Assembly (NCBI RefSeq): GCF_010587385.1
Contig: NZ_CP047475.1
Span: forward strand, 2,170,001 to 2,234,000
DNA length: 64,000 bases
Origin: Vibrio astriarenae
Lineage (GTDB): Bacteria > Pseudomonadota > Gammaproteobacteria > Enterobacterales > Vibrionaceae
Reading direction: 5' to 3'
Shown here: in pieces, positions 1 through 64,000 of the stretch
Layout of the letters: the number at the start of each line of letters is the position of its first letter
How positions within the stretch are numbered: position 1 is the stretch's first letter
Notes under the pieces: generated by a model
The model's database searches: none
What the model was told of the DNA's origin: nothing
Seen by the model: the letters and a program-made list of their open reading frames with translations, nothing else
Made by a program: the position numbers and the translations under genes

Positions 1-390
1 ACTCGTGACCTATCGGTGACTCACGATTGCGGCAGCAAAATTGAGGGTATTGGTCGCCCTCGCGTTGAGCCTAGTTTTATACCAGGTGTGGTTGATGAGA
101 TGCGTACGATTCCTGATGCCGCTAGTGTGGCAACAGTGCACTGGTTGGAAGGTATTTTAGGACGCAAAGCAGGTGCATCGACCGGCACGAACCTATTTGG
201 CGCGCTTCAACTCGCTAGCGAAATGAAACAGCGCGGCGAGACAGGTTCCATTGTCACTTTACTGTGTGACAGTGGTGAGCGATATCTAGATACTTACTAC
301 GACGAAACGTGGGTGAAAGAGAATATTGGTGATCTGCTGCCTTACCTTGCTCAGTTAGAAACTTTGCAAGCAAGCGGAGTTCTAGCATAG
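1..390 (+). CDS. PLP-dependent cysteine synthase/cystathionine beta-synthase-like protein, C-terminal part
   Basis: The reading frame is open from the first base of the window, so the start lies outside it and about 130 C-terminal residues are seen. They resemble the end of fold-type II PLP enzymes of the cysteine synthase family: an ATVHWLEGILGRKAGASTGTN stretch, a helix with ASEMKQRGETGSIVTLLCD, and a typical closing SGERYLDTYYDETWV. Enzymes of this family make or rework cysteine in the cytosol. The PLP lysine is not in view, so the exact reaction cannot be told. A 13-bp perfect inverted repeat follows the stop codon. Confidence 0.75.
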   Translation, partial: TRDLSVTHDCGSKIEGIGRPRVEPSFIPGVVDEMRTIPDAASVATVHWLEGILGRKAGASTGTNLFGALQLASEMKQRGETGSIVTLLCDSGERYLDTYYDETWVKENIGDLLPYLAQLETLQASGVLA

Positions 391-404
391 AGCCGCTAGA
401 CGTC

Positions 405-436
405 AGTCACTCCGAAGCTTTCACTTCGGAGTGACT
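405..436. terminator. Perfect inverted repeat between convergent genes
   Basis: AGTCACTCCGAAG at 405-417 is exactly complementary to CTTCGGAGTGACT at 424-436, with a 6-base loop. It sits 15 bases after the stop of the rightward gene and before the end of the leftward outer-membrane gene, the place of a shared terminator. No clear T run follows on either strand, so intrinsic termination is inferred rather than shown. Confidence 0.5.
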
Positions 437-482
437 ATCACGATTTGTGGTTAACGGCTCAACGGAACACCAGTGGTCGATG

Positions 483-1235
483 TTAGAACTGGTAAGCTAA
501 GCCGACCGTCCAGATGTGGTCGCTATCGACCGGGACATAAAGCGGTAGGTTATTACTAGAGAAAGGGCTCGAGCTTATTGCTTCTGCGCTATCAGCACCC
601 GAGTTGAAGTAGGTGTATTTCACGTAAGGTCGCCAGTCGTCAATATACATACTGAACACAACTTCATGTTCATTTGTCCGATAACTATCTTGTGAGAAGT
701 CGACACCTCCACCTGGGCCGCTAATAAACCCATTAGAACCATCTCGCTTTTCATGTGTGTATGTATAGTCAAGACTGAACTGACCAAACGCCATGGATGT
801 ACCTGCAATAAACTGGTTTGTGTTAATCGCGGTGTCACTCAACAGCTCAGGCGTTTGACCAGAGCGGTTATAGCCATAACCGGCAAATAGATTAATGTTA
901 TCCACCAGCTGGTAATCAACCACCGCCTCTAACAGCATCTCTTCGCCATCTTCCCATTTACCTAACTCACCATAGAGGCCCAGCAACCAACCATCCGACA
1001 ATGCAAATGAGTGCCCATAACCAGCCGCCAACCAACCTTGATCGTCAAAACCAACGTAGACATAGCCGTTTTCCGATGTATCAATGACTGCACCCGCCTC
1101 TGTCTTGTAGACAGACTCATCAGTGGCATTCGAAGAAAGCTCTTGTTCAATATAAACTTCGACTGGCGCAGCCATTGCCGCGCCAGAGAATAGACCTGCC
1201 ATCAATAGGCTAAGTGAGGTACGTGAAAACGTCAT
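483..1235 (-). CDS. Outer-membrane beta-barrel protein (small porin-like)
   Basis: The 250-residue product has a signal peptide (positively charged start, hydrophobic stretch, cleavage near AMA at residues 20-22). Alternating aromatic and polar strands follow, for example GYVYVGF, WLAAGYGHSF, LLGLYGELG and FSLDYTYTHEK. It ends in ...WTVGLAYQF, with the C-terminal phenylalanine that outer-membrane barrels use for Bam-dependent assembly. Size and style recall small monomeric porins of the KdgM kind, but no diagnostic motif was found, so the substrate is unknown. The LysR gene lies about 100 bases upstream on the same strand and may control it. Its ribosome site (AGGAG) is buried in a hairpin, which suggests translational control. 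Confidence 0.7.
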   Translation of the reverse strand: MTFSRTSLSLLMAGLFSGAAMAAPVEVYIEQELSSNATDESVYKTEAGAVIDTSENGYVYVGFDDQGWLAAGYGHSFALSDGWLLGLYGELGKWEDGEEMLLEAVVDYQLVDNINLFAGYGYNRSGQTPELLSDTAINTNQFIAGTSMAFGQFSLDYTYTHEKRDGSNGFISGPGGGVDFSQDSYRTNEHEVVFSMYIDDWRPYVKYTYFNSGADSAEAISSSPFSSNNLPLYVPVDSDHIWTVGLAYQF

Positions 1236-1239
1236 CTAA

Positions 1240-1282
1240 GATACTCCTGAATTCATGAGGTTGAAAGTTCAGGAGGAGTATC
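1240..1282 (-). promoter_or_regulatory. Hairpin sequestering the ribosome-binding site of the outer-membrane protein gene
   Basis: On the plus strand GATACTCCTGAA (1240-1251) pairs with TTCAGGAGGAGTATC (1268-1282). This gives 12 base pairs with one 3-base bulge and a 16-base loop. In the leftward mRNA the 3' arm carries the AGGAG ribosome site, 8 bases before the ATG at 1235. The site would therefore be closed when the stem forms. Confidence 0.5.
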
Positions 1283-1338
1283 AACAAAAGGCAGTAACAA
1301 AAAAATGCCCTCTACTTATGTTGATACCTCAGTTTTAT

Positions 1339-2172
1339 TTATGGACTGACCGCAGCAAGCAATCGCTCACGCATCGCTTTGTGTGCTGTATCGTGAAGAT
1401 AGCGGCGATGGTAGATCATGCGATAGGTGATAGGACGCAATTCAAGCGGGATGGTAAAGACATTTAAGTTGAGCCTTTCTGCAAGATGAGTCGCCAACGA
1501 TCGGGTCGATGATGCCACATAATCCGTGGTAGATGCGAGCATCAACATACTCGATACAGAACTAGTTTCAACCTTGATATTTCTCGGCTTTACCGGGTGG
1601 TTGGAGAGAAAGTTAAGAGTATCGAGATCACCACGGCGAACTTTAAGGGCAATATGCTGCTCAGCATAGTAGTCGTCATAGGTCATCGTCTCTTTCACTC
1701 TGGGGTGGTCTTTACGGCACAAACAGACAGTGGGTTCTGAATAAAGATCTTCAACGACAAAGGCCTGGCGCTTTGTTCCCAAAACATCAATGACCAAATC
1801 GACCTTTTGGCTCGTCAAGTCATCAAGGATGGCTTCCTCGTTGAGTGGCGCCTCATGAAACTTCAACCCATCAATACTTGAGACCAAATGCATCAAACTT
1901 TCACTGCAATAGACGTTAAAGTCTTCACTTTGGGTCTCAACCGTTTCGAGAACAGACATTGGGCCTTCAATTTTATTTGCTAACGCAACAGCCGCTCCGG
2001 TCGGAGCAATACCTCGCCCTTCTCTAACGAAGAGTGCTCTGCCCGTGACTTTTTCGAGGCGCTTCAAAGCCGCACTAACGGCGGGTTGGGATAAGTCTAA
2101 CTCTTCTGCTGCAAGAGTAATCGAGCGGAGTTTATAGACCGATTGAAACGTTGAAAGAAGATTTAAATCCAT
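1339..2172 (-). CDS. LysR-family transcriptional regulator
   Basis: From the ATG at 2172 (AGGA 5 bases upstream) the product has 277 residues. An N-terminal winged helix-turn-helix is clear: MDLNLLSTFQSVYKLRSIT, LAAEELDLSQPAVSAALKRL, then FVREGRGIAPTGAA. A periplasmic-binding-like effector domain follows. A longer in-frame start at 2250 exists but adds 26 residues unlike the family, so the inner ATG is preferred. It lies just upstream of, and in line with, the outer-membrane barrel gene, which is its most likely target. LysR proteins are usually activated by a small ligand; none can be named here. Confidence 0.88.
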   Translation of the reverse strand: MDLNLLSTFQSVYKLRSITLAAEELDLSQPAVSAALKRLEKVTGRALFVREGRGIAPTGAAVALANKIEGPMSVLETVETQSEDFNVYCSESLMHLVSSIDGLKFHEAPLNEEAILDDLTSQKVDLVIDVLGTKRQAFVVEDLYSEPTVCLCRKDHPRVKETMTYDDYYAEQHIALKVRRGDLDTLNFLSNHPVKPRNIKVETSSVSSMLMLASTTDYVASSTRSLATHLAERLNLNVFTIPLELRPITYRMIYHRRYLHDTAHKAMRERLLAAVSP

Positions 2173-2284
2173 TTTTCCTAGCCAAAATATTAAGCCTGAA
2201 CAAACTAAGATAAGTAATCTGCGAATAAGTTCAGCGAGAGCGTCAATCAAGCGACTCTCGTTGAACTTGTTTGAATATCTATGA

Positions 2285-4366
2285 CTAGTTGAATAACCCT
2301 TTTAGCAGGCCATCGACAGCTTTGCGTGTTTTTTCATCCTTAATTTTATCAAGCCCACGATTGATCTCTTTCTGCGCTTTCTCTTTCAGTAAGTCATCAA
2401 AAACCAGTGCAAACTGTGGCTGCGCCCAAGAACCGTGGATACGGACAGGAATCGTCACATCTTTAAGCTCATCGATATCCGAACCGCCCTGACCTTTCAA
2501 AGAGCCAACAACCGATGTACTGATGGTCATATCCATCGTCTCTTTCAAGTAATTAGCCTGCCCTTCTCCGCGCACACGCAACAGTGGCGATTGAGCGGCA
2601 AGGTCATTGGTAGTAACAACGCCTTTATTCATTTTTAACGTCGCCGTCATCGCTGAGAAGTCAGTCTTTTGCGGGCCATCGACACCATCAATTTTTTTAC
2701 CCGTAAACTTGGCGTAGTTTTCACGAATCAACTGTGCAACGTTAATGCCGTGCACGGCCCCATCGGCAAAGTTAATCTTCACTGTACCTGCCAGGTTTTG
2801 CTTGATCCCGGTCGGCGTTAGGCTTTTTCCTTTCAGGTCCATATCAATATTGCCCGTACCTTCAAGGAGGTCAACGTCAGCCGCATCCACCAGTAGCGGA
2901 AGCACTTTTACACCTTTAACCGCGGCTTTCGTGGTGTAACTTGCTGGCGCTTTATTCGCGTCTAAACGCGCATTGGCCGCAATTGACCCTTCATATAGGT
3001 TTGCACTCAACGACGTAATTTCGGCAACACCACGATTCACCTTGAGCTCCGTCTTAACGCTATCTAACTTTACGTTATTCGCTTTCAGCTTATCAATGGC
3101 CACATCACCCTGAACATCGAGAGTTTTCAACACACTTAAATCCGGCTCTTGTTCTTTAGCTGACTTCGAAGATTGAGCATCTTCAGATGTTGAGCCCTCA
3201 CCTTTGCCTTGCTGTTCGGGCGCCATTTTCGCCAACAGAGAGTCAACGTCGATATTCGGGCTGTGCAAACTGAAACGAACCTTAGCAATTTCATCCAATG
3301 TGACGGCAAGCTTACCGTCTAACTCCGTATCCAGTGCTTTGAAACTTTCGAGTACAAAATCTAAGTGACCCTTCGATACTTGATAGCTGATATCAGCAGC
3401 AAGATTAGATTCAAGCGGTGATACTGGAAGCGAGCTTCCCTCTAATGTGGTCGCAACTGTCAATGAGTCAATCGACATCGTCTCGATGGCTTTATCGACG
3501 ATAACTTCGGCGTTTCCTGAGGTCTTTAACCCAAGCTCGGCGAACTGCCCAGCCACCTCGAAGGAGAGCGTATTCGCCTCATCAAAAGCGAAACGATCGA
3601 GCTTAAGGGATGCTCTTTCTAGCTTATTCACTTCGTCACTAAAAGAGGCATCAAGCACAATGTTTCTCAACTCATAGCGGGCAAAGTCTTTGCCTAACAA
3701 AAACTCTAAAGCTAAGTCAGCCGCAAAAACTTGTTGGTTGTTGCTGCCTTGAACATTCGCTTGAAGTGTTGCCCACTGTTCAAAATCAAACTGAGACAGG
3801 GTGACGTTAACATCCTGCAGTTGTGTCACTTGCTGCTGTTGTTGATCATTAATAGACAGTGAGGCATTAGAGATCGTCAAACCTGCTAGTGAAATAGCCC
3901 AGTCTTGTGCAGACTGCTCACTGGCTTGTGTATCGGTTGACTGAGTTTGAGGCTTTTCAGCTGACGAAGTTCCCTTTTGAGTTAACTGATCAAGGTTGGT
4001 GCTACCCTCTTTCAAGCGCTCAATATTCACCTTGGCACCATCGAGTAAAATATTACCTATTTCTAACTTTCGGTCGAGCAGCGGCATCACTGAAACCTCA
4101 ACGCCCACACGATCAACGGCAAACAAGTTTGGCTCGCTAAAGCCCGCAGGGTTTTTCAGCTCAGTACGCCCAATAGACAGGCCCACCGATGGGAAGAATG
4201 TCCAGCCGAGATCACCTTCAATGACCAGCTCATAGCCAGTATTTTTCTGAATTTGCTCAACAATAAGAGGCTTAAATTGGTTCGGATTGACGAGAGTCAC
4301 CAGAGCAATCACGGCACCAATCAAGACGACCACAATCACACCGAGGGCGATAAAGAGTTTTTTCAT
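2285..4366 (-). CDS. AsmA-family protein
   Basis: This 693-residue protein has one N-terminal membrane segment (residues 4-28, LFIALGVIVVVLIGAVIALV) followed by VNPNQFKPLIVEQIQKNTGY and GDLGWTFFPSVGLSIGR, the hallmark opening of AsmA proteins. Two low-complexity Ser/Gln/Glu-rich linkers (near residues 133-155 and 390-410) separate beta-rich blocks. The C-terminal block, with SPLLRVRGEGQANY and PVRIHGSWAQPQFALV, is the conserved AsmA end. AsmA-like proteins are inner-membrane anchored, extend into the periplasm, and are linked to outer-membrane lipid transport and assembly. It follows udk on the same strand with a terminator between them. Confidence 0.85.
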   Translation of the reverse strand: MKKLFIALGVIVVVLIGAVIALVTLVNPNQFKPLIVEQIQKNTGYELVIEGDLGWTFFPSVGLSIGRTELKNPAGFSEPNLFAVDRVGVEVSVMPLLDRKLEIGNILLDGAKVNIERLKEGSTNLDQLTQKGTSSAEKPQTQSTDTQASEQSAQDWAISLAGLTISNASLSINDQQQQQVTQLQDVNVTLSQFDFEQWATLQANVQGSNNQQVFAADLALEFLLGKDFARYELRNIVLDASFSDEVNKLERASLKLDRFAFDEANTLSFEVAGQFAELGLKTSGNAEVIVDKAIETMSIDSLTVATTLEGSSLPVSPLESNLAADISYQVSKGHLDFVLESFKALDTELDGKLAVTLDEIAKVRFSLHSPNIDVDSLLAKMAPEQQGKGEGSTSEDAQSSKSAKEQEPDLSVLKTLDVQGDVAIDKLKANNVKLDSVKTELKVNRGVAEITSLSANLYEGSIAANARLDANKAPASYTTKAAVKGVKVLPLLVDAADVDLLEGTGNIDMDLKGKSLTPTGIKQNLAGTVKINFADGAVHGINVAQLIRENYAKFTGKKIDGVDGPQKTDFSAMTATLKMNKGVVTTNDLAAQSPLLRVRGEGQANYLKETMDMTISTSVVGSLKGQGGSDIDELKDVTIPVRIHGSWAQPQFALVFDDLLKEKAQKEINRGLDKIKDEKTRKAVDGLLKGLFN

Positions 4367-4391
4367 TAGCTGAGTCCTTGCTAGAACGAAA

Positions 4392-4415
4392 AAAGTGGCG
4401 CCTAAGCGCCACTTT
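4392..4415 (-). terminator. Intrinsic terminator after udk
   Basis: AAAGTGGCGC (4392-4401) and GCGCCACTTT (4406-4415) form a 10-bp stem with a CTAA loop, flanked by A and T runs on both sides. It follows the udk stop codon on the leftward strand and precedes the AsmA gene. Confidence 0.85.
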
Positions 4416-4474
4416 CTTTTTTACTATTAGAGACTTGTCTCTACGGGCTTATATGCCCTAAGCATTACGCAAAA

Positions 4475-5116
4475 CTAAGCTTTTAGCAACTTAGCAATGT
4501 GCGCTTTTAGTACGTCGATAGCGATACGGTTTTTACCGCCACGAGGTACGATGATGTCTGCGTACTGTTTTGAAGGCTCGATGAAGCGCATAAACATCGG
4601 ACGAACGGTTTGCTGGTACTGCTCTAATACCGACTCCATCGTGCGCCCACGTTCTTCTACATCACGCTTCACGCGGCGCAGAAGACAGATATCTAGTGGT
4701 GTATCCATAAATACTGAAGCGTGCATAAGGTCACGTAGACGTGGGTCTGTTAATAGCAAAATACCTTCTAGGATGATCACTTTTTTTGGTGTCATCGTGC
4801 TGGTATTTTCTGTACGTGTATGCTCAGAGTAGCTGTACTCTGGCACTTCAACCGCTTCGCCGCTGACTAGCTTTTCTAGGTGCTCACATAGTAGATCGTG
4901 ATCAAGCGCTTTCGGGTGGTCATAGTTAGTTTTAACGCGCTCTTCCATGCTCAAGTGGCTTTGATCATTGTAATAACAATCCTCTGTTATTACACCAATT
5001 TGGTGATCACCCACTTTTTCACGTAGTTCGTTGTAGATCGTGCTAGCAATCAGACTCTTACCCGATGCAGAAGCACCTGCGATACCGACGATTACGCATT
5101 GATTATTATCAGACAT
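4475..5116 (-). CDS. udk: Uridine kinase
   Basis: The enzyme phosphorylates uridine and cytidine to UMP and CMP in pyrimidine salvage. The 213-residue product has the P-loop [11 protein letters not shown] near the N-terminus, the [13 protein letters not shown] nucleoside-site region, [13 protein letters not shown], the [16 protein letters not shown]alker-B area and the R-rich lid [13 protein letters not shown]. The start is the ATG at 5116 ([11 protein letters not shown]). An in-frame extension to 5173 gives 19 unlikely residues. Length equals that of the E. coli enzyme. A terminator follows directly. The uridine phosphorylase gene 4.7 kb away belongs to the same salvage pathway. Confidence 0.95.
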
Positions 5117-5255
5117 TATGTGCACCCGATGATGATGGACTGAGGAAAACCGGCAGATTATAGGCGTTGACACGACTCGTTGCCAGCACTTATGTGAACT
5201 TCATCACGATAAACTGTAATTGAGTTTAAGTTTGTCGCGATATGTCGTGAAACGG

Positions 5256-5292
5256 AGGGAGAAATTACTCAACAGATTGAGTATTCTCCCTG
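5256..5292 (-). terminator. Hairpin after mrp
   Basis: AGGGAGAAATTACTCAA and TTGAGTATTCTCCCT around 5257-5291 form an imperfect 14-bp stem just after the mrp stop on the leftward strand. There is no strong T run, so it may be a weak terminator or a transcript end protector. Confidence 0.5.
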
Positions 5293-5308
5293 AACTTTTA
5301 ACCTCGTC

Positions 5309-6379
5309 TTAACTATCAAGCATAGTAAAGGCTATCGACTCTGGTCTAGTTTTACCCTGCCAAAACAGTTTGCTGCATACGGAATCGGCGAGTTGAGCAT
5401 AGATTTCAGCATGCTGACTTTCTGGACGTCGAACTACCGTCGGTTCTCCTTGGTCAATGTCCTCACGAACCCCAATATGCAGCGGCACCTGAGCAAGCAC
5501 GGATAGCTGATAATCTTGCGCCATACGCTCTGCGCCTCCGGTGCCAAATATCGCTTCATGGTGCCCACAATGACTGCAAATGTGGTAGCTCATGTTCTCT
5601 ACTAGCCCAACAACGGGCACATCAACCTTGTCGAACATCGCTGCGCCTTTGCGTGCATCGGCAAGCGCAAGATCTTGTGGTGTTGTAACGATAATGGCTC
5701 CTGTTACTGGAATCTGCTGCGAAAGGGTTAACTGAATATCCCCCGTACCCGGCGGCATATCCAGCACGAGGTAGTCCAACTCTCGCCATTCCGTTTCATT
5801 GACCATCTGGGCGAGCGCTTTTGACGCCATTGGGCCACGCCAGATAGCTGCTTCATCCTGAGCGACCAGGTAACCAATAGATTGGGTCGCCACATGATGC
5901 GCGGTAATCGGTTGCATCCACTTGTTATCTCGAACCTGCAATTTCGCCTCAAGTGTTCCCATCATCAATGGAATCGAAGGGCCATAGATATCCGCATCGA
6001 GTATGCCGACTTTGGCCCCAGTTTGCGCTATGGAGAGAGCAAGGTTAACAGCAGTCGTCGACTTACCCACTCCCCCTTTCGCTGATGTCACGGCAATGAC
6101 GTTTTTAACGCCCTTGATTGCCTGAGATTGGGTCTCGAGCGCCTTAGGCGCTAAGACGACTTCAACCGCTGGTAACTGATAGTGCTGATGTTGGGCGGAA
6201 ATCCAATCGGATAATTGATGCACTAATGTGTGCGAGGCAAAAGGAACATTTACCTGTATCACGCCATCCGGCTTAGCGGTAATAAGTCCTGGGTGTTTCG
6301 CCCATCCTGAGATGAGATGTGGATGTTCGAACTGCTCAAGCAGCTGCCGAAAATCACTAAGAGATGAGATCTGACGCAT
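5309..6379 (-). CDS. mrp: Mrp/ApbC iron-sulfur cluster carrier ATPase
   Basis: This P-loop NTPase carries and delivers iron-sulfur clusters in the cytosol. The 356 residues start with a short alpha/beta domain of the MIP18 type (about residues 1-90), then VIAVTSAKGGVGKSTTAVNL with the deviant Walker A. ILDADIYGPSIPLMMG and YLVLDMPPGTGDIQLTLSQ follow, and then the cluster-binding ICSHCGH pair of cysteines near residue 275. The start is supported by AAGGAGG 4 bases before the ATG. It is divergent from metG, the neighbour arrangement also seen in E. coli. Confidence 0.95.
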   Translation of the reverse strand: MRQISSLSDFRQLLEQFEHPHLISGWAKHPGLITAKPDGVIQVNVPFASHTLVHQLSDWISAQHQHYQLPAVEVVLAPKALETQSQAIKGVKNVIAVTSAKGGVGKSTTAVNLALSIAQTGAKVGILDADIYGPSIPLMMGTLEAKLQVRDNKWMQPITAHHVATQSIGYLVAQDEAAIWRGPMASKALAQMVNETEWRELDYLVLDMPPGTGDIQLTLSQQIPVTGAIIVTTPQDLALADARKGAAMFDKVDVPVVGLVENMSYHICSHCGHHEAIFGTGGAERMAQDYQLSVLAQVPLHIGVREDIDQGEPTVVRRPESQHAEIYAQLADSVCSKLFWQGKTRPESIAFTMLDS

Positions 6380-6571
6380 TTGGCCTCCTTGTTACGCTTA
6401 ATACTAGCAGTGATACCGTCGTTACATAACCATAATTATCTGAAGGTCTTATTGTTTCTTTTCAGGACAAAAGTTAGGGACTTCCAAGCTTGACGCCTTG
6501 GCGTATGAGGCGTCATGAGGTAATATGTTGCATCAATTTTTATACCTATCACTAGAAGCGAATTAATAAGT

Positions 6572-8623
6572 ATGGCGACTGATCCGAGACAATTGCTGGT
6601 AACTTGTGCCCTTCCGTACGCTAACGGTTCTATCCACCTTGGTCATATGCTTGAGCATATCCAAGCGGATATCTGGGTCCGTTACCAACGCCTGCGTGGC
6701 AACACTGTAAACTTTATCTGTGCTGACGATGCACACGGCACGCCTATCATGCTGAAAGCACAACAGATGGGTATCACGCCAGAAGAGATGATCGCGGCAG
6801 TAAGTGAAGAACACCAAAAAGACTTCGCTGGCTTTGATATTAGCTTCGATAACTACCACAGCACACACTCAGAAGAGAACCGCGAGCTGGCTTCTCACAT
6901 CTACCTTGAGCTGAAAAAGAACGGCTTCATTTCTAGCCGTACTATTTCTCAGCTATTTGACCCAGAGAAAGAGATGTTCCTGCCGGACCGTTTCGTAAAA
7001 GGTACCTGTCCAAACTGTAAGTCTGAAGACCAATACGGTGATAACTGTGACAACTGTGGTGCAACCTACAGCCCAACGGAGCTGATCAACCCGCAGTCAG
7101 CCGTCTCTGGCGCAACCCCTGTAATGAAAGACTCTGAGCACTTCTTCTTTGACTTGCCTCAGTTTGAGAGCATGTTAAAAGAGTGGACCCGCTCTGGCTC
7201 ACTTCAATCTGAAACCGCAAACAAAATGCAGGAGTGGTTTGAGTCAGGTCTACAGCAGTGGGATATCTCACGAGACGCACCTTACTTTGGTTTTGAAATC
7301 CCAGGCGAGAAAGATAAATTCTTCTACGTTTGGCTAGACGCACCGGTTGGTTACATGGCTTCATTTAAGAACCTATGTGACAAAACCGAAGGCCTAGACT
7401 TCGATGAGTACTGGAAAAAAGACAGCACAACAGAACTCTACCACTTCATCGGTAAAGACATTGTGTACTTCCACTCACTATTCTGGCCAGCCATGCTTGA
7501 AGGCGCAGGTTTCCGCAAACCAAACAACGTTTTCGTACACGGTTACGTAACGGTAAATGGCGCGAAAATGTCTAAGTCTAAAGGCACGTTCATTAAAGCA
7601 GCGACATACCTAGATCACTTAGATCCTGAGTGTCTACGCTACTACTACGCCGCTAAGCTGAACAGTCGTATTGATGACCTAGATCTGAACCTTGAAGACT
7701 TTACACAGCGCGTAAACGCTGACGTTGTAAACAAGATTGTTAACCTAGCTTCACGTAACGCGGGTTTCATCACTAAGCGTTTTGAAGGTCAACTGTCAGC
7801 AAACTTTGCTGAGCCAGAGCTGTACAACGAGTTCGTTGCTGCGGCTGATCGTATTGCTGAACTTTACGAAACACGTGAATTTGGTCGTGCTATCCGTGAA
7901 ATTACGGCACTGGCTGATAAAGCGAACCAATACGTTGATGAAAAAGCACCATGGGTTGTTGCAAAGGAAGAAGGCAAAGACCAAGAGCTACAAGATATCT
8001 GCTCTGTGGGCATCAACCTGTTCCGCGTCCTGATGACTTACCTAAAACCAGTGATGCCAGCTCTTGCAGCACGCACTGAAGCTTTCCTGAACGAAGAACT
8101 AACATGGGAAGGCATCGCTGCACCACTGACGGGTCACGAGATCACTAAGTTTAAAGCGCTATTTAACCGTATCGACCCTAAGAAGGTGGAAGCAATGATT
8201 GAAGCATCAAAAGAAGATGCAGCAGCAGAGCAAGCGGCTAAAGAGAAGGCAGAAGCGGGGAAAACAGAGACAGAGCTAAGCAAAGACCCAATCGCTGATG
8301 AGATTGAGTTTGATGCGTTTGCTGCTGTTGACATGCGTATCGCTCGCATTATCTCGTGTGAGGAAGTGCCAAAAGCCAACAAGCTACTGAAATTCCAGTT
8401 AGATATCGGTGGTGAGACTCGCCAAGTCTTCTCAGGTATTAAGTCCGCTTACAAACCTGAAGAACTAGAAGGCAAGCTAACGGTGATGGTAGCCAACCTG
8501 AAACCACGTAAAATGAAGTTCGGTATGTCTGAAGGCATGATCCTAGCCGCTGGCCCTGGCGGCAGTGACCTTTGGATTCTTGAGCCGCACGAAGGCGCAC
8601 AGCCTGGCATGCGCGTGATGTAA
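6572..8623 (+). CDS. metG: Methionyl-tRNA synthetase
   Basis: Charges tRNA-Met with methionine. The 683-residue product starts [20 protein letters not shown] and has the class I HIGH-like signature [12 protein letters not shown]. It also has a zinc knuckle with four cysteines ([19 protein letters not shown], near residues 147-165), the KMSKSKGT loop near residue 333, and an anticodon-binding helical domain. After a charged linker comes a C-terminal tRNA-binding OB domain (about 580-683: [29 protein letters not shown]) that makes the dimer. Length and domain order match the long gamma-proteobacterial form. A strong terminator follows. Confidence 0.97.
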
Positions 8624-8644
8624 TCGAGCGTAAACAGAGTCTTT

Positions 8645-8678
8645 AAGGCTGATACTCACTGGGTATCAGCCTTTTTTA
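8645..8678 (+). terminator. Intrinsic terminator of metG
   Basis: AAGGCTGATAC (8645-8655) pairs with GTATCAGCCTT (8663-8673) around a 7-base loop, followed by a T run. It lies 22 bases after the metG stop. Confidence 0.9.
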
Positions 8679-8850
8679 TGCTCAAAGTCGAGCAAACTTT
8701 ACGATAAAACTAACCAAAATCCCGCACCATCGCACCATGTCTGTGCACTCTGCCATCCACAAAATATTAAATTATTGATTTTAATATAAAAAATTATATG
8801 GCACGGCTTCTGCTAACTCTAAAGTGTTATTCCACACAGAGGAGAACACT

Positions 8851-9678
8851 ATGATTGTGGCCATCTCTATATTCGTTTCTATCAGCATCATTGCATTGCT
8901 GCTGTTTTACTCTAAGCAGCACAATTCTGGTTTCGAGCGTAAATACCAACTCGTGATGGATCTGCGCACGGTATTGAGTCTCTGCCGACAGCACCGTAGC
9001 CTCACTCATCATGCCAAGGTTCATCACCGCCTTGATGAAGAGGTTCTCACTCGTGTTGAGAGTCAATTGATGGACATTGTTCAACACCTAGTCACCATTG
9101 CTAAGTTCGAGAACAAGCCTCTCTACCGCGTATTAGAAATCAAAGTCAAAGCGATGATCAATCAGTGGAGCGAGCAGAGTATTGCCAAGAATCAAATGAT
9201 GCATGGCAAAGTGATTCGCCACTGTATGTATCTGTTGGATGATGTGGTGTTAGCGTGGCTTGCCCAAGCAGGACGAGACGATCTCTACGAAGAGTATCAC
9301 CAAAATTGGCAAGCGATTTTAGATTCAATGGAATCACTTACCCAGCTGCGCATCTCTATTCAAGAGTCAGATATCGGCCATAGTGAGGAGCGCATTCGCT
9401 ATTACTGTGGCAGCATTTTAAACAAAATGAATCGCCTATCGGTGATTAACCGCAAAGTGATTAATACACCACAGTGTGTGATTGCACTGAACAGGCTAAA
9501 TGAGGTGAGTGAAGGCTATGCCGATTTTAGCAATACCAATAATTTGTATTCACTGAGTAGTGAAGTCTCTCTTGCAATTTCAGACGTCTATGACGACATG
9601 TTAAAAACTTTTGCAGAAGACCTGTATCAACCACTTGATGACCTACCGCCCGTCACAGCTGAGTCATTAAGAGCATAA
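8851..9678 (+). CDS. Membrane-anchored helical protein of unknown function
   Basis: I do not recognise a family. From the ATG at 8851, with GAGGAG 6 bases upstream, the product has 275 residues. One N-terminal membrane segment (residues 1-20, IVAISIFVSISIIALLLFY) is followed by a soluble, mostly helical part rich in Arg, His and Gln, with no recognisable catalytic motif. The region reads like a coiled or bundled helix domain facing the cytoplasm or periplasm. It stands alone between the metG terminator and udp, with an AT-rich upstream stretch that fits its own promoter. Codon use looks like that of its neighbours, so it is probably an old lineage gene rather than a recent arrival. Confidence 0.65.
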   Translation: MIVAISIFVSISIIALLLFYSKQHNSGFERKYQLVMDLRTVLSLCRQHRSLTHHAKVHHRLDEEVLTRVESQLMDIVQHLVTIAKFENKPLYRVLEIKVKAMINQWSEQSIAKNQMMHGKVIRHCMYLLDDVVLAWLAQAGRDDLYEEYHQNWQAILDSMESLTQLRISIQESDIGHSEERIRYYCGSILNKMNRLSVINRKVINTPQCVIALNRLNEVSEGYADFSNTNNLYSLSSEVSLAISDVYDDMLKTFAEDLYQPLDDLPPVTAESLRA

Positions 9679-9700
9679 AACGATGATTAGAAAGGAGAAC

Positions 9701-9739
9701 ATGAACACAGCTATTGAGAACACGGTTATTAGAACATAG
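9701..9739 (+). CDS. Possible 12-residue micro-ORF
   Basis: A near-consensus ribosome site (AAAGGAGAAC) directly precedes ATG at 9701. The frame gives MNTAIENTVIRT then TAG. An in-frame ATG at 9683 would lengthen it by 6 residues. It lies 22 bases after the preceding gene on the same strand, so it could be a small translated peptide or chance. No homology can be judged at this size. Confidence 0.2.
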   Translation: MNTAIENTVIRT

Positions 9740-9776
9740 TTACTTGAAATGCCCACCAGCAGTGGGGACTCCGTTT

Positions 9777-9812
9777 TTCCCCTCCTCTGAAAGCCTCCAG
9801 GGAGGAGGGGAA
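9777..9812. terminator. GC-rich hairpin between convergent genes
   Basis: TTCCCCTCCTC (9777-9787) is exactly complementary to GAGGAGGGGAA (9802-9812) across a 14-base loop. It lies between the end of the unknown membrane-anchored gene and the end of udp, so it may stop transcription from either side. T runs are short. Confidence 0.6.
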
Positions 9813-9825
9813 CTTTTCATTCGTG

Positions 9826-10587
9826 TTACGCTAGCATCTTACGCGCCGCCTCTACCACAACTTTAATCGAACGCGCTTCGGTCTCTTTTAGCGTGTCGTG
9901 ATCGGGGATCTCTTTTTGAGTACGATTGATAATAACACCAGCAACACAGCCCGCTTTCAAGCCCGAGCTCGCACACATTGTCAACAGCGTCGCCGATTCC
10001 ATCTCGAAGTTCAGCACACCCATATCTTGCCACTCTTTCATCGAACCTTGGAAGCGCTTAACCACACGACCAGAGAAGGTGTCGTAACGTTCTTGACCAG
10101 GGTAGAAAGTATCACTTGAAGCTGTTACACCCATGTGTACAGGTGCTCCACTCTCTTCCACTGCGGCTTTCATCGCGGTTGCCACGTCAAAATCGGCAAC
10201 GGCTGGGAATTCCATTGGTGCAAAATGGAGACTCGCGCCATCAAGACGGACTGAGCCTGTTGAAACAATCATATCGCCAACGTGAACGTGAGGCTGAATA
10301 GCACCCGTTGTGCCCACTCGCAAGAAAGTGCGTACACCAAGCTGTGCTAATTCTTCAACCGCAATCGATGTCGATGGGCCACCAATACCTGTCGAGCACA
10401 CAACCACTGGCTTGCCGTCGAGTTCTGCGCGATAAAGTGTGTATTCGCGATGGCTCGCGAGGAAGACCGGATTTTCCATCTGATCAGCAATTTTTTCAAC
10501 TCGAGCAGGGTCACCTGGAATAATGGCCAATGTCGCACCAGCGAGGTCTGTTTCGGTCACACCTAAATGAAATACGGCTTGTGTCAT
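9826..10587 (-). CDS. udp: Uridine phosphorylase
   Basis: Cleaves uridine with phosphate to uracil and ribose-1-phosphate in pyrimidine salvage. From the ATG at 10587 (AAGGAG 6 bases upstream) the product has 253 residues, the same as E. coli Udp. Family signatures are seen: [18 protein letters not shown] near the N-terminus, [18 protein letters not shown] (phosphate site), [14 protein letters not shown], and the nucleoside-site block [15 protein letters not shown]. The upstream ATG at 10617 is in frame but not needed. A close match to a CRP site lies 81-96 bases before the start, in line with CRP/CytR control of udp in enterics. Confidence 0.95.
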
Positions 10588-10667
10588 GGGGGCTCCTTGG
10601 TTGGCGTTTTCGCTCAAAATGTAATTATCGGGTACAACTCAATGTAACCAACCCCAGAGTTATGTTT

Positions 10668-10683
10668 GGTGATCAATCTCACA
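10668..10683 (-). promoter_or_regulatory. CRP-like binding site upstream of udp
   Basis: GGTGA-TCAATC-TCACA matches the CRP consensus TGTGA-N6-TCACA at 9 of 10 positions. It lies 81-96 bases upstream of the udp start codon, a usual place for CRP activation. A weaker TCACA half site lies near 10731. Confidence 0.6.
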
Positions 10684-10848
10684 ACAATATGAACACCATT
10701 AGTGCAAGTTACACAGTTAATCGATTTGCATCACATTTATTGGCGTACTTTAGAGCCCACGTTACATAGAATTGTTATAGAAATCGCATCTATACCGTTG
10801 ATTGAACGACCTTTAAATGAATGGTCTAAGACAAATACCCGACCTATG

Positions 10849-12294
10849 CTATTTAGTCGCTTCATCTGTTACCAAGCTTGCATCATCAATCACCAAAGCA
10901 TCGTGTGTGCAAAATGGTTGAGTATTGACACAGGTCGCCGGTACGTCTTCCTCCATTTCTGGCTCGTGGCCTTTCGCGATATCACTGATGTGTTTACGCA
11001 ACACAACCAGTGCAATCAGGCCAAATAACAGAGTACCTACCGCTTGACCATACATCACCCCGAGCGCACCAAACATATCCGCGCCGAGATAAACGAAAGG
11101 GATTGTCCCTAGTGTTGCCTTACCCAAATTGAGGGCTGTGGAGTACAAAGGCTTACCCAGGTTATTGAAAGAAGTATTGGCCACAAACAACGTGCCGTTG
11201 AAGATAAAGCTAATAGCAACGTAGGTGCAAAATGCGGTCACGATTAATGCGGCATCACCCTGCAAGCTAAATATTGCGACCACATAGTCTTGTAAGAAAT
11301 AGAGTAAAAAACAAACCACAATGGTATAGATGGTCGTCACGAACAATGAGTTTTTCAGGGTATCTTCGACTCGGTCATAACGCTCCGCCCCATAGTTTTG
11401 GCCAATAATTGGGCCTACAGCGCCAGACAGAGCAAATATGACCGCGAAGCACACAGGGGTTAGTCGACCAATGACCGCAAAACCGGCTACGTAGTCCTCA
11501 CCAAACTGCGCAATTGCGGACGTTACGATTGCGTTGCCAAACGGCGTTGCAATATTGGTAAGAATGGCTGGTAGAGCAATCGCAAAGATCGCTTTGCTGT
11601 GTCCAAGCCAATGAACAATGGAGGGCATGGCCACCAAATTATGCACCCGAACCAAAGGAGTGACAGAGAAGTAGAACACCGTGAACCTGGCGATGACCGA
11701 TGCCCAAGCAGCGCCTTCCACATTCATCTCAAAGGCAAAGATAAAGATCGGGTCGAGAATAGCATTCACAATCCCACCCGCGAGTGTTGCCCACATTGAA
11801 CGTTTTGCATCACCTGCAGCGCGCAGGCCTGCACCCGCCGCCATGCCGACTGCGACGAGAGGCCCGCTAGGAATCAAAATCCTCAAATAGGCTTCTGCTC
11901 TTTCAGCCGCATAGCCTTTTGCCCCAATGAGACTGAGCAACTCTGGTATAAAAATATACACTATGACGCTGACAGTACAGCCAATGAGCAGCGCTGTCAT
12001 CATAGTACTGATACTGATTCGTTGCGCTTCAAGGTGTCGTTTTGCGCCTAAAGATTTGGAGACCAACGCCCCCATTGCGATCGAGGTTCCGATCGAAATT
12101 GAAGTTGAAAAGAAGACCAATGTTCCAGCAAAGCCCACTGCGGCTGCAAGCTCATCTTGTCCTAGCATACTGATAAACAGCATATCCACGAGGTCGACGA
12201 CAAACAGTGCCATCAAGCCGATTGAGCCAGCTCCGGACATCACCAAGATATGCTTCATGGTGGATCCTTGCGTGAATTTACCCTCTTGCTCCAT
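10849..12294 (-). CDS. MATE-family multidrug/sodium antiporter
   Basis: A 481-residue inner-membrane exporter with about 12 membrane segments, built as two similar halves, as in the MATE (NorM/DinF-like) fold. Typical features are the early SGAGSIGLMALFVVDLVDMLFI segment, GTSIAMGALVSKSLGAKR after helix 2, and the matching second-half LSGAVGPIIGQNYGAERYDR. MATE proteins expel cationic drugs or metabolites in exchange for Na+ or H+; the substrate here is not predictable. The start ATG at 12294 has AGAGG 5 bases upstream. The last 45 residues are a charged cytoplasmic tail. The CBS-domain gene upstream on the same strand is separated by a terminator. Confidence 0.88.
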   Translation of the reverse strand: MEQEGKFTQGSTMKHILVMSGAGSIGLMALFVVDLVDMLFISMLGQDELAAAVGFAGTLVFFSTSISIGTSIAMGALVSKSLGAKRHLEAQRISISTMMTALLIGCTVSVIVYIFIPELLSLIGAKGYAAERAEAYLRILIPSGPLVAVGMAAGAGLRAAGDAKRSMWATLAGGIVNAILDPIFIFAFEMNVEGAAWASVIARFTVFYFSVTPLVRVHNLVAMPSIVHWLGHSKAIFAIALPAILTNIATPFGNAIVTSAIAQFGEDYVAGFAVIGRLTPVCFAVIFALSGAVGPIIGQNYGAERYDRVEDTLKNSLFVTTIYTIVVCFLLYFLQDYVVAIFSLQGDAALIVTAFCTYVAISFIFNGTLFVANTSFNNLGKPLYSTALNLGKATLGTIPFVYLGADMFGALGVMYGQAVGTLLFGLIALVVLRKHISDIAKGHEPEMEEDVPATCVNTQPFCTHDALVIDDASLVTDEATK

Positions 12295-12325
12295 GGCAAC
12301 CTCTTTCTAGCAGTTGAAGACGACA

Positions 12326-12346
12326 AAGGCGCCAAGATGGCGCCTT
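12326..12346 (-). terminator. Intrinsic terminator after the CBS-domain gene
   Basis: AAGGCGCC (12326-12333) pairs with GGCGCCTT (12339-12346) around AAGAT. It follows the leftward CBS-domain gene by 20 bases and precedes the MATE gene. Confidence 0.7.
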
Positions 12347-12365
12347 ATTTATACTGATCTGTTTG

Positions 12366-12782
12366 TTAAACGGGGTTTTTGAAACATAGGTCGATGTTTT
12401 TAGCGATGGCATTAAGAACATGGCGTCGAGTAATGATCCCTACGAGCTTGCCATTTTCAATGACGGGGTAAACTTTCGGTTTACCGACTTTCATCATATC
12501 AGCTAGCTCAATCACCGAAGTTTCAGGAGAGACTGACAGAACCTCTTTGTACATACAGTCCCCAACGGTGTGGGTCTCCTGGCACATATAACTCACTTTG
12601 ATCAGCTTCTCTAACAAGTCTTGTCCCGATAGGAAACCAATAACCTCTTTATTCTCATCAAGAACGGGGCCACCCAGGTAATCCGATGTTAATACTTTAT
12701 CTAGCGCAGCACTCAACGACATGTCCGCAGTAAAGGTGACTGCTTGCAGTGTCATGTAGTCTCTTACTTTTAGTGATTGCAT
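12366..12782 (-). CDS. Tandem CBS-domain protein
   Basis: The 138 residues are two CBS modules: the first starts KVRDYMTLQAVTFTADMSLS and ends GFLSGQDLLEKL; the second starts TVGDCMYKEVLSVSPETSV and ends LVGIITRRHVLNAI. A CBS pair binds adenine nucleotides or related ligands and usually regulates a partner protein. There is no fused effector domain, so the partner is unknown. The gene stands alone with a terminator behind it. Its leader can fold into a long nested hairpin that ends 22 bases before the start codon, which hints at post-transcriptional control. Confidence 0.88.
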   Translation of the reverse strand: MQSLKVRDYMTLQAVTFTADMSLSAALDKVLTSDYLGGPVLDENKEVIGFLSGQDLLEKLIKVSYMCQETHTVGDCMYKEVLSVSPETSVIELADMMKVGKPKVYPVIENGKLVGIITRRHVLNAIAKNIDLCFKNPV

Positions 12783-12804
12783 CTTCGTTCCTCGCTATTC
12801 TGCC

Positions 12805-12867
12805 GATATACCTAACTCGCAACTTTCGTTGCTGATTGTGGAATACACGTCCTTTGGTAGGTATATC
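12805..12867 (-). promoter_or_regulatory. Nested hairpin in the leader of the CBS-domain gene
   Basis: GATATACCTA (12805-12814) and TAGGTATATC (12858-12867) are exactly complementary. Inside them GCAAC/GTTGC (12819-12832) forms a second stem. Read leftward as RNA the inner loop is GAAA, a GNRA tetraloop. The whole lies between the ATG at 12782 and its likely promoter. Identity as a known riboswitch class was not recognised. Confidence 0.4.
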
Positions 12868-12992
12868 CCTTTAACTTAATTGTTGCCTAATTTCTTGATT
12901 TTGCTAAATCGAAATTGGTAATTTTATTGATAGCTAAATCCAATAGGCTCGAAAACGTATATGCAGAAAGGAGTTGAGGAACGCCACCAATA

Positions 12993-13018
12993 AAAAGAGC
13001 CGCTTGCGCGACTCTTTT
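12993..13018 (-). terminator. Terminator of the moa operon
   Basis: AAAAGAGCCGC (12993-13003) and GCGACTCTTTT (13008-13018) form an 11-bp stem with one mismatch and a TTGC loop. On the leftward strand a T run follows. It lies about 30 bases after the moaE stop. Confidence 0.8.
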
Positions 13019-13046
13019 GATAATGAGTAAGATGGATGAGGATAAA

Positions 13047-13502
13047 CTACTTATGCCAACGCTCAGCGGCTTTGGCATCTGAATCACGAGATTCAACCCA
13101 ACGCGTCGACTCCGAAGTACGTTCCTTTTTCCAAAAAGGCGCTTTCGTTTTCAGGTAGTCCATAACAAACTCGCACGCCTCAAAAGCGGCGTCTCGGTGG
13201 GCACTCGATACGCCGACAAAAACAATCTGATCGCCTATATCCAGATCCCCTACTCGATGGATCACGCGAATATCCAATAGTGGCCAGCGCTGCTCGGCTT
13301 GATCACAGATCTCCGCCAACGCTTTTTCTGTCATCCCAGGGTAGTGCTCAAGAGACAAACCTGTTACTTCGTCGCCCAAATTCATATCGCGCACCTTACC
13401 GACAAATGTCACCACCGCCCCTGCAGCCGTGCCTTGTGCCAGGGCTTGATATTCGTCACCGACAGAAAAGTCTGCTGCTTGCACTGAAATTCGTTTATCC
13501 AT
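13047..13502 (-). CDS. moaE: Molybdopterin synthase catalytic subunit
   Basis: MoaE is the large subunit of molybdopterin synthase, which puts two sulfurs from MoaD thiocarboxylate into precursor Z (cPMP). The 151-residue product has the family blocks GAVVTFVGKVRDMNLGD, LEHYPGMTEKAL, RVGDLDIGDQIVFVGVSSAHR and the catalytic-lysine motif PFWKKER. It is the last gene of moaABCDE, 9 bases after moaD, before a terminator. Confidence 0.96.
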   Translation of the reverse strand: MDKRISVQAADFSVGDEYQALAQGTAAGAVVTFVGKVRDMNLGDEVTGLSLEHYPGMTEKALAEICDQAEQRWPLLDIRVIHRVGDLDIGDQIVFVGVSSAHRDAAFEACEFVMDYLKTKAPFWKKERTSESTRWVESRDSDAKAAERWHK

Positions 13503-13511
13503 TATGCCGCC

Positions 13512-13757
13512 TTAACCACCTGTAACAGGAGGGAAGAAAGCCACTTCATCCCCTTCATTCAGTGCAGTATTTAAAGGCACTATCGATTGATTCACTGCGG
13601 CTAGAAGCTTACCCGAGTCCAGCGCCAGTGCCCATTTATCACCTCGCTCAGCCAAAGCAGCACGCAAGGCTTCCACCGAGTCAAATGTTGACTCAAGCTC
13701 TAACTCATCTTGACCAATCAGCTCGCGTGTTTGCGCAAAGAAAAGAACTTTAATCAT
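13512..13757 (-). CDS. moaD: Molybdopterin synthase sulfur carrier subunit
   Basis: An 81-residue ubiquitin-fold protein that ends in the required Gly-Gly (AFFPPVTGG), where the thiocarboxylate is formed by the adenylation partner MoeB (not in this window). It delivers sulfur to cPMP in complex with MoaE. The gene overlaps the end of moaC by 4 bases (ATGA), a sign of coupled translation. Confidence 0.95.
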
Positions 13758-14233
13758 GATTCCGCCCTAAAGTGGCCCGATTTGCCGCCTGTTTTTTCTA
13801 ATAAACGAACTTGGCTAATCACCATATCTTTCTGTACCGCTTTACACATATCGTAAATCGTTAGCGCTGCTACCGAAGCTGCCGTCAGCGCTTCCATCTC
13901 AACACCTGTTTTACCTGCCAGCTTACACACCGACTCGATGCGCACACAGTTATCCGCTTCTATTGCCTCAAGCTGTACTTCAACTTTTGATAACAGTAGT
14001 GGGTGACATAAAGGGATGAGGTCCCAAGTCTTCTTTGCTGCTTGGATGCCCGCGATGCGGGCCGTCGCGAACACATCCCCTTTGTGGTGCTGTCCTGATA
14101 CAATCAGTTCAAGCGTTTCCGGCGCCATGTGCACAAAAGCTTCAGCTCGCGCCTCACGTACCGTTTCAGCTTTGGCAGAGACATCGACCATGTTCGCCTC
14201 ACCACTGGCATTGATATGAGTAAAATCTGTCAT
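13754..14233 (-). CDS. moaC: Cyclic pyranopterin monophosphate synthase
   Basis: MoaC completes the ring rearrangement started by MoaA to give cPMP. The 159 residues match the family almost throughout: [18 protein letters not shown], the [19 protein letters not shown] block, [15 protein letters not shown], the [18 protein letters not shown] block, and KDMV with a final GGKSGHF. It lies between moaB and moaD in one operon, with an 11-base gap after moaB. Confidence 0.97.
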
Positions 14234-14244
14234 TGTTTGAGCCC

Positions 14245-14757
14245 TTAAACTGAAAGGTGAGGCATAAAGTTACACGGGCGATGACTGGCGTCCAATTGCT
14301 GCTTGATGATCTTCGTCCAGCCAGTACGGCAAGCACCCGTTGAACCCGGCATGGCAAAAATAACCGTATGGTTAGCAAAACCCGCCACAGCGCGAGATTG
14401 AATTGTTGATGTGCCGATCTCTTCGTATGACACCATACGGAATAGCTCACCAAAGCCCTCAACCTCTTTATCGAATAGCGGTTTTAGTGCTTCTGGAGTG
14501 CTATCGCGAGAAGTAAATCCAGTACCGCCTGTGATCATGATGGCTTGCACGTTGTCATCAGCAATCCACTGAGACACAACCGCGCGTATTTTGTACATAT
14601 CATCAATAACAATTTGCTTTTCAACCACCTGATGGCCAGCGTCCTGCGCATTCTCTACTAGGAAGCGACCCGATGTGTCATTTTCTTCTGTTCGCGTATC
14701 AGAAACTGTTAAAACAGCAATTTTTGCTGGCTGGAATTTGCTCTCTGCGTGTCCCAT
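14245..14757 (-). CDS. moaB: Molybdenum cofactor biosynthesis protein B
   Basis: A 170-residue MoaB/Mog-fold protein, thought to adenylate molybdopterin or assist molybdate insertion. Family motifs include [19 protein letters not shown], the [18 protein letters not shown] block, and [18 protein letters not shown]. It is the second gene of the moa operon, 83 bases after moaA. Confidence 0.95.
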
Positions 14758-14840
14758 AACTTTACCTATGTCTTAGTATTCTTATCGTCAGTGATCCTCG
14801 ACAAAACGTCGAAGATCATGAAATCTCAGTTGGAATTGGG

Positions 14841-15833
14841 TTAGCCGCCAATCGAAGCGAGGTGCGGTGTCATCCCTGTATTACCATCGTGAAGGAAATG
14901 GCTTACTTTTTTGGTTTGCAAATGGTGTTGGATACGCTCTATTAACTGCGCTTCTTGAGTGTCATCTTCAAGCAAGTCTCGCAGGTCAACACCATGTTCA
15001 CCGAATAAACATAGGTGCAGTTTACCCATCGCTGACACTCGAAGTCGGTTACATGTCTCACAGAAATCTTTTTCGTAAGGCATAATTAGACCGATTTCAC
15101 CTAAGTAGTCGGGATGGTAAAAAACTTGAGCTGGACCATCACTTTGTCCACGCGGCTTGAGCAACCAACCATTAGCGATCAACTGATTACGAATAGCCAC
15201 GCCAGAAACGTGATGATTTTTGAACAGATCGTTCATTTCTCCCGTCTGCATCAACTCGATAAATCGAAGCTGAATTGGACGCGTCTTTATCCATTGCAGG
15301 AACTGCGGCAACTGATGATGGTTGAGATCCTTCATCAAAACAACGTTCACTTTCACCTGTTCATAACCGACTTCAAAGGCGCGTTCTATGCCATCCATGA
15401 CGTCATGGAACTTATTCTCACCGGTAATTTGATGAAACAAACGAGGGTCTAAACTATCAACGCTCACATTAATGTGTGATAGACCCGCTTGACGCCAGTC
15501 TTCAACTTGGCGCTTCATGCGGTAACCGTTTGTGGTCATTGCCACTTTTTCTATACCTTGAGTCTGAGAAATGACATTCACAATCTCTGTGAAGTCTTTA
15601 CGCAGCGTTGGCTCACCGCCTGTGATGCGAACCTTGGAGGTTCCGCAATCAGCGAAAGCTTTCACGACTCTGCTTATCTCTGGCAGGTTTAAAAAAGACG
15701 AGTTGCGCCGCCCCGAGGGTTTATAACCGTCAGGCAAGCAATAGGTACATTTGAAATTACAAACGTCTGTAACTGATAGGCGCAAGTAATAAAACTTGCG
15801 ATGGTATATATCTTCTAATTGTTGTTGCGCCAC
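14841..15833 (-). CDS. moaA: GTP 3',8-cyclase (radical SAM)
   Basis: MoaA is the radical-SAM enzyme that starts Moco synthesis by rearranging GTP. The product carries the SAM-cluster motif CNFKCTYC near the N-terminus and the second cluster [18 protein letters not shown] near residue 260. It ends in the conserved Gly-Gly tail (SIGG) and has 330 residues. I chose the GTG at 15833 ([18 protein letters not shown]), because GGAAAGG sits 6 bases upstream and the E. coli gene starts at the same point; an in-frame TTG at 15848 would add 5 residues. A Moco riboswitch precedes it, so expression should fall when cofactor is plentiful. Confidence 0.96.
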
Positions 15834-15960
15834 GGAACACCTTTCCAAACACGGGAGGCGTCGTCATTTCCAACGATGCCCTTGTGACTCTATGGTCACT
15901 GGCTCTGATAGCGTATTGTCTTAGATTGAGATACAACCTGTGCAACTTAGCGAAAAGAGC
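15834..15960 (-). promoter_or_regulatory. Moco riboswitch (leader of moaABCDE)
   Basis: Read leftward, the last part of the leader has a GAAATGA-capped stem followed by GCCTCCCGTGTTTGGAAAGG. This is nearly the same as the conserved 3' part of the E. coli moaA leader, the Moco RNA motif. A second stem GTGAC/GTCAC lies upstream. The motif ends at the moaA ribosome site. The 5' limit is approximate. It most likely senses molybdenum cofactor and controls translation of moaA. Confidence 0.85.
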
Positions 15961-16159
15961 TCGGAGTTATGGCAATTATCTGCAAGCCTCTTATGACGAG
16001 CAGATAACAGCTGTCGCTAAAATACTGAATATTGCCTTTATTGGCTAGCGGAAAACCCAAATAATATTGATGAAATCTCAAATTAGCCTGAATCAGTGGG
16101 CAAAAAACCAGTGTTAGAGTAAAGTTTAGTCCTAATTACGCCAAACAATAAGAATACAC

Positions 16160-17050
16160 ATGAATATCTATCAAAACAAAAAAGTGGTCGCCGTCGGTGG
16201 CGGTCATGGCTTAGGGCGTATGTTGGCCGCACTCAAAGAGTTTGGTAGCAATGCAACAGGCATAGTGACCACCACGGACAATGGCGGTTCAACTGGGCGT
16301 ATTCGCCTTTGTCAGGGTGGTATCGCCTGGGGGGATATGCGCAACTGCATCAATCAGCTGATTACCGAACCCTCTATTAGTTCTATGATGTTCGAATATC
16401 GTTTTCGTGGTGCCGGCGAACTCGATGGACATAACCTCGGCAACCTGATGCTAACCGCGCTCGATAACCTCTCTGTCCGCCCTTTAGAGGCGATTAACCT
16501 GATTCGTGATATGTTGAAGGTTGACGTTAATATCGTACCAATGACTGAGCATCCTTCCGATTTAACCGCGCTATCTAAAGAGGGTGTCTGGGTGACGGGG
16601 GAAACGTCGGTCGATGAAATGGAGCAAGATTTATTGCGTATGGATTTGTCCCCAGAGGTACCTGCGACCAAAGAAGCCGTGAGCGCACTTGAAGACGCAG
16701 ACTGCATTATTCTCGGACCTGGGAGTTTCCTAACCAGTATCATGCCGCCACTTTTACTGCCAGAAATCGGTAGGGCGATTGCTAATAATACCAAAGCAAA
16801 ACTGGTCTTTATTGAAAACCTGTCACCAGAATACGGCCCTGCTGGACGTATGACACCACAAGAGAAGTTACAGTGGTGTGAGCGGGCATGCCAAGCACGC
16901 AAAATTGATTTGGTGTTAGGTGAAGATAATAATCCTGTTGTTACCGAGCAATGGAACTACGTCAAAACACCACTGGCGTCCGCCAACCGTGATTGGCGCC
17001 ATGACCGCAACAAGCTTCAGCAAGCGATCGTCGATTTACTTTCCGAGTAA
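16160..17050 (+). CDS. YvcK-family (CofD-like) gluconeogenesis factor
   Basis: The 296-residue product has the nucleotide-binding opening KKVVAVGGGHGLGRMLAALK and GIVTTTDNGGSTGRIR. It also has GDMRNCINQL and GHNLGNLMLTAL, and later DCIILGPGSFLTSIMPPLL and FIENLSPEYGPAGRM. These are shared by YvcK of Bacillus and YbhK of E. coli, a UDP-sugar-binding relative of CofD involved in growth on gluconeogenic carbon and in cell shape. The divergent position beside moaA also occurs for ybhK in E. coli. It is a single gene. Its start has no strong ribosome site, only AAGAAT. Confidence 0.88.
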   Translation: MNIYQNKKVVAVGGGHGLGRMLAALKEFGSNATGIVTTTDNGGSTGRIRLCQGGIAWGDMRNCINQLITEPSISSMMFEYRFRGAGELDGHNLGNLMLTALDNLSVRPLEAINLIRDMLKVDVNIVPMTEHPSDLTALSKEGVWVTGETSVDEMEQDLLRMDLSPEVPATKEAVSALEDADCIILGPGSFLTSIMPPLLLPEIGRAIANNTKAKLVFIENLSPEYGPAGRMTPQEKLQWCERACQARKIDLVLGEDNNPVVTEQWNYVKTPLASANRDWRHDRNKLQQAIVDLLSE

Positions 17051-17066
17051 TTTGCACCATCACATT

Positions 17067-17097
17067 GACTGTGCCGTGACGACAGCCTGGCACAGTC
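17067..17097. terminator. Hairpin between convergent genes
   Basis: GACTGTGCC (17067-17075) is exactly complementary to GGCACAGTC (17089-17097) across a 13-base loop. It sits between the ends of the YvcK-like gene and luxU. There is no T run, so its role as terminator is an inference. Confidence 0.5.
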
Positions 17098-17114
17098 CTA
17101 TCAATGTCAGTGTT

Positions 17115-17450
17115 CTACTTATATTGTGTGTAGGCTTCGTGGGTTTGAACGAGAAGCTCAAGGGTATCCGCTACCCACTCACCCTTTGATAGATCGTTTC
17201 CTGCCTTGAACTCTCCATCGACTTGAATTGCGTGCTCACACAGAGCATCCGCACCAAAACTTGCCGCGCTGCTCTTTAATGCATGGCATATTTCACCCAA
17301 CTCCCTTGAAACCATACCACTATCGCAGTTCTTGAGTAGCTCCTGATATTGAGCTAGCTCACCCGTAAAAATTTCAAATAACGGAACCAGGTTACCCGTG
17401 CCTATTTGAGCACCTAATTCATCAATTTTTACTCTATTCATGATTTGCAT
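17115..17450 (-). CDS. luxU: Quorum-sensing phosphorelay protein LuxU
   Basis: LuxU is the histidine phosphotransfer protein that moves phosphate from the quorum sensor kinases to LuxO. It is a 111-residue four-helix HPt domain with the phospho-accepting motif CHALKSSAASFGADALCE; the histidine is residue 56 from this start. It begins with ATG overlapping the luxO stop by 1 base (TAATG), the same operon order as in other vibrios. A second in-frame ATG three codons on is possible. Confidence 0.95.
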   Translation of the reverse strand: MQIMNRVKIDELGAQIGTGNLVPLFEIFTGELAQYQELLKNCDSGMVSRELGEICHALKSSAASFGADALCEHAIQVDGEFKAGNDLSKGEWVADTLELLVQTHEAYTQYK

Positions 17451-18862
17451 TAGTTGACCTCTTTACGCTGTTCCCAGGATTGCAACTTACGGTACAAGGT
17501 TGATGGGCTCACCTCTAAAAGGCGTGCTGCCTTGGGAATATTTCCCTCACATGCCTCAATCGCTCGTTCAATGGTCGCCTTTTCACTTTCCCACAAAGGC
17601 AAAATATCTTGCTCCGTGAAGATAACAGGATCCGATTGAGGTGCCTCTGCCTCCCCTCTCAATACGCTAGCAGATTGAATATCAATACTGTTTATCGGCG
17701 GAGGTAACATCTCCAGCGTAATTTCTTTACCGGTGTTGAGCACCACGACATTACGTAAAACATTTTGCAACTGACGAACATTACCTGGCCACTCATAGCT
17801 AATAAAACGTTCCACTACTGGTGGTGACAGATGGTTGAACGCTTTCCCCTCCTCGTTTGACATAAAGCCAAGCAGTGAGTAGGCAATCTCAATGATATCC
17901 TCACCTCGCTCACGCAATGGCGGTAGGTGCAATGGAATCACATACAGACGATAGTACAAGTCCTCTCTGAAACGCCCTTCTTGAACTTCTGTCCACGGGT
18001 CACGGTTAGTCGCACATACAAAACGCACATCAACACTCTTCATCTTTGAAGAGCCCACCTTCTGAAAAGTGCCCGTTTGGATAAACCGCAATAGTTTAGT
18101 CTGCAGGTCCAAATCCATTTCACAGATCTCATCCAAGAACAGCGTCCCGCCATCCGCCATCTCTGCTGCACCTTGTCTATCAGTAGAAGCCCCGGTAAAG
18201 GCGCCTTTGACATGACCAAACAGCTCACTTTCAATCAAGTCTTTAGGAATTGCTGCACAGTTGATCGCGATGAACGGGTTAGAACGGCGATTACTTGCAG
18301 CGTGGATAGCTTCTGCACACACCTCTTTACCCGTACCACTCTCACCAGTAATGAAGATGCTTGCTTTACTGCTCGCAGCGGAGTCAATAACTCGATACAC
18401 CGACTGCATATTCTGGCTACTACCGATAAACCCCTGGTATCGATGGTTCTTAGGGTTGCCCACATCCGTTTTGAGCTTTTCTGCCTTGCGCATCGCGGTA
18501 TTAACAGTTATACGGAGTTGGTCAGCTTCACAGGGCTTAATCAAAAAGTCCTGTGCACCCAAGCGCATCGCCTCAACCGCGGTTTCAATTGAGCCGTGGG
18601 CGGTCATGAAGATGACGGGAACATCGGGATGTGTTTTCTTTACTATCTCTAGAACATCCATACCCGTCATATCGGGTAGGCGAAGATCGAGCAGGATAAG
18701 ATCAGGAATTCGATGGTTGAGGCTTTCTATCGCATCATGTCCGTTGACAACGATATTGATATCAATGCCAAGAGGAGTGAGATAGGTGCGATACAGAGTC
18801 GCAACAGACGCAGTGTCCTCTACCATCAATAGGTATTTGTTGCTTTTATCATTATGTTGCAT
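17450..18862 (-). CDS. luxO: Quorum-sensing sigma-54-dependent response regulator LuxO
   Basis: LuxO, when phosphorylated at low cell density, activates sigma-54 transcription of the Qrr small RNAs. The 470 residues comprise a receiver domain with the acceptor Asp in [13 protein letters not shown] (residue 59 here, 47 counted from the inner Met13 as in V. harveyi). An AAA+ domain follows with GESGTGKEV, the sigma-54-contacting GAFTGAS and [10 protein letters not shown]. Last comes a Fis-type helix-turn-helix ([20 protein letters not shown]). The linker [17 protein letters not shown] is usual. The divergent qrr1 lies about 220 bases upstream with a LuxO box between. Confidence 0.97.
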
Positions 18863-18908
18863 AACCTAGCCGCTATAATTGCAATTTAATAATTATATGG
18901 TTTCCATT

Positions 18909-18921
18909 TTGCAATTTGCAA
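18909..18921. promoter_or_regulatory. LuxO box
   Basis: TTGCAATTTGCAA is a perfect match to the described LuxO operator TTGCA-W3-TGCAA. An overlapping half site (ATTGCA at 18921-18926) and another TTGCA at 18879 lie near. It is about 145 bases upstream of the qrr1 sigma-54 promoter and 50 bases upstream of the luxO start, so it can serve activation of qrr1 and autoregulation of luxO. Confidence 0.8.
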
Positions 18922-19053
18922 TTGCATATATCAAATGATTTCGTCAATCATTTGTAGCGCAACAAGCCGCATAAAGAATTATGAAACATAAGATAACACT
19001 TAAAACAATGATTTTAATAGGGTTAATTTAATTGGATGCTAAAAATTAAAACT

Positions 19054-19069
19054 TGGCACAAAGAATGCT
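19054..19069 (+). promoter_or_regulatory. Sigma-54 promoter of qrr1
   Basis: TGGCAC at 19054-19059 and TGC at 19066-19068 have the -24/-12 GG to GC spacing of 12 bases that sigma-54 requires. The predicted start is about 19080, exactly where the Qrr1 sequence begins. Confidence 0.88.
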
Positions 19070-19079
19070 TTATTAAATT

Positions 19080-19173
19080 CGACCCGCAAGGGTCACCTAG
19101 CCAACTGACGTTGTTAGTGAAAAGTTTTTTCACAAATAGAGCCAATAGCTTTTTTGCTATTGGCTATTTTTTT
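19080..19173 (+). ncRNA. qrr1: Qrr1 quorum regulatory small RNA
   Basis: The transcript of about 94 bases begins with the 5' stem GACCCGCAAGGGTC. It contains the conserved Hfq-target core CACCTAGCCAACTGACG followed by TTGTTAGTGA. It ends in the terminator stem AGCCAATAGC/GCTATTGGCT with a T run. This is the sRNA that, with Hfq, represses the LuxR/HapR-type master regulator and activates AphA. The position between luxO and uvrB, divergent from luxO, is that of qrr1 in other vibrios. Confidence 0.96.
19140..19173 (+). terminator. Terminator of qrr1
   Basis: AGCCAATAGC (19140-19149) and GCTATTGGCT (19156-19165) form a 10-bp stem followed by ATTTTTTT. uvrB ends 10 bases beyond on the opposite strand, so it may also act on uvrB. 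Confidence 0.93.
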
Positions 19174-19182
19174 GCCTGCTGT

Positions 19183-21213
19183 TTAGCTATTAACAATAAA
19201 TTGCTGACGCATCTTCTCGATTTGGTCACGCTTTTCTGCCGCTAACTCAAACTCCAAATCTTGTGCGTGCTTGTACATCTGGGCTTCCAACTTCGCGATC
19301 TCTTTTTCCAAAGCTTGTGGAGAGAGTGAGCCATAATCGGCTTTCTCTTCAGCAACTTTCGCCAATGGCACCACTTTAGACTTACGATCTCCCTTCGCCT
19401 TAGTGATATCACCAAGCTCCATAATATCTTTGATGTTGCGCTTAAGAGCTTGAGGAGTGATTCCCTGCTCTTCATTGTATGCTTGTTGCTTCTCACGACG
19501 TCGGTTGGTCTCATCCATTGCAGTCTTCATCGAGTTGGTGATTCGATCTGCATAAAGGATCGCTTTACCTTGTAGGTTACGTGCCGCTCGACCTATCGTC
19601 TGAATTAGTGAACGCTCAGAACGCAAGAAGCCTTCTTTATCTGCATCCAAAATAGCGACTAACGAGACCTCCGGCATATCTAAACCTTCACGCAAAAGGT
19701 TGATACCCACCAACACATCGAACTCTCCTAATCGAAGATCGCGAATAATTTCCACCCGCTCGACGGTATCAATGTCTGAGTGGAGGTAACGCACTTTCAC
19801 ATCATGCTCGTGTAAATATTCTGTTAGGTCCTCAGCCATGCGCTTTGTAAGCGTCGTCACCAGTACACGCTCGTCTTTCGCAGATCGGATTCGTATCTCA
19901 GAAAGCAGATCATCCACCTGAGTCGCAACAGGGCGAACTTCAAGTTCTGGATCGAGCAGACCTGTTGGTCGCACCACTTGGTCGACTATCTCATTTTCTG
20001 ATTTTTCTAGTTCATATTTACCCGGCGTTGCTGATACAAAAATCGTCTGCGGCGCTATTGCCTCAAACTCCTCAAACTTCATCGGTCGGTTATCTAACGC
20101 CGAAGGTAGACGGAATCCATACTCCACCAGCGTCTCTTTACGTGAGCGGTCACCTTTGTACATGGCGCCAATTTGTGGCACCGTAACGTGTGATTCATCA
20201 ATGACCAAAAGACCATCATGAGGTAGATAATCGAATAGCGTTGGTGGCGCTTCACCTTCCGCACGCCCACTTAGAAAACGAGAGTAGTTTTCAATGCCGG
20301 AGCAGAAACCCAACTCATTCATCATTTCAATATCAAACTGGGTACGTTGCGTGATGCGTTGCTCTTCAAGTAGCTTGTTATTGTCTTTTAGGTATTGCGC
20401 CCTGTCTTTTAGCTCATCTTTAATATTCTCGATAGCTTCAAGGATTCGCTCTCGCGGGGTGACGTAGTGAGTTTTCGGATAAACTGTAATACGCGGCAAA
20501 TCGCGCTGTTTTATTACACCGGTTAATGGGTCAAAAATACTGATGTTGTCGACTTCATCGTCGAACATCTCAATACGAACCGCATCTTGGTCAGACTCCG
20601 CAGGAAAAACATCGATCACTTCGCCGCGCACGCGAAACTGACCACGTTCAAAAGCGACATCATTACGTGTGTATTGCAACTCTGCTAAACGTCGAATGAC
20701 ATCACGTTGATTAATCATGTCTCCACGACACACATGCAACATCATTTTTAAGTAAGACTCGGGATCGCCCAAACCATAAATAGCGGAAACAGAAGCAATG
20801 ATGATGGCGTCTTTGCGCTCTAGCAATGCTTTCGTCGCGGACAAGCGCATCTGCTCGATATGAGCATTCACTGACGAGTCTTTCTCAATGAAAGTGTCGG
20901 TTGTAGGGACATAGGCTTCTGGCTGGTAGTAGTCATAGTAAGAAACAAAATACTCTACCGCGTTGTTTGGGAAAAATGCTTTCATTTCTCCATAAAGCTG
21001 AGCCGCGAGAGTTTTGTTTGGGGCGAGTAACAGCGCTGGGCGCTGAGCTTTAGCTATGACATTCGCGAGTGTGAAGGTTTTACCGGAGCCTGTCACCCCT
21101 AACAAGGTTTGATGCGCTAGCCCTGAGTCTAGCCCGTCGAGCAACTTTTCTATTGCTGCTGGCTGATCCCCAGAGGGTTGATAATCAGATTTAAGGTCAA
21201 ACACTTTACTCAT
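19183..21213 (-). CDS. uvrB: UvrABC excinuclease subunit B
   Basis: UvrB is the damage-verifying helicase-like subunit of nucleotide excision repair. From ATG 21213 ([18 protein letters not shown]) the product has 676 residues. It shows Walker [15 protein letters not shown] and the beta-hairpin region [12 protein letters not shown]. It also has [18 protein letters not shown], helicase motifs [18 protein letters not shown] and QTIGRAARN, and the C-terminal UVR domain that binds UvrC. An in-frame extension to 21300 adds 29 residues unlike the family and was dropped. By eye I found no LexA box upstream; instead GTGCGAGCTCGCAC, a perfect palindrome, sits 60-73 bases before the start. Confidence 0.97.
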
Positions 21214-21300
21214 GGTTGTACTCGTTTTTATTCTAATAACGTCTCGCACCAGTATACTCAAACCAAGAACATGTGCGAGCTCGCACGCAAAACAAATCAT

Positions 21301-21707
21301 TTCACAAAGTAGGTGCGACTATGAATTAATTTTGGTATAGTCCCAGCCCTTCTTGAGAAATTACCTCAAAAGCCTCTCTTCAGTAGTACACAGCTTTTCC
21401 ACATTTTTACTATTAATCACAGCTTTTCCCCAGAACATGGCATTTTGACCATTTCATTCGTTTTACATTTTTGCTGGGTTAATATCACATAAATTAGCGC
21501 CTTAGATAAAGATCCTGTTCGATCCTCTTTTCTCAAATCATTTCACTGAACCGATTTTTATGTTTTCAAAGTTTCATCAACACAGTTATCCACAATTTTA
21601 GTGGATAAGTTTAGCAAGCCTTTACACAGCAAGGCATAGAGAAATGTAAAGATCATTTTATTGTAAATAATCCATCAAATATTGTTGACACCCTCTGCCG
21701 CTATCGT
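21301..21707. other. Gap between uvrB and tRNA-Asn with DnaA-box-like repeats
   Basis: No gene is seen here. The stretch holds a perfect DnaA box TTATCCACA at 21586-21594 and an inverted near-copy at 21600-21608, together forming TTATCCAC-N7-GTGGATAA. Two more degenerate copies occur: TTTTCCACA at 21395 and TTTTCCCCA at 21424, both inside a repeated CACAGCTTTTCC word. The tRNA promoter begins at its right end. Confidence 0.45.
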
Positions 21708-21713
21708 TAATAT
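21685..21713 (+). promoter_or_regulatory. Sigma-70 promoter of tRNA-Asn
   Basis: TTGACA at 21685-21690 and TAATAT at 21708-21713 are separated by 17 bases, close to consensus. A GC-rich stretch (TCGCCCCGC) follows, the kind of discriminator associated with growth-rate and stringent control of stable RNA genes. Confidence 0.85.
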
Positions 21714-21733
21714 TCGCCCCGCTTTCGAGCAAT

Positions 21734-21809
21734 TCCCCCTTAGTTCAGTTGGTAGAACGGCGGACTGTTAATCCGTATGTCGCAGGTTCGAGTCCCGCAG
21801 GGGGAGCCA
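21734..21809 (+). tRNA. tRNA-Asn (anticodon GTT)
   Basis: A 76-base cloverleaf: acceptor TCCCCCT pairs with AGGGGGA, the D-arm reads GTTCAGTTGGTAGAAC, the anticodon stem CGGACTGTTAATCCG holds GTT, and the T-arm is GCAGGTTCGAGTCCCGC. The 3' GCCA is encoded. It is a single-gene unit between its own promoter and terminator. Confidence 0.97.
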
Positions 21810-21816
21810 AATTTCT

Positions 21817-21845
21817 AGCCCTAGTCGTAAGACTGGGGCTTTTTC
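21817..21845 (+). terminator. Terminator of tRNA-Asn
   Basis: AGCCCTAGTC (21817-21826) pairs with GACTGGGGCT (21831-21840) around GTAA, followed by TTTTT. It lies 7 bases after the tRNA 3' end. Confidence 0.9.
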
Positions 21846-21999
21846 GTTTCTGACCCTCTTTTCCCCACCAAGTTATTCGTTTGCCTCTCCTCAATCGACC
21901 ACTTTTCCAACGACAAAATAAAACCTTAGCTTTCCTTGGTTGTTATTAGCGTCACAAAGCACGATAATATTGGGATCAGATAATTAAGCAGAAACCATC

Positions 22000-22581
22000 A
22001 TGACCGAATATTTCTTGTTACTAGTCGGGACCGTGCTAGTCAACAACTTCGTATTGGTAAAATTCTTAGGCTTATGCCCATTTATGGGCGTATCCAAAAA
22101 GCTTGATACCGCTATTGGTATGGGGCTCGCGACCACATTCGTGTTAACCCTTGCTTCGGTTAGTGCCTACCTTGTTGAAAGCTACATCCTCGCACCTTTA
22201 GGCATCCAATACCTGCGCACGATGAGCTTTATACTTGTGATTGCTGTCGTGGTGCAATTTACAGAGATGGTGGTACATAAAACCAGCCCAACGCTTTACC
22301 GCTTGCTCGGTATTTTCCTGCCTTTGATCACCACAAACTGCGCGGTGTTAGGGGTTGCTCTGCTCAACATCAACGAAAACCACTCCTTCATCGAATCCAT
22401 CATCTACGGATTCGGTGCTGCAGTAGGCTTTTCTCTTGTGTTGGTTCTGTTTGCCTCTATGCGTGAACGTATTGCAGCGGCTGATGTACCCTTGCCGTTT
22501 AAAGGCGCATCAATCGCAATGATTACCGCTGGGCTAATGTCACTGGCCTTTATGGGCTTTACAGGACTGGTGAAACTGTAA
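22000..22581 (+). CDS. rnfA: Rnf complex subunit A
   Basis: RnfA is an integral membrane subunit of the Rnf ferredoxin:NAD+ oxidoreductase, which couples electron flow to ion transport. The 193 residues form six membrane segments, with the conserved opening [29 protein letters not shown] and the half-repeat [17 protein letters not shown]. It is homologous to RnfE, and the two form a pseudo-symmetric pair. It starts the rnfABCDGE operon and overlaps rnfB by one base. Confidence 0.96.
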
Positions 22582-23168
22582 TGAGCACGATTCTAATTGC
22601 TGTCCTTGCTATCGCAGCGCTTGCTGCCCTGTTTGGTGCCGTTCTTGGCTTTGCATCGATTCGTTTTAAAGTCGAAGCGGACCCTATCGTTGACCAAATT
22701 GATGCTATTTTGCCGCAAACACAGTGCGGTCAATGTGGCTACCCTGGCTGTCGTCCCTATGCCGATGCGATTGCAAATGGCGACGATATCAATAAGTGTC
22801 CTCCTGGCGGTCAAGCAACCATAGAGAAGCTCGCCGATCTTATGGGGGTTGAGGTACAAGAATCTGCGCATGATCTGAGTGACAGTGTCAAAACAGTCGC
22901 GTTCATTCATGAAGATATGTGTATCGGCTGTACCAAATGCATTCAAGCTTGTCCTGTTGACGCGATCGTGGGTGGCACTAAAGCTCTGCACACCGTCATC
23001 AAAGATGAGTGTACCGGGTGTGACCTGTGTGTTGCTCCATGTCCTACCGACTGTATCGAGATGATTCCTGTGCAAGCCACCACGGATACTTGGAAATGGC
23101 AAATGAACGCGATTCCTGTCGTAGACGTGACGAACTCTGAACCATCATCAATAACGAACGACCAATAA
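22581..23168 (+). CDS. rnfB: Rnf complex subunit B (iron-sulfur)
   Basis: RnfB is the electron-input ferredoxin-like subunit. After one N-terminal membrane helix (residues 1-28), a four-cysteine Fe-S domain appears ([16 protein letters not shown] ... CPPGG). Two ferredoxin 4Fe-4S motifs follow, [16 protein letters not shown] and [18 protein letters not shown]. Length 195 residues is usual. The start ATG overlaps the rnfA stop (TAATG), which implies coupled translation. Confidence 0.96.
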
Positions 23169-23171
23169 GTA

Positions 23172-25616
23172 GTGGGTATGTTGTCTTTAGTTGAACAAAT
23201 TAGAACTGGCGCTATTTGGGATTTTCCAGGCGGTATCCATCCACCAGAAAATAAAACCCAATCTAGCAGGCATAATATCGCTCGCGCAGAATTGCCGAGT
23301 GAACTTGTCTTGCCTTTAAAACAGCATATTGGTCGTCCAGGCACGCTTATCGTAGATGTTGAGCAAAAGGTCTTGAAGGGCCAGGCGCTCACTAAGTTTG
23401 ATGCCGGCTTCACGCTACCAATCCATGCACCCACGTCGGGAACTATCGTTGCCATCGAACCGCGTACCGTTGCGCACCCATCCGGGCTTAGCGAAATGGC
23501 TATCGTTATCAAACCAGATGGTAAAGACGAGTGGTGTGCGCTGTCACCTGTTGCTGACTTCAAACAAGCAAGTGCTGATGATCTTATTGAAGTGATACGT
23601 CAAGCGGGCATTTCAGGCATGGGGGGCGCTACCTTCCCTACCGCCCGTAAACTGCAAACAGGTTTGTCACGCACTGAAATCTTAGTCATCAATGCAGCAG
23701 AATGTGAACCCTACATCACGGCTGATGACCGACTAATGCAAGAGCATGCCGAAGAGATTATCCAAGGTATTGAGATACTCGAGCATATTCTGTGTCCAAA
23801 ACTGACCATTATCGGTATCGAGGACAATAAACCCGAAGCCATCAAAGCACTGGAGTTAGCCGCTCAGCACAAAGATATTGTGATTCGTGTCATCCCAACC
23901 AAATACCCTTCTGGGGGAGAGAAACAGCTCATCAAAATCCTGACCAATCAGGAAGTGCCGGCAAACGGCCTACCTGCAGATATCGGCATTTTGGTACAGA
24001 ACGTTGGCTCTACCCACGCAATCAAACGTGCAGTCATTGATGGTGAGCCATTAATCGAACGTGTGGTAACACTGACAGGTCAGTCATTTACTCGCCCACA
24101 GAATGTCTGGGTTCGTTTAGGTACTCCAGTATCGCAACTGCTCGATCAGTTTGGTTTCAAACGTCCAAAGAAAAATCCGCGATTGATTTTGGGTGGCCCC
24201 ATGATGGGCTTCACGCTACCACATGAGAATGTGCCGATTACAAAAGGGACGAACTGTATCCTTGCGCCAAAAAAACGTGAAATTCCTCATCAAGGCAGTG
24301 AGATGGCGTGTATTCGTTGTGGGCAATGTGCTGAAGCGTGTCCTGCTTCTTTGCTGCCTCAACAGCTCGTCTGGTATGCAAAAGACCAAGACTACGACAA
24401 ATGTGAAGAGCTCAACCTCAAAGACTGTATTGAGTGTGGTGCTTGCGCATACGTCTGCCCAAGTGAAATCCCACTGGTTCAGTACTATCGTCAAGCCAAA
24501 GCCGAAATCAAAGAACGCAAAGTCGAGGCGGATTCAGCAGAGCGCGCAAAACAACGATTTGAAGACAAAAAAGCGCGACTTGAGCGCGATAAAGCCGATC
24601 GTGAAAATCGCTTTAAGAAAGCCGCACAAGATCGCCGTAAAGAGATGAAAACCTCGGGTGATTCTGATGCTATCGCTGCCGCAATTGCGAGAGTGAAAGC
24701 CCAAAAGGCACAGCCAGCCAACGAACAAGCTGAAACTAAACCTGCTGTTGCGGCTGCGATTGCCCGCGCTAAAGCGAAACAGGCAGCTGCCTCTGGTCAA
24801 TCTGAACCAGACAACAGTGAAATGATGAAGCTTCGTGACGAGCGTAAACAACAAGCTCGAGCAGCTAGAGAGGCAAAAGCCAACCAGACTGCAAATGAGG
24901 CACCCTCTGAAACCCCAAAAGACGCGGTTTCGGCTGCGATAGCTCGTGCTAAAGCCCGTAAAGCACAGCAGGCTTCAGGCAATGAGGCTTCATCTGATCA
25001 GCCTGAATCTAGCGCCGACTCGAAAAAAGCCGCCGTTGCTGCTGCTATCGCACGAGCGAAAGCGCGTAAAACTGAACAGCAGGCAGAGCAAGACTCTAAG
25101 CCTGAGCAATCTAGCGAAGACCCGAAAAAAGCCGCTATCGCCGCTGCTATCGCACGAGCGAAAGCACGCAAAGCCGAGCAGCAGGTAGAGCAAGACTCTG
25201 AACCTGAGCAACCTAGCGAAGACCCGAAAAAAGCTGCCGTGGCCGCGGCTATCGCACGAGCGAAAGCACGTAAAGCTGAGCAACAGGCAGAGCAAGACTC
25301 TGGGCCAGAGCAAACCACCGAAGACCCGAAAAAAGCCGCCGTGGCCGCGGCTATCGCACGAGCGAAAGCACGCAAAGCTGAGCAGCAGGTAGAGCAAGAC
25401 TCTGAGCCTGAGCAGCCTAGCAAAGACCCGAAAAAAGCCGCCGTGGCCGCTGCTATCGCGCGAGCAAAAGCGCGTAAAGCTGAGCAACAGGCAGAGCAAG
25501 ACTCTGGGCCAGAGCAAACCAGCGAAGACCCGAAAAAAGCCGCTGTCGCCGCGGCTATCGCAAGAGCGAAAGCGCGCAAGCTAGCGCAACAGAACGATAA
25601 AGAGGATAAACAATAA
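23172..25616 (+). CDS. rnfC: Rnf complex subunit C with long repeat tail
   Basis: RnfC is the NADH-binding electron-transfer subunit. The first 440 residues are standard: a lipoyl-like beginning, a [16 protein letters not shown] flavin/nucleotide region and EQ-type [14 protein letters not shown] loops. Two 4Fe-4S motifs follow ([20 protein letters not shown] and [17 protein letters not shown]). After a charged coiled linker comes a 330-residue tail of A-I-A-R-A-K-A-R-K repeats. The start is GTG 23172 or ATG 23178 ([19 protein letters not shown]); the ATG fits the family better. The stop overlaps the rnfD start by one base. Confidence 0.95.
25017..25610 (+). repeat. 102-bp tandem repeats in rnfC
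   Basis: The word GA(C/T)(C)CGAAAAAAGC recurs at about 25017, 25119, 25221, 25323, 25425 and 25527, giving a 102-base (34-codon) period. The units encode [18 protein letters not shown] followed by a variable acidic linker. Units 2 and 4 share [11 protein letters not shown] and units 3 and 5 share [10 protein letters not shown], so a 204-base higher-order duplication is visible. The array stays in frame. Confidence 0.92.
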
Positions 25617-26668
25617 TGGCATTTTTCATTGCGAGCTCACCTCATGCTCACAGTCGCCGAAGTACGCCGACACTAATGAAGCTGCTCGCACTCTGTGCTC
25701 TTCCGGGTTTAATCGCTCAAACTCTTTTCTTTGGGTGGGGAACGATTATCCAACTCGCTTTTGCCATAGTCGCCGCCGTTTTGCTCGAAGGTGCAGTAAT
25801 GCTCGTTCGAAAGCGCCCACCGATGATGGCTTTGCGTGATTACAGCGCGGTTGTCACAGCCTGGCTGCTTGCTGTCGCAATTCCACCCTACTCTCCGTGG
25901 TGGATTATCGTGATCGGTCTCATCTTTGCTATCGTGATCGCCAAGCACTTATACGGCGGTATTGGGCAAAACCTGTTTAATCCAGCCATGGTTGCCTATG
26001 TGGTTCTGCTGATCTCATTTCCAGTGCAAATGACGAGCTGGAATGCGCCTGTCGCTTTGCAGTCAATCGATGTCAGCTTCAGTGATGCATTCAATCTTAT
26101 CTTCACTGGATTCGATAATGAGGGTATGTCTCTTTATCAGATCCGCTCTGGTATCGATGGTATCACCATGGCGACACCTCTTGACGCGGTAAAAACTGGG
26201 TTACACACCGGTTTAACCCTACCTGAAGTACTCTCTCAACCTCAGTTCAATGGCTTTGCTGGCATAGGTTGGATGTGGGTCAACCTCGCCTACCTGCTTG
26301 GTGGTTTGTTGATGATAAAGCTAAGAGTCACTAACTGGCACATCCCTGTAGGGATGCTAAGTGGCCTGGTTGTCGCAAGTACGCTTGGTATGTTGATTAT
26401 GCCGGGAGAGGTCGCCTCTCCAGCCTTTCACCTGCTTTCCGGTGCGACGATGCTGGGTGCTTTTTTCATAGCAACTGACCCTGTATCCGCATCAACAACA
26501 GTAAAAGGTCGCCTAATATTTGGCGCAATGATTGGTGTGCTCGTTTACATTATCCGTTCCTGGGGTGGCTTCCCTGATGGTGTTGCCTTTGCTGTGTTGC
26601 TCACCAATATGTGCGTGCCTCTGATTGACCACTACACCAAACCAAGAACCTACGGACACGAAAAATAG
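25616..26668 (+). CDS. rnfD: Rnf complex subunit D
   Basis: RnfD is a membrane subunit carrying covalent FMN. The 350 residues hold about nine membrane helices. They include the conserved [21 protein letters not shown] and the flavinylation segment [19 protein letters not shown], where the Thr of SGAT is the attachment residue in this family. ATG overlaps the rnfC stop (TAATG). The next gene starts 2 bases after the stop. Confidence 0.95.
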
Positions 26669-26670
26669 AC

Positions 26671-27306
26671 ATGTTAAACGCAATCAAAAACAACGCGCTC
26701 ATTCTTGTAATTTTTGCCTGTGCTTCCACGGGGCTTGTTGCGGTGACTAACCTTGCGACAAAGAATACCATCGCTGAGCAACAGCAAAAGCAACTGCTAC
26801 GAGTGTTAAATCAGGTGATCCCCACACGCATGCATGACAATAACCTGTATGAAGCCTGTACTTTAGTTTCAGATCCACTACTCGGTAATACTGAACCGCA
26901 ACCCGCTTACTTGGCATCGCTAAACGGTAACCCGACTGCAATTGCCATTGAGGCGATTGCACCCGATGGCTACAACGGCACTATTCGAGTGTTGGTTGCT
27001 AGTGATATGAACGGTAACATTCTAGGCACTCGCGTTCTCTCACATCAAGAGACTCCGGGACTTGGCGACAAGATTGACCTGCGTGTTTCTGATTGGATAT
27101 TAGGTTTTGCAGGTCAAACTGTCACTGACGCCAACTTAGAAGATTGGAAAGTTCGCAAAGATGGTGGCAAATTCGATCAATTTACCGGTGCAACAATTAC
27201 CCCTCGTGCGGTAGTAAGCGCAGTGAAAAACGCCACTCTATACTTAAACCATAATAGAGATAAGTTGTTTGCTCAACCAGCAAACTGTGGAGCTCACAAT
27301 GACTGA
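26671..27306 (+). CDS. rnfG: Rnf complex subunit G
   Basis: RnfG is a periplasm-facing flavoprotein subunit, anchored by one N-terminal helix (residues 8-28, [20 protein letters not shown]). It carries an FMN_bind domain with [14 protein letters not shown] and the flavinylation motif [12 protein letters not shown]. The length of 211 residues is usual. Its stop lies inside the start of rnfE (8-base overlap). Confidence 0.95.
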
Positions 27307-27988
27307 ACATAAGACGCTGATCAAAAATGGACTCTGGGACAATAACCCAGCCCTTGTTCAACTATTGGGGCTTTGTCCACTGCTGGCTGTCTCATCAACC
27401 ATGACCAATGCTCTGGGCTTAGGTCTCGCGACTCTTTTCGTGCTTGTCGGTTCAAATGTCATCGTATCATTGGTCAAACACCGAGTCCCCAAAGAGGTAC
27501 GTATCCCGATTTTCGTCATGATCATCGCCTCGCTCGTGACCTGTGTTCAGCTACTGATGAATGCTTTTGCCTATGAACTATACCTGTCTCTGGGGATCTT
27601 TATCCCTCTTATTGTGACCAACTGTATCATCATCGGTCGCGCTGAGGCCTTTGCCTCCAAGAATGATTGGCTACCTGCTGCTCAAGATGGTTTTTGGATG
27701 GGGATGGGCATGACTGCCGCGCTAGTGGTATTGGGAGCAATGCGTGAAATATTAGGCAACGGTACTTTATTTGATGGTGCTGATCTGCTGCTCGGTCAAT
27801 GGGCCACCATTCTGCGTATTGAGCTATTCCAAACCGACAGTCAATTCCTACTGGCACTGCTTCCACCAGGCGCATTTATTGGCGTGGGTTTACTCATCGC
27901 ACTAAAAAATGTCATCGACAAACAGATTGAAGCTCGTCAACCAAAACAAGAGAAAGCCGCCATCGAGCGTGCGCGAGTCACCAATTAA
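27299..27988 (+). CDS. rnfE: Rnf complex subunit E
   Basis: RnfE is the integral membrane partner of RnfA. From ATG 27299 ([16 protein letters not shown]), with GGAG 7 bases upstream, it has 229 residues, six membrane segments and the conserved [20 protein letters not shown] and [19 protein letters not shown]. An in-frame start 10 codons earlier exists but lacks a good ribosome site. It closes the rnf operon; nth follows 25 bases later. Confidence 0.95.
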
Positions 27989-28013
27989 TCACTCACTTTA
28001 TAAAAGCTCAACA

Positions 28014-28649
28014 ATGAATAATACAAAGCGTGTCGAAATATTAGAAAGGCTAAGAAACGATAACCCCAATCCACAGACAGAGCTCAATTGGTCCACCCCT
28101 TTTGAGCTGTTGATTGCTGTACTCCTCTCTGCGCAAGCAACAGATGTGAGTGTGAATAAAGCGACGGATAAACTTTACCCTGTCGCCAATACGCCGCAAG
28201 GTATCCTAGACCTGGGCGTTGAAGGCTTAACTGAGTATATCAAGACCATTGGTCTGTTTAACTCAAAAGCCAAAAACACCATTAAGACTTGCCAGATATT
28301 ATTGGAAAAGCACAATGGTGAAGTGCCAGAAGACCGAGCGGCACTAGAAGCGCTACCCGGTGTTGGTCGCAAGACAGCAAATGTCGTTTTAAATACGGCA
28401 TTTGGCTGGCCGACGATTGCCGTCGACACCCATATCTATCGCGTCTCTAATCGCACCAAATTTGCAATGGGTAAAACCGTTGATGATGTAGAAGAGAAGC
28501 TACTCAAAGTGGTGCCGAAAGAATTCAAGTTAGACGTTCACCACTGGCTGATTCTTCACGGGCGTTATACATGTGTGGCGCGTAAGCCTCGCTGTGGTAG
28601 CTGTTTAATTGAAGACCTCTGCGAGTTTAAGGACAAGACTGAGGTATAG
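28014..28649 (+). CDS. nth: Endonuclease III
   Basis: Nth is a base-excision repair glycosylase and AP lyase for oxidised pyrimidines. The 211 residues contain the helix-hairpin-helix LPGVGRKTANVVLNTAF with the catalytic Lys, the nearby Asp in VDTHIYRVSNR, and the four-cysteine cluster loop CVARKPRCGSCLIEDLC. From ATG 28014 the length equals that of E. coli Nth. A longer in-frame start at 27909 would overlap rnfE and was rejected. The rnf-nth order occurs widely in gamma-proteobacteria. A terminator follows. Confidence 0.97.
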   Translation: MNNTKRVEILERLRNDNPNPQTELNWSTPFELLIAVLLSAQATDVSVNKATDKLYPVANTPQGILDLGVEGLTEYIKTIGLFNSKAKNTIKTCQILLEKHNGEVPEDRAALEALPGVGRKTANVVLNTAFGWPTIAVDTHIYRVSNRTKFAMGKTVDDVEEKLLKVVPKEFKLDVHHWLILHGRYTCVARKPRCGSCLIEDLCEFKDKTEV

Positions 28650-28670
28650 TTTCCTTTCTAATTCAGAATG

Positions 28671-28700
28671 AAAGGAGGCGCTAGCAAGCGCCTCCTTTTT
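28671..28700. terminator. Bidirectional terminator between nth and the GST gene
   Basis: AAAGGAGGCGCT (28671-28682) pairs with AGCGCCTCCTTT (28687-28698), loop AGCA, with a T run on the right. Both flanking genes end at it. Confidence 0.9.
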
Positions 28701-29296
28701 TATTCCATTCCAATATAGTTTGGTAGAGTTTGTATTCGTTCAATCCAACCTAAGACTGCTGGATACTGGGACAAATCAAACCCACCTTCATGCGCGACGT
28801 GGGTATAGGCGTATAACGACAAATCGGCAATACTCAATTGCGAGCCAACCAAAAATGATGTCTCGTTCAACTGTTTTTCCATGATCGCTAAAGCGCTATG
28901 TCCACCAGCCTGCAAAGATTCATACTCTGCCTCACGCTCTCGCGGCATCCCTAAGTACTTATTTATGAATCGAGCGACAGCAATATAAGGCTCGTGGCTA
29001 TATTGCTCAAAGAACAACCACTCATAAACTTTTGCTTTCTCAAATCGGTCATGGGGCAGCAAGTCGCTTTGCTCGGCGAAATACCCGAGAATCGCATTGG
29101 ATTCACTCAATACTTTCCCATCATCTAAAACCACAATCGGGATCTTGCCTTTAGGGCTTAACGCCAAGAACTCTTTCGTTTGAGTCTCTTTTGCGACAAC
29201 ATCTACAACACGCCACTCATGCTCAATGTCGAGTAGCGACAAGAGTAGCTTTACCTTAAAACAGTTCCCCGACTGAATGTCTCCATAGACAACCAC
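28700..29296 (-). CDS. Glutathione S-transferase-like protein
   Basis: A 198-residue two-domain protein: a thioredoxin-like N-terminus (VVYGDIQSGNCFKVKLLLSLL, then SPKGKIPIVVLDDG and the glutathione-contact motif LSESNAIL), followed by an all-helical domain with SIADLSLYAYTHVA. The position of the usual Tyr/Ser/Cys catalytic residue (GDIQSGNC) fits a Ser/Cys-type enzyme of the beta/theta-like group. Role is probably detoxification, but the substrate is unknown. It stands alone and converges with nth. Confidence 0.85.
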   Translation of the reverse strand: MVVYGDIQSGNCFKVKLLLSLLDIEHEWRVVDVVAKETQTKEFLALSPKGKIPIVVLDDGKVLSESNAILGYFAEQSDLLPHDRFEKAKVYEWLFFEQYSHEPYIAVARFINKYLGMPREREAEYESLQAGGHSALAIMEKQLNETSFLVGSQLSIADLSLYAYTHVAHEGGFDLSQYPAVLGWIERIQTLPNYIGME

Positions 29297-29413
29297 TGAA
29301 CTCTCCTTGTACAGTAATAATTTTAGCTAGCTACATTAGCCTAAATCGAAGTATGAGGGAATGCCTATGGCTCCCTTAGAATACAGGGAACCATACGTCT
29401 GACGTTAGTTGAG

Positions 29414-31027
29414 TTAAGAAAGCTTAAAGAGTGAAAGGTCTTCTTTTTGCTTAGTGGCAAGCTCGGCTAACTCGTTAGCGGCTTGAGTTGTCTGATTAAC
29501 CGCACTCGCGTTCAAATTCGCCAAATCAAGAATAGTATTGGTACTACTCGACACATCATTTGTGACAATCAACTGCTCTTGTGCGGCGGCGGCTACTTGT
29601 CGATTGAGCGCAGACAAAGACTCAACCGATACTTGAATCTCTTTAAACGCAGACTCAACGGAACCTGACAAATTGACCGATCTTTCAATCATACGTTTGT
29701 TTTCTAACATATTGTCATTCGCCAGCTCTGCTTGATTTTGAAAACTCGAGATCATCTCTTGGATACGTAGCGTTGATTGCTGTGTTTGGGCAGCAAGATT
29801 ACGTACTTCATCAGCTACAACCGCAAAACCACGGCCATGAGAGCCTGCCCTTGCTGCTTCAATTGCTGCGTTCAATGCAAGAAGGTTAGTTTGGTCAGAT
29901 ATTTGATGAATAACATCAACCACTTCTTCAATATTTTGAGTCTCCTGCTGGAGTTTACTCAGAACTTCTGAGGTTGCTTGAATTGATGAATCAATGCCAC
30001 GTGTCAACTCAATGGAGGCTGTCAACTTTTGGCTACCATCGATAACACTTGAGGTTGCAGACTCAGCTGCCGACTCTGCATTTACAGAGTTATCCGTCAT
30101 TTCTTCGACTGTCGCGGTCAACTGCACTAATGCGGTATTCACACTCTCAATCTGTACTTTTTCTTGTTGTGCATTTTGCGTTGTCTCTTTCATCACGCAA
30201 GACAGCTCTTCTGAAGCGGCCGCAACACTGTTTGCCACAGTGTGAGTATCCGTTAACAGGTCATTTTGTCGCTCAGCTAGCTGGATCAGCGAAAGATAAA
30301 CGCCAGTCTCCTTCCCTGTCGTCGCCTCAAACTTCCTAAACTCACCCTTTGCCATCTTTTGTAAATGCTCGGAAATGACGATGGGTTCTGCACCTAACAT
30401 CGTTACTATCGAGCTCACTATTTTGTATGAAAGAAACGCGAAAGCGCTTGAGCCAATTAATACATAGACGACGCGCAAGATATTGTAATGTGCTTCTGTT
30501 TCCAGAGACTGACTATAAACTTCATCGACAACATCCAGTTGTAGATTGATCAAATCATCGATTCGTAAACTCAGTTCGTCGACCGTCTGGTAGGTTCTTA
30601 CAATCAGCTCTTCTAAAGTAATAACCCCTGATAGAAGCTCAGATTGATTATTCTGCAACTGACTAACGACCACGAAAAGCTGCTGCTGGGTATCCTCAGC
30701 TAATCGTTGCTCCCTAGACGTTAAATTATTTTGTTGATACGCAACCCAGTCAAGGTTCGCGCGGCTGATGGTTTTATCTATTTGTTCAAAGACTTCATCT
30801 AGATTCTGCTCACGGCTAAGGTGTGCTTTATTTAAAGCATCGATTACGTTGACAGCATAAGCGTCAGAAATACCCTTGAGCTGAGCTAAAGGTATAGCAC
30901 GCTCGTTTTGAATCATTTGAATATTACCAATCAAACGCTGAGATAGTAGGAAACTAGACACGCTCGCGCCGATTAACAGAACAACAGCAACGAGACTAAT
31001 TGAAATTATTTTTTGAGAGACTCTCAT
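29414..31027 (-). CDS. Methyl-accepting chemotaxis protein
   Basis: From ATG 31027 the product has about 537 residues. One N-terminal membrane segment (residues 5-28, [21 protein letters not shown]), a helical periplasmic sensor of about 160 residues with a four-helix-bundle look, and a second membrane segment ([19 protein letters not shown]) are seen. A HAMP-like stretch follows, then the cytoplasmic signalling hairpin with the conserved tip [18 protein letters not shown] and [17 protein letters not shown]. No PAS, Cache or C-terminal CheR-binding pentapeptide is present. A longer frame start at 31081 was dropped because it adds a hydrophilic stretch. It is a single gene. The ligand is unknown. 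Confidence 0.9.
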
Positions 31028-31176
31028 CAGACACCAAGGCAAGAAGTACAATTTAGATTTAGAATTTATTTTTGATGGCAAATGCTAGTGAAAAATTCAC
31101 TGTGGTTCTTTAACTTACATCATACTAACGTGCGTGCTTGATACACCCCCTTGGGAAATTTGTATCTAAATATAAA

Positions 31177-31208
31177 AAACCCGCAACGACAGCCATCGTT
31201 GCGGGTTT
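31177..31208 (-). terminator. Terminator after the P-type ATPase gene
   Basis: AAACCCGCAACGA (31177-31189) pairs with TCGTTGCGGGTTT (31196-31208). On the leftward strand it is followed by a T run. It lies 26 bases after the ATPase stop. Confidence 0.9.
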
Positions 31209-31233
31209 CTTTACTTAGTTAAATCAGCTCAAA

Positions 31234-33990
31234 TTAAATGAACTTAACCTTTGTCACTTCTTTGATTGCAGACAGTACGAACGTTGGTACTGCTGCCACT
31301 AGAATGATTGACATTAGGTGACCAAATTCAATCGCTTCTGTGCTAAATACTAGCTGACCAAAGCTTGTGTACACAACACCTAGAGATAGGATTGCAGACA
31401 CAGCTACCGCACCTAGTAGGTAGTTGTTTGTAAACGGGTTCTTACGGTAAATCGTAGTGAACGTACGTGCATCAAACAAACTCCATAACTGTGCAAAAAT
31501 CAGTGTTAGGAAAGCAACTGTCTGTGCGTATTGAGCACTATATCCATCACCTAGAACGTATGAGAATGTCACGAAGCTCAAACCACCAAGTGCTAGACCA
31601 CGCGTCAAGATACGCATACCTAAGCCGTCAGAGAAGAAGCCCGCATTACGTTTGCTTGGCTTACGCTCCATCAGGTCTTTCTCTTCTGGTTCAACACCAA
31701 GTGCTAGTGCTGGTAAACCATCAGAAACTAGGTTTACCCAAAGAATCATCAGTGGTGTTAGTGGAAGTACAACTTCTGGTCCCATCACTAGGAATGCGAA
31801 CAAAATAACTGATACTTCACCAACGTTTGCTGTCAATGCTTGACGGATAAACTTACGCAGGTTATCGAAGATTTGACGACCTTGGCGTACCGCTTTCACG
31901 ATCGTGCTGAAGTTATCATCCAGAAGGATAAGGTCACCAGAGTCTTTTGCTACTGATGTACCAGTGATACCCATCGCCACACCGATGTCTGCGCGGCGCA
32001 GTGCAGGTGCATCGTTCACCCCGTCACCCGTCATTGACGCAACTTCGTTGTTCTCTTGCTGAGCTTTTACAATACGTAGTTTGTGCTCAGGCGTTACACG
32101 AGCAAATACTGCAACCTTAGGACAGATAGCGCGTAGCTTATCTTCATCCATTTGGTCTAGTTCAGCACCAGTTACCACTAAGTCTTCTTCGCTACGGATA
32201 ATGCCGATTTCACGCGCGATAGCCGCCGCTGTCACTGCGTGGTCACCCGTAATCATTACAGTACGAACACCCGCTGCGTAACAGCTTTCTACTGCGTCAC
32301 GTACTTCTGGTCGCGGTGGATCCATGATGCCATAGATACCAAGAATGCTTACGTCTTTCTCTAGCTCAGGGAAGTCAAGCTCTAGCTCTTCTTCTTTAAG
32401 CTCACGGAAACCCACAGCCAGTGTACGCAGTGCGTCACCACCGAAGCTTTGGATCGCTGCTTCAAAATTCGTTTGTAGCTCTTGAGCTTGCGCTGTATCT
32501 AGAGCAAGGTTGCCTGCAGTCGCCTCAGTACCTACTGTTGGTACGAAACCACCGTCAAGCATAAAGCTTGTAGAGTTACGTAGTACGACGTCTGGTGCGC
32601 CTTTCAGTGCTAGGAAGTGCTTACCTTCAGGATCACGAACGATAACCGATGCCATCTTACGACCAGAGTCAAACGGGAACTTCTTAACAATTGAGTAGCC
32701 GCCAGTGCTCAGCATTTCAGCTTGATTAAGGCCTGCTTTTGCAGCCGCAACGATCAATGCACCTTCTGTTGGGTTACCACGAACAGTCCAGTTGCCTTTA
32801 TCGTTTACGTATTCTGCATCATTACATAAAGTTGCAACGACAAGACCTTTCATCATCGCTGGGCTGTTCGTCGCCGCTACGTCATGACCTTTAGCGATGA
32901 ACTCACCTTTAGGGTCAAAACCTTTACCAGACACATCCCAGTAACGGCCAGACACATCGTATGCCTTCATCACCTGCATTTGGTTTTGAGTAAGGGTACC
33001 TGTCTTATCTGAACAGATAACGGTTGTCGAACCTAGTGTTTCGATAGCAGCAAGCTGTTTTGCTAGTGCGTTGTTCTTAACCATCTTAGTTGAACCTAAC
33101 GTCAATACGATAGTTACAACCGTTGGAAGACCTTCAGGAATTGCAGCAACTGAAAGAGAAATACCCATCGTTAGGATCTCTAACCATGGCATACCGTGGT
33201 AAAGACCGATCGCACAAACAATCGCTACAACTGTTAGAGCCACAATAAGTAACACTAGAGCGATAGTATCCATGCGCTCTTGCATTGGAGTCTTAGTTTC
33301 TTCAGTTTGGTTCATCATATCAGCGATGTGACCAACTTCCGTTTCCATACCCGTGCTAGTTACAACAGCAAGACCTGTACCCGTGGTTACGATCGTTGTC
33401 ATGAAGCCCATGTTCTTCTGATCACCAAGGCCAACCGTTTCGTCTTCAATTAACTCAGACTGCTTGTTAACCGGTTCAGATTCACCCGTCAGTGCAGCTT
33501 CATCTACTGTGAGACGGTTTGACTCTAGGATGCGAACATCAGCAGGGAGAATATCACCTGTGTTAATTTTAATGATGTCGCCAGGTACAAGCGTTTTCGC
33601 AGGTACGCTGATCCACTTCCCGTCACGCATCACTTCTGCTTCAGGCGCCGCCATCTCTTTTAGCGCTTCCATACCTTTCTGAGCTTTAAACTCTTGCCAG
33701 AATGCGATACCGGTATTGATAACAATAATAACCGCGATTGCGATTGCATCGATAGCGTGGCCAGTAAACCAAGAGACTAAAGCGCCAACCGCTAGGATGA
33801 AAATTAGGGGGTTTTTATACTGGTGAATATACAGTTCCCAAGCAGAAGCTGACTCTTGTGCTGTCAGTTCGTTCGTGCCGTGCTTTTCTAGGCGCGCTTG
33901 AGCTTCAGAAGTAGATAGACCTGTAGTTTGATCTGTGTTCAGTTTGCTTAACACATCTGAACCTTGTTGTGTAAACCATTTACTCGTCAC
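31234..33990 (-). CDS. P2A-type cation-transporting ATPase (calcium-pump-like)
   Basis: This 918-residue P-type ATPase has 10 predicted membrane helices. Motifs in order are TGES (LTGESEPVNKQ), the IPEGLP turn in helix M4 (SVAAIPEGLPTVVTI), and the phosphorylation site VICSDKTGTLTQNQM. KGAPDVVL, TGDHAVTAAAIAREIG and MTGDGVNDAPAL follow, with WVNLVSDGLPALALG in M6. M4 and M6 polar residues fit the Ca2+/PMCA-like group, though Na+ or Mn2+ pumps share much of this. Such pumps extrude cation from the cytosol. It is a lone gene between its terminator and a long empty region upstream. Confidence 0.9.
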   Translation of the reverse strand: MTSKWFTQQGSDVLSKLNTDQTTGLSTSEAQARLEKHGTNELTAQESASAWELYIHQYKNPLIFILAVGALVSWFTGHAIDAIAIAVIIVINTGIAFWQEFKAQKGMEALKEMAAPEAEVMRDGKWISVPAKTLVPGDIIKINTGDILPADVRILESNRLTVDEAALTGESEPVNKQSELIEDETVGLGDQKNMGFMTTIVTTGTGLAVVTSTGMETEVGHIADMMNQTEETKTPMQERMDTIALVLLIVALTVVAIVCAIGLYHGMPWLEILTMGISLSVAAIPEGLPTVVTIVLTLGSTKMVKNNALAKQLAAIETLGSTTVICSDKTGTLTQNQMQVMKAYDVSGRYWDVSGKGFDPKGEFIAKGHDVAATNSPAMMKGLVVATLCNDAEYVNDKGNWTVRGNPTEGALIVAAAKAGLNQAEMLSTGGYSIVKKFPFDSGRKMASVIVRDPEGKHFLALKGAPDVVLRNSTSFMLDGGFVPTVGTEATAGNLALDTAQAQELQTNFEAAIQSFGGDALRTLAVGFRELKEEELELDFPELEKDVSILGIYGIMDPPRPEVRDAVESCYAAGVRTVMITGDHAVTAAAIAREIGIIRSEEDLVVTGAELDQMDEDKLRAICPKVAVFARVTPEHKLRIVKAQQENNEVASMTGDGVNDAPALRRADIGVAMGITGTSVAKDSGDLILLDDNFSTIVKAVRQGRQIFDNLRKFIRQALTANVGEVSVILFAFLVMGPEVVLPLTPLMILWVNLVSDGLPALALGVEPEEKDLMERKPSKRNAGFFSDGLGMRILTRGLALGGLSFVTFSYVLGDGYSAQYAQTVAFLTLIFAQLWSLFDARTFTTIYRKNPFTNNYLLGAVAVSAILSLGVVYTSFGQLVFSTEAIEFGHLMSIILVAAVPTFVLSAIKEVTKVKFI

Positions 33991-34825
33991 TTTGAGTACT
34001 CCACATCAACGTCCGACTCCGTGGACAAAGGTAATAAAATAATACTTATAGTTTCTATTCCAAAAATAACCTCAAGTCTTCAAATGCATAACTAGTCGAT
34101 TTGAGGTAGTGAAAAAACTATATACCAATGGATTTCCGAATAGCAAAGATCGCACCGCAACATTACGGAAACACTTGACAAGCAAAAATCAAACAAAACT
34201 GAGGTCACATCGCCACCCAAAAGACCACAAAAATCAACAATTAGAACTAACTAACTGATATTAAAGAAAATATATTATTTTGGTTATTTTGGTCACATTT
34301 CGTAAATATCAGTGTTTTCCAGAGTATTTATCGATAATTCCTTATTATCGAAGTAAATCATCGGAATAACCATTAATTTTGTGATGACTATAAGGTGAAA
34401 TCATAAATTGAAAAAATGGAAAGATAGCTAATTTCGGTTGTTTTTCGTTCAATCAACGTGGTTTGAGTACATGATTTGCTGAACAGCTTGAGCACAACCA
34501 GTTGAGTTTTTTGACTTAATGAGGTGAAAAATCAGCTATGCAAAGTTATGCAAAAAAGGACTTTCAACAAACTGAAAATTGACTATTGCCGTTCACTAAA
34601 CCATACAGCCGCACGATTTAATTGTATTACAAATAAGTTGATTATCTGAGGCAACACCGCTCAACCAGACCCAAGCTTATTAACTCAATAACCTAATATT
34701 ATTGTTACTTGCCAACCAAACAACGGTATAGTGGCGTAACCCTAAAGGTTAGGTGTCTCTCACTACACTAATTCGAGATGCACTCAATAAAAATCATTAA
34801 TCACAATCATCTGGGAGCAATGACT
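33991..34825. other. Long intergenic region without recognisable genes
   Basis: About 830 bases between the ATPase start and gloA hold no convincing ORF. The stretch is AT-rich, with a perfect small inverted repeat TCGATAAT-TCCTT-ATTATCGA at 34331-34351, and a TAACC-CTAAA-GGTTA repeat near 34737-34751, close to the gloA promoter region. Divergent promoters are expected, but no near-consensus pair could be fixed by eye. Confidence 0.5.
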
Positions 34826-35242
34826 ATGGCAAACGGCCGCTTACTTCACACCATGCTACGTGTTGGCGATCTTGATCGCTCTATTGAGTTCTACACCAAA
34901 GTGATGGGAATGGAATTACTACGTCAGCATGAGAATGCTGAATATAAATACACGCTCGCTTTTGTTGGCTACGGTGATGAATCAAATGGTGCTGTGATTG
35001 AGCTGACGTACAACTGGGGCACTTCAGAGTATGACCTTGGCAGCGCATTCGGTCACATCGCCATCGGCGTTGACGACATCTACTCAACGTGTGATGCAAT
35101 TAAAGCTGTGGGTGGTAATGTCACTCGCGAGCCGGGGCCAGTGAAAGGTGGTTCAACGGAAATCGCTTTCGTAAAAGACCCTGATGGCTACATGATTGAA
35201 CTGATTCAAAATTCACAGGGTGAGGCTGGTCTAGAAGGCTAA
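34826..35242 (+). CDS. gloA: Glyoxalase I (lactoylglutathione lyase)
   Basis: Converts the methylglyoxal-glutathione hemithioacetal to S-lactoylglutathione. From ATG 34826 ([19 protein letters not shown]) the product has 138 residues with two beta-alpha-beta modules. The metal ligands are those of the Ni-type enzyme: His in LLHTML, Glu in [10 protein letters not shown], His in [10 protein letters not shown] and Glu in MIELIQN. GGGAG lies 8 bases before this ATG; an ATG two codons earlier is also possible, and the longer frame from 34778 is not like the family. Gene order gloA, motY, rnt is shared with other vibrios. Confidence 0.96.
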
Positions 35243-35256
35243 ACCAACAAAGTTTG

Positions 35257-35293
35257 AAAAAGGCTCCAGCAGTTATCCTGCTGGAGCCTTTTT
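35257..35293. terminator. Shared terminator of gloA and motY
   Basis: AAAAAGGCTCCAGCAG (35257-35272) and CTGCTGGAGCCTTTTT (35278-35293) form a perfect 16-bp stem with loop TTATC. Both genes end beside it. Confidence 0.95.
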
Positions 35294-35294
35294 G

Positions 35295-36176
35295 TTAAAT
35301 CTGAGTTCGTCCGAGAGAGATAACCACTCGACGGTTTTTATCTTTACCAATCGGTGATGCGTTATCCGCGACAGGACGTCGGTCGCCATAACCTTGGACC
35401 TCAATACGGTGTTCGGGCAATCCTAATGACTCGAAGTAATCGCGCAACACTTTAGCACGTTTATCAGACAAGCTCTGACTCACACTTCTTACCTCTTCAC
35501 TGTCGGTATAAGTCGAGACTAACACCAGATCAATATCCTGATTATGGCGGATGTACTCTGCAATTTGCTCTAAGCGATTCAAGGACGCTTTATTTAGACT
35601 CACGCTGTCTCGGTCATAGTGAAGGATGGTAAATGAAATGTCCTCAAAACTGTATGGCAGTAGGTTTGCTACACAATCGCTGAATACACCAAACTTCTGA
35701 TTAAAACTTACCGGAGAAAGCGCCACTTCTATATACTGGTCGCGGCTTTGCCAATCCTGATAACTAAAGGTAGGAAAGCGTCCTTTTTCTAACTCGCTCA
35801 AAATACCCCAAGCTGCCTGACCACCAACGTAACCATCAAACTGCTTGAAGAACTGCACGTTTGCCACGCGATCAGCACGATCACCAGGTTGCCAGCTTGC
35901 CGGCATTGATACGAGGCTAACCTCTCGAGTTTCTCCCATTGGCCGACGCATTTTCAACTCAAAATCCAAGTTGATACGTTTGCTCGCTCGCGATGAGAAC
36001 TCAGCGTCACCATAATTGGGGATCGGATGCACCATGCGGCACTCTAATGGTGTGTTTGCCAACATCTCCCACGTCGATTGCTCCGGCGTTGAGACGTATT
36101 TCTTACCTGCAGCTTCAGCACCCACTGCAGCTAGGGTAAATATAACCGGTAATCCACAGCGTAAAACAAACTTCAT
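35295..36176 (-). CDS. motY: Sodium-type flagellar motor protein MotY
   Basis: MotY is a periplasmic ring protein that holds the PomAB stator in the Na+-driven polar flagellum. The 293-residue product has a signal peptide cut near AEA at residue 22. An N-terminal MotY-specific beta domain with two cysteines (LECRMVHPI and [15 protein letters not shown]) follows. The C-terminal OmpA-like peptidoglycan-binding domain has [44 protein letters not shown] and [11 protein letters not shown]. The match to V. alginolyticus MotY is close from memory. It stands apart from other flagellar genes, between gloA and rnt. Confidence 0.95.
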
Positions 36177-36445
36177 TAATCAACCTTACCTACTTGAGTT
36201 GAGCCCAATGGGGACACTTATTGCCACACTCACTATTCTATTCAGCTAATAAGCAATTTTCTAGCCAAGGTTATCGTAATCGTCGCAGCAAACACCAACC
36301 TGCTCTTTAATTTCGGTCGCATTGCATAGGACTTCAAACCGAGCGTATCAATCCTGTTTTCCCATCAGTGAAAATGTGAAAACTTATTCAGATATGTTGG
36401 AGAATCTGCAATAATGCAACGCCTTAACAGAATAATCGATTTAAT

Positions 36446-37087
36446 ATGAGTGTAGAAAACGAAGCATTGACGCTGAAAAAGCGCTTTAGAGGTTATTTTC
36501 CTGTCGTTATTGACGTTGAAACTGCCGGATTTAACTCTGAAACTGATGCGCTGCTTGAGATTTGCGCAGTCACCCTAAAAATGGATGACGAGGGCAACTT
36601 ACACCCAGCATCGACTGTTCACTTCCATGTGGAGCCTTTCGAGGGTGCCAATCTTGAGAAAGAAGCACTTGAATTTAATGGTATCCGTGACCCATTCAGC
36701 CCGTTGCGTGGTGCGGTCTCAGAAATGGAAGCCCTTAAGGAAATCTATAAGCTAGTGAGAAAAGAGCAAAAAGCGGCGGATTGCAGCCGCGCTATCATGG
36801 TCGCGCACAATGCGAATTTTGATCATAGCTTTGTGATGGCAGCCAGCGAGCGCTGCAAATTAAAAAGAGTCCCTTTTCATCCTTTTGCAACGTTTGATAC
36901 AGCAACGCTCAGTGGTTTAGCTTACGGCCAAACTGTACTAGCCAAAGCATGTAAAGTTGCCGGGATGGATTTTGACAATAAGGAAGCACACTCAGCACTC
37001 TATGATACTGAAAAAACTGCTGAGCTGTTCTGTGGCATCGTCAACAAGTGGAAATCACTTGGTGGATGGCCACTCATTGAAGAATAA
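36446..37087 (+). CDS. rnt: Ribonuclease T
   Basis: RNase T trims 3' ends of tRNA and stable RNAs. The 213 residues carry all DEDDh exonuclease motifs: [20 protein letters not shown] and the final [15 protein letters not shown]. Length and order are typical. It is divergent from motY. The antiporter gene begins 23 bases after the stop, so co-transcription is possible. Confidence 0.95.
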
Positions 37088-37110
37088 AACAAACACAACA
37101 CGAGAATAAT

Positions 37111-38436
37111 ATGAATCCAGTTGTAATTTCTGTTTGCATCATGCTAGCTCTAGCATTGATGCGCGTTAATGTCGTCGTTGCATTAACATTCAGCGCCATC
37201 GTTGGTGGTCTTGTTGCTGGCATGAGCCTAAATGATACGGTTGCTGCGTTTGAGAGCGGCCTCGGTGGGGGCGCTACCATTGCACTTAGCTATGCCATGC
37301 TTGGGGCATTTGCTGTCGCTATTTCGCGCTCTGGCCTTACCGACCTTCTTGCACAAAGTGTGATTAAGAAGATTCATGGTAAAGAGAATGGTGCTGCTTC
37401 AACCGGTCTTAAGTACCTTGTGTTGGTTGCGCTGATCTTGGTCACTATGTCTTCTCAAAACGTTATCCCAGTTCATATCGCCTTCATTCCAATCTTGATT
37501 CCACCTCTATTGGGCGTATTTGCCAAACTTAAACTGGACCGTCGTCTTATCGCTTGTGTACTCACCTTTGGTCTGGTGACCCCTTATATGGTTTTGCCTA
37601 TCGGTTTCGGTGGTATCTTCCTAAATAATATCCTGCTGACCAACCTGAATAACAATGGTTTAGAAGGCATTACGGCGAGCCAAGTACCAACCGCAATGCT
37701 CCTACCTGCAGCGGGTATGCTCTTTGGTCTGCTGACTGCCATTTTCTTTAGTTACCGTAAGCCTCGTGAGTACAAAGAGACAGAATTGACTCACGTAGAA
37801 GAGTCGGCGACTGCAATTAACAAGAAGAATATCATCGTAGCGATTGCTGCGATTGCTGCGACGTTGACTGTTCAGCTATCTACCGGTTCTATGGTTATCG
37901 GTGCACTCGCTGGTTTCATGGTGTTCACTTTTGGTGGTGTTATCGCTTGGAAGGACACACAGGATGTCTTTACCCGTGGTGTCATGATGATGGCTATGAT
38001 CGGCTTTATCATGATTGCAGCGGCAGGTTTTGCTGCCGTGATGAAGCAAACGGGTGGTGTGGAAACACTTGTTGAAGCTCTTTCAACGTCAATCGGCGAC
38101 AACAAACCATTAGCGGCACTACTGATGCTGATTGTAGGCCTGCTTGTGACTATGGGCATCGGTTCTTCGTTCTCTACGATCCCAATTATTGCAACGATTT
38201 ACGTACCGCTTGCACTTGCGTTCGGCTTCTCACCAATGGCTACGATTGCCCTTGTTGGTACTGCTGCGGCACTGGGTGACGCAGGGTCACCTGCATCTGA
38301 CTCGACGCTCGGCCCAACATCCGGCCTAAATGCCGACGGTCAGCACGAGCACATTTGGGAAACCGTTGTTCCGACCTTCCTGCACTATAACCTACCATTG
38401 ATTGCCTTTGGTTGGTTGGCGGCAATGGTTCTATAA
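37111..38436 (+). CDS. NhaC/YuiF-type Na+/H+ antiporter-family transporter
   Basis: A 441-residue inner-membrane protein with 11 to 12 hydrophobic segments. The family look is [21 protein letters not shown] and [18 protein letters not shown] in the first half. A charged loop ([17 protein letters not shown]) follows, and in the second half [19 protein letters not shown] with [20 protein letters not shown]. These match the Na+/H+ antiporter families grouped around NhaC and YuiF; some members move amino acids instead, so ion specificity is inferred. Likely in one transcript with rnt. Confidence 0.8.
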
Positions 38437-38470
38437 CCACTTGCTCGCAAACTAAATCAACAAACACAAA

Positions 38471-38500
38471 AAAGGCTTGGATATTTCCAAGCCTTTCTTT
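38471..38500. terminator. Bidirectional terminator between the antiporter gene and sucD
   Basis: AAAGGCTTGGA (38471-38481) pairs with TCCAAGCCTTT (38486-38496) around TATT, with a T-rich right flank and an A run on the left. Confidence 0.9.
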
Positions 38501-38534
38501 CATTTAGTCTTTAGCGATGTAGCTTTTAAACTAA

Positions 38535-39407
38535 TTACCAGCCAGTGACTTCGCGAAGCGCTGAGCCGATGTCGGCAAGGCTTTTCACAGTACGTACCCC
38601 TGCGGATTCTAATGCTGCGAATTTCTCATCTGCAGTACCTTTACCGCCAGAGATAATGGCGCCAGCATGACCCATACGCTTACCAGGAGGAGCTGTCACA
38701 CCCGCAATGTAAGAGACGACAGGTTTAGTGACATTCTCTTTGATGAACGCAGCGGCCTCTTCTTCCGCAGTGCCACCGATTTCACCGATCATCACAATCG
38801 CTTCTGTTTCTGGATCGTCTTGGAACAATTGCAGAATATCGATAAAGTTTGAGCCCGGAATTGGGTCGCCACCGATACCAACACAAGTAGACTGACCAAA
38901 GCCTTCATCTGTGGTCTGCTTCACGGCTTCATACGTTAACGTCCCTGAGCGAGAAACAATCCCTACTTTACCTTTCTTGTGGATATGACCAGGCATAATA
39001 CCGATCTTACACTCATCCGGTGTAATCACACCCGGACAGTTAGGACCAATCATGCGCACGCCTGTTTCTTCAAGCTTCACTTTTACATCGATCATATCCA
39101 CGGTTGGGATACCTTCCGTGATGGTCACGATCAATTCGATACCAGCATCAATCGCTTCCAAGATTGCATCTTTACAAAACGGAGCAGGAACGTAGATGAC
39201 CGTAGCTGTTGCGCCTGTGACCTCTACCGCTTCACGAACCGTGTTAAATACAGGCAAACCAAGATGTTCTTGACCACCTTTACCCGGAGAAACACCACCC
39301 ACGAGTTGGGTTCCGTAAGCGATCGCCTGCTCTGAGTGGAATGTACCTTGACCACCAGTAAAACCTTGGCAGATAACTTTTGTATCTTTATTAATTAGTA
39401 CAGACAT
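38535..39407 (-). CDS. sucD: Succinyl-CoA synthetase alpha subunit
   Basis: SucD, with SucC, makes ATP or GTP from succinyl-CoA in the TCA cycle. The 290 residues show the CoA-binding opening [30 protein letters not shown], and the phospho-histidine region [18 protein letters not shown]. The start overlaps the sucC stop by one base. Confidence 0.97.
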
Positions 39408-40573
39408 TATTTGCCCTCCGCTGCAGCAACAACTTTCTGTGCAGCATCGGTAAGTGATTCTGCTGCGATAATATCAAGACCTGAAGTCGCTAGAACGTCA
39501 CGACCTAAATCAGCATTAGTCCCTTCCAGACGCACAACGACAGGAACAGTAACACCCACTTCTTTAACAGCGCCGATGATCCCTTCAGCAATCATGTCAC
39601 AGCGAACAATACCACCAAAAATATTTACTAAGACCGCTTTAACATTGTCGTCTGACAAGATAATCTTAAATGCCTCTGCCACACGCTCTTTCGTTGCACC
39701 GCCACCCACATCGAGGAAGTTTGCTGGCTTACCACCGTGCAAGTTAACAATATCCATCGTACCCATAGCAAGTCCGGCACCATTCACCATACAGCCAACG
39801 TTGCCATCGAGCGCTACATAGTTCAGTTCCCACTGAGCCGCGTGTGCTTCGCGTTCGTCTTCTTGTGAAGGATCGTGCATTTCACGCAACTTAGGCTGTC
39901 TGTATAGCGCATTCGAGTCGATGTTGATTTTACCGTCAAGGCACAGCAATTTACCTTCACCAGTGATAACAAGAGGGTTGATTTCTAGTAGTGCTAGGTC
40001 GTATTGACTAAACATCTGACCCAGACCCATAAAGATTTTCACAAACTGCTTAATCTGGTCGCCGCTCAAGCCAAGTTTAAATGCGAGCTCGCGACCTTGA
40101 TATGCCTGAGGACCAACAAGAGGATCAATCGCGGCTTTGTGGATCAGTTCCGGTGTTTCTTCCGCCACTTTTTCAATTTCCACGCCACCCTCTGTTGATG
40201 CCATAAACACGACTTTACGAGTAGAACGGTCCACGACGGCACCAAGGTAAAGCTCATTCGCAATATTTGAGGCTTCTTCAACAAGAATCTTAGTCACCGG
40301 CTGACCATTTGCATCTGTTTGATAAGTCACTAGGTTTTTACCTAGCCACTTTTGCGCAAACTCTTTTACACCGTCTTTTGTATCGTGCAGTTCTACGCCG
40401 CCTGCTTTACCACGTCCACCCGCGTGCACCTGACATTTAACGACTTTCTTTGCCGTTGCGATACGTCCAGCCGCTTCAAAAGCTTCTTGAGGCGTGTCAC
40501 ATGCGTACCCTTCTGGCACAGGCAAACCGAATTCTGCAAACAGCTGTTTGGCTTGATATTCATGCAAATTCAT
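39407..40573 (-). CDS. sucC: Succinyl-CoA synthetase beta subunit
   Basis: The ATP-grasp subunit of succinyl-CoA synthetase. [53 protein letters not shown] and [16 protein letters not shown] are the conserved parts in its 388 residues. The 216 bases upstream hold a strong hairpin that follows sucB, so sucCD may be a separate transcription unit. Confidence 0.97.
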
Positions 40574-40697
40574 TTCGATATTCCGTTTGTTTTCCCTTAG
40601 GGTTCCCTAGGGATTTATTATTTCCATGATGACAACTTGGGTTGTTCATCTGTAGGGTCTTCTCAAATAAATGACTGATTACATTGATAATGAAACC

Positions 40698-40716
40698 GGC
40701 CCTTCAAGTGAAGGCC
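40698..40716. repeat. Inverted repeat in the sucB-sucC gap
   Basis: GGCCCTTCA and TGAAGGCC around 40698-40716 form a compact 8-bp near-perfect stem. It lies between the sucB terminator and the sucC start; a role in sucCD control is possible but unsupported. Confidence 0.35.
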
Positions 40717-40740
40717 AAACGTTGAGCTAGTCTAGCCTTA

Positions 40741-40787
40741 GCTAAAAATAACGTCTAGCTGAGAGGTGCAGCTAGACGTTTTAGCGA
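40741..40787 (-). terminator. Terminator between sucB and sucC
   Basis: AACGTCTAGCT (40750-40760) and AGCTAGACGTT (40770-40780) form a perfect 11-bp stem, extended by GCTAAAA/TTTTAGC outside. On the leftward strand a T run (TTATTTTT) follows. It sits 10 bases after the sucB stop. Confidence 0.85.
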
Positions 40788-40789
40788 TA

Positions 40790-41995
40790 TTAAACGTCTA
40801 ATAACAGACGCGCTGGATCTTCTAGGAGCTCCTTGATGGTCACTAGGAAGCCTACTGACTCACGTCCATCAATCAAGCGATGGTCATAAGAGAGCGCTAG
40901 ATACATCATTGGTAAGATTTCTACCTTGCCATCAACAGCCATTGGGCGTTCTTGTATTTTATGCATACCCAAAATTGCTGATTGTGGTGGGTTAATGATC
41001 GGCGTCGACATGAGAGAACCAAATACGCCACCGTTGGTAATGGTAAAGTTACCCCCCATCAACTCATCAACCGTCAATTTGCCATCTCGACCTTTAATCG
41101 CGAGGTCTTTAATGCCTTTTTCGATATCAGCAAAGCCTAGCGTATCGCAGTCTTTTAACACTGGCGTTACCAACCCACGCGGTGTTGACACTGCCATGCT
41201 GATGTCAAAGTAGTTGTGATAAACAATGTCGTCACCATCGATAGACGCATTCACCTCAGGGTAGCGTTTGAGTGCTTCCGTCACAGCCTTTACGTAGAAA
41301 GACATAAAGCCAAGACGAATACCATGGCGCTCTTCAAACTGATCTTTGTACTGCTTACGCAGATCCATAATCGGTTTCATGTTCACTTCATTAAAGGTAG
41401 TGAGCATCGCCGTGTTGTTCTTCGCCTCTAGCAAACGGTTCGCAACCGTTTTGCGCAGACGAGTCATTGGAACACGTTTTTGGCTACGAGCGGTTGCTGG
41501 TGCTTCTGGTACAGCTGGCGCTGCCGCTTTGGTTTTCTCGGCATTCGCTAGGTGAGCATCAATGTCTTCACGTGTGATTCGACCACCAACGCCAGTGCCT
41601 TTCACTTGGCTCGGCTCAAGACCGTGCTCGCCCAATAAACGACGAACGGCAGGACTCAACGCATCATTCGACTCTTCCGTCAAAGCCGCTTTATGGCGCT
41701 TATCTGGGGATGCCTCTTTGTCTTCCGTTGTGTCTGTTGTCGGCTCGCCCGCAACTGCACCCGGTTTCAGTTTAGCAATCAACTGTTTAGACAAAACAGT
41801 AGCGCCTTCTTGCTCAATGATTTCCTCAAGCACACCTGCTTCTGGTGCAGGAACTTCAAGGACCACTTTGTCAGTTTCAATATCAACAAGGACTTCATCA
41901 CGCTCAACCGCTTCACCCGGTTTTTTGTGCCAAGTAGCAACGGTTGCGTCAGCGACTGATTCAGGCAAATCTGGAACCAGAATTTCAATTGTCAT
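40790..41995 (-). CDS. sucB: 2-oxoglutarate dehydrogenase E2 (dihydrolipoyl succinyltransferase)
   Basis: The E2 core moves succinyl groups to CoA. The 401 residues have a lipoyl domain (lysine in [19 protein letters not shown], near residue 44), an acidic linker, and a peripheral-subunit binding segment ([20 protein letters not shown]). The catalytic domain follows, with [19 protein letters not shown], the [19 protein letters not shown] block and the active-site [15 protein letters not shown]. It follows sucA by 27 bases. Confidence 0.97.
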
Positions 41996-42022
41996 AGTTG
42001 TTTCTTCCTTAATTTCTAGTTC

Positions 42023-44848
42023 TTAATCCGAAGATTTTGAGTTAACGGTCAGGGCGTCTTCAATCAACGCTTTTTGTTGCTTCAAGTGCACAGACATATA
42101 GCCTACGGCTGGAGATGCTGAAGCAGGACGACCCGCATATTTCAAATCAGCGCCACTTGGGATGGCAGCTCGGAAATTATGTTGACTACAGTACCAAGCA
42201 CCTTGGTTTTGTGGCTCTTCTTGACACCATATGTAGTCTTCAACATTGGTATATTGGGCAATGGCAGCTTGCACTTCATCCATTGGGAATGGATACAGCT
42301 GCTCAATACGAACAATGGCTACATCATCTTGTTCATTCGAGCGACGCTGCTCTAGGAGGTCGTAATAAACCTTACCTGAACAGAACACAACCCGTTTCAC
42401 CTTGCTCGCTTCTAACTCGTCTACCTCTGGGATCGCCGCCTGGAATGTACCCTCAGCTAAATCTTCCAACGAAGAAACACACAAAGGATGACGAAGCAAT
42501 GACTTCGGAGACATCACGATGAGCGGACGACGCATAGGGCGCACCACTTGGCGTCTGAGCATGTGATAGACTTGAGCTGGCGTTGATGGAACAACCACCT
42601 GCATGTTTTGCTCCGCACACAACTGCAGATAACGCTCCAAACGTGCAGATGAGTGCTCAGGTCCCTGGCCTTCGTAACCATGCGGAAGCAGCATAGTAAG
42701 GCCACATAAGCGCGCCCACTTTTGCTCACCAGAAGAGATAAACTGGTCGATAACAACTTGCGCGCCGTTGGCAAAATCACCAAACTGCGCTTCCCAGATT
42801 GTCAAACCACCAGGCTCTGCAGTCGCATATCCATATTCAAATGCCAATACCGCCTCCTCCGACAAAACGGAGTCAAAGACTTGGAATGGCCCTTGTTTAT
42901 CATGGATATTTGCCAGTGGCATGTAAGTACTGGCATCACTTTGATTATGAAGTACAGAGTGACGATGGAAGAAGGTACCACGACCGGAGTCCTGGCCAGA
43001 AATTCGAATACGCTTGCTGTCATCAACCAAGGTTGCATAAGCGAGAGTTTCCGCCATACCCCAGTCTAGCAACTTCTCACCAGACATCATGGCACGTCGA
43101 TCGTTATAGAGCTTGTTTACTCGGCTTTGCAGTTTATGACTTTCTGGGTATTGGCATATCTTGTTACCCAGTTCAACCAGTCGTTGCATCTCATAAGTGC
43201 TATCCCATGATGTGTCCCAGTCATGGCCGATATAAGGAGACCAGTCAACAGAGTGCATTGCCATTGGACGCCACTCTTTCACAACCACTTCGCCACGGTC
43301 TAGACCATCTCGGTATTCGTTGATCAGTTGTGTGGCGAACTCAATATCGTATTCGTTACGTTCGATCAGAACGTCGGCATAGAGCTTACGAGGGGTCGGA
43401 TGCTTCTTGATTTTTTGATACATCAAAGGCTGCGTCGCATTCGGCTCATCCGCCTCATTGTGACCATGACGACGGTAACATACCAAGTCAATCACGACAT
43501 CACGACGGAACTCGTTGCGATAATCAAGAGCAATACGAGTAACAAACGCCACGGCTTCCGGGTCATCGGCATTGACATGGAATATCGGTGCCTGAACCAT
43601 CTTGGCAATGTCAGTACAGTACATGGTTGAACGCGTATCGCGAGGATTAGAAGTGGTAAAACCTACTTGGTTATTCACCACAATGCGAACCGTGCCACCC
43701 ACTTGGAAGCCACGTGCCGCTGACATATTAAACGTCTCGGCTACAACACCTTGGCCAGCAATCGCTGAATCACCATGAATCGTGATCGGCAGTACTGTAC
43801 TACCATTTTTATCCCCTAAACGGTCTTGGCGCGCGCGAACGGAGCCAATAACAACAGGGTTTACAATTTCAAGGTGGGAAGGGTTAAACGCCAGAGCTAA
43901 GTGAATATCACCGTTGACAGTAGCAAAGTCTGCTGAGAAGCCTTGGTGGTACTTAACATCACCAGTACCCCATGTCTCATCGTGCTTACCCGCAAACTCA
44001 TCAAACAGATCTTGCGGCTTTTTACCGAGTACGTTAACTAACATGTTCAAACGACCACGGTGGGCCATACCGATAACAACCTCACGCATGCCTGATTTAC
44101 CAGCATGGCGAATGAGCTCTTTGGTCATCGGGATCAGTGCGTCACCGCCTTCAAGTGAGAATCGTTTTGCACCGGGGAACTTAGCGCCTAGATAACGTTC
44201 AAGACCTTCAGCAGCAGTTAGCTCTTCTAGGAAGGTACGCTTTTCATCCAAATCAAATGAAGGCTGACCGACGACCGACTCTAAACGCTGCTGAATCCAG
44301 CGTTTTTGTTCAGTATCTGTCATATGCATGTATTCAGCACCAATAGAACCACAGTAGGTTTTCTTTAGTGCGGAATAGATGTCCCTCAGTTTCATGGTTT
44401 CTTGACCAATCGCAAAAGAACCTACGTTGAAGGTCTCTTCAAGGTCATCTTCATTGAGAGAGTGGAAGGCTGGATCGAGTTCAGCCACAGGGGGACGCTG
44501 CCACAGACCGAGAGGGTCAAGTGCAGCGGCTTCGTGACCGCGAAAGCGGTACGCATTGATTAATTGTAGAACCTTTACTTGCTTTGCATCGACATCTGGG
44601 TCACTAACTTGGACATTGTAATGCTTTGTTTCTTGAGCGAGTCGTCGGAAGTAGTCACGGACACGTGAGTGAGGCTGTTCATTTGCCTCTTCTTTCAGAG
44701 CAGGTAGCTCCTCAAATACACGTTTCCACTCCTCACTTACCAAATCGGGGTCACTTAGATACAGTTCGTAGAGATCCTCTACGTAAGTTGCATTGGCGCC
44801 AGCCAAGTGTGAAGACTCGAGCCATGCCTTCATCACGCCGTTGTGCAT
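42023..44848 (-). CDS. sucA: 2-oxoglutarate dehydrogenase E1
   Basis: E1 is the thiamine-diphosphate decarboxylase of the 2-oxoglutarate complex. The 941 residues include PHSRVRDYFRRLAQE near the N-terminus and GAKRFSLEGGDALIPM. They also include the active-site segment VIGMAHRGRLNMLVNVLGK, HGDSAIAGQGVVAETFNM and RRHGHNEADEP. The C-terminal LPHGYEGQGPEHSSARLER and EEPQNQGAW close it. AAGGG lies before ATG 44848; a second ATG five codons in is possible. It lies 96 bases after sdhB. Confidence 0.97.
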   Translation of the reverse strand: MHNGVMKAWLESSHLAGANATYVEDLYELYLSDPDLVSEEWKRVFEELPALKEEANEQPHSRVRDYFRRLAQETKHYNVQVSDPDVDAKQVKVLQLINAYRFRGHEAAALDPLGLWQRPPVAELDPAFHSLNEDDLEETFNVGSFAIGQETMKLRDIYSALKKTYCGSIGAEYMHMTDTEQKRWIQQRLESVVGQPSFDLDEKRTFLEELTAAEGLERYLGAKFPGAKRFSLEGGDALIPMTKELIRHAGKSGMREVVIGMAHRGRLNMLVNVLGKKPQDLFDEFAGKHDETWGTGDVKYHQGFSADFATVNGDIHLALAFNPSHLEIVNPVVIGSVRARQDRLGDKNGSTVLPITIHGDSAIAGQGVVAETFNMSAARGFQVGGTVRIVVNNQVGFTTSNPRDTRSTMYCTDIAKMVQAPIFHVNADDPEAVAFVTRIALDYRNEFRRDVVIDLVCYRRHGHNEADEPNATQPLMYQKIKKHPTPRKLYADVLIERNEYDIEFATQLINEYRDGLDRGEVVVKEWRPMAMHSVDWSPYIGHDWDTSWDSTYEMQRLVELGNKICQYPESHKLQSRVNKLYNDRRAMMSGEKLLDWGMAETLAYATLVDDSKRIRISGQDSGRGTFFHRHSVLHNQSDASTYMPLANIHDKQGPFQVFDSVLSEEAVLAFEYGYATAEPGGLTIWEAQFGDFANGAQVVIDQFISSGEQKWARLCGLTMLLPHGYEGQGPEHSSARLERYLQLCAEQNMQVVVPSTPAQVYHMLRRQVVRPMRRPLIVMSPKSLLRHPLCVSSLEDLAEGTFQAAIPEVDELEASKVKRVVFCSGKVYYDLLEQRRSNEQDDVAIVRIEQLYPFPMDEVQAAIAQYTNVEDYIWCQEEPQNQGAWYCSQHNFRAAIPSGADLKYAGRPASASPAVGYMSVHLKQQKALIEDALTVNSKSSD

Positions 44849-44903
44849 ATTTTCCCTTAACCAGTAGTTTTCACATTTGCTGCGGTCTTCGCCGAGCTAA
44901 TCA

Positions 44904-44929
44904 AGACTGACCCCGTAGAGGAGTCAGTC
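44904..44929. terminator. Hairpin between sdhB and sucA
   Basis: GACTGACCCC and GGAGTCAGTC (about 44904-44929) form an imperfect stem with a short loop and AATTTTTAT on the right. It could reduce read-through from sdhB into sucA, but operon continuity is equally possible. Confidence 0.4.
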
Positions 44930-44944
44930 AATTTTTATCCATTA

Positions 44945-45655
44945 TCAAATCGAACGATTCACAAGCATTGTCTTAATGTGACCAATCGCTTTCGTCGGAT
45001 TTAGTCCCTTAGGACAAACACTTACACAATTCATGATGCCATGGCAACGAAAAACGCTAAATGCATCGTCAAGATCGGACAAACGTTCATCAGTTGCTGT
45101 ATCTCGGCTATCAATTAGCCAACGATAGGCCGCTAGCAGCCCTGCCGGACCGATAAATTTGTCTGGGTTCCACCAAAAAGACGGGCAAGATGTCGTACAA
45201 CACGCACACATAATACACTCGTATAATCCGTCTAAATGTGCACGTTCGTCAGGTGATTGAAGGTTCTCTCTTGACGGCGGCTGTGCACCGTCATCAATCA
45301 AGAATGGTTTCACTTTCGCGTAGTTATCATAGAACTGTGTCATATCCACGATCAGGTCACGAACAACCGGTAAACCAGGAAGTGGGCGAATGACTAGCTT
45401 GTCACCTTCCAAAGCAGACAGCGGCGTGATACATGCCAAACCATTCTTACCATTCATGTTCAAACCATCTGAACCACACACACCTTCACGGCACGAGCGA
45501 CGAAATGCGATAGAAGGGTCTTGCTCTTTGAGCAATATCAGCGCATCCAGTACCATCATGTCAGAGCCTTCTTCGACTTCTAACACGTAGTCTTTCATGT
45601 AAGGCTTGTTGTCAACATCTGGGTTATAGCGATATAAAGAGAAGTTCAGTTTCAT
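44945..45655 (-). CDS. sdhB: Succinate dehydrogenase iron-sulfur subunit
   Basis: The 236-residue electron-transfer subunit has the three clusters of the family: [2Fe-2S] cysteines in CREGVCGSDGLNMNGKNGLAC, then CIMCACCTTSCPSFWW, then CHGIMNCVSVCPKGLNP. It links the SdhA flavin to the quinone site. It is the last gene of sdhCDAB. Confidence 0.97.
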   Translation of the reverse strand: MKLNFSLYRYNPDVDNKPYMKDYVLEVEEGSDMMVLDALILLKEQDPSIAFRRSCREGVCGSDGLNMNGKNGLACITPLSALEGDKLVIRPLPGLPVVRDLIVDMTQFYDNYAKVKPFLIDDGAQPPSRENLQSPDERAHLDGLYECIMCACCTTSCPSFWWNPDKFIGPAGLLAAYRWLIDSRDTATDERLSDLDDAFSVFRCHGIMNCVSVCPKGLNPTKAIGHIKTMLVNRSI

Positions 45656-45668
45656 AGTCTATCCTCCT

Positions 45669-47435
45669 CTAGTAAGTACGTACTTTAGGTGGGAACGCAT
45701 CACGATGAACCGGCGTCATATTGACATCGCGCTTGCTCATCTGCTCCGTTTCCGGGTTATAGATTGAGTGACATAGCCACTTCTCATCATCACGCTCTGG
45801 GAAATCAAAACGAGCATGTGCGCCACGGCTCTCTGTTCGGTAATTCGCCGCAACAGCTGTCGAGAATGCCGTTTCCATCAAATTATCTAGTTCTAAACAC
45901 TCAATGCGTTGCGTATTGAACTCTGTAGACTTATCTGCCAAGTGTGCGTTTTGCAGACGCTCGCGAATCGCTTTAAGCTCATCAAGACCCGTTGCCATCG
46001 CCTCTCCTTCGCGGAATACAGAGAAGCTATTTTGCATACATTGCTGAAGGTCTTTGCGAATTTGCACAGGATCTTCGCCGCTAGTGCTGTTTTCCCAGCG
46101 CATCGTACGAGCAAGGGATGCTTCAATGTCAGATTCCGTGGCAGGGCGTGCTTCACTTTGAGCGGCCAACGTTTCCCCCAGATGTAAACCTGTTGCTCGG
46201 CCAAATACCACAAGGTCAAGCAGCGAGTTACCACCGAGACGGTTTGCACCATGCACTGAAACAGAAGCGATTTCACCACAAGCAAATAAGCCTTGCACTT
46301 CGACATCTGCGCCATCAGCTGTTTGCTTGATTGCCTGACCTGACACTTGAGTCGGCACGCCTCCCATCATGTAGTGACAGGTAGGAATAACTGGAATTGG
46401 CTCTTTCACTGGATCGACATGCGCGAAGGTACGAGAAAGCTCACAAATACCCGGCAGACGAGATTCAAGAACCTCTTTTCCTAGATGGTCCAGTTTCAGT
46501 TTGATATGAGGTCCCCAAGGGCCATCACAACCGCGACCTTCTCGTATCTCAATCATCATCGAACGAGCAACAACATCACGGCCAGCCAAGTCTTTCGCGT
46601 TAGGTGCATAACGCTCCATAAAGCGCTCACCATCTTTATTAAGGAGATACCCACCTTCACCTCGGCACCCTTCTGTTACGAGAACACCGGCACCTGCAAT
46701 GCCTGTTGGATGGAATTGCCACATCTCCATATCTTGCATCGGTACGCCAGCACGTAGCGCCATACCCACACCATCGCCAGTGTTAATATGAGCATTCGTC
46801 GTTGATGCGTAGATGCGACCTGCACCACCCGTCGCGAGAATGGTTGCTTTGGATTTGAAGTAACAAATCTCACCTGTCTCCATACACAGCGCGGTACAAC
46901 CCATAACGGCGCCATCTTGGTTTTTGACGAGATCAAGCGCATACCACTCAGAGAAGATCGTGGTTTTGTGCTTTACGTTTTGTTGATACAAAGTATGAAG
47001 AAGTGCGTGACCTGTTCGGTCAGCTGCCGCCGCAGTACGTGCCGCTTGCTCACCGCCAAACTCTTTTGACTGCCCGCCGAATGGACGTTGGTAAATGCTA
47101 CCGTCATCAAAACGTGAAAATGGTAGGCCCATTTTCTCAAGCTCAATCACGGATTCTGGCCCATTCTTACACATGTACTCAATGGCGTTTTGGTCACCAA
47201 TATAATCAGACCCTTTCACCGTGTCATACATATGCCATTGCCAGTTATCTTTGTGCGAATTGCCAAGTGCAACGGTGATACCACCTTGCGCTGATACTGT
47301 ATGAGAACGTGTTGGAAAAACTTTGGATAGCAGAGCACAGGTCAAGCCTTGCTCTGAAATTTGTAGTGCTGCACGCATGCCTGCACCACCTGCGCCGATA
47401 ACAACGGCGTCAAACTCTCTTACTGGAATAGACAC
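45669..47435 (-). CDS. sdhA: Succinate dehydrogenase flavoprotein subunit
   Basis: The catalytic flavoprotein subunit of complex II. In its 588 residues are the FAD fold [19 protein letters not shown], the covalent-FAD His in [15 protein letters not shown] and [13 protein letters not shown]. The active-site region [14 protein letters not shown] and [18 protein letters not shown] follow. It begins one base before the sdhD stop. Confidence 0.97.
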
Positions 47436-47783
47436 TTATACACCCCACAAAATAAACAGACCAGAAAACAGGTAACCGAAAAGCACAGCAATCACTCCCA
47501 GCTGTAGGCCACCACGCAATTTTGCGCATTTGATGTAATCCGTTAGAACTTGCCATAACCCAATCCACGCGTGAATAAGGACAGAGACTAGCGCCAACAT
47601 AGTGAATACTTTGGTGAAGGTTCCACCGAAGAATTGGGTCCACTCCAAATAGGAGATATCGCCAGAGAACATGAAGAAGGCGACGATATAAATGGTGTAC
47701 AAGGTCATAATAATGGCGGAGGCACGAATCAATAAGAAATCGTGGACACCATTACGACCGAATGAAGAAACATGTTTTACCAT
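47436..47783 (-). CDS. sdhD: Succinate dehydrogenase membrane anchor subunit
   Basis: A 115-residue three-helix protein that, with SdhC, holds heme b and the quinone site. VHDFLLIRASAIIMTLYTIY and VLIHAWIGLWQVLTDYIK are the conserved helices; the heme-ligand His lies in LIHAW. It overlaps the sdhC end by 7 bases. Confidence 0.95.
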   Translation of the reverse strand: MVKHVSSFGRNGVHDFLLIRASAIIMTLYTIYIVAFFMFSGDISYLEWTQFFGGTFTKVFTMLALVSVLIHAWIGLWQVLTDYIKCAKLRGGLQLGVIAVLFGYLFSGLFILWGV

Positions 47784-48169
47784 ACCAATACTCCTGCAAG
47801 GAGTGCTAGCACACCAGTAACAACAAATGACACTTTCGCCGTCATTGCGCCTGACTCTAGCTCCTCAAAATAACCGAAATCCATAATCAAATGGCGAATA
47901 CCACCTACGATGTGGTAGGCCAAAGCGGTCAAAATGCCCCAAAGGATCAATTTGACAAAGAAACCATTGACGATATCGGTGGCTTGCATGAAACCGACTG
48001 GAGATTGTAATGATGTGGATAGCAACCATAGCAGTATCCCTACCGCGACAAACGTAATCACTCCTGACACTCGGTGTAGGATTGACGCGATTGCAGTGAT
48101 AGGAAAGCGTATAGTCTGCAAGTCTAAATTAACTGGTCTTGACTTTCTTTCTTTCACGGGCTTGCTCAC
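47777..48169 (-). CDS. sdhC: Succinate dehydrogenase cytochrome b556 subunit
   Basis: A 130-residue three-helix membrane subunit, starting at GTG 48169 (SKPVKERKSRPVNLDLQTIR). The conserved FPITAIASILHRVSGVITF and the heme-ligand His in LAYHIVGGIRHLIMDFGY are present. It is the first gene of sdhCDAB, divergent from gltA. Confidence 0.95.
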   Translation of the reverse strand: MSKPVKERKSRPVNLDLQTIRFPITAIASILHRVSGVITFVAVGILLWLLSTSLQSPVGFMQATDIVNGFFVKLILWGILTALAYHIVGGIRHLIMDFGYFEELESGAMTAKVSFVVTGVLALLAGVLVW

Positions 48170-48566
48170 TTAGCTCTGTTGTTAAGCTTTATCGTTATCT
48201 TACGATTTGTTTGACCAAAGCCCTCAAAATTAACATTTGATAAACAAAACCCCTGAATTAGCGGGTGAATTTTTTGTGACAAATAGACAATTTTTTACTT
48301 CAAGGCATAAATTATATCTATGCTTATCGCCTTGATATGTATGGGCTAAGGATATTTCAACGTCGTCAATATACGACTGGCAACATTGTAATACAATTGA
48401 TGTAACAAATTTTGCTACATAGCACAGACTTTTAACCAAATTGATATAAAAAATCGTAACAAGTGCACACAACAGTGGAGAAAAATTGACTTTACTGCTC
48501 AAGACACGTAAAAAAATGGCACACAAACATCCTGGATGGATTAAATAATAAACAAAGGAGATTGTT
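48170..48566. promoter_or_regulatory. Divergent regulatory region sdhC-gltA
   Basis: A 397-base AT-rich gap with no ORF of note between the two divergent TCA-cycle units, so both promoters must lie here. Short inverted repeats are seen: ATTGTAATACAAT near 48385, and TGTAAC...GCTACA near 48402. I could not fix a consensus -35/-10 pair or a full CRP or ArcA site by eye. Confidence 0.5.
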
Positions 48567-49856
48567 ATGGCGGATAAGAATGCGATCCTTCACATTGAAG
48601 GAAAAGCGCCAATCGAGCTGCCGATTATGGACGGATCAATTGGTCCCCAAGTAGTCGACGTTCGTAAACTAGGAGCAAGTGGTTACTTCACTTTCGACCC
48701 TGGTTTTCTTGCTACTGCATCTTGTGAATCCCAAATAACTTATATTGATGGGGGAAAAGGCGTGCTATTGCACCGTGGCTTCCCTATCGATCAGTTAGCC
48801 AATAACGCTGATTATTTAGAAGTTTGTTACATCCTTCTTTACGGCGAAGCCCCTACCCGAGAGCAATACGAACAATTCAAAGTGACAGTCACTCGTCACA
48901 CAATGGTCCATGAGCAGATCGCAAGCTTCTTCCACGGCTTCCGTAGAGATGCGCACCCAATGGCTGTTATGTGTGGTGTTGTTGGTGCTCTAGCAGCGTT
49001 TTACCATGACTCACTTGATATCAATAACGATGAACACCGTGAAATTGCCGCTTATCGTCTACTTTCTAAAATGCCGACGTTGGCAGCAATGTGTTACAAG
49101 TACTCTATCGGCCAGCCGTTCATCTACCCTCGCAATGACTTAACCTATGCGGAAAACTTCTTACACATGATGTTTGCTAACCCATGTGAAGAGTATGAAG
49201 TTAATCCTGTTGTTGCGCGTGCGATGGATAAGATCTTTACGCTACACGCAGACCACGAGCAAAATGCATCAACATCGACAGTGCGTTTGGCAGGTTCGTC
49301 CGGTGCTAACCCATTCGCTTGTATTGCCGCAGGCATCGCATCCCTTTGGGGCCCTGCTCACGGTGGTGCAAACGAAGCCTGTCTACGTATGCTAGAAGAG
49401 ATTGGCAGCGTTGATAAGATCCCAGAATACGTGGAACGTGCAAAAGACAAAGATGACCCATTCCGTCTGATGGGCTTTGGTCACCGTGTTTACAAAAACT
49501 ATGATCCGCGCGCAACCGTTATGCGCGAAGCGTGCCACGAAGTGCTTAGCGAGCTAAACATTAAAGATCCACTTCTTGATGTTGCGATGGAGCTCGAACG
49601 TATTGCGCTTTCAGATGAATACTTTGTTGAGAAGAAACTCTACCCGAACGTAGATTTCTACTCCGGTATCATCCTCAAAGCGATCGGTATCCCTGTGTCT
49701 ATGTTCACGGTTATCTTCGCTATGTCGCGCACCATCGGTTGGATTGCTCACTGGAACGAGATGCACAGTGATCCTGGTAACCGTATTGGCCGCCCTCGCC
49801 AGCTTTATACTGGTCAAGAGCAACGTAATTTCCGCCCGATCCATGAGCGTGAATAA
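48567..49856 (+). CDS. gltA: Citrate synthase (type II)
   Basis: Condenses acetyl-CoA and oxaloacetate in the TCA cycle. The 429 residues match the NADH-sensitive hexameric type of gamma-proteobacteria. Active-site His lies in [14 protein letters not shown], His in [14 protein letters not shown], and Asp in [21 protein letters not shown] lies 7 bases before ATG. A terminator (49892-49926) ends the unit. Confidence 0.97.
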
Positions 49857-49891
49857 TCGTTTCAACTAAACTCTAACGACCAAAACGACAA

Positions 49892-49926
49892 AAGGCTTGA
49901 ATCTAACATTCAAGCCTTTTTTGTTT
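49892..49926 (+). terminator. Terminator of gltA
   Basis: AAAGGCTTGAAT (49892-49903) and ATTCAAGCCTTT (49909-49920) form a perfect 12-bp stem, followed by TTTTG. The converging Nif3-like gene ends 20 bases further. Confidence 0.93.
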
Positions 49927-49940
49927 GTGAGAGATTGATC

Positions 49941-50699
49941 CTATACCGGATTGTCTATATCGATAAACTCAACATCAAAACCGTGCTCTCGCGCCAACCA
50001 CTCACCGAGAGCTTTGATGCCATAACGCTCGGTAGCGTGGTGACCAGCTGCAAAATAGTGGATATCTTGCTCGCGCGCAGAATAGGTTGTGCGCTCTGAG
50101 ATCTCACCTGAGATAAAGGCGTCCAGCCCGTGTTGTGCCGCTAGCTCAATATAATCCTGCCCGCCACCAGTACACCAACCTACCGTTTCGATAAGCTTAT
50201 CTGCATTGTCTGGTGAGATGTGCAGGGGTTCACGATTCAGCACCTGATGAACTCTTTGTGCAAATGCCTTGCCAGTCATCGGCTCTGATAGGCGACCAAA
50301 CAACGCCACTGACTGAGGATGACCTTCTAAACCACCCTCTACAACAATATTGAGTAATCTGGCTAACTCAGCGTTGTTACCCAGTTCAGGGTGAATATCT
50401 AGAGGCAAATGATAACCTAGTAAGTTAATATCATTCTTGATTAACGTGCGAATACGTTTACCTTTCATTCCTCTGATCGGCTCTGGTTCACCTTTCCAGA
50501 AATAACCATGATGAACAAGCAGTGCGTCTGCATTTAATTCAGCGGCTTTATCAATCAGCGCTTGCGAGGCTGTTACCCCCGTGACGATTCGTTTAACGTT
50601 CGATTTACCCTCAACCTGAAGACCATTTGGCGCATAATCTTTAATAAGCTGTGGTGATAACTTTTCATTCAGTAGTTTTTCCAGCGCGAGAATGTTCAT
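49941..50699 (-). CDS. Nif3-like dinuclear metal-centre protein (YbgI family)
   Basis: From ATG 50699 (MNILALEKLLNEKL; GGAAG 5 bases upstream) the product has 252 residues, close to E. coli YbgI. Metal-binding motifs of the NIF3 family are seen: LLVHHGYFWKG, LGYHLPLDIHPELG, and near the C-terminus AAGHHATERYGIKALGEWL. The family forms toroidal hexamers and its enzymatic role is poorly known, though links to tetrahydropterin and GTP cyclohydrolase have been suggested. A longer frame start at 50861 overlaps the divergent DUF1853 gene and was rejected. Confidence 0.9.
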   Translation of the reverse strand: MNILALEKLLNEKLSPQLIKDYAPNGLQVEGKSNVKRIVTGVTASQALIDKAAELNADALLVHHGYFWKGEPEPIRGMKGKRIRTLIKNDINLLGYHLPLDIHPELGNNAELARLLNIVVEGGLEGHPQSVALFGRLSEPMTGKAFAQRVHQVLNREPLHISPDNADKLIETVGWCTGGGQDYIELAAQHGLDAFISGEISERTTYSAREQDIHYFAAGHHATERYGIKALGEWLAREHGFDVEFIDIDNPV

Positions 50700-50787
50700 A
50701 CTTGCTTCCATATCATTTGCTTTTGGCAAAGTGTATTCCAAGCCGTATAGTGATGCTAGTGTAAGATAAGTTAATGAGAAACCAAGG

Positions 50788-51537
50788 ATGGATAAGCTAC
50801 AACGCTTCTGTGATTGGGTGCATTCAGCACCTTCACTGTTTGAGGAGGTTCCCCCATTCACATCACTGAGGCACCTGAGTTCAAAAGCCCATTTACAAAC
50901 GTCTTATAGTGGTAACCCGAGGCTAGGATTCATTTACCAGTACCTGTGCACCAAGCAATTGGAAGCCTCCAAACAATATGTTGTTGAGATCGAGGAACTT
51001 CAGCTCAATGATGAGCAAGGAAAAACGCTGGGAGCCATTGACCTTGTTTTGCTAAATACCCGTACCCATCAGCATGAACACTGGGAAGTTGCTGTAAAGT
51101 TCTACCTGCTACATCAGGGCACTTGGTATGGACCCAATGCCCATGATCAGTTGGATAAAAAGCTGAGCCGCATGCTCAACCACCAGCTCAAAATGTGTCG
51201 CTCCTCTCCCTTTTTACAAAAATACCCTCGCCTAGCACAAGTTTCTGAACATCTGCTGTTGCAAGGTCGACTCTACATCAACCCATTTAACGGGGAGCCT
51301 ATACCGGACAACTGTTTAGGATATAAACTAAACCAAAGTCAAATTAGTGGTTATTGGTGCTATGAGAGCCAACGTCATCGAGTAACCGAAGAGCTTTTTA
51401 CTCTTGAAAAAGTCGAATGGGCTGCAGGTACATCGAGTTATTCCAGCATATTCGAGCACCTTCACGGTAATTTTGCACATACACAAACGAAAACTGGGCA
51501 ATTTTGGTTTATCGTGAAAGACGGCTGGCCTTTGTAA
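50788..51537 (+). CDS. DUF1853-family protein
   Basis: A 249-residue cytosolic protein matching the DUF1853 family: NPRLGFIYQYLCTKQLEAS, then AIDLVLLNTRTHQHEHWEVAVKFYLL and GPNAHDQLDKKLSRMLNHQL. The centre (E-x-N-D/K, WEVAVKFYL) recalls a PD-(D/E)XK nuclease-type core, an inference from pattern only. No experimental role is known to me. It is divergent from the Nif3-like gene and the last ordinary gene before the catabolic locus. Confidence 0.8.
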   Translation: MDKLQRFCDWVHSAPSLFEEVPPFTSLRHLSSKAHLQTSYSGNPRLGFIYQYLCTKQLEASKQYVVEIEELQLNDEQGKTLGAIDLVLLNTRTHQHEHWEVAVKFYLLHQGTWYGPNAHDQLDKKLSRMLNHQLKMCRSSPFLQKYPRLAQVSEHLLLQGRLYINPFNGEPIPDNCLGYKLNQSQISGYWCYESQRHRVTEELFTLEKVEWAAGTSSYSSIFEHLHGNFAHTQTKTGQFWFIVKDGWPL

Positions 51538-51604
51538 GGATTTTGAGAATAGAGTGGCGCTGTTAAAACCACTTCCGTTAATGTTGTGCTATCGCCAACG
51601 ATCA

Positions 51605-52468
51605 CTAGCTCTGCACTGATGACAGTTCGTAGCACTCATTGATTGTTTGAATGGAGCGTTTTAGCCGACTCTCAATGTCAGCGATACTCATTAACTGCTT
51701 TTGAGATTTCAATCGCGTTCTGCCGTAAAGGTCTCGCTCCAGCATCAAAGGCTGCTCCAGACTAAAAAAAGGCATACACTTGTTCGTGAACGCATGAACA
51801 AGTAACCGACGATAGTTTCCCTGCCCATAGCCAATATCACAGCACTGCCAAACCCCTTCTTTAAGGGTAAGATCTTTTAAATGAAGATGCTCTGCAACGG
51901 ACAAACTCGCTATTGAGTGCTCCAAAACGTCTAATTCGGGGCGATGTGATAGAAAGTTACCTGGGTCAAAATTAATACCCACCACAGATGTGTCTACATC
52001 GCTAAGAAACTGAGTAAAGTCACGCGCATCATTGAGTAAATAGCTTTTTCTATCCCCCACATTTTCAATCAGTATCTTAATCCCTGACGTTCGAGCCAAC
52101 TCAAATGCTCGTCTCGCCTCACTGAAAAACTTCGACCAGCTCACCTCTCTTGGAGCATACAAAATTAGCCTAGAGCAAGACAATGCGATACACAGTTCGA
52201 CACGTCTTAACAAGAGATCGGCGCAGTTCTCGCCTGTCATCTCGCAATGAGCAGCGATTGAAGTACATTTCATGTTGTGCCAACTAAGAACTGAACGAAT
52301 CTGAATCGCATAATCTGAATTAATCATTGACTCATCTAACTCATGTATCGCACCTTGAATTAGAGCGACTTCGACATTTCTCACGCCTATCCGTGCCAAT
52401 GACTTGATTGCATCTTCAAAACTATGCCCAGCATAAGCAACTGTGCTTACTGAATAGTTTTCAAGCAT
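51605..52468 (-). CDS. Sugar (phosphate) isomerase/epimerase, TIM-barrel family, copy 1
   Basis: From ATG 52468 (GAGGAG 7 bases upstream) the 287-residue product is an AP-endonuclease-2/xylose-isomerase-type barrel. The four metal ligands of the family are visible: Glu in ILIENVGD, Asp in GINFDPGNFLSH, His in EHLHLKDLT and Glu in FFSLEQPL. Such enzymes isomerise or epimerise free sugars, sugar acids or phosphates. The start overlaps the end of the TPI-like gene by 8 bases, so it ends the leftward operon. Substrate unknown. Confidence 0.85.
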   Translation of the reverse strand: MLENYSVSTVAYAGHSFEDAIKSLARIGVRNVEVALIQGAIHELDESMINSDYAIQIRSVLSWHNMKCTSIAAHCEMTGENCADLLLRRVELCIALSCSRLILYAPREVSWSKFFSEARRAFELARTSGIKILIENVGDRKSYLLNDARDFTQFLSDVDTSVVGINFDPGNFLSHRPELDVLEHSIASLSVAEHLHLKDLTLKEGVWQCCDIGYGQGNYRRLLVHAFTNKCMPFFSLEQPLMLERDLYGRTRLKSQKQLMSIADIESRLKRSIQTINECYELSSVQS

Positions 52469-53249
52469 ACGCTTGCTCCTCAATCACTTCGCTAGCCAGT
52501 CGAATTAATCGTAAGAGCCCCTCTGGGTGCCATGCTGTTCTACCCACAAACAATCCGTCGATATTCTGCTGCCGCAGTAACATCTTAGCGTTGTGAATAT
52601 TGACACTTCCTCCATACAGCAGTGGTACCTTTTCAGCGATTGTTTTGCCATAGAGCTCAATAAGAGCAAGACGAACTGCCGATAACCCATGTTCAGCCTC
52701 TTCTGTTGTCGCAGGTAACCCCCGCTCTCCAATTGCCCAAACAGGCTCGTACGCAATGATGACTTGGCTTACCAGATCAGCTGATACTGTGTGGAGTGCT
52801 ATTTTTACTTGGCGGGATATTGATTCCGCGGTTACGCCCCAACGCTTTTCGTCTATCGTATCTCCAACGCAAATCAAAGGTTTTAGACCTTCCAATAGCG
52901 AAAGCTTAACCTTTTTATTTACCGTCGCATCCGTTTCTCCAAACCATTCTCTCCGCTCTGAATGACCAATTTCGACTAGCGTTGCTCCTATGTCTTTTGC
53001 CATTCCTACCGATATCTCTCCGGTGAAAGGACCTGCACTTTCAAAGCCCACATTTTGAACACCCGTCAAGCACCCTGTTTCGGCAAGCGATGAACCCACC
53101 TGCTTTACATACGGAAATGGCGGGACTAAAAATGTCTGTAGTTCGACGTCAACGGCCGATAAATAAGGCTTTATAAACTCACAATATCTCACCACATCAC
53201 TCTGGGTTTTATTCATTTTCCAACTAGAGCCTAGCCAAATCTTTTTCAT
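52461..53249 (-). CDS. Triosephosphate-isomerase-family protein, EryH/LerI-like
   Basis: The 262 residues have the TPI catalytic set: Lys11 in SSWKMNKT, His96 in IGHSERREWFGET, Glu168 in AYEPVWAIGE, and the LLYGGSVN phosphate loop. The normal Asn before Trp-Lys is Ser (SSWKMN instead of NWKMN). Together with the MKKIWLGS opening and LFVGRTAWHPEG end, this recalls the L-erythrulose-1-phosphate isomerases (EryH of Brucella, TpiA2). The housekeeping tpiA is not in this window. It overlaps dhaL by 4 bases (ATGA). A role as a plain second TPI for dihydroxyacetone phosphate cannot be excluded. Confidence 0.8.
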   Translation of the reverse strand: MKKIWLGSSWKMNKTQSDVVRYCEFIKPYLSAVDVELQTFLVPPFPYVKQVGSSLAETGCLTGVQNVGFESAGPFTGEISVGMAKDIGATLVEIGHSERREWFGETDATVNKKVKLSLLEGLKPLICVGDTIDEKRWGVTAESISRQVKIALHTVSADLVSQVIIAYEPVWAIGERGLPATTEEAEHGLSAVRLALIELYGKTIAEKVPLLYGGSVNIHNAKMLLRQQNIDGLFVGRTAWHPEGLLRLIRLASEVIEEQAYA

Positions 53250-53881
53250 GCTGGCTCTCCCACTAGCATCGATTCATGCATAAATTGCAAGATCAGTGAC
53301 ATAGATATGGCCCCGGGATCTGGATACCCCAGAGAACGTTCACCTAACGTTTTGGCTTTACCCGTGGTGGCAATCATTGATTTTGTCTCTTCAACCCCAT
53401 TCTTTGCCGCTTGAACAATCAGTGGCATCGATTCTACTAACGGTAAATGTGACACTTCACGTGCCATTCGTGCGGCCGGAGCTAAAGCATCAATCATCGT
53501 TTTTGCACCTTCATCCGCGCCACCGCGCTTGCAAATACCTTCAAGTCCAGCAGCCAAAAATAGTGCGATCCCTGAGGTAGTGAGTTCTGACTTTCCAGCT
53601 ACTGCTTTTCCACCCGCTCTAAACAGGGTGCCAAAGATCGCTCCTGAAGCCCCTCCCATCGTAGTTAAAAGTTTGGTGCCAACTTTGGTAAATACTTCGC
53701 CGACATTGCTGGCTTCAAAATCGAGTTCAATCATGTCATAGACATTTTGAAAACCGCGTTCGATACCAAGACCGTGGTCACCATCGCCAATGGCCTGATC
53801 CATTCGAGTTAGTAACGGTTCACTCTTTACCATATTCAATGACATATACTTGAGCATCTGTTTAGTTTCATTTTGATTCAT
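53246..53881 (-). CDS. Dihydroxyacetone kinase-type subunit L
   Basis: A 212-residue all-helical nucleotide-binding subunit. The Mg-ADP motif IGDGDHGLGIERGF near residue 28, GGASGAIFGTLFRAGGKA, GADEGAKTMIDALAPA, and the closing GYPDPGAISMSLIL are family marks. Together with the DhaK neighbour it phosphorylates a short ketose, either dihydroxyacetone or a tetrulose. No PTS-type DhaM is in the locus, so the phosphate donor (ATP or PTS) is open. ATG 53881 has GAGG 8 bases upstream and lies 2 bases after dhaK. Confidence 0.88.
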   Translation of the reverse strand: MNQNETKQMLKYMSLNMVKSEPLLTRMDQAIGDGDHGLGIERGFQNVYDMIELDFEASNVGEVFTKVGTKLLTTMGGASGAIFGTLFRAGGKAVAGKSELTTSGIALFLAAGLEGICKRGGADEGAKTMIDALAPAARMAREVSHLPLVESMPLIVQAAKNGVEETKSMIATTGKAKTLGERSLGYPDPGAISMSLILQFMHESMLVGEPA

Positions 53882-53883
53882 GG

Positions 53884-54885
53884 TTATTTCCTCAACGCGA
53901 ACGATTGACAAGGGGCTTGATAGAGTGACTTCAGTTGATCATCGAGTTTAAGAAGTGAGATAGACCAACCCGACATTTCCAGCGACGTGCAATATCCACC
54001 AATCAGGTTATCAACCACGGTCACCCTTTTTTCATTTAGGAATCGATGAACAGTTCGGTTGGCGATAAGCAGTTCCATTTGAGTCGAAGCTCCAAGGTTA
54101 TTGACTAACACAGCGACCTCATCACCTGCTTGAAGGCCAGCCTCATGCTCAAGTTTGGACATCACGTCCAATACCACATCATCTGCGCTAGAGAGCGGCG
54201 ATTTACCCACTCCCGGCTCACCATGCAGGCCCATTCCAACCTCAATCTCATCGTCGGCGATCTGGAAATTAAACTCGTCATTCCTTGGAATCGCACATGG
54301 ACCGAGAGCAACACCAATAGAGCTGGTTCGTTTTAGTGCATACTCGGCAGCAGCAACGACTTGTTCAAAACTGTCTCCTCGTGCCGCTGCGGCACCGGCT
54401 ATTTTGAGAACAAATAACGCCCCGGCTATGCCTCGACGCTCCTTTTGGTTGTCCATTGGTGCTGAAATAACGTCATCATTGACCCTGACTGTATGAGTTC
54501 TAACACCCTCGTCTTCCAACAGTTCAGCAGCTATATCGAAGTTCATGTTGTCACCGGCATAGTTGCCGTAAATAAACACCACACCATTTTCGGCATTGAG
54601 CGCCATAGCGGTTTCGAAAATGGCATCAGGTGTCGGTGCCGCAAATACATCACCAATGGCAACCGCATCCGCTAGACCCTCACCAACATAGCCACCATAC
54701 ATAGGCTCGTGACCAGCACCGCCTCCTGTAAACACGGCAACCTTGCCATTGAGTGGTGCCTTACGGATTGCGCAGGTAAACTGTGAGATAGGCTCCAGGT
54801 CAATTTGCATCGCCGCCACAAAGCCTTCGAATTGCTCACGCGCAACAACGTTTTTGTCGTTAATCAATTTCTTTGGTTTTCTCAT
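53884..54885 (-). CDS. Dihydroxyacetone kinase-type subunit K
   Basis: From ATG 54885 (AAGGAG 6 bases upstream) the product has 333 residues. DhaK features are the substrate-binding loop FTGGGAGHEPMYGGYVGEG, YGNYAGDNMNFDIA, and the His that forms a hemiaminal with the ketose substrate in MGLHGEPGVGKSP. It keeps the full active site, so it is expected to be functional. Erythrulose kinases of tetritol pathways (LerK, DerK) belong to the same family. It lies between the RpiB-type gene and dhaL. Confidence 0.88.
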   Translation of the reverse strand: MRKPKKLINDKNVVAREQFEGFVAAMQIDLEPISQFTCAIRKAPLNGKVAVFTGGGAGHEPMYGGYVGEGLADAVAIGDVFAAPTPDAIFETAMALNAENGVVFIYGNYAGDNMNFDIAAELLEDEGVRTHTVRVNDDVISAPMDNQKERRGIAGALFVLKIAGAAAARGDSFEQVVAAAEYALKRTSSIGVALGPCAIPRNDEFNFQIADDEIEVGMGLHGEPGVGKSPLSSADDVVLDVMSKLEHEAGLQAGDEVAVLVNNLGASTQMELLIANRTVHRFLNEKRVTVVDNLIGGYCTSLEMSGWSISLLKLDDQLKSLYQAPCQSFALRK

Positions 54886-54902
54886 CGCACTCTCCTTCGT
54901 CA

Positions 54903-55358
54903 CTAGTCCGCGTGAATTTCTGCTTCGATTTCGCAGATTCTTTGCACTTTGGGCTTGGAGGATTCATCAATTTCTTCAGCATTTAGCCATGCCTCCAAGA
55001 TGGTTTTAGCAAGCTCGACGCCAATCACTCGCTCCCCCATCGTGATGATCTGCGCACCGTTACTCTTTCTTGCTCTCACTGCAGAAAAAACGTCATGACA
55101 TAATGCAGCACGTATACCCGGCACCTTGTTAGCGACAATAGACACACCGATACCGGTACCACAAACAATAATTCCGCGCTCATGAGTATTATCGGCCACT
55201 TTTTTAGCGACACGTTCAGCGATATCTGCGTATAAGTTAGACACACCTCTTGGAGCCTCACTATAATCGATGTATTTATAACCTAACTTATCTAAATGAT
55301 TACAAAGCTCATATTTTAAATTCACTGCCGCGTCATCGCAGCCAATTGCAATACTCAT
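54903..55358 (-). CDS. RpiB/LacA-family sugar-phosphate isomerase, EryI-like
   Basis: From ATG 55358 the 151-residue product has the RpiB fold with the general base Cys66 in IVCGTGIGVSIVANK. Compared from memory with E. coli RpiB, the ring-opening His99 is Ser (RARKSNGAQIITMG). The first His10 is Asp (GCDDAAV), and the phosphate-binding Arg133 and Arg137 are Ser and Lys. The block HDVFSAVRARKSNGAQIITM resembles EryI, the D-erythrulose-4-phosphate/D-erythrose-4-phosphate isomerase. A four-carbon sugar phosphate cannot close a furanose ring, so loss of the ring-opening His is logical. It is first in the leftward operon. Confidence 0.82.
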   Translation of the reverse strand: MSIAIGCDDAAVNLKYELCNHLDKLGYKYIDYSEAPRGVSNLYADIAERVAKKVADNTHERGIIVCGTGIGVSIVANKVPGIRAALCHDVFSAVRARKSNGAQIITMGERVIGVELAKTILEAWLNAEEIDESSKPKVQRICEIEAEIHAD

Positions 55359-55370
55359 ATAACCCCCCAA

Positions 55371-55754
55371 TTAATAAAGTGGATTGAACAACACTCATTA
55401 TTAAAGTACTTCATTTTTCACAAGCCATATTTGAATTGAGTCACAAAGAATTTATTAATTTATTTCTTATTAATTCTGTAAATTAACCATTAAATAAAAT
55501 TCTTTTATATTTTCTTTCTGTAAGTTTGCGTATTTGCAAAATAAATTATTTCACCAACCTAGTGTTTTAATATTCTTTTTTTGTACATTAATTCACTAGC
55601 AAAATATGTTAATTTTTATTAATTACCGTGACTCAGGTCGCGTTTGAAGTGCACTGTATATTTTATACTCAGTAGCAATTAACGGATGTTTTAATAAATT
55701 TTTTATTGAATGCGGTAGTAAATTAATTGATTTGGCTCAAACCTTGGTTTTTGA
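55371..55754. promoter_or_regulatory. AT-rich divergent regulatory region of the catabolic locus
   Basis: No gene is seen between the leftward operon and the GntR-type regulator. The word TTATTAATT appears three times (about 55451, 55467 and 55616), and TTGTACA at about 55580 is a short palindrome-like element. Any of these may be operators for the GntR protein. The stretch is notably richer in A and T than its flanks. Confidence 0.45.
55430..55445 (-). promoter_or_regulatory. CRP-like site upstream of the rpiB-dhaKL operon
   Basis: TTTGA-ATTGAG-TCACA matches TGTGA-N6-TCACA in 9 of 10 positions. It lies 72-87 bases before the rpiB-type start, which fits cAMP-CRP activation of a sugar operon. 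Confidence 0.5.
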
Positions 55755-56429
55755 ATGGAGACAGTGGTAATCACTATGAAACTATCAGAGCAAGCTTACA
55801 ACAAGCTTAAATGTATGATTTTAGAGAACAAATTCAGAATAAATCAGCAATTACTGGTTGATGAGGCGGTCGAAATCTGTGGCTTTAGCAGAACTCCTGT
55901 GAGAGAAGCTCTGCTAAGGCTACAACAAGATGGGCTGATAAAACTCCACCCAAGGCACGGACTAAAGATATGTGCATTGTCAAGACGTGACGTAGAAGAG
56001 CTTTACGAGCTGATCGCTCATTTGGAAGTGATGGCACTCGATATTTGCATATCAAAGGGGCTAACCGAAGAGCAATTGAATATACTTCGTAACTACACAG
56101 CCCAAATGGAACAAGCACTTGATGATAACGACATTCAAAAATGGGCGATACATGACTTTGCGTTTCATGACCAGATTTTTCAATATACTGAAAACTCTCG
56201 ACTTATAGAAACTGCCAGGAAATATAACGAACAAAATAAGCGCTGCAAAGATATTGTCATTAAACTTAGGCCCTTACCTTGGGATTCGATTATCGAACAT
56301 AACAAATTAATTGACACTCTACAGTCTGGCAATATTGACGAAGCGAGAGAAATGCATTTAACACACTGGGATCAGGTATCTAAGCAATTTATTGAATTCT
56401 TAGAAAATTACCACTTCTTAGATAAGTAG
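55755..56429 (+). CDS. GntR-family (FadR/FCD) transcriptional regulator
   Basis: A 224-residue regulator with a winged helix at the N-terminus (AYNKLKCMILENKFRINQQL, then CGFSRTPVREALLRLQQDGLIKLHPRHG). An all-helical FCD domain follows, with the metal-site style DFAFHDQIF and the later HNKLIDTL and HLTHWDQV. FCD regulators bind sugar acids or other small carboxylates and are usually repressors. The start is ATG 55755, or ATG 55776 seven codons later. It heads the rightward operon and divides the two catabolic units, so it is their natural controller. Confidence 0.9.
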   Translation: METVVITMKLSEQAYNKLKCMILENKFRINQQLLVDEAVEICGFSRTPVREALLRLQQDGLIKLHPRHGLKICALSRRDVEELYELIAHLEVMALDICISKGLTEEQLNILRNYTAQMEQALDDNDIQKWAIHDFAFHDQIFQYTENSRLIETARKYNEQNKRCKDIVIKLRPLPWDSIIEHNKLIDTLQSGNIDEAREMHLTHWDQVSKQFIEFLENYHFLDK

Positions 56430-56483
56430 CATAAAACCAAATAACTAACCTTTGAATTATATCCTATTTAAGGAGGGGCACTT

Positions 56484-57308
56484 ATGTCCAAAATAAGTGT
56501 AGACGAGCTATACAAAATAGCGAATGACGTCAGGATTGATATTCTCGATATGGTTTATCAAGCCCAATCTGGTCACATTGGTGGTTCGTTCTCGGCTGCT
56601 GAAATTGTCACGACGCTCTATTTTTCTGAAATGAACAATCTCGACCCCACTAATCCAAAGCAGAGCAATCGCGACCGTTTCGTTCTCTCCAAAGGTCACG
56701 CATGTCCAGTGTGGTATGCCTGCCTGTCGCGTCTTGGCTATTTCAATAAGTCACACCTTCAGACACTAAGGCAGATTAATAGCATTTTGCAGGGACACCC
56801 TGACATGAAGAGCACTCCAGGGATCGACATTACCACAGGTTCACTAGGCCACGGCTGTGCCGCCGCTACCGGTATGGCATTGGAAGGCCAACTTGCAAAA
56901 GACGGGCGCCGTGTTTACTCCCTTCTCGGTGATGGTGAGTTAAATGAGGGGGTCGTTTGGGAAACCGCGATGGCAGCAGCTAAGTACAAGCTCGACAATC
57001 TGGTTTTCTTTGTCGACAAAAACAATCTACAGATGGATGGCACTAGCGACCAAATCATGCCGCTTCTCAGCATTGAGGATAAGTTTGCTTCTTTTGGATG
57101 GAATGTGATGACGATCGACGGTCACAGCATCGAACAGATTTTGAGTGCGCTTAATGAAGCGCGCGAATATAAAGGCAAACCTACCTGTATCGTCGCCAAC
57201 ACCGTCAAGGGTAAAGGCGTTAACTTCATGGAAGACGTTCGCAATTGGCACGGTAAAGCGCCAAGCGATGACGAGTTCCGAGCTGCTCGAGCTGAGTTGA
57301 TCGCTTAA
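56484..57308 (+). CDS. Transketolase N-terminal subunit
   Basis: The 274 residues are the thiamine-diphosphate (Pyr-phosphate) half of transketolase: GHIGGSFSAAEIVTTLYF, SKGHACPVWYACL, GHPDMKSTPGIDITTGSLGHG, and the ThDP motif LLGDGELNEGVVWETAMAAA...DKNN. Split transketolases occur as pairs with dedicated roles, for example apulose-4-phosphate transketolase (AptA/AptB) and sulfofructose transketolase (SqwG/SqwH). A consensus ribosome site AAGGAGG stands 9 bases before ATG. The partner follows 20 bases on. Confidence 0.93.
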   Translation: MSKISVDELYKIANDVRIDILDMVYQAQSGHIGGSFSAAEIVTTLYFSEMNNLDPTNPKQSNRDRFVLSKGHACPVWYACLSRLGYFNKSHLQTLRQINSILQGHPDMKSTPGIDITTGSLGHGCAAATGMALEGQLAKDGRRVYSLLGDGELNEGVVWETAMAAAKYKLDNLVFFVDKNNLQMDGTSDQIMPLLSIEDKFASFGWNVMTIDGHSIEQILSALNEAREYKGKPTCIVANTVKGKGVNFMEDVRNWHGKAPSDDEFRAARAELIA

Positions 57309-57327
57309 TTTAAGGAAAGGTATTCAC

Positions 57328-58293
57328 ATGCTTACAGTCACTAAATCCAATACACCGACACGTCTTGCCTTCGCCGAGCGAATGGTTGAGTACGGCGAAC
57401 TAAACACTGATTTTGCGGTCTTTGAAGCTGACATTGGTTATTCCACCAACTCTTATCTCTTCAACAACAAATACCCTGACCGCTATTTTCAAATGGGCAT
57501 CGCCGAGTTTGGCATGATGGCTTCAGCGTCAGGTATGGCAGCAAATGGTCGACCTGTTGTAGTAGCAGGTTACGGCGTGTTCCTGACTATGCGAGCACTA
57601 GAGAGCGTACGAAGCTTCATTTGCTATCCGAACCTCAACGTTAAATTAATGTCATCTCACGGCGGCACAACAGCCGCTATTGATGGTGTCACGCACCAAG
57701 CCTCTGAAGATATGGCGTTAATGTCAACGCTACCGAATATGCATGTTTTTGCCCCATGTGATAGTGCGTCTAGCCGAGCCCTGTTCGATGTCACTATGGA
57801 AACGCAAGGCCCAGTATACTGCCGCCTAATGCGCGATGCCTACTATGAGCTCTACGATGAAACCGCAGAGTTTAAGTGTGGCGGCAGCAATACCTTATCG
57901 AAAGGGGCTGATATCACCCTTATTTCCTATGGTGACATCCTATTCCAAGCGCTTGACGCGGCCAACGAACTCAAAGCGGCTGGAATCAACGTAGAGCTTA
58001 TCGATGCCTACAGTGTCAAGCCATTGGACTGGAAAACCATCAGTGCTTCTATCAAAAAAACAGGTCGCGTCATTGTCGCTGAGGGTCATCAAAAACGTAA
58101 CGGTATGGCTTATGACATCGCTACTCGGATGGCAAAAGAGCAGATTCACGCACAGTTCGATCACCTAGGGCTAGACGACACCTTCGCTGAATCCGGAGCA
58201 TATCCACTGCTTCTAGACAAGTATGGGTTGTCTTCCAAACACATCATCGACTGCGCCAGTGCCATGTTGGTGTTGGCCGAACCTACCGTTTAG
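57328..58293 (+). CDS. Transketolase C-terminal subunit
   Basis: The pyrimidine-binding and C-terminal half: FAVFEADIGYSTNSYLF, MGIAEFGMMASASGMAANGRPVV with the catalytic Glu, and DGVTHQASEDMALMSTLPNMHVFAPCD. The C-terminal domain has IDAYSVKPLDWKTI. The 321-residue length is typical for a split pair. With the neighbouring subunit it would form a full enzyme that transfers two-carbon units between a ketose (or hydroxypyruvate) and an aldose. Substrate residues are not predictable by eye. Confidence 0.92.
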   Translation: MLTVTKSNTPTRLAFAERMVEYGELNTDFAVFEADIGYSTNSYLFNNKYPDRYFQMGIAEFGMMASASGMAANGRPVVVAGYGVFLTMRALESVRSFICYPNLNVKLMSSHGGTTAAIDGVTHQASEDMALMSTLPNMHVFAPCDSASSRALFDVTMETQGPVYCRLMRDAYYELYDETAEFKCGGSNTLSKGADITLISYGDILFQALDAANELKAAGINVELIDAYSVKPLDWKTISASIKKTGRVIVAEGHQKRNGMAYDIATRMAKEQIHAQFDHLGLDDTFAESGAYPLLLDKYGLSSKHIIDCASAMLVLAEPTV

Positions 58294-58326
58294 CAATGAA
58301 ATTTAGGCAAGTGCCTAAGGAGATTT

Positions 58327-59295
58327 ATGTTTAAGCACGCTGTAATTACCCCGTTTTTAGGCCAGCAAAGGGATCGTTTCTCTGAATATAACGAACCCAA
58401 AACGCTGGAACAGAAACTACAAACACTTCGTACTATCGACGGTATGACGGGGGCCGAGTTGGTGTACCCCTACGAAGTGAACTACGACAATCTGGCCGAG
58501 CTCAAGCTGTTATTAGTCAAATATGATGTGAAAGTGGCGTGTATCAACGTCAATGTTAAGGTGGAGAAAGAATTCATTTCTGGTGGGTTGACCTCCCCAG
58601 ATAAGGCCGTACGCGAGCGAGCGGTTAGCTTTATCAAAGAGGCAAAAGACTACGCAGAAGAAGTGGGAGCAGACAAAGTTCAGTGCTGCCCTTTAAGCGA
58701 TGGCTATGAGTTTAGCTTCCAAGCAGACTATGTTGAAACATGGCAGCGTCTGTGCGAAACCTTTGGCGAAGCTGGCGACTACAAACCGCACATCCCTCTG
58801 TTCATTGAGTACAAACCCAACGAAGTACGTGGGCGTTGTTACCTCGATAATGCCGCCAAGACCATCTGTCTAATCAAAGACATTGGCAATCCCAATATTG
58901 GCGTCACTCTAGACTACGGTCATTCGCTTTATGGAGACAACAACCCGGCCGAAGAGCTCGCCCTGCTCAATTCTCTCGATATGAAGTACTACATCCATAT
59001 CAACGATAACGACGGTAAGTGGGACTGGGATTACTTCTGTGGAAGCAGAAGCTTAATGCAATATATTGAATTTATTTACTATCTGAAGAAGTTTAACTAC
59101 CAAGGTTGGCTTACATCAGATACCTCTCCGACTCGATGGGATATTGTAAAGATGTTTGAAGCGAACATTCGAATGACTAATCGTATCTCCTCGCGCATCG
59201 ACACGATCGGTATGGAGACTTTTGGCGAAAGTTTGAGAAAGAAAGAGTACATGGATATCTGGGCCGATTTAGAGAGCTATTTCATCAAAATCTAA
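58327..59295 (+). CDS. Sugar (phosphate) isomerase/epimerase, TIM-barrel family, copy 2
   Basis: A 322-residue xylose-isomerase-type barrel. Metal ligands fit: Glu in PLFIEYKPNEVRGR, Asp in GVTLDYGHSLYG, His in YYIHINDNDGKWDWDYF, and a late carboxylate near WLTSDTSP. The sequence is unlike the copy at 51605, so it should act on a different substrate. D-apiose isomerase and related free-sugar isomerases are in this family, which fits a free-sugar entry step. It follows the transketolase genes by 33 bases with AAGGAG before ATG. Confidence 0.85.
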   Translation: MFKHAVITPFLGQQRDRFSEYNEPKTLEQKLQTLRTIDGMTGAELVYPYEVNYDNLAELKLLLVKYDVKVACINVNVKVEKEFISGGLTSPDKAVRERAVSFIKEAKDYAEEVGADKVQCCPLSDGYEFSFQADYVETWQRLCETFGEAGDYKPHIPLFIEYKPNEVRGRCYLDNAAKTICLIKDIGNPNIGVTLDYGHSLYGDNNPAEELALLNSLDMKYYIHINDNDGKWDWDYFCGSRSLMQYIEFIYYLKKFNYQGWLTSDTSPTRWDIVKMFEANIRMTNRISSRIDTIGMETFGESLRKKEYMDIWADLESYFIKI

Positions 59296-59365
59296 CCCCA
59301 GTCGAGTAACCAGCAGTAATAGTCTGGCACAAGATCAGATACTGCATTCAAACAAGGTGAAACAA

Positions 59366-60379
59366 ATGAAGATAAGAACTCTACTGACAAGTGTTTTAGC
59401 CACTGCACTTACCCTTAGTACAACAAGTGCAAGCGCCGTTGAGCATTACCCTACGCGCAACATTACTGACGTTGTTACCTGGTCTGCAGGGGGTGGTACT
59501 GACGTTATTAACCGTGTTGCAACTGCGTCGATGGCCAAGTACCTCGGAACGAATATCAATGTGATTAACAAACCTGGCGGCGTATCTGGCTCAGTCGGCT
59601 TGTTGGAAGGCTATAATTCAGCACCTGATGGCTATACCTTCGTCGGTCTATCTGAGTCGAACGTGGCGGCTGCGGTAATGGGTGGTTGGGACAATCGCAT
59701 GGACGTGTTTGACTACTTTATCGTAGCCAGCTCACCTGATGTGATATCCGTGTCTAAAAGCTCCCCATTTAATACCATCGAAGAGCTTGTTGCGCACGTT
59801 CAAGAGAACCCAGGAAAAGTGCGGGTGGGCGCAGGATCGGCTGGTTCACTTCACCATATCAACTACTTAGCGTTTGAGAAAGGCATTAATGGAGAGATGA
59901 ACTTCATCCCATTCCCAGGATCATCTCGAAGCCAAAACGCGGCCCTAAGTGGCGAAGTCGATGTGGTGATTACGTCTGTAGCCGAGCAAAACCAGTTAAT
60001 CCAATCGGGCGACTTTAAAGCACTAGCAACCCTAACTGAAAACCCATTTACCGTTGGTGATATAGAGATTCCATCTGGCTTGCAAACCTATCCAGTTCTA
60101 CAAGAATACCTACCTATCTCACAGGCCATCGGCTTCGCGATGAAGAAAGAAACGCCGGTAGAGATTAAGAAAACCGTTGCGAAGGCATTTGCAAGTGCAA
60201 TGCAAAGCGAAGAAGTACAGACCTACGCAAATGAAAACCACTATGAACTCGTGGGTGAGTTCGGCAAAAAAGCGAATGAGCGCATGGCTCGTCTGGAGTC
60301 GCTATTTAGCTGGACACTATGGGATTTAGAGGCCGCGAAGATTAGCCCAGAAACATTGGGGATTCCTAAGCCCGAGTAA
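59366..60379 (+). CDS. Tripartite tricarboxylate transporter substrate-binding protein (TctC family)
   Basis: From ATG 59366 the product has 337 residues with a signal peptide (cleavage after about residue 24, SASA). The periplasmic domain has the family opening VTWSAGGGTDVINRVAT and NKPGGVSGSVGLLEG. Then come KVRVGAGSAGSLHHINYLAFEK, PGSSRSQNAALSGEVDVVIT and ALATL. These proteins hand a carboxylate, usually a di- or tricarboxylic or sugar acid, to TctAB. AGGTG precedes the start. A GTG three codons earlier is possible. Confidence 0.9.
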   Translation: MKIRTLLTSVLATALTLSTTSASAVEHYPTRNITDVVTWSAGGGTDVINRVATASMAKYLGTNINVINKPGGVSGSVGLLEGYNSAPDGYTFVGLSESNVAAAVMGGWDNRMDVFDYFIVASSPDVISVSKSSPFNTIEELVAHVQENPGKVRVGAGSAGSLHHINYLAFEKGINGEMNFIPFPGSSRSQNAALSGEVDVVITSVAEQNQLIQSGDFKALATLTENPFTVGDIEIPSGLQTYPVLQEYLPISQAIGFAMKKETPVEIKKTVAKAFASAMQSEEVQTYANENHYELVGEFGKKANERMARLESLFSWTLWDLEAAKISPETLGIPKPE

Positions 60380-60389
60380 TGCACTCATC

Positions 60390-60414
60390 GGCCAGTCACC
60401 GAGTGTGGCTGGTC
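60390..60414 (+). terminator. Attenuator-like hairpin between tctC and tctB
   Basis: GGCCAGTCAC (60390-60399) pairs with GTGGCTGGTC (60405-60414) using two wobble pairs, followed by TGCCTTTT. Such a partial terminator after the binding-protein gene would give more binding protein than membrane subunits. Confidence 0.5.
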
Positions 60415-60454
60415 TGCCTTTTCTTAATTGACGATTTGCTATTTGGGGGCAAAG

Positions 60455-61306
60455 ATGTCTTCTCAAAATGAACTATCAGAACACGAAGAACAGGACAAAG
60501 AGACGTTAGAGCAACAGCAGATGCATGGATGGGACTTCGCGTTCTCACTTGTGGTTATGGTGTTTGCATTAATCGTAGTTGCCAACTCTTTAACCATGCC
60601 TTTCTCTGGTACGGTTGGCGGTGTAACGACTGAATGGTACGAATCACCTGGGCTTCTGCCTCTTTTTATTGGCTGCTCACTGTTTGCTGCTGGGCTGTCA
60701 GTATTCTTAAAAAGTAAAGCAGAGCAGGGTAAAGCGCTGCTAGCAAAACATTACAAAAACATTAACCCTACTGGTTTTCTTATCTCCGGTGGCGGCATCA
60801 TCACCTACATCTACGTGTTGATCACTTGGTATGACTTCTTCCTTGCATCGGCCGTATTTCTAATATTCTACATTGGCCTTTATTACTTAGACACGGAAAA
60901 CATCACGAAGCAACTACTGAAAATTTACTCAACGACCATTGTCATTTCGCTGATGCTGTTCGGATCGGGAGCCTCTGAATATGTTAACACGGCCTACCCA
61001 TATACAACCGATGTCGTGCTGGTTATCAGTGCGATCGTAATGTCGGGTTACCTTTTCCATGCAGCGAAGCAACAAACTGCGGATATGACGGCAAAAGTGA
61101 GGAGATTACTCATTATCAGCATCGTCTTCCCGGCTGTACTTTGCCCGATCTTCAGATACTTCTTGTTGGTGCCACTTCCTAATGAAGGCCTGATCGTTGA
61201 GCAAGTATTCAACCAAACCTATTACACCTATTTAGCACCACCGAAACAGACAGAAGCAATGCAGCTTTCAGATGAAGACATGCAAGCGCTCGAAGATGCA
61301 TTCTAA
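60455..61306 (+). CDS. Tripartite tricarboxylate transporter small membrane subunit (TctB family), extended
   Basis: From ATG 60455 (GGGGG 5 bases upstream) the product has 283 residues. TctB proteins are usually about 150-170 residues with four helices. Here a charged N-terminal stretch (SEHEEQDKETLEQQQM) precedes about seven hydrophobic segments, the last three beyond the normal end. The call rests on context between TctC and TctA and on the first four helices (ESPGLLPLFIGCSLFAAGL region). Confidence 0.75.
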   Translation: MSSQNELSEHEEQDKETLEQQQMHGWDFAFSLVVMVFALIVVANSLTMPFSGTVGGVTTEWYESPGLLPLFIGCSLFAAGLSVFLKSKAEQGKALLAKHYKNINPTGFLISGGGIITYIYVLITWYDFFLASAVFLIFYIGLYYLDTENITKQLLKIYSTTIVISLMLFGSGASEYVNTAYPYTTDVVLVISAIVMSGYLFHAAKQQTADMTAKVRRLLIISIVFPAVLCPIFRYFLLVPLPNEGLIVEQVFNQTYYTYLAPPKQTEAMQLSDEDMQALEDAF

Positions 61307-61318
61307 AAGGTGAAGAAC

Positions 61319-62848
61319 ATGGATATTCTATCTACATTCGGAAGTATGTTTTGGCATATTTTCACCTCGCCACTGCTGATCTTAATTCTCGTTGGCAGTA
61401 CATTTTTGGGGATTATTTTTGGGGCAATGCCCGGTCTAACGGCGACGTTGGGTGTGGCACTGCTTACCACACTTACCTATGGCTTGGACAACCAAACCGC
61501 GTTGCTAGCACTGCTTTCAATCTATGTCGGCGGCGTTTACGGTGGTATGTACACCTCAATCTTGCTCAATATTCCGGGCACCGCCGCTTCCGCGGCGACT
61601 GCAATGGATGGTTATCCTATGGCCCAGCAAGGACAAGCTGGGCGCGCATTTGGTTTAGCCACTACCTCGTCACTGATAGGCTCGGCCATTGGTATGGTGT
61701 TTGTCGCTCTACTGTCACCCGTTATCGCTAAGGCCGCTCTACAGTTCACCTCATACGAATACTTTTTGTTGGCGTTATTCGGTATCTTGATTTCAGGCAG
61801 TTTAACGTCACCAGAGCTGGCGATTAAAGGTTGGATCGCGGGTCTTTTCGGTATTTGGTTATCGACCATTGGCCAAGACCATATGCAGATGTACCCCCGC
61901 TTTACTATGGGTATCCACGAACTCGATAACGGTATCGATGTCGTACCTGTACTGATCGGTGCCTTTGGTATCCCGCAAATCATGTCGGTGCTAGAGTCGA
62001 AGATGAAGATGAAATCGATGAACGCCAAATCGATTGGTAAGCTGCTTCCCGACTTTAAAACCATGTTCAAAAACACACGCAATATCATCGCATCTGCGCT
62101 TACCGGTGTTGGCATAGGTGCAGTGCCCGGCATTGGTGAGGACATTGCTGCGTGGGTAGCCTATGGTATTTCCCGCAAAACCAGTAAAAAGCCGGAAACA
62201 TTTGGTAAAGGAGCGCCTGAGGGAGTCATCTCCACCTCGACGGCGAACCAAGCCTGTGTAGGCGGCGCAATGATCCCACTACTCAGTCTCGGCATCCCAG
62301 GCTCTCCACCAGCGGTAATGCTACTCGGCGCTCTTATGCTACATAACGTCGCGCCAGGCCCGATGCTTCTGAAAACCAACCCATCGTTTATTCCAGAAGT
62401 AACGGCGATTCTTTTCGCTGCAGCAATTGCGATGTGGGTATGCGGCATGATTCTGTCTAAGCAGGTCATCCATATTCTTCGTATCCCGCAAACGCTGTTT
62501 ATGCCTCTCATCGCGGTACTGTGTGTTATCGGCTCATTCGCTCTAGGGATGCGAGTCTTCAACCTTTATCTGATGGGCATTATCGGCATCATCTCCTACT
62601 TCTTTATGAAACTAAAAGTGCCTATCGCGCCACTGGTCATCGGTGTGATTCTTGGACCTATGGCAGATACCTCGCTTAGAACCGGCCTTAAAACCACCGG
62701 CGGTAGTTTGATGCCCATGATTGAGCGCCCTATTTCTCTTATTTTGGTGTGTGTGATTGTGATGATCATCTGTAGCCAAATCCCAGCGGTTAACCGTGGG
62801 ATACGAACACTATTTAGCACCGTCAAAAACCGACTTGCGACATCTTAA
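61319..62848 (+). CDS. Tripartite tricarboxylate transporter large membrane subunit (TctA family)
   Basis: From ATG 61319 the product has 509 residues and about 11-12 membrane segments. Conserved segments are GIIFGAMPGLTATLGVALL, YVGGVYGGMYTSILLNIPGTAASAAT and DGYPMAQQGQAGRAFGLAT. Further on are GAVPGIGEDIAAWVAYG, STANQACVGGAMIPLLSLGIPGSPPAVMLLGAL and GPMADTSLRTGL. This is the permease subunit, driven by an ion gradient. It ends 9 bases before the dehydrogenase gene. Confidence 0.93.
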   Translation: MDILSTFGSMFWHIFTSPLLILILVGSTFLGIIFGAMPGLTATLGVALLTTLTYGLDNQTALLALLSIYVGGVYGGMYTSILLNIPGTAASAATAMDGYPMAQQGQAGRAFGLATTSSLIGSAIGMVFVALLSPVIAKAALQFTSYEYFLLALFGILISGSLTSPELAIKGWIAGLFGIWLSTIGQDHMQMYPRFTMGIHELDNGIDVVPVLIGAFGIPQIMSVLESKMKMKSMNAKSIGKLLPDFKTMFKNTRNIIASALTGVGIGAVPGIGEDIAAWVAYGISRKTSKKPETFGKGAPEGVISTSTANQACVGGAMIPLLSLGIPGSPPAVMLLGALMLHNVAPGPMLLKTNPSFIPEVTAILFAAAIAMWVCGMILSKQVIHILRIPQTLFMPLIAVLCVIGSFALGMRVFNLYLMGIIGIISYFFMKLKVPIAPLVIGVILGPMADTSLRTGLKTTGGSLMPMIERPISLILVCVIVMIICSQIPAVNRGIRTLFSTVKNRLATS

Positions 62849-62857
62849 GGAAATTGT

Positions 62858-63829
62858 ATGAAAACCATTGTCTGCTTAGATGGCTACACACTAAACCCAG
62901 GTGATAACCCTTGGGCTCCGATTGAGGCTCTGGGTGTATTTAAAGCCTATGACCGCAGCACAGGTGGCACTGAAGAAGTCATCGAAAGAGCCAAAAACGC
63001 GAGCATTATATTGACCAACAAGACACCGATTTGTAGGCAAGTGATTGACGCGTGTCCAGAGCTTGAGTGTATTGCGGTGCTTGCCACCGGCTACAACGTT
63101 GTCGACACCGAATATGCCAAGGAGAAGGGTATCCCAGTACTGAACGTGCCCGTCTATGGCACACAAACGGTCGCTGAAATGGTGTTCGCTCATATCTTCA
63201 ACTTCGCTCGAAACGTTAGCGCGATGAGTGATGATGTGAAGCAAAATCTTGGCTGGAGTAGAAACCAAGATTGGACCTACTGGCTAACACCACAACTGGA
63301 GTTATCGGGTAAAACTCTGGGGATCGTCGGCTTTGGCAATATTGGTCAGCAAGTAGGGGCGATTGGCTCGGCTTTTGGTATGAACGTCATCGCTCATGAT
63401 GAGTTTAATCGCCAAGATCCTAGCTACCCTCATCAAAAGGTAGCGCTAGAGACGTTATTAACTCAATCTGATTTCGTGTCACTGCACTGCCCCGCCCTGC
63501 CCACCACAGAGAACATGATCAATTCAGCCACGCTACAAAAAATGAAGCAGAGTGCGTTTTTGATCAATACCTCTCGCGGGCAGCTGGTTGATGAGGAGGC
63601 GTTGGCAAAGGTGCTCAACCAGGGCGCGATTTCAGGCGCTGCGTTGGATACGTTATGGCAAGAGCCTCCGGCGAAGAACAACCCGTTGCTGACAGCAAGC
63701 AACTGTGTCATTACGCCACACATCTCATGGGCTACACTCGATGCCAGACAGCGTATCATGTCGATGGTTGCTGGTAATATCCAAAGCTACCTTGACGGTA
63801 CCCCAGTCAATGTCGTCAACCCCGCATAG
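62858..63829 (+). CDS. D-isomer-specific 2-hydroxyacid dehydrogenase (hydroxypyruvate reductase-like)
   Basis: A 323-residue NAD(P)-linked dehydrogenase. The Rossmann motif is GKTLGIVGFGNIGQQVG. The catalytic Arg lies in LINTSRGQLVDEEAL, a Glu in DTLWQEPP, and the His in VITPHISWAT. The opening VCLDGYTLNPGDNPWAPIEALG is like that of glycerate dehydrogenases (HprA), which interconvert D-glycerate and hydroxypyruvate. It is the last gene of the rightward operon, so it may feed or drain a transketolase-linked hydroxypyruvate or glycolate pool. Confidence 0.88.
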   Translation: MKTIVCLDGYTLNPGDNPWAPIEALGVFKAYDRSTGGTEEVIERAKNASIILTNKTPICRQVIDACPELECIAVLATGYNVVDTEYAKEKGIPVLNVPVYGTQTVAEMVFAHIFNFARNVSAMSDDVKQNLGWSRNQDWTYWLTPQLELSGKTLGIVGFGNIGQQVGAIGSAFGMNVIAHDEFNRQDPSYPHQKVALETLLTQSDFVSLHCPALPTTENMINSATLQKMKQSAFLINTSRGQLVDEEALAKVLNQGAISGAALDTLWQEPPAKNNPLLTASNCVITPHISWATLDARQRIMSMVAGNIQSYLDGTPVNVVNPA

Positions 63830-63909
63830 GCACCCGTGATGCCTTATCAGCACTCAATTATCTTTGACTTTTTTGACCGTATCGAAGTCTGAGACGCCTA
63901 GATAATAAA

Positions 63910-63939
63910 AAAGGGTTAAAGCCTAGGCTTCAACCCTTT
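63910..63939 (-). terminator. Terminator of a leftward gene at the right edge
   Basis: AAAGGGTT (63910-63917) with AACCCTTT (63932-63939), continued by AAGCC/GGCTT around a two-base loop, makes a long stem. On the leftward strand it is followed by TTTTTTATT. It lies 30 bases after the stop of the gene at 63970. Confidence 0.75.
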
Positions 63940-63969
63940 CACTCGTATGCATTTTCTGCGGTAAGGCTA

Positions 63970-64000
63970 CTAGAGGCCAGCCTCAGCAAATACCTGATTC
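63970..64000 (-). CDS. C-terminal fragment of a leftward gene
   Basis: The last bases read leftward as NQVFAEAGL then TAG at 63970-63972. The rest lies outside the window. A strong leftward terminator follows, which supports a real gene end, but nine residues allow no family call. Confidence 0.35.
   Translation of the reverse strand, partial: NQVFAEAGL

Follow-up and report, generated by a model that had tools for sequence, protein, structure and literature searches.

Divergent operons of Vibrio astriarenae and a tentative route for the catabolism of an acidic branched-chain sugar

The 64-kb stretch of Vibrio astriarenae DNA that we analysed (the window) contains a two-way gene cluster at 51605-63829, whose relatives keep one isomerase, XI2, together with a transporter, and exchange the cleavage enzymes encoded around them. 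From the gene content, gene families, conserved synteny and this swapping of modules we infer the reactions, intermediates and substrate of a possible route, in which an acidic aldose would enter through a TTT transporter and be broken down through a branched beta-keto acid with five carbons, of the 3-oxo-isoapionate type. We put this forward tentatively, judging the route as a whole to have somewhat less than an even chance of being correct. As an earlier note on this DNA had supposed, no described pathway with this exact set of genes was found in those parts of the open-licence literature that were searched.

Two operons around a GntR/FCD regulator

Family-model searches confirmed the families and places of all 13 open reading frames, which form two near-gapless operons running in opposite directions on either side of the regulator. 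The left operon, on the reverse strand, encodes the TIM-barrel enzyme TIMb1 (51605..52483; AP_endonuc_2), a TPI-family protein (52461..53249; TIM), the DhaL subunit (53246..53911; Dak2/DhaL, TIGR02365 at 177.8 bits, over its cut-off) and DhaK subunit (53884..54903; Dak1, 359.8 bits) of a ketose kinase, and an RpiB-family protein (54903..55370; LacAB_rpiB). On the forward strand, the regulator (55755..56429; GntR and FCD) is followed by the N-terminal, thiamine subunit of a split transketolase (56484..57308; Transketolase_N, 204.3 bits), its C-terminal subunit (57328..58293; Transket_pyr and Transketolase_C), XI2 (58327..59295; AP_endonuc_2), the periplasmic binding protein TctC (59357..60379), the small and large membrane subunits TctB (60428..61306) and TctA (61310..62848; 448 bits), and a D-2-hydroxyacid dehydrogenase (62858..63829; 2-Hacid_dh). 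The TTT transporter is complete, with TctC, TctB and TctA all over the cut-offs of PF03401, PF07331 and PF01970. With gene starts set mechanically at the first start codon, every neighbouring pair in the left operon overlaps by 1-28 bp and gaps in the right operon measure 3-61 bp, which upholds the earlier view of one two-way catabolic unit around the regulator. The next gene, on the other strand, is a phosphoglucomutase-like frame (assigned by eye; L003:1970-3616). A GalM-type aldose-1-epimerase gene comes after the dehydrogenase in relatives; no close GalM copy was found in this genome, where the best match has 31% identity.

The two-way set recurs in L004, L006, L007, L012, L098 and L099 (TctB and TctC of the last two were assigned by eye), and L100 carries the same genes with the regulator at another position. 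Because the set recurs in relatives, its grouping is not a matter of chance. The synteny that the earlier note had looked to for support is thus conserved, but not as one invariant unit, since relatives keep XI2 and the transporter and swap the cleavage module.

The palindrome TAATAAATTTTTTA (55692..55705) is the only match in the window to the motif TAANAAATTTNTTA, where 0 are expected. Exact matches occur in 10 of 12 intergenic regions, the same regions on which the motif was chosen, or in 9 of 11 distinct regions, as L108 is the L006 genome again; shuffles gave a mean of 0.02 and at most 1. The palindrome, which relatives share, is a candidate operator of the FCD regulator.

Enzymes of the two operons

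Among solved proteins, the TPI-family protein is most similar to 11ef, an L-erythrulose-1-phosphate isomerase (205.8 bits, versus 174.2 for the best canonical TPI), with which it has loop and VGRxAW motifs in common. Canonical TPIs split off at 0.993 in the tree, where the placement of 11ef among the remainder is weak, and a separate canonical TpiA is encoded elsewhere in the genome. We propose that this protein is an L-erythrulose-1-phosphate isomerase of the LerI/EryH type; against this stands the NCBIfam model NF000722 (triose-phosphate isomerase), which is over its cut-off (311.7 versus 293). The RpiB-family protein has Asp and Ser in place of the RpiB histidines, which are likewise replaced in 5ifz (Ser and Ser) and 3qd5, two proteins whose deposited name is ribose-5-phosphate isomerase. 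The protein is proposed to be a D-erythrulose-4-phosphate isomerase of the EryI/DerI type, although it falls short of the NF051858 cut-off (163.7 bits, cut-off 240) and exceeds that of PRK05571, a general RpiB model. The earlier naming of EryH/EryI-like isomerases is favoured by the 11ef match and the lost histidines, and opposed by both NCBIfam results and by the similar replacements in 5ifz and 3qd5. DhaK is 52% identical to Pasteurella DhaK, and we propose it as a subunit of an erythrulose kinase. With DhaKL beside a TPI nearest to LerI and an RpiB resembling erythrulose-phosphate isomerases, the left operon can be read as encoding a tetrulose-phosphate module.

In TIMb1, residues E140, D173, H199 and H201 are invariant across 10 sequences. 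Its AF2 model (pLDDT 91) is nearest in fold to sugar epimerases (TM 0.6-0.7), and the fold search did not tell decarboxylase and epimerase apart. Identity is 22-31% to relatives outside Vibrio-type loci, which adjoin DhaKL in Sinorhizobium and Pasteurella and Tkt/RpiB in Klebsiella; it is 28% to the rhizobial TIM protein adjoining DhaKL, which we take to be OiaC, the 3-oxo-isoapionate decarboxylase. A search with the Sinorhizobium TIM protein gave generic names only among the matches listed (120 of 498). Genes for TIMb1, RpiB and DhaK again lie next to XI2 in L021 and L062, and L050 is cut off after RpiB. From this gene context we propose TIMb1 as an OiaC-like beta-keto-acid decarboxylase. Counting against our explanation, besides these low identities and the epimerase folds, L010 has TIMb1 without DhaKL or RpiB, and the TPI-like gene is absent from L005, L021, L050 and L062.

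The split transketolase is 39%/31% identical to E. coli AptA/AptB and 53%/39% to a Collinsella pair, so that its C-terminal subunit, TktC, is closer to that of a generic split transketolase (39%) than to AptB (31%); two full-length transketolases are encoded elsewhere in the genome. The dehydrogenase matches NF005069 at 289.7 bits, under the cut-off of 448, and is proposed to be a hydroxypyruvate reductase.

XI2 and the modules that alternate around it

The closest solved relative of XI2 is 3ktc (132 bits), which we take to be a probable apiose isomerase. The AF2 model of XI2 also has 3ktc as its best fold (TM 0.90), followed by xylose and L-rhamnose isomerases, and E161, K163, D196, H199, D227, D233 and D265, presumably the counterparts of the lysine and two metal sites in xylose isomerase, are invariant across 20 sequences. 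As judged from its modelled fold and residues, XI2 is a two-metal aldose-ketose isomerase resembling apiose and xylose isomerases, which sharpens the earlier label of a second isomerase. It is 26-27% identical to three proteins of the 3ktc group over the alignment (28-32% locally) and stands apart from them in the tree, where long branches call for caution. In favour of our explanation, a 3ktc relative in Streptomyces (L077) has a split transketolase as neighbour, along with pectin enzymes and an FGGY kinase; counting against it, only one of four contexts of 3ktc relatives resembles an apiose operon.

We surveyed XI2 loci in Gammaproteobacteria, Desulfobacterota, Spirochaetes and Alphaproteobacteria, dropping one 25% match (L064) from 61 to leave 60. 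A set of 33 is flanked on each side by 4 kb or more, a contig end lying within 4 kb in the other 27; the tree labels include truncated loci. Genes within 9 kb of XI2 were taken as nearby, and by this measure a TctA or TRAP subunit is found in 46/60 loci overall and in 29/33 of the flanked set. Because TTT and TRAP systems make up most of the transporters, a neutral sugar is the less likely substrate; a sugar ABC transporter in L038 counts against our explanation. The suggestion that a short or branched sugar or sugar acid enters by the TTT system is accordingly narrowed by the acid-type transporter and by variants with PanB and DUF1537, which point to a branched five-carbon acid.

Three downstream modules alternate: the split transketolase with the 2-hydroxyacid dehydrogenase; the TIM-barrel protein with DhaKL and RpiB; and a DUF1537 kinase with a PanB paralogue. 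The dehydrogenase is present in 17/21 transketolase loci versus 0/12 others among the 33, and in 25/34 versus 1/26 among all 60 (L005, with only a remnant left, and L009, whose single-chain transketolase is encoded on the opposite strand, were counted as transketolase loci); this link comprises only two phylogenetically independent pairs, and Fisher values therefore overstate it. PanB shows the reverse pattern, occurring in 11/12 non-transketolase and 1/21 transketolase loci of the 33. Glycerate kinase is not tied to transketolase (4/34 versus 1/26, p 0.38), and we rejected it as support for hydroxypyruvate as not significant. PanB copies were counted in 15 genomes out of the 17 that carry PanB loci (all but those of L057 and L061). 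A second PanB is over the cut-off in 10; in the other five a single copy is over it, which may serve pantothenate synthesis and counts against our explanation. L101 joins XI2 to PanB, a threonate-kinase-like DUF1537 and PdxA, the set expected if PanB takes off a hydroxymethyl group and leaves a four-carbon acid. One genome (G123) holds the two routes as separate loci, L096 and L097, each with its own XI2 and TTT genes.

A possible route, its rivals and its meaning

We favour a branched five-carbon keto acid of the 3-oxo-isoapionate type because one intermediate fits all three alternating modules. The TTT transporter would import an acidic aldose, which XI2 would turn into HOCH2-CO-C(OH)(CH2OH)-COO- by an apiose-isomerase-like hydride shift. 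By the right operon, the split transketolase would form xylulose-5-P or fructose-6-P by transferring the HOCH2-CO unit to an acceptor, glyceraldehyde-3-P or erythrose-4-P. The hydroxypyruvate released would then be reduced to glycerate by the dehydrogenase. By the left operon, TIMb1 may decarboxylate the same keto acid to L-erythrulose, to be phosphorylated by DhaKL and converted by the LerI-like TPI and EryI-like RpiB to D-erythrose-4-P; as this is a transketolase acceptor, the two operons would mesh. In relatives PanB would remove the hydroxymethyl group from the keto acid. PanB normally acts on an alpha-keto acid, and BKACE and c9 genes of Spirochaetes have no place in the route; both points count against our explanation. 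To our knowledge neither transketolase cleavage to hydroxypyruvate nor a catabolic PanB passing hydroxymethyl to tetrahydrofolate has a precedent. A further point against our route is that the aldose acid required, apiose with one hydroxymethyl oxidised to carboxylate, has no natural occurrence that we know of, and none was found in the literature searched.

A linear four-carbon route is unlikely, but accounts for several matches. Here XI2, alone or with the dehydrogenase, would convert an imported tetruronate or tetronate to 3-oxotetronate, from which transketolase would release glyoxylate, TIMb1 would form dihydroxyacetone for DhaKL to turn into DHAP, and DUF1537 would be a 3-oxotetronate kinase. 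The DUF1537 models matched are threonate and 3-oxotetronate kinases and those matched by the dehydrogenases are glyoxylate reductases, all under cut-off, and an L-threonate-dehydrogenase-like gene lies in the Sinorhizobium TIMb1 cluster (294 bits, cut-off 350); yet such a route needs no TPI and RpiB of erythrulose-phosphate type and offers PanB no beta-hydroxymethyl ketone. Distinctly unlikely is import of D-apionate, a known metabolite leading to the same central intermediate and downstream steps as our route, with oxidation by the dehydrogenase and hydroxymethyl migration by XI2 replacing D-apionate oxidoisomerase. Against it, the dehydrogenase family is missing from 12/12 non-transketolase loci with 4 kb flanks, where other dehydrogenases are rare (an SDR in L037, a threonine-dehydrogenase-like enzyme in L101), and XI2 retains residues that presumably match the xylose isomerase lysine and its two metal sites. 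Excerpts of PMC11747546 name D-apionate oxidoisomerase, 3-oxoisoapionate kinase and 4-phosphate decarboxylase.

We consider quite improbable a carboxylate copy of the sulfo-TK pathway, in which XI2 isomerises a hexuronate, transketolase frees a four-carbon aldehyde acid, RpiB isomerises it, and TIMb1 and DhaKL finish. An isomerase, split transketolase and second isomerase resemble SqvD/SqwGH/SqwI as described in excerpts of PMC12890257 and PMC11659671, and relatives have a mutarotase gene. This reading became a rival because loci with TIMb1 and RpiB and no nearby transketolase (L021, L062, L097) would have no enzyme for the first cleavage unless a transketolase encoded far away supplied it, PanB is left without explanation, and two UxaC genes are already present in the genome. 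Ordinary dihydroxyacetone or erythritol-type use by unrelated genes brought together has the family names DhaKL, TPI and RpiB in its favour and is highly improbable: the two-way locus is conserved in several genera, the TPI is LerI-like and the transporter is of acid type. Simple dihydroxyacetone use, named earlier as a potential refutation, fits poorly with a LerI-like TPI, an EryI-like RpiB and a separate canonical TpiA. We also rejected a sulfonate (family searches of the 13 genes named no sulfonate gene), D-apiose itself (no FGGY kinase among the 13 genes, acid-type transporters) and aceric acid, which gives no role to PanB or the erythrulose module; the latter is 3-C-carboxy-5-deoxy-L-xylose in excerpts of PMC5698469.

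Our proposed route borrows from several known systems. The threonate and erythronate pathways (L-threonate, D-threonate; DUF1537, PdxA2) resemble relatives' XI2 loci with DUF1537 kinase and PdxA, both absent from the window, and have no place for XI2 or PanB. The oxidative D-apiose/D-apionate pathways, which include the OiaC decarboxylase, would share 3-oxo-isoapionate, TIMb1 with DhaKL, and relatives' DUF1537 kinase; they differ in a RuBisCO-like gene, absent among the 13, and in that entry here would be by an isomerase and exit by transketolase or PanB. As regards their D-apionate oxidoisomerase, the sole dehydrogenase among the 13 is of the 2-hydroxyacid family. The non-oxidative D-apiose pathway uses the isomerase ApsI, a kinase and the split transketolase AptA/AptB, and resembles our locus in that a 3ktc-like isomerase adjoins a split transketolase, as it does in Streptomyces L077; the 13 genes include no FGGY apulose kinase, and most XI2 loci have TTT or TRAP rather than sugar ABC transporters. 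Excerpts of PMC13001218 name apsI, aptA and aptB. The TPI-like and RpiB-like proteins resemble the erythritol/threitol module (LerI/EryH, EryI/DerI, erythrulose kinase), but there is no polyol dehydrogenase among the 13, DhaKL is the kinase, and the feed would be an acid. As in the sulfo-TK pathway, an isomerase and split transketolase would here act on a non-phosphorylated anionic ketose; the proposed decarboxylase and relatives' acid-sugar kinase suggest carboxylate rather than sulfonate chemistry, and general family models named no sulfoquinovose handling genes among the 13.

Standard models name genes of this locus as housekeeping enzymes: triose-phosphate isomerase, ribose-5-phosphate isomerase B and, in relatives, ketopantoate hydroxymethyltransferase. 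It is possible, though doubtful, that they belong to a previously undescribed economy of branched-chain acid sugars in marine and anaerobic bacteria, in which one keto acid, supplied by an apiose-isomerase-like enzyme, leaves by three interchangeable exits. For such clusters in vibrios, Desulfobacterota and spirochaetes, the proposal names the enzymes of a testable pathway and narrows its substrates to a short list. If true, it would give branched-sugar catabolism two further exits, one by transketolase and one coupled to folate. It would also point to an acidic sugar that has so far gone unrecognised and unnamed, a carboxylated apiose-like compound met often enough for dedicated operons to be kept.

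Organization and regulation of the two-operon locus

The 13 genes at 51605-63829 form two back-to-back operons, in a genome of 4.8 Mb comprising two contigs. The left operon encodes, outward from the regulator, an RpiB-family protein, DhaK, DhaL, a TPI-family protein and the TIM-barrel protein TIMb1 (51605-52483, minus strand), each gene overlapping the next. The right operon, with gaps of 3-61 bp, encodes a GntR/FCD regulator, two transketolase halves, the predicted aldose-ketose isomerase XI2 (AP_endonuc_2 TIM barrel; 58327-59295, plus strand), TctC, TctB, TctA and a 2-hydroxyacid dehydrogenase, and is followed by a gene in the opposite orientation. Elsewhere in the same genome are genes for two full-length transketolases and for a canonical TpiA. 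The two-way unit described in the earlier note is real and is conserved in relatives.

A candidate operator, the palindrome TAANAAATTTNTTA, lies at 55692-55705, its only match in the 64-kb window. Ten of the 12 intergenic regions compared carry it, 53-97 bp ahead of the FCD gene (shuffles expect 0.02), the motif having been chosen on the same regions as those counted; as locus L108 repeats the genome of L006, this corresponds to 9 of 11 distinct regions. The palindrome is absent from the intergenic regions of L007 and L100, and in L100 the FCD regulator has moved.

Enzyme families of the two operons

The TPI-family protein scores 205.8 bits against L-erythrulose-1-phosphate isomerase, whose loop and binding-site motifs it shares, as opposed to 174.2 bits against the best canonical TPI; the NCBIfam assignment, over cut-off, is triose-phosphate isomerase, which counts against an erythrulose-type identity. 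The RpiB-family protein carries Asp and Ser at the positions of the RpiB histidines, the roles of which we presume here, and is resembled at these positions by 5ifz and 3qd5, both deposited as ribose-5-phosphate isomerases. TIMb1 is distant from its own relatives, among which no assayed protein was identified. In Sinorhizobium and Pasteurella such relatives are encoded next to DhaKL, and on a Klebsiella plasmid one is found with TPI-like, RpiB-like, Tal, Tkt and 2-hydroxyacid dehydrogenase genes. Judged from the likenesses of the TPI-family and RpiB-family proteins and from the neighbors of TIMb1 relatives, the left operon reads as a putative tetrulose-phosphate module, the endpoint of which would be erythrose-4-phosphate.

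Two loci on a Sinorhizobium fredii plasmid typed as conjugative (L065, L066) bring together a TRAP transporter, a threonate-dehydrogenase-like enzyme, a hydrolase, a TIMb1 relative and DhaKL. A Pasteurella multocida record (L068) contains two TRAP transporters, PdxA, DhaKL, a TIMb1 relative, RpiB, a TPI-family gene, transaldolase and transketolase, a set suggestive of a related pathway for a tetrulose or an acid sugar.

The closest solved protein to XI2 is 3ktc (132 bits), deposited as a putative sugar isomerase. Residues E161, K163, D196, H199, D227, D233 and D265 of XI2, which would correspond to the metal-binding residues and the lysine of xylose isomerase, are invariant in an alignment of 20 sequences, and the predicted model (pLDDT 86) has 3ktc as its top fold match (TM 0.90), followed by xylose and L-rhamnose isomerases. 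One of four plasmid contexts examined for 3ktc relatives, from Streptomyces, is apiose-like, sharing with the D-apiose pathway a layout of 3ktc-type isomerase, split transketolase, FGGY kinase and pectin enzymes that is absent from the other three. The 3ktc group is likely ApsI; apsI, aptA and aptB are named for the D-apiose pathway in PMC13001218. The locus itself falls outside that pathway, because there is no apulose (FGGY) kinase among its 13 genes.

Modules associated with XI2 in relatives

XI2 is rare and patchy, occurring in 9 of 329 genomes of the family (own genome counted) and in 7 of the 395 genomes from the phylum to which genome G002 belongs, where two of the seven are distant (33-35% identity) and lack any of the modules nearby. 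The genome contigs searched contain 61 XI2 loci, 60 of them usable. Within 9 kb of XI2, 22 of these encode transketolase only, 17 DUF1537/PanB only, seven both, five transketolase with the erythrulose module (TIMb1, DhaKL and RpiB-family, with or without TPI-family), four the erythrulose module only, and five none, each of the last having a contig end at most 1.5 kb away. A TctA or TRAP subunit lies at most 9 kb from XI2 in 46 of 60 loci, and in 29 of the 33 whose contigs extend 4 kb or more to either side; L038 carries genes for a sugar ABC transporter. Among the same 33 loci, the 2-hydroxyacid dehydrogenase is present in 17 of 21 transketolase loci versus 0 of 12 others, and PanB in 1 of 21 versus 11 of 12. 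A quick XI2 tree requires seven label changes for transketolase, five for erythrulose and four for PanB. The transketolase-dehydrogenase link is a pattern, not proof, because XI2 loci are kin by descent and only two independent pairs in this tree test it. Glycerate kinase is near XI2 in 5 of 60 loci, with no tie to transketolase.

One Vibrio genome (G123) has two paralogous XI2 loci with one downstream module each: L096 has transketolase and, should its contig be circular, dehydrogenase and GalM (L107) come next past the junction of the contig ends, and L097 has the erythrulose module but no transketolase, dehydrogenase or GalM within the 20 kb inspected. A Photobacterium locus retains a transketolase remnant (L005:9543-9939; residues 1-66 of one subunit and 235-315 of the other) and the other locus genes except the TPI-like gene, which four erythrulose-module loci lack (L005, L021, L050, L062); L010 has TIMb1 alone. 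In L101, L102 and L103, a PrpR-like sigma-54 regulator, DUF1537 kinase, threonine-dehydrogenase-like enzyme, PanB and XI2 occur together, followed by TctCBA and PdxA in L101 and L102, neither being seen in L103; L101 proteins were scanned, and those of L102 and L103 were assigned by likeness, except PanB and XI2 of L102. In Spirochaetes (L013, L019, L022, L026, L027, L058, L059), BKACE-type beta-keto-acid cleavage genes and the TIM-barrel gene c9 are found near XI2.

Proposed intermediate and substrate

If the alternative modules all act on the XI2 product, their requirements can be combined. Where a 2-hydroxyacid dehydrogenase acts after transketolase, the latter must yield a 2-oxo acid, which would put the carboxylate at ketose C3; DhaKL together with the LerI-like and EryI-like proteins calls for a tetrulose, so that four carbons should remain after decarboxylation; and a PanB paralogue would require a hydroxymethyl group adjacent to a ketone. 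A second PanB is over cut-off in 10 of 15 genomes tested, the remaining five having only one. Reasoning from these families, HOCH2-CO-C(OH)(CH2OH)-COO-, by structure presumably 3-oxo-isoapionate, would fit all three requirements. A 3-oxo-isoapionate kinase and a 4-phosphate decarboxylase are named in PMC11747546.

The strongest rival is a C4 route, in which an imported tetruronate or tetronate would be processed via 3-oxotetronate. Under the branched C5 reading PanB would itself leave a four-carbon acid, and the genes that join PanB and XI2 in L101 (threonate-kinase-like DUF1537, threonine-dehydrogenase-like enzyme and PdxA) are as would be expected for such an acid. The BKACE and c9 genes of Spirochaetes are not accounted for by the branched C5 reading.

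Since the 2-hydroxyacid dehydrogenase does not accompany XI2 without transketolase, we infer that a carbonyl group is present in the acid before import, making it an aldose acid. A GalM-type aldose-1-epimerase (mutarotase) gene, present in 7 of 60 loci, where it follows the dehydrogenase (L004, L005, L006, L007, L008, L009, L012), would fit an aldose acid; this Vibrio astriarenae genome has no close GalM copy. We know of no natural source of the proposed XI2 substrate.

The earlier note knew of no described pathway with this exact gene set, and none matching the locus was found in the accessible parts of the open-licence literature compared (PMC13001218, PMC12890257, PMC11659671, PMC11747546, PMC12780249, PMC6302742, PMC5698469). 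The locus is best filed within branched acid-sugar catabolism.
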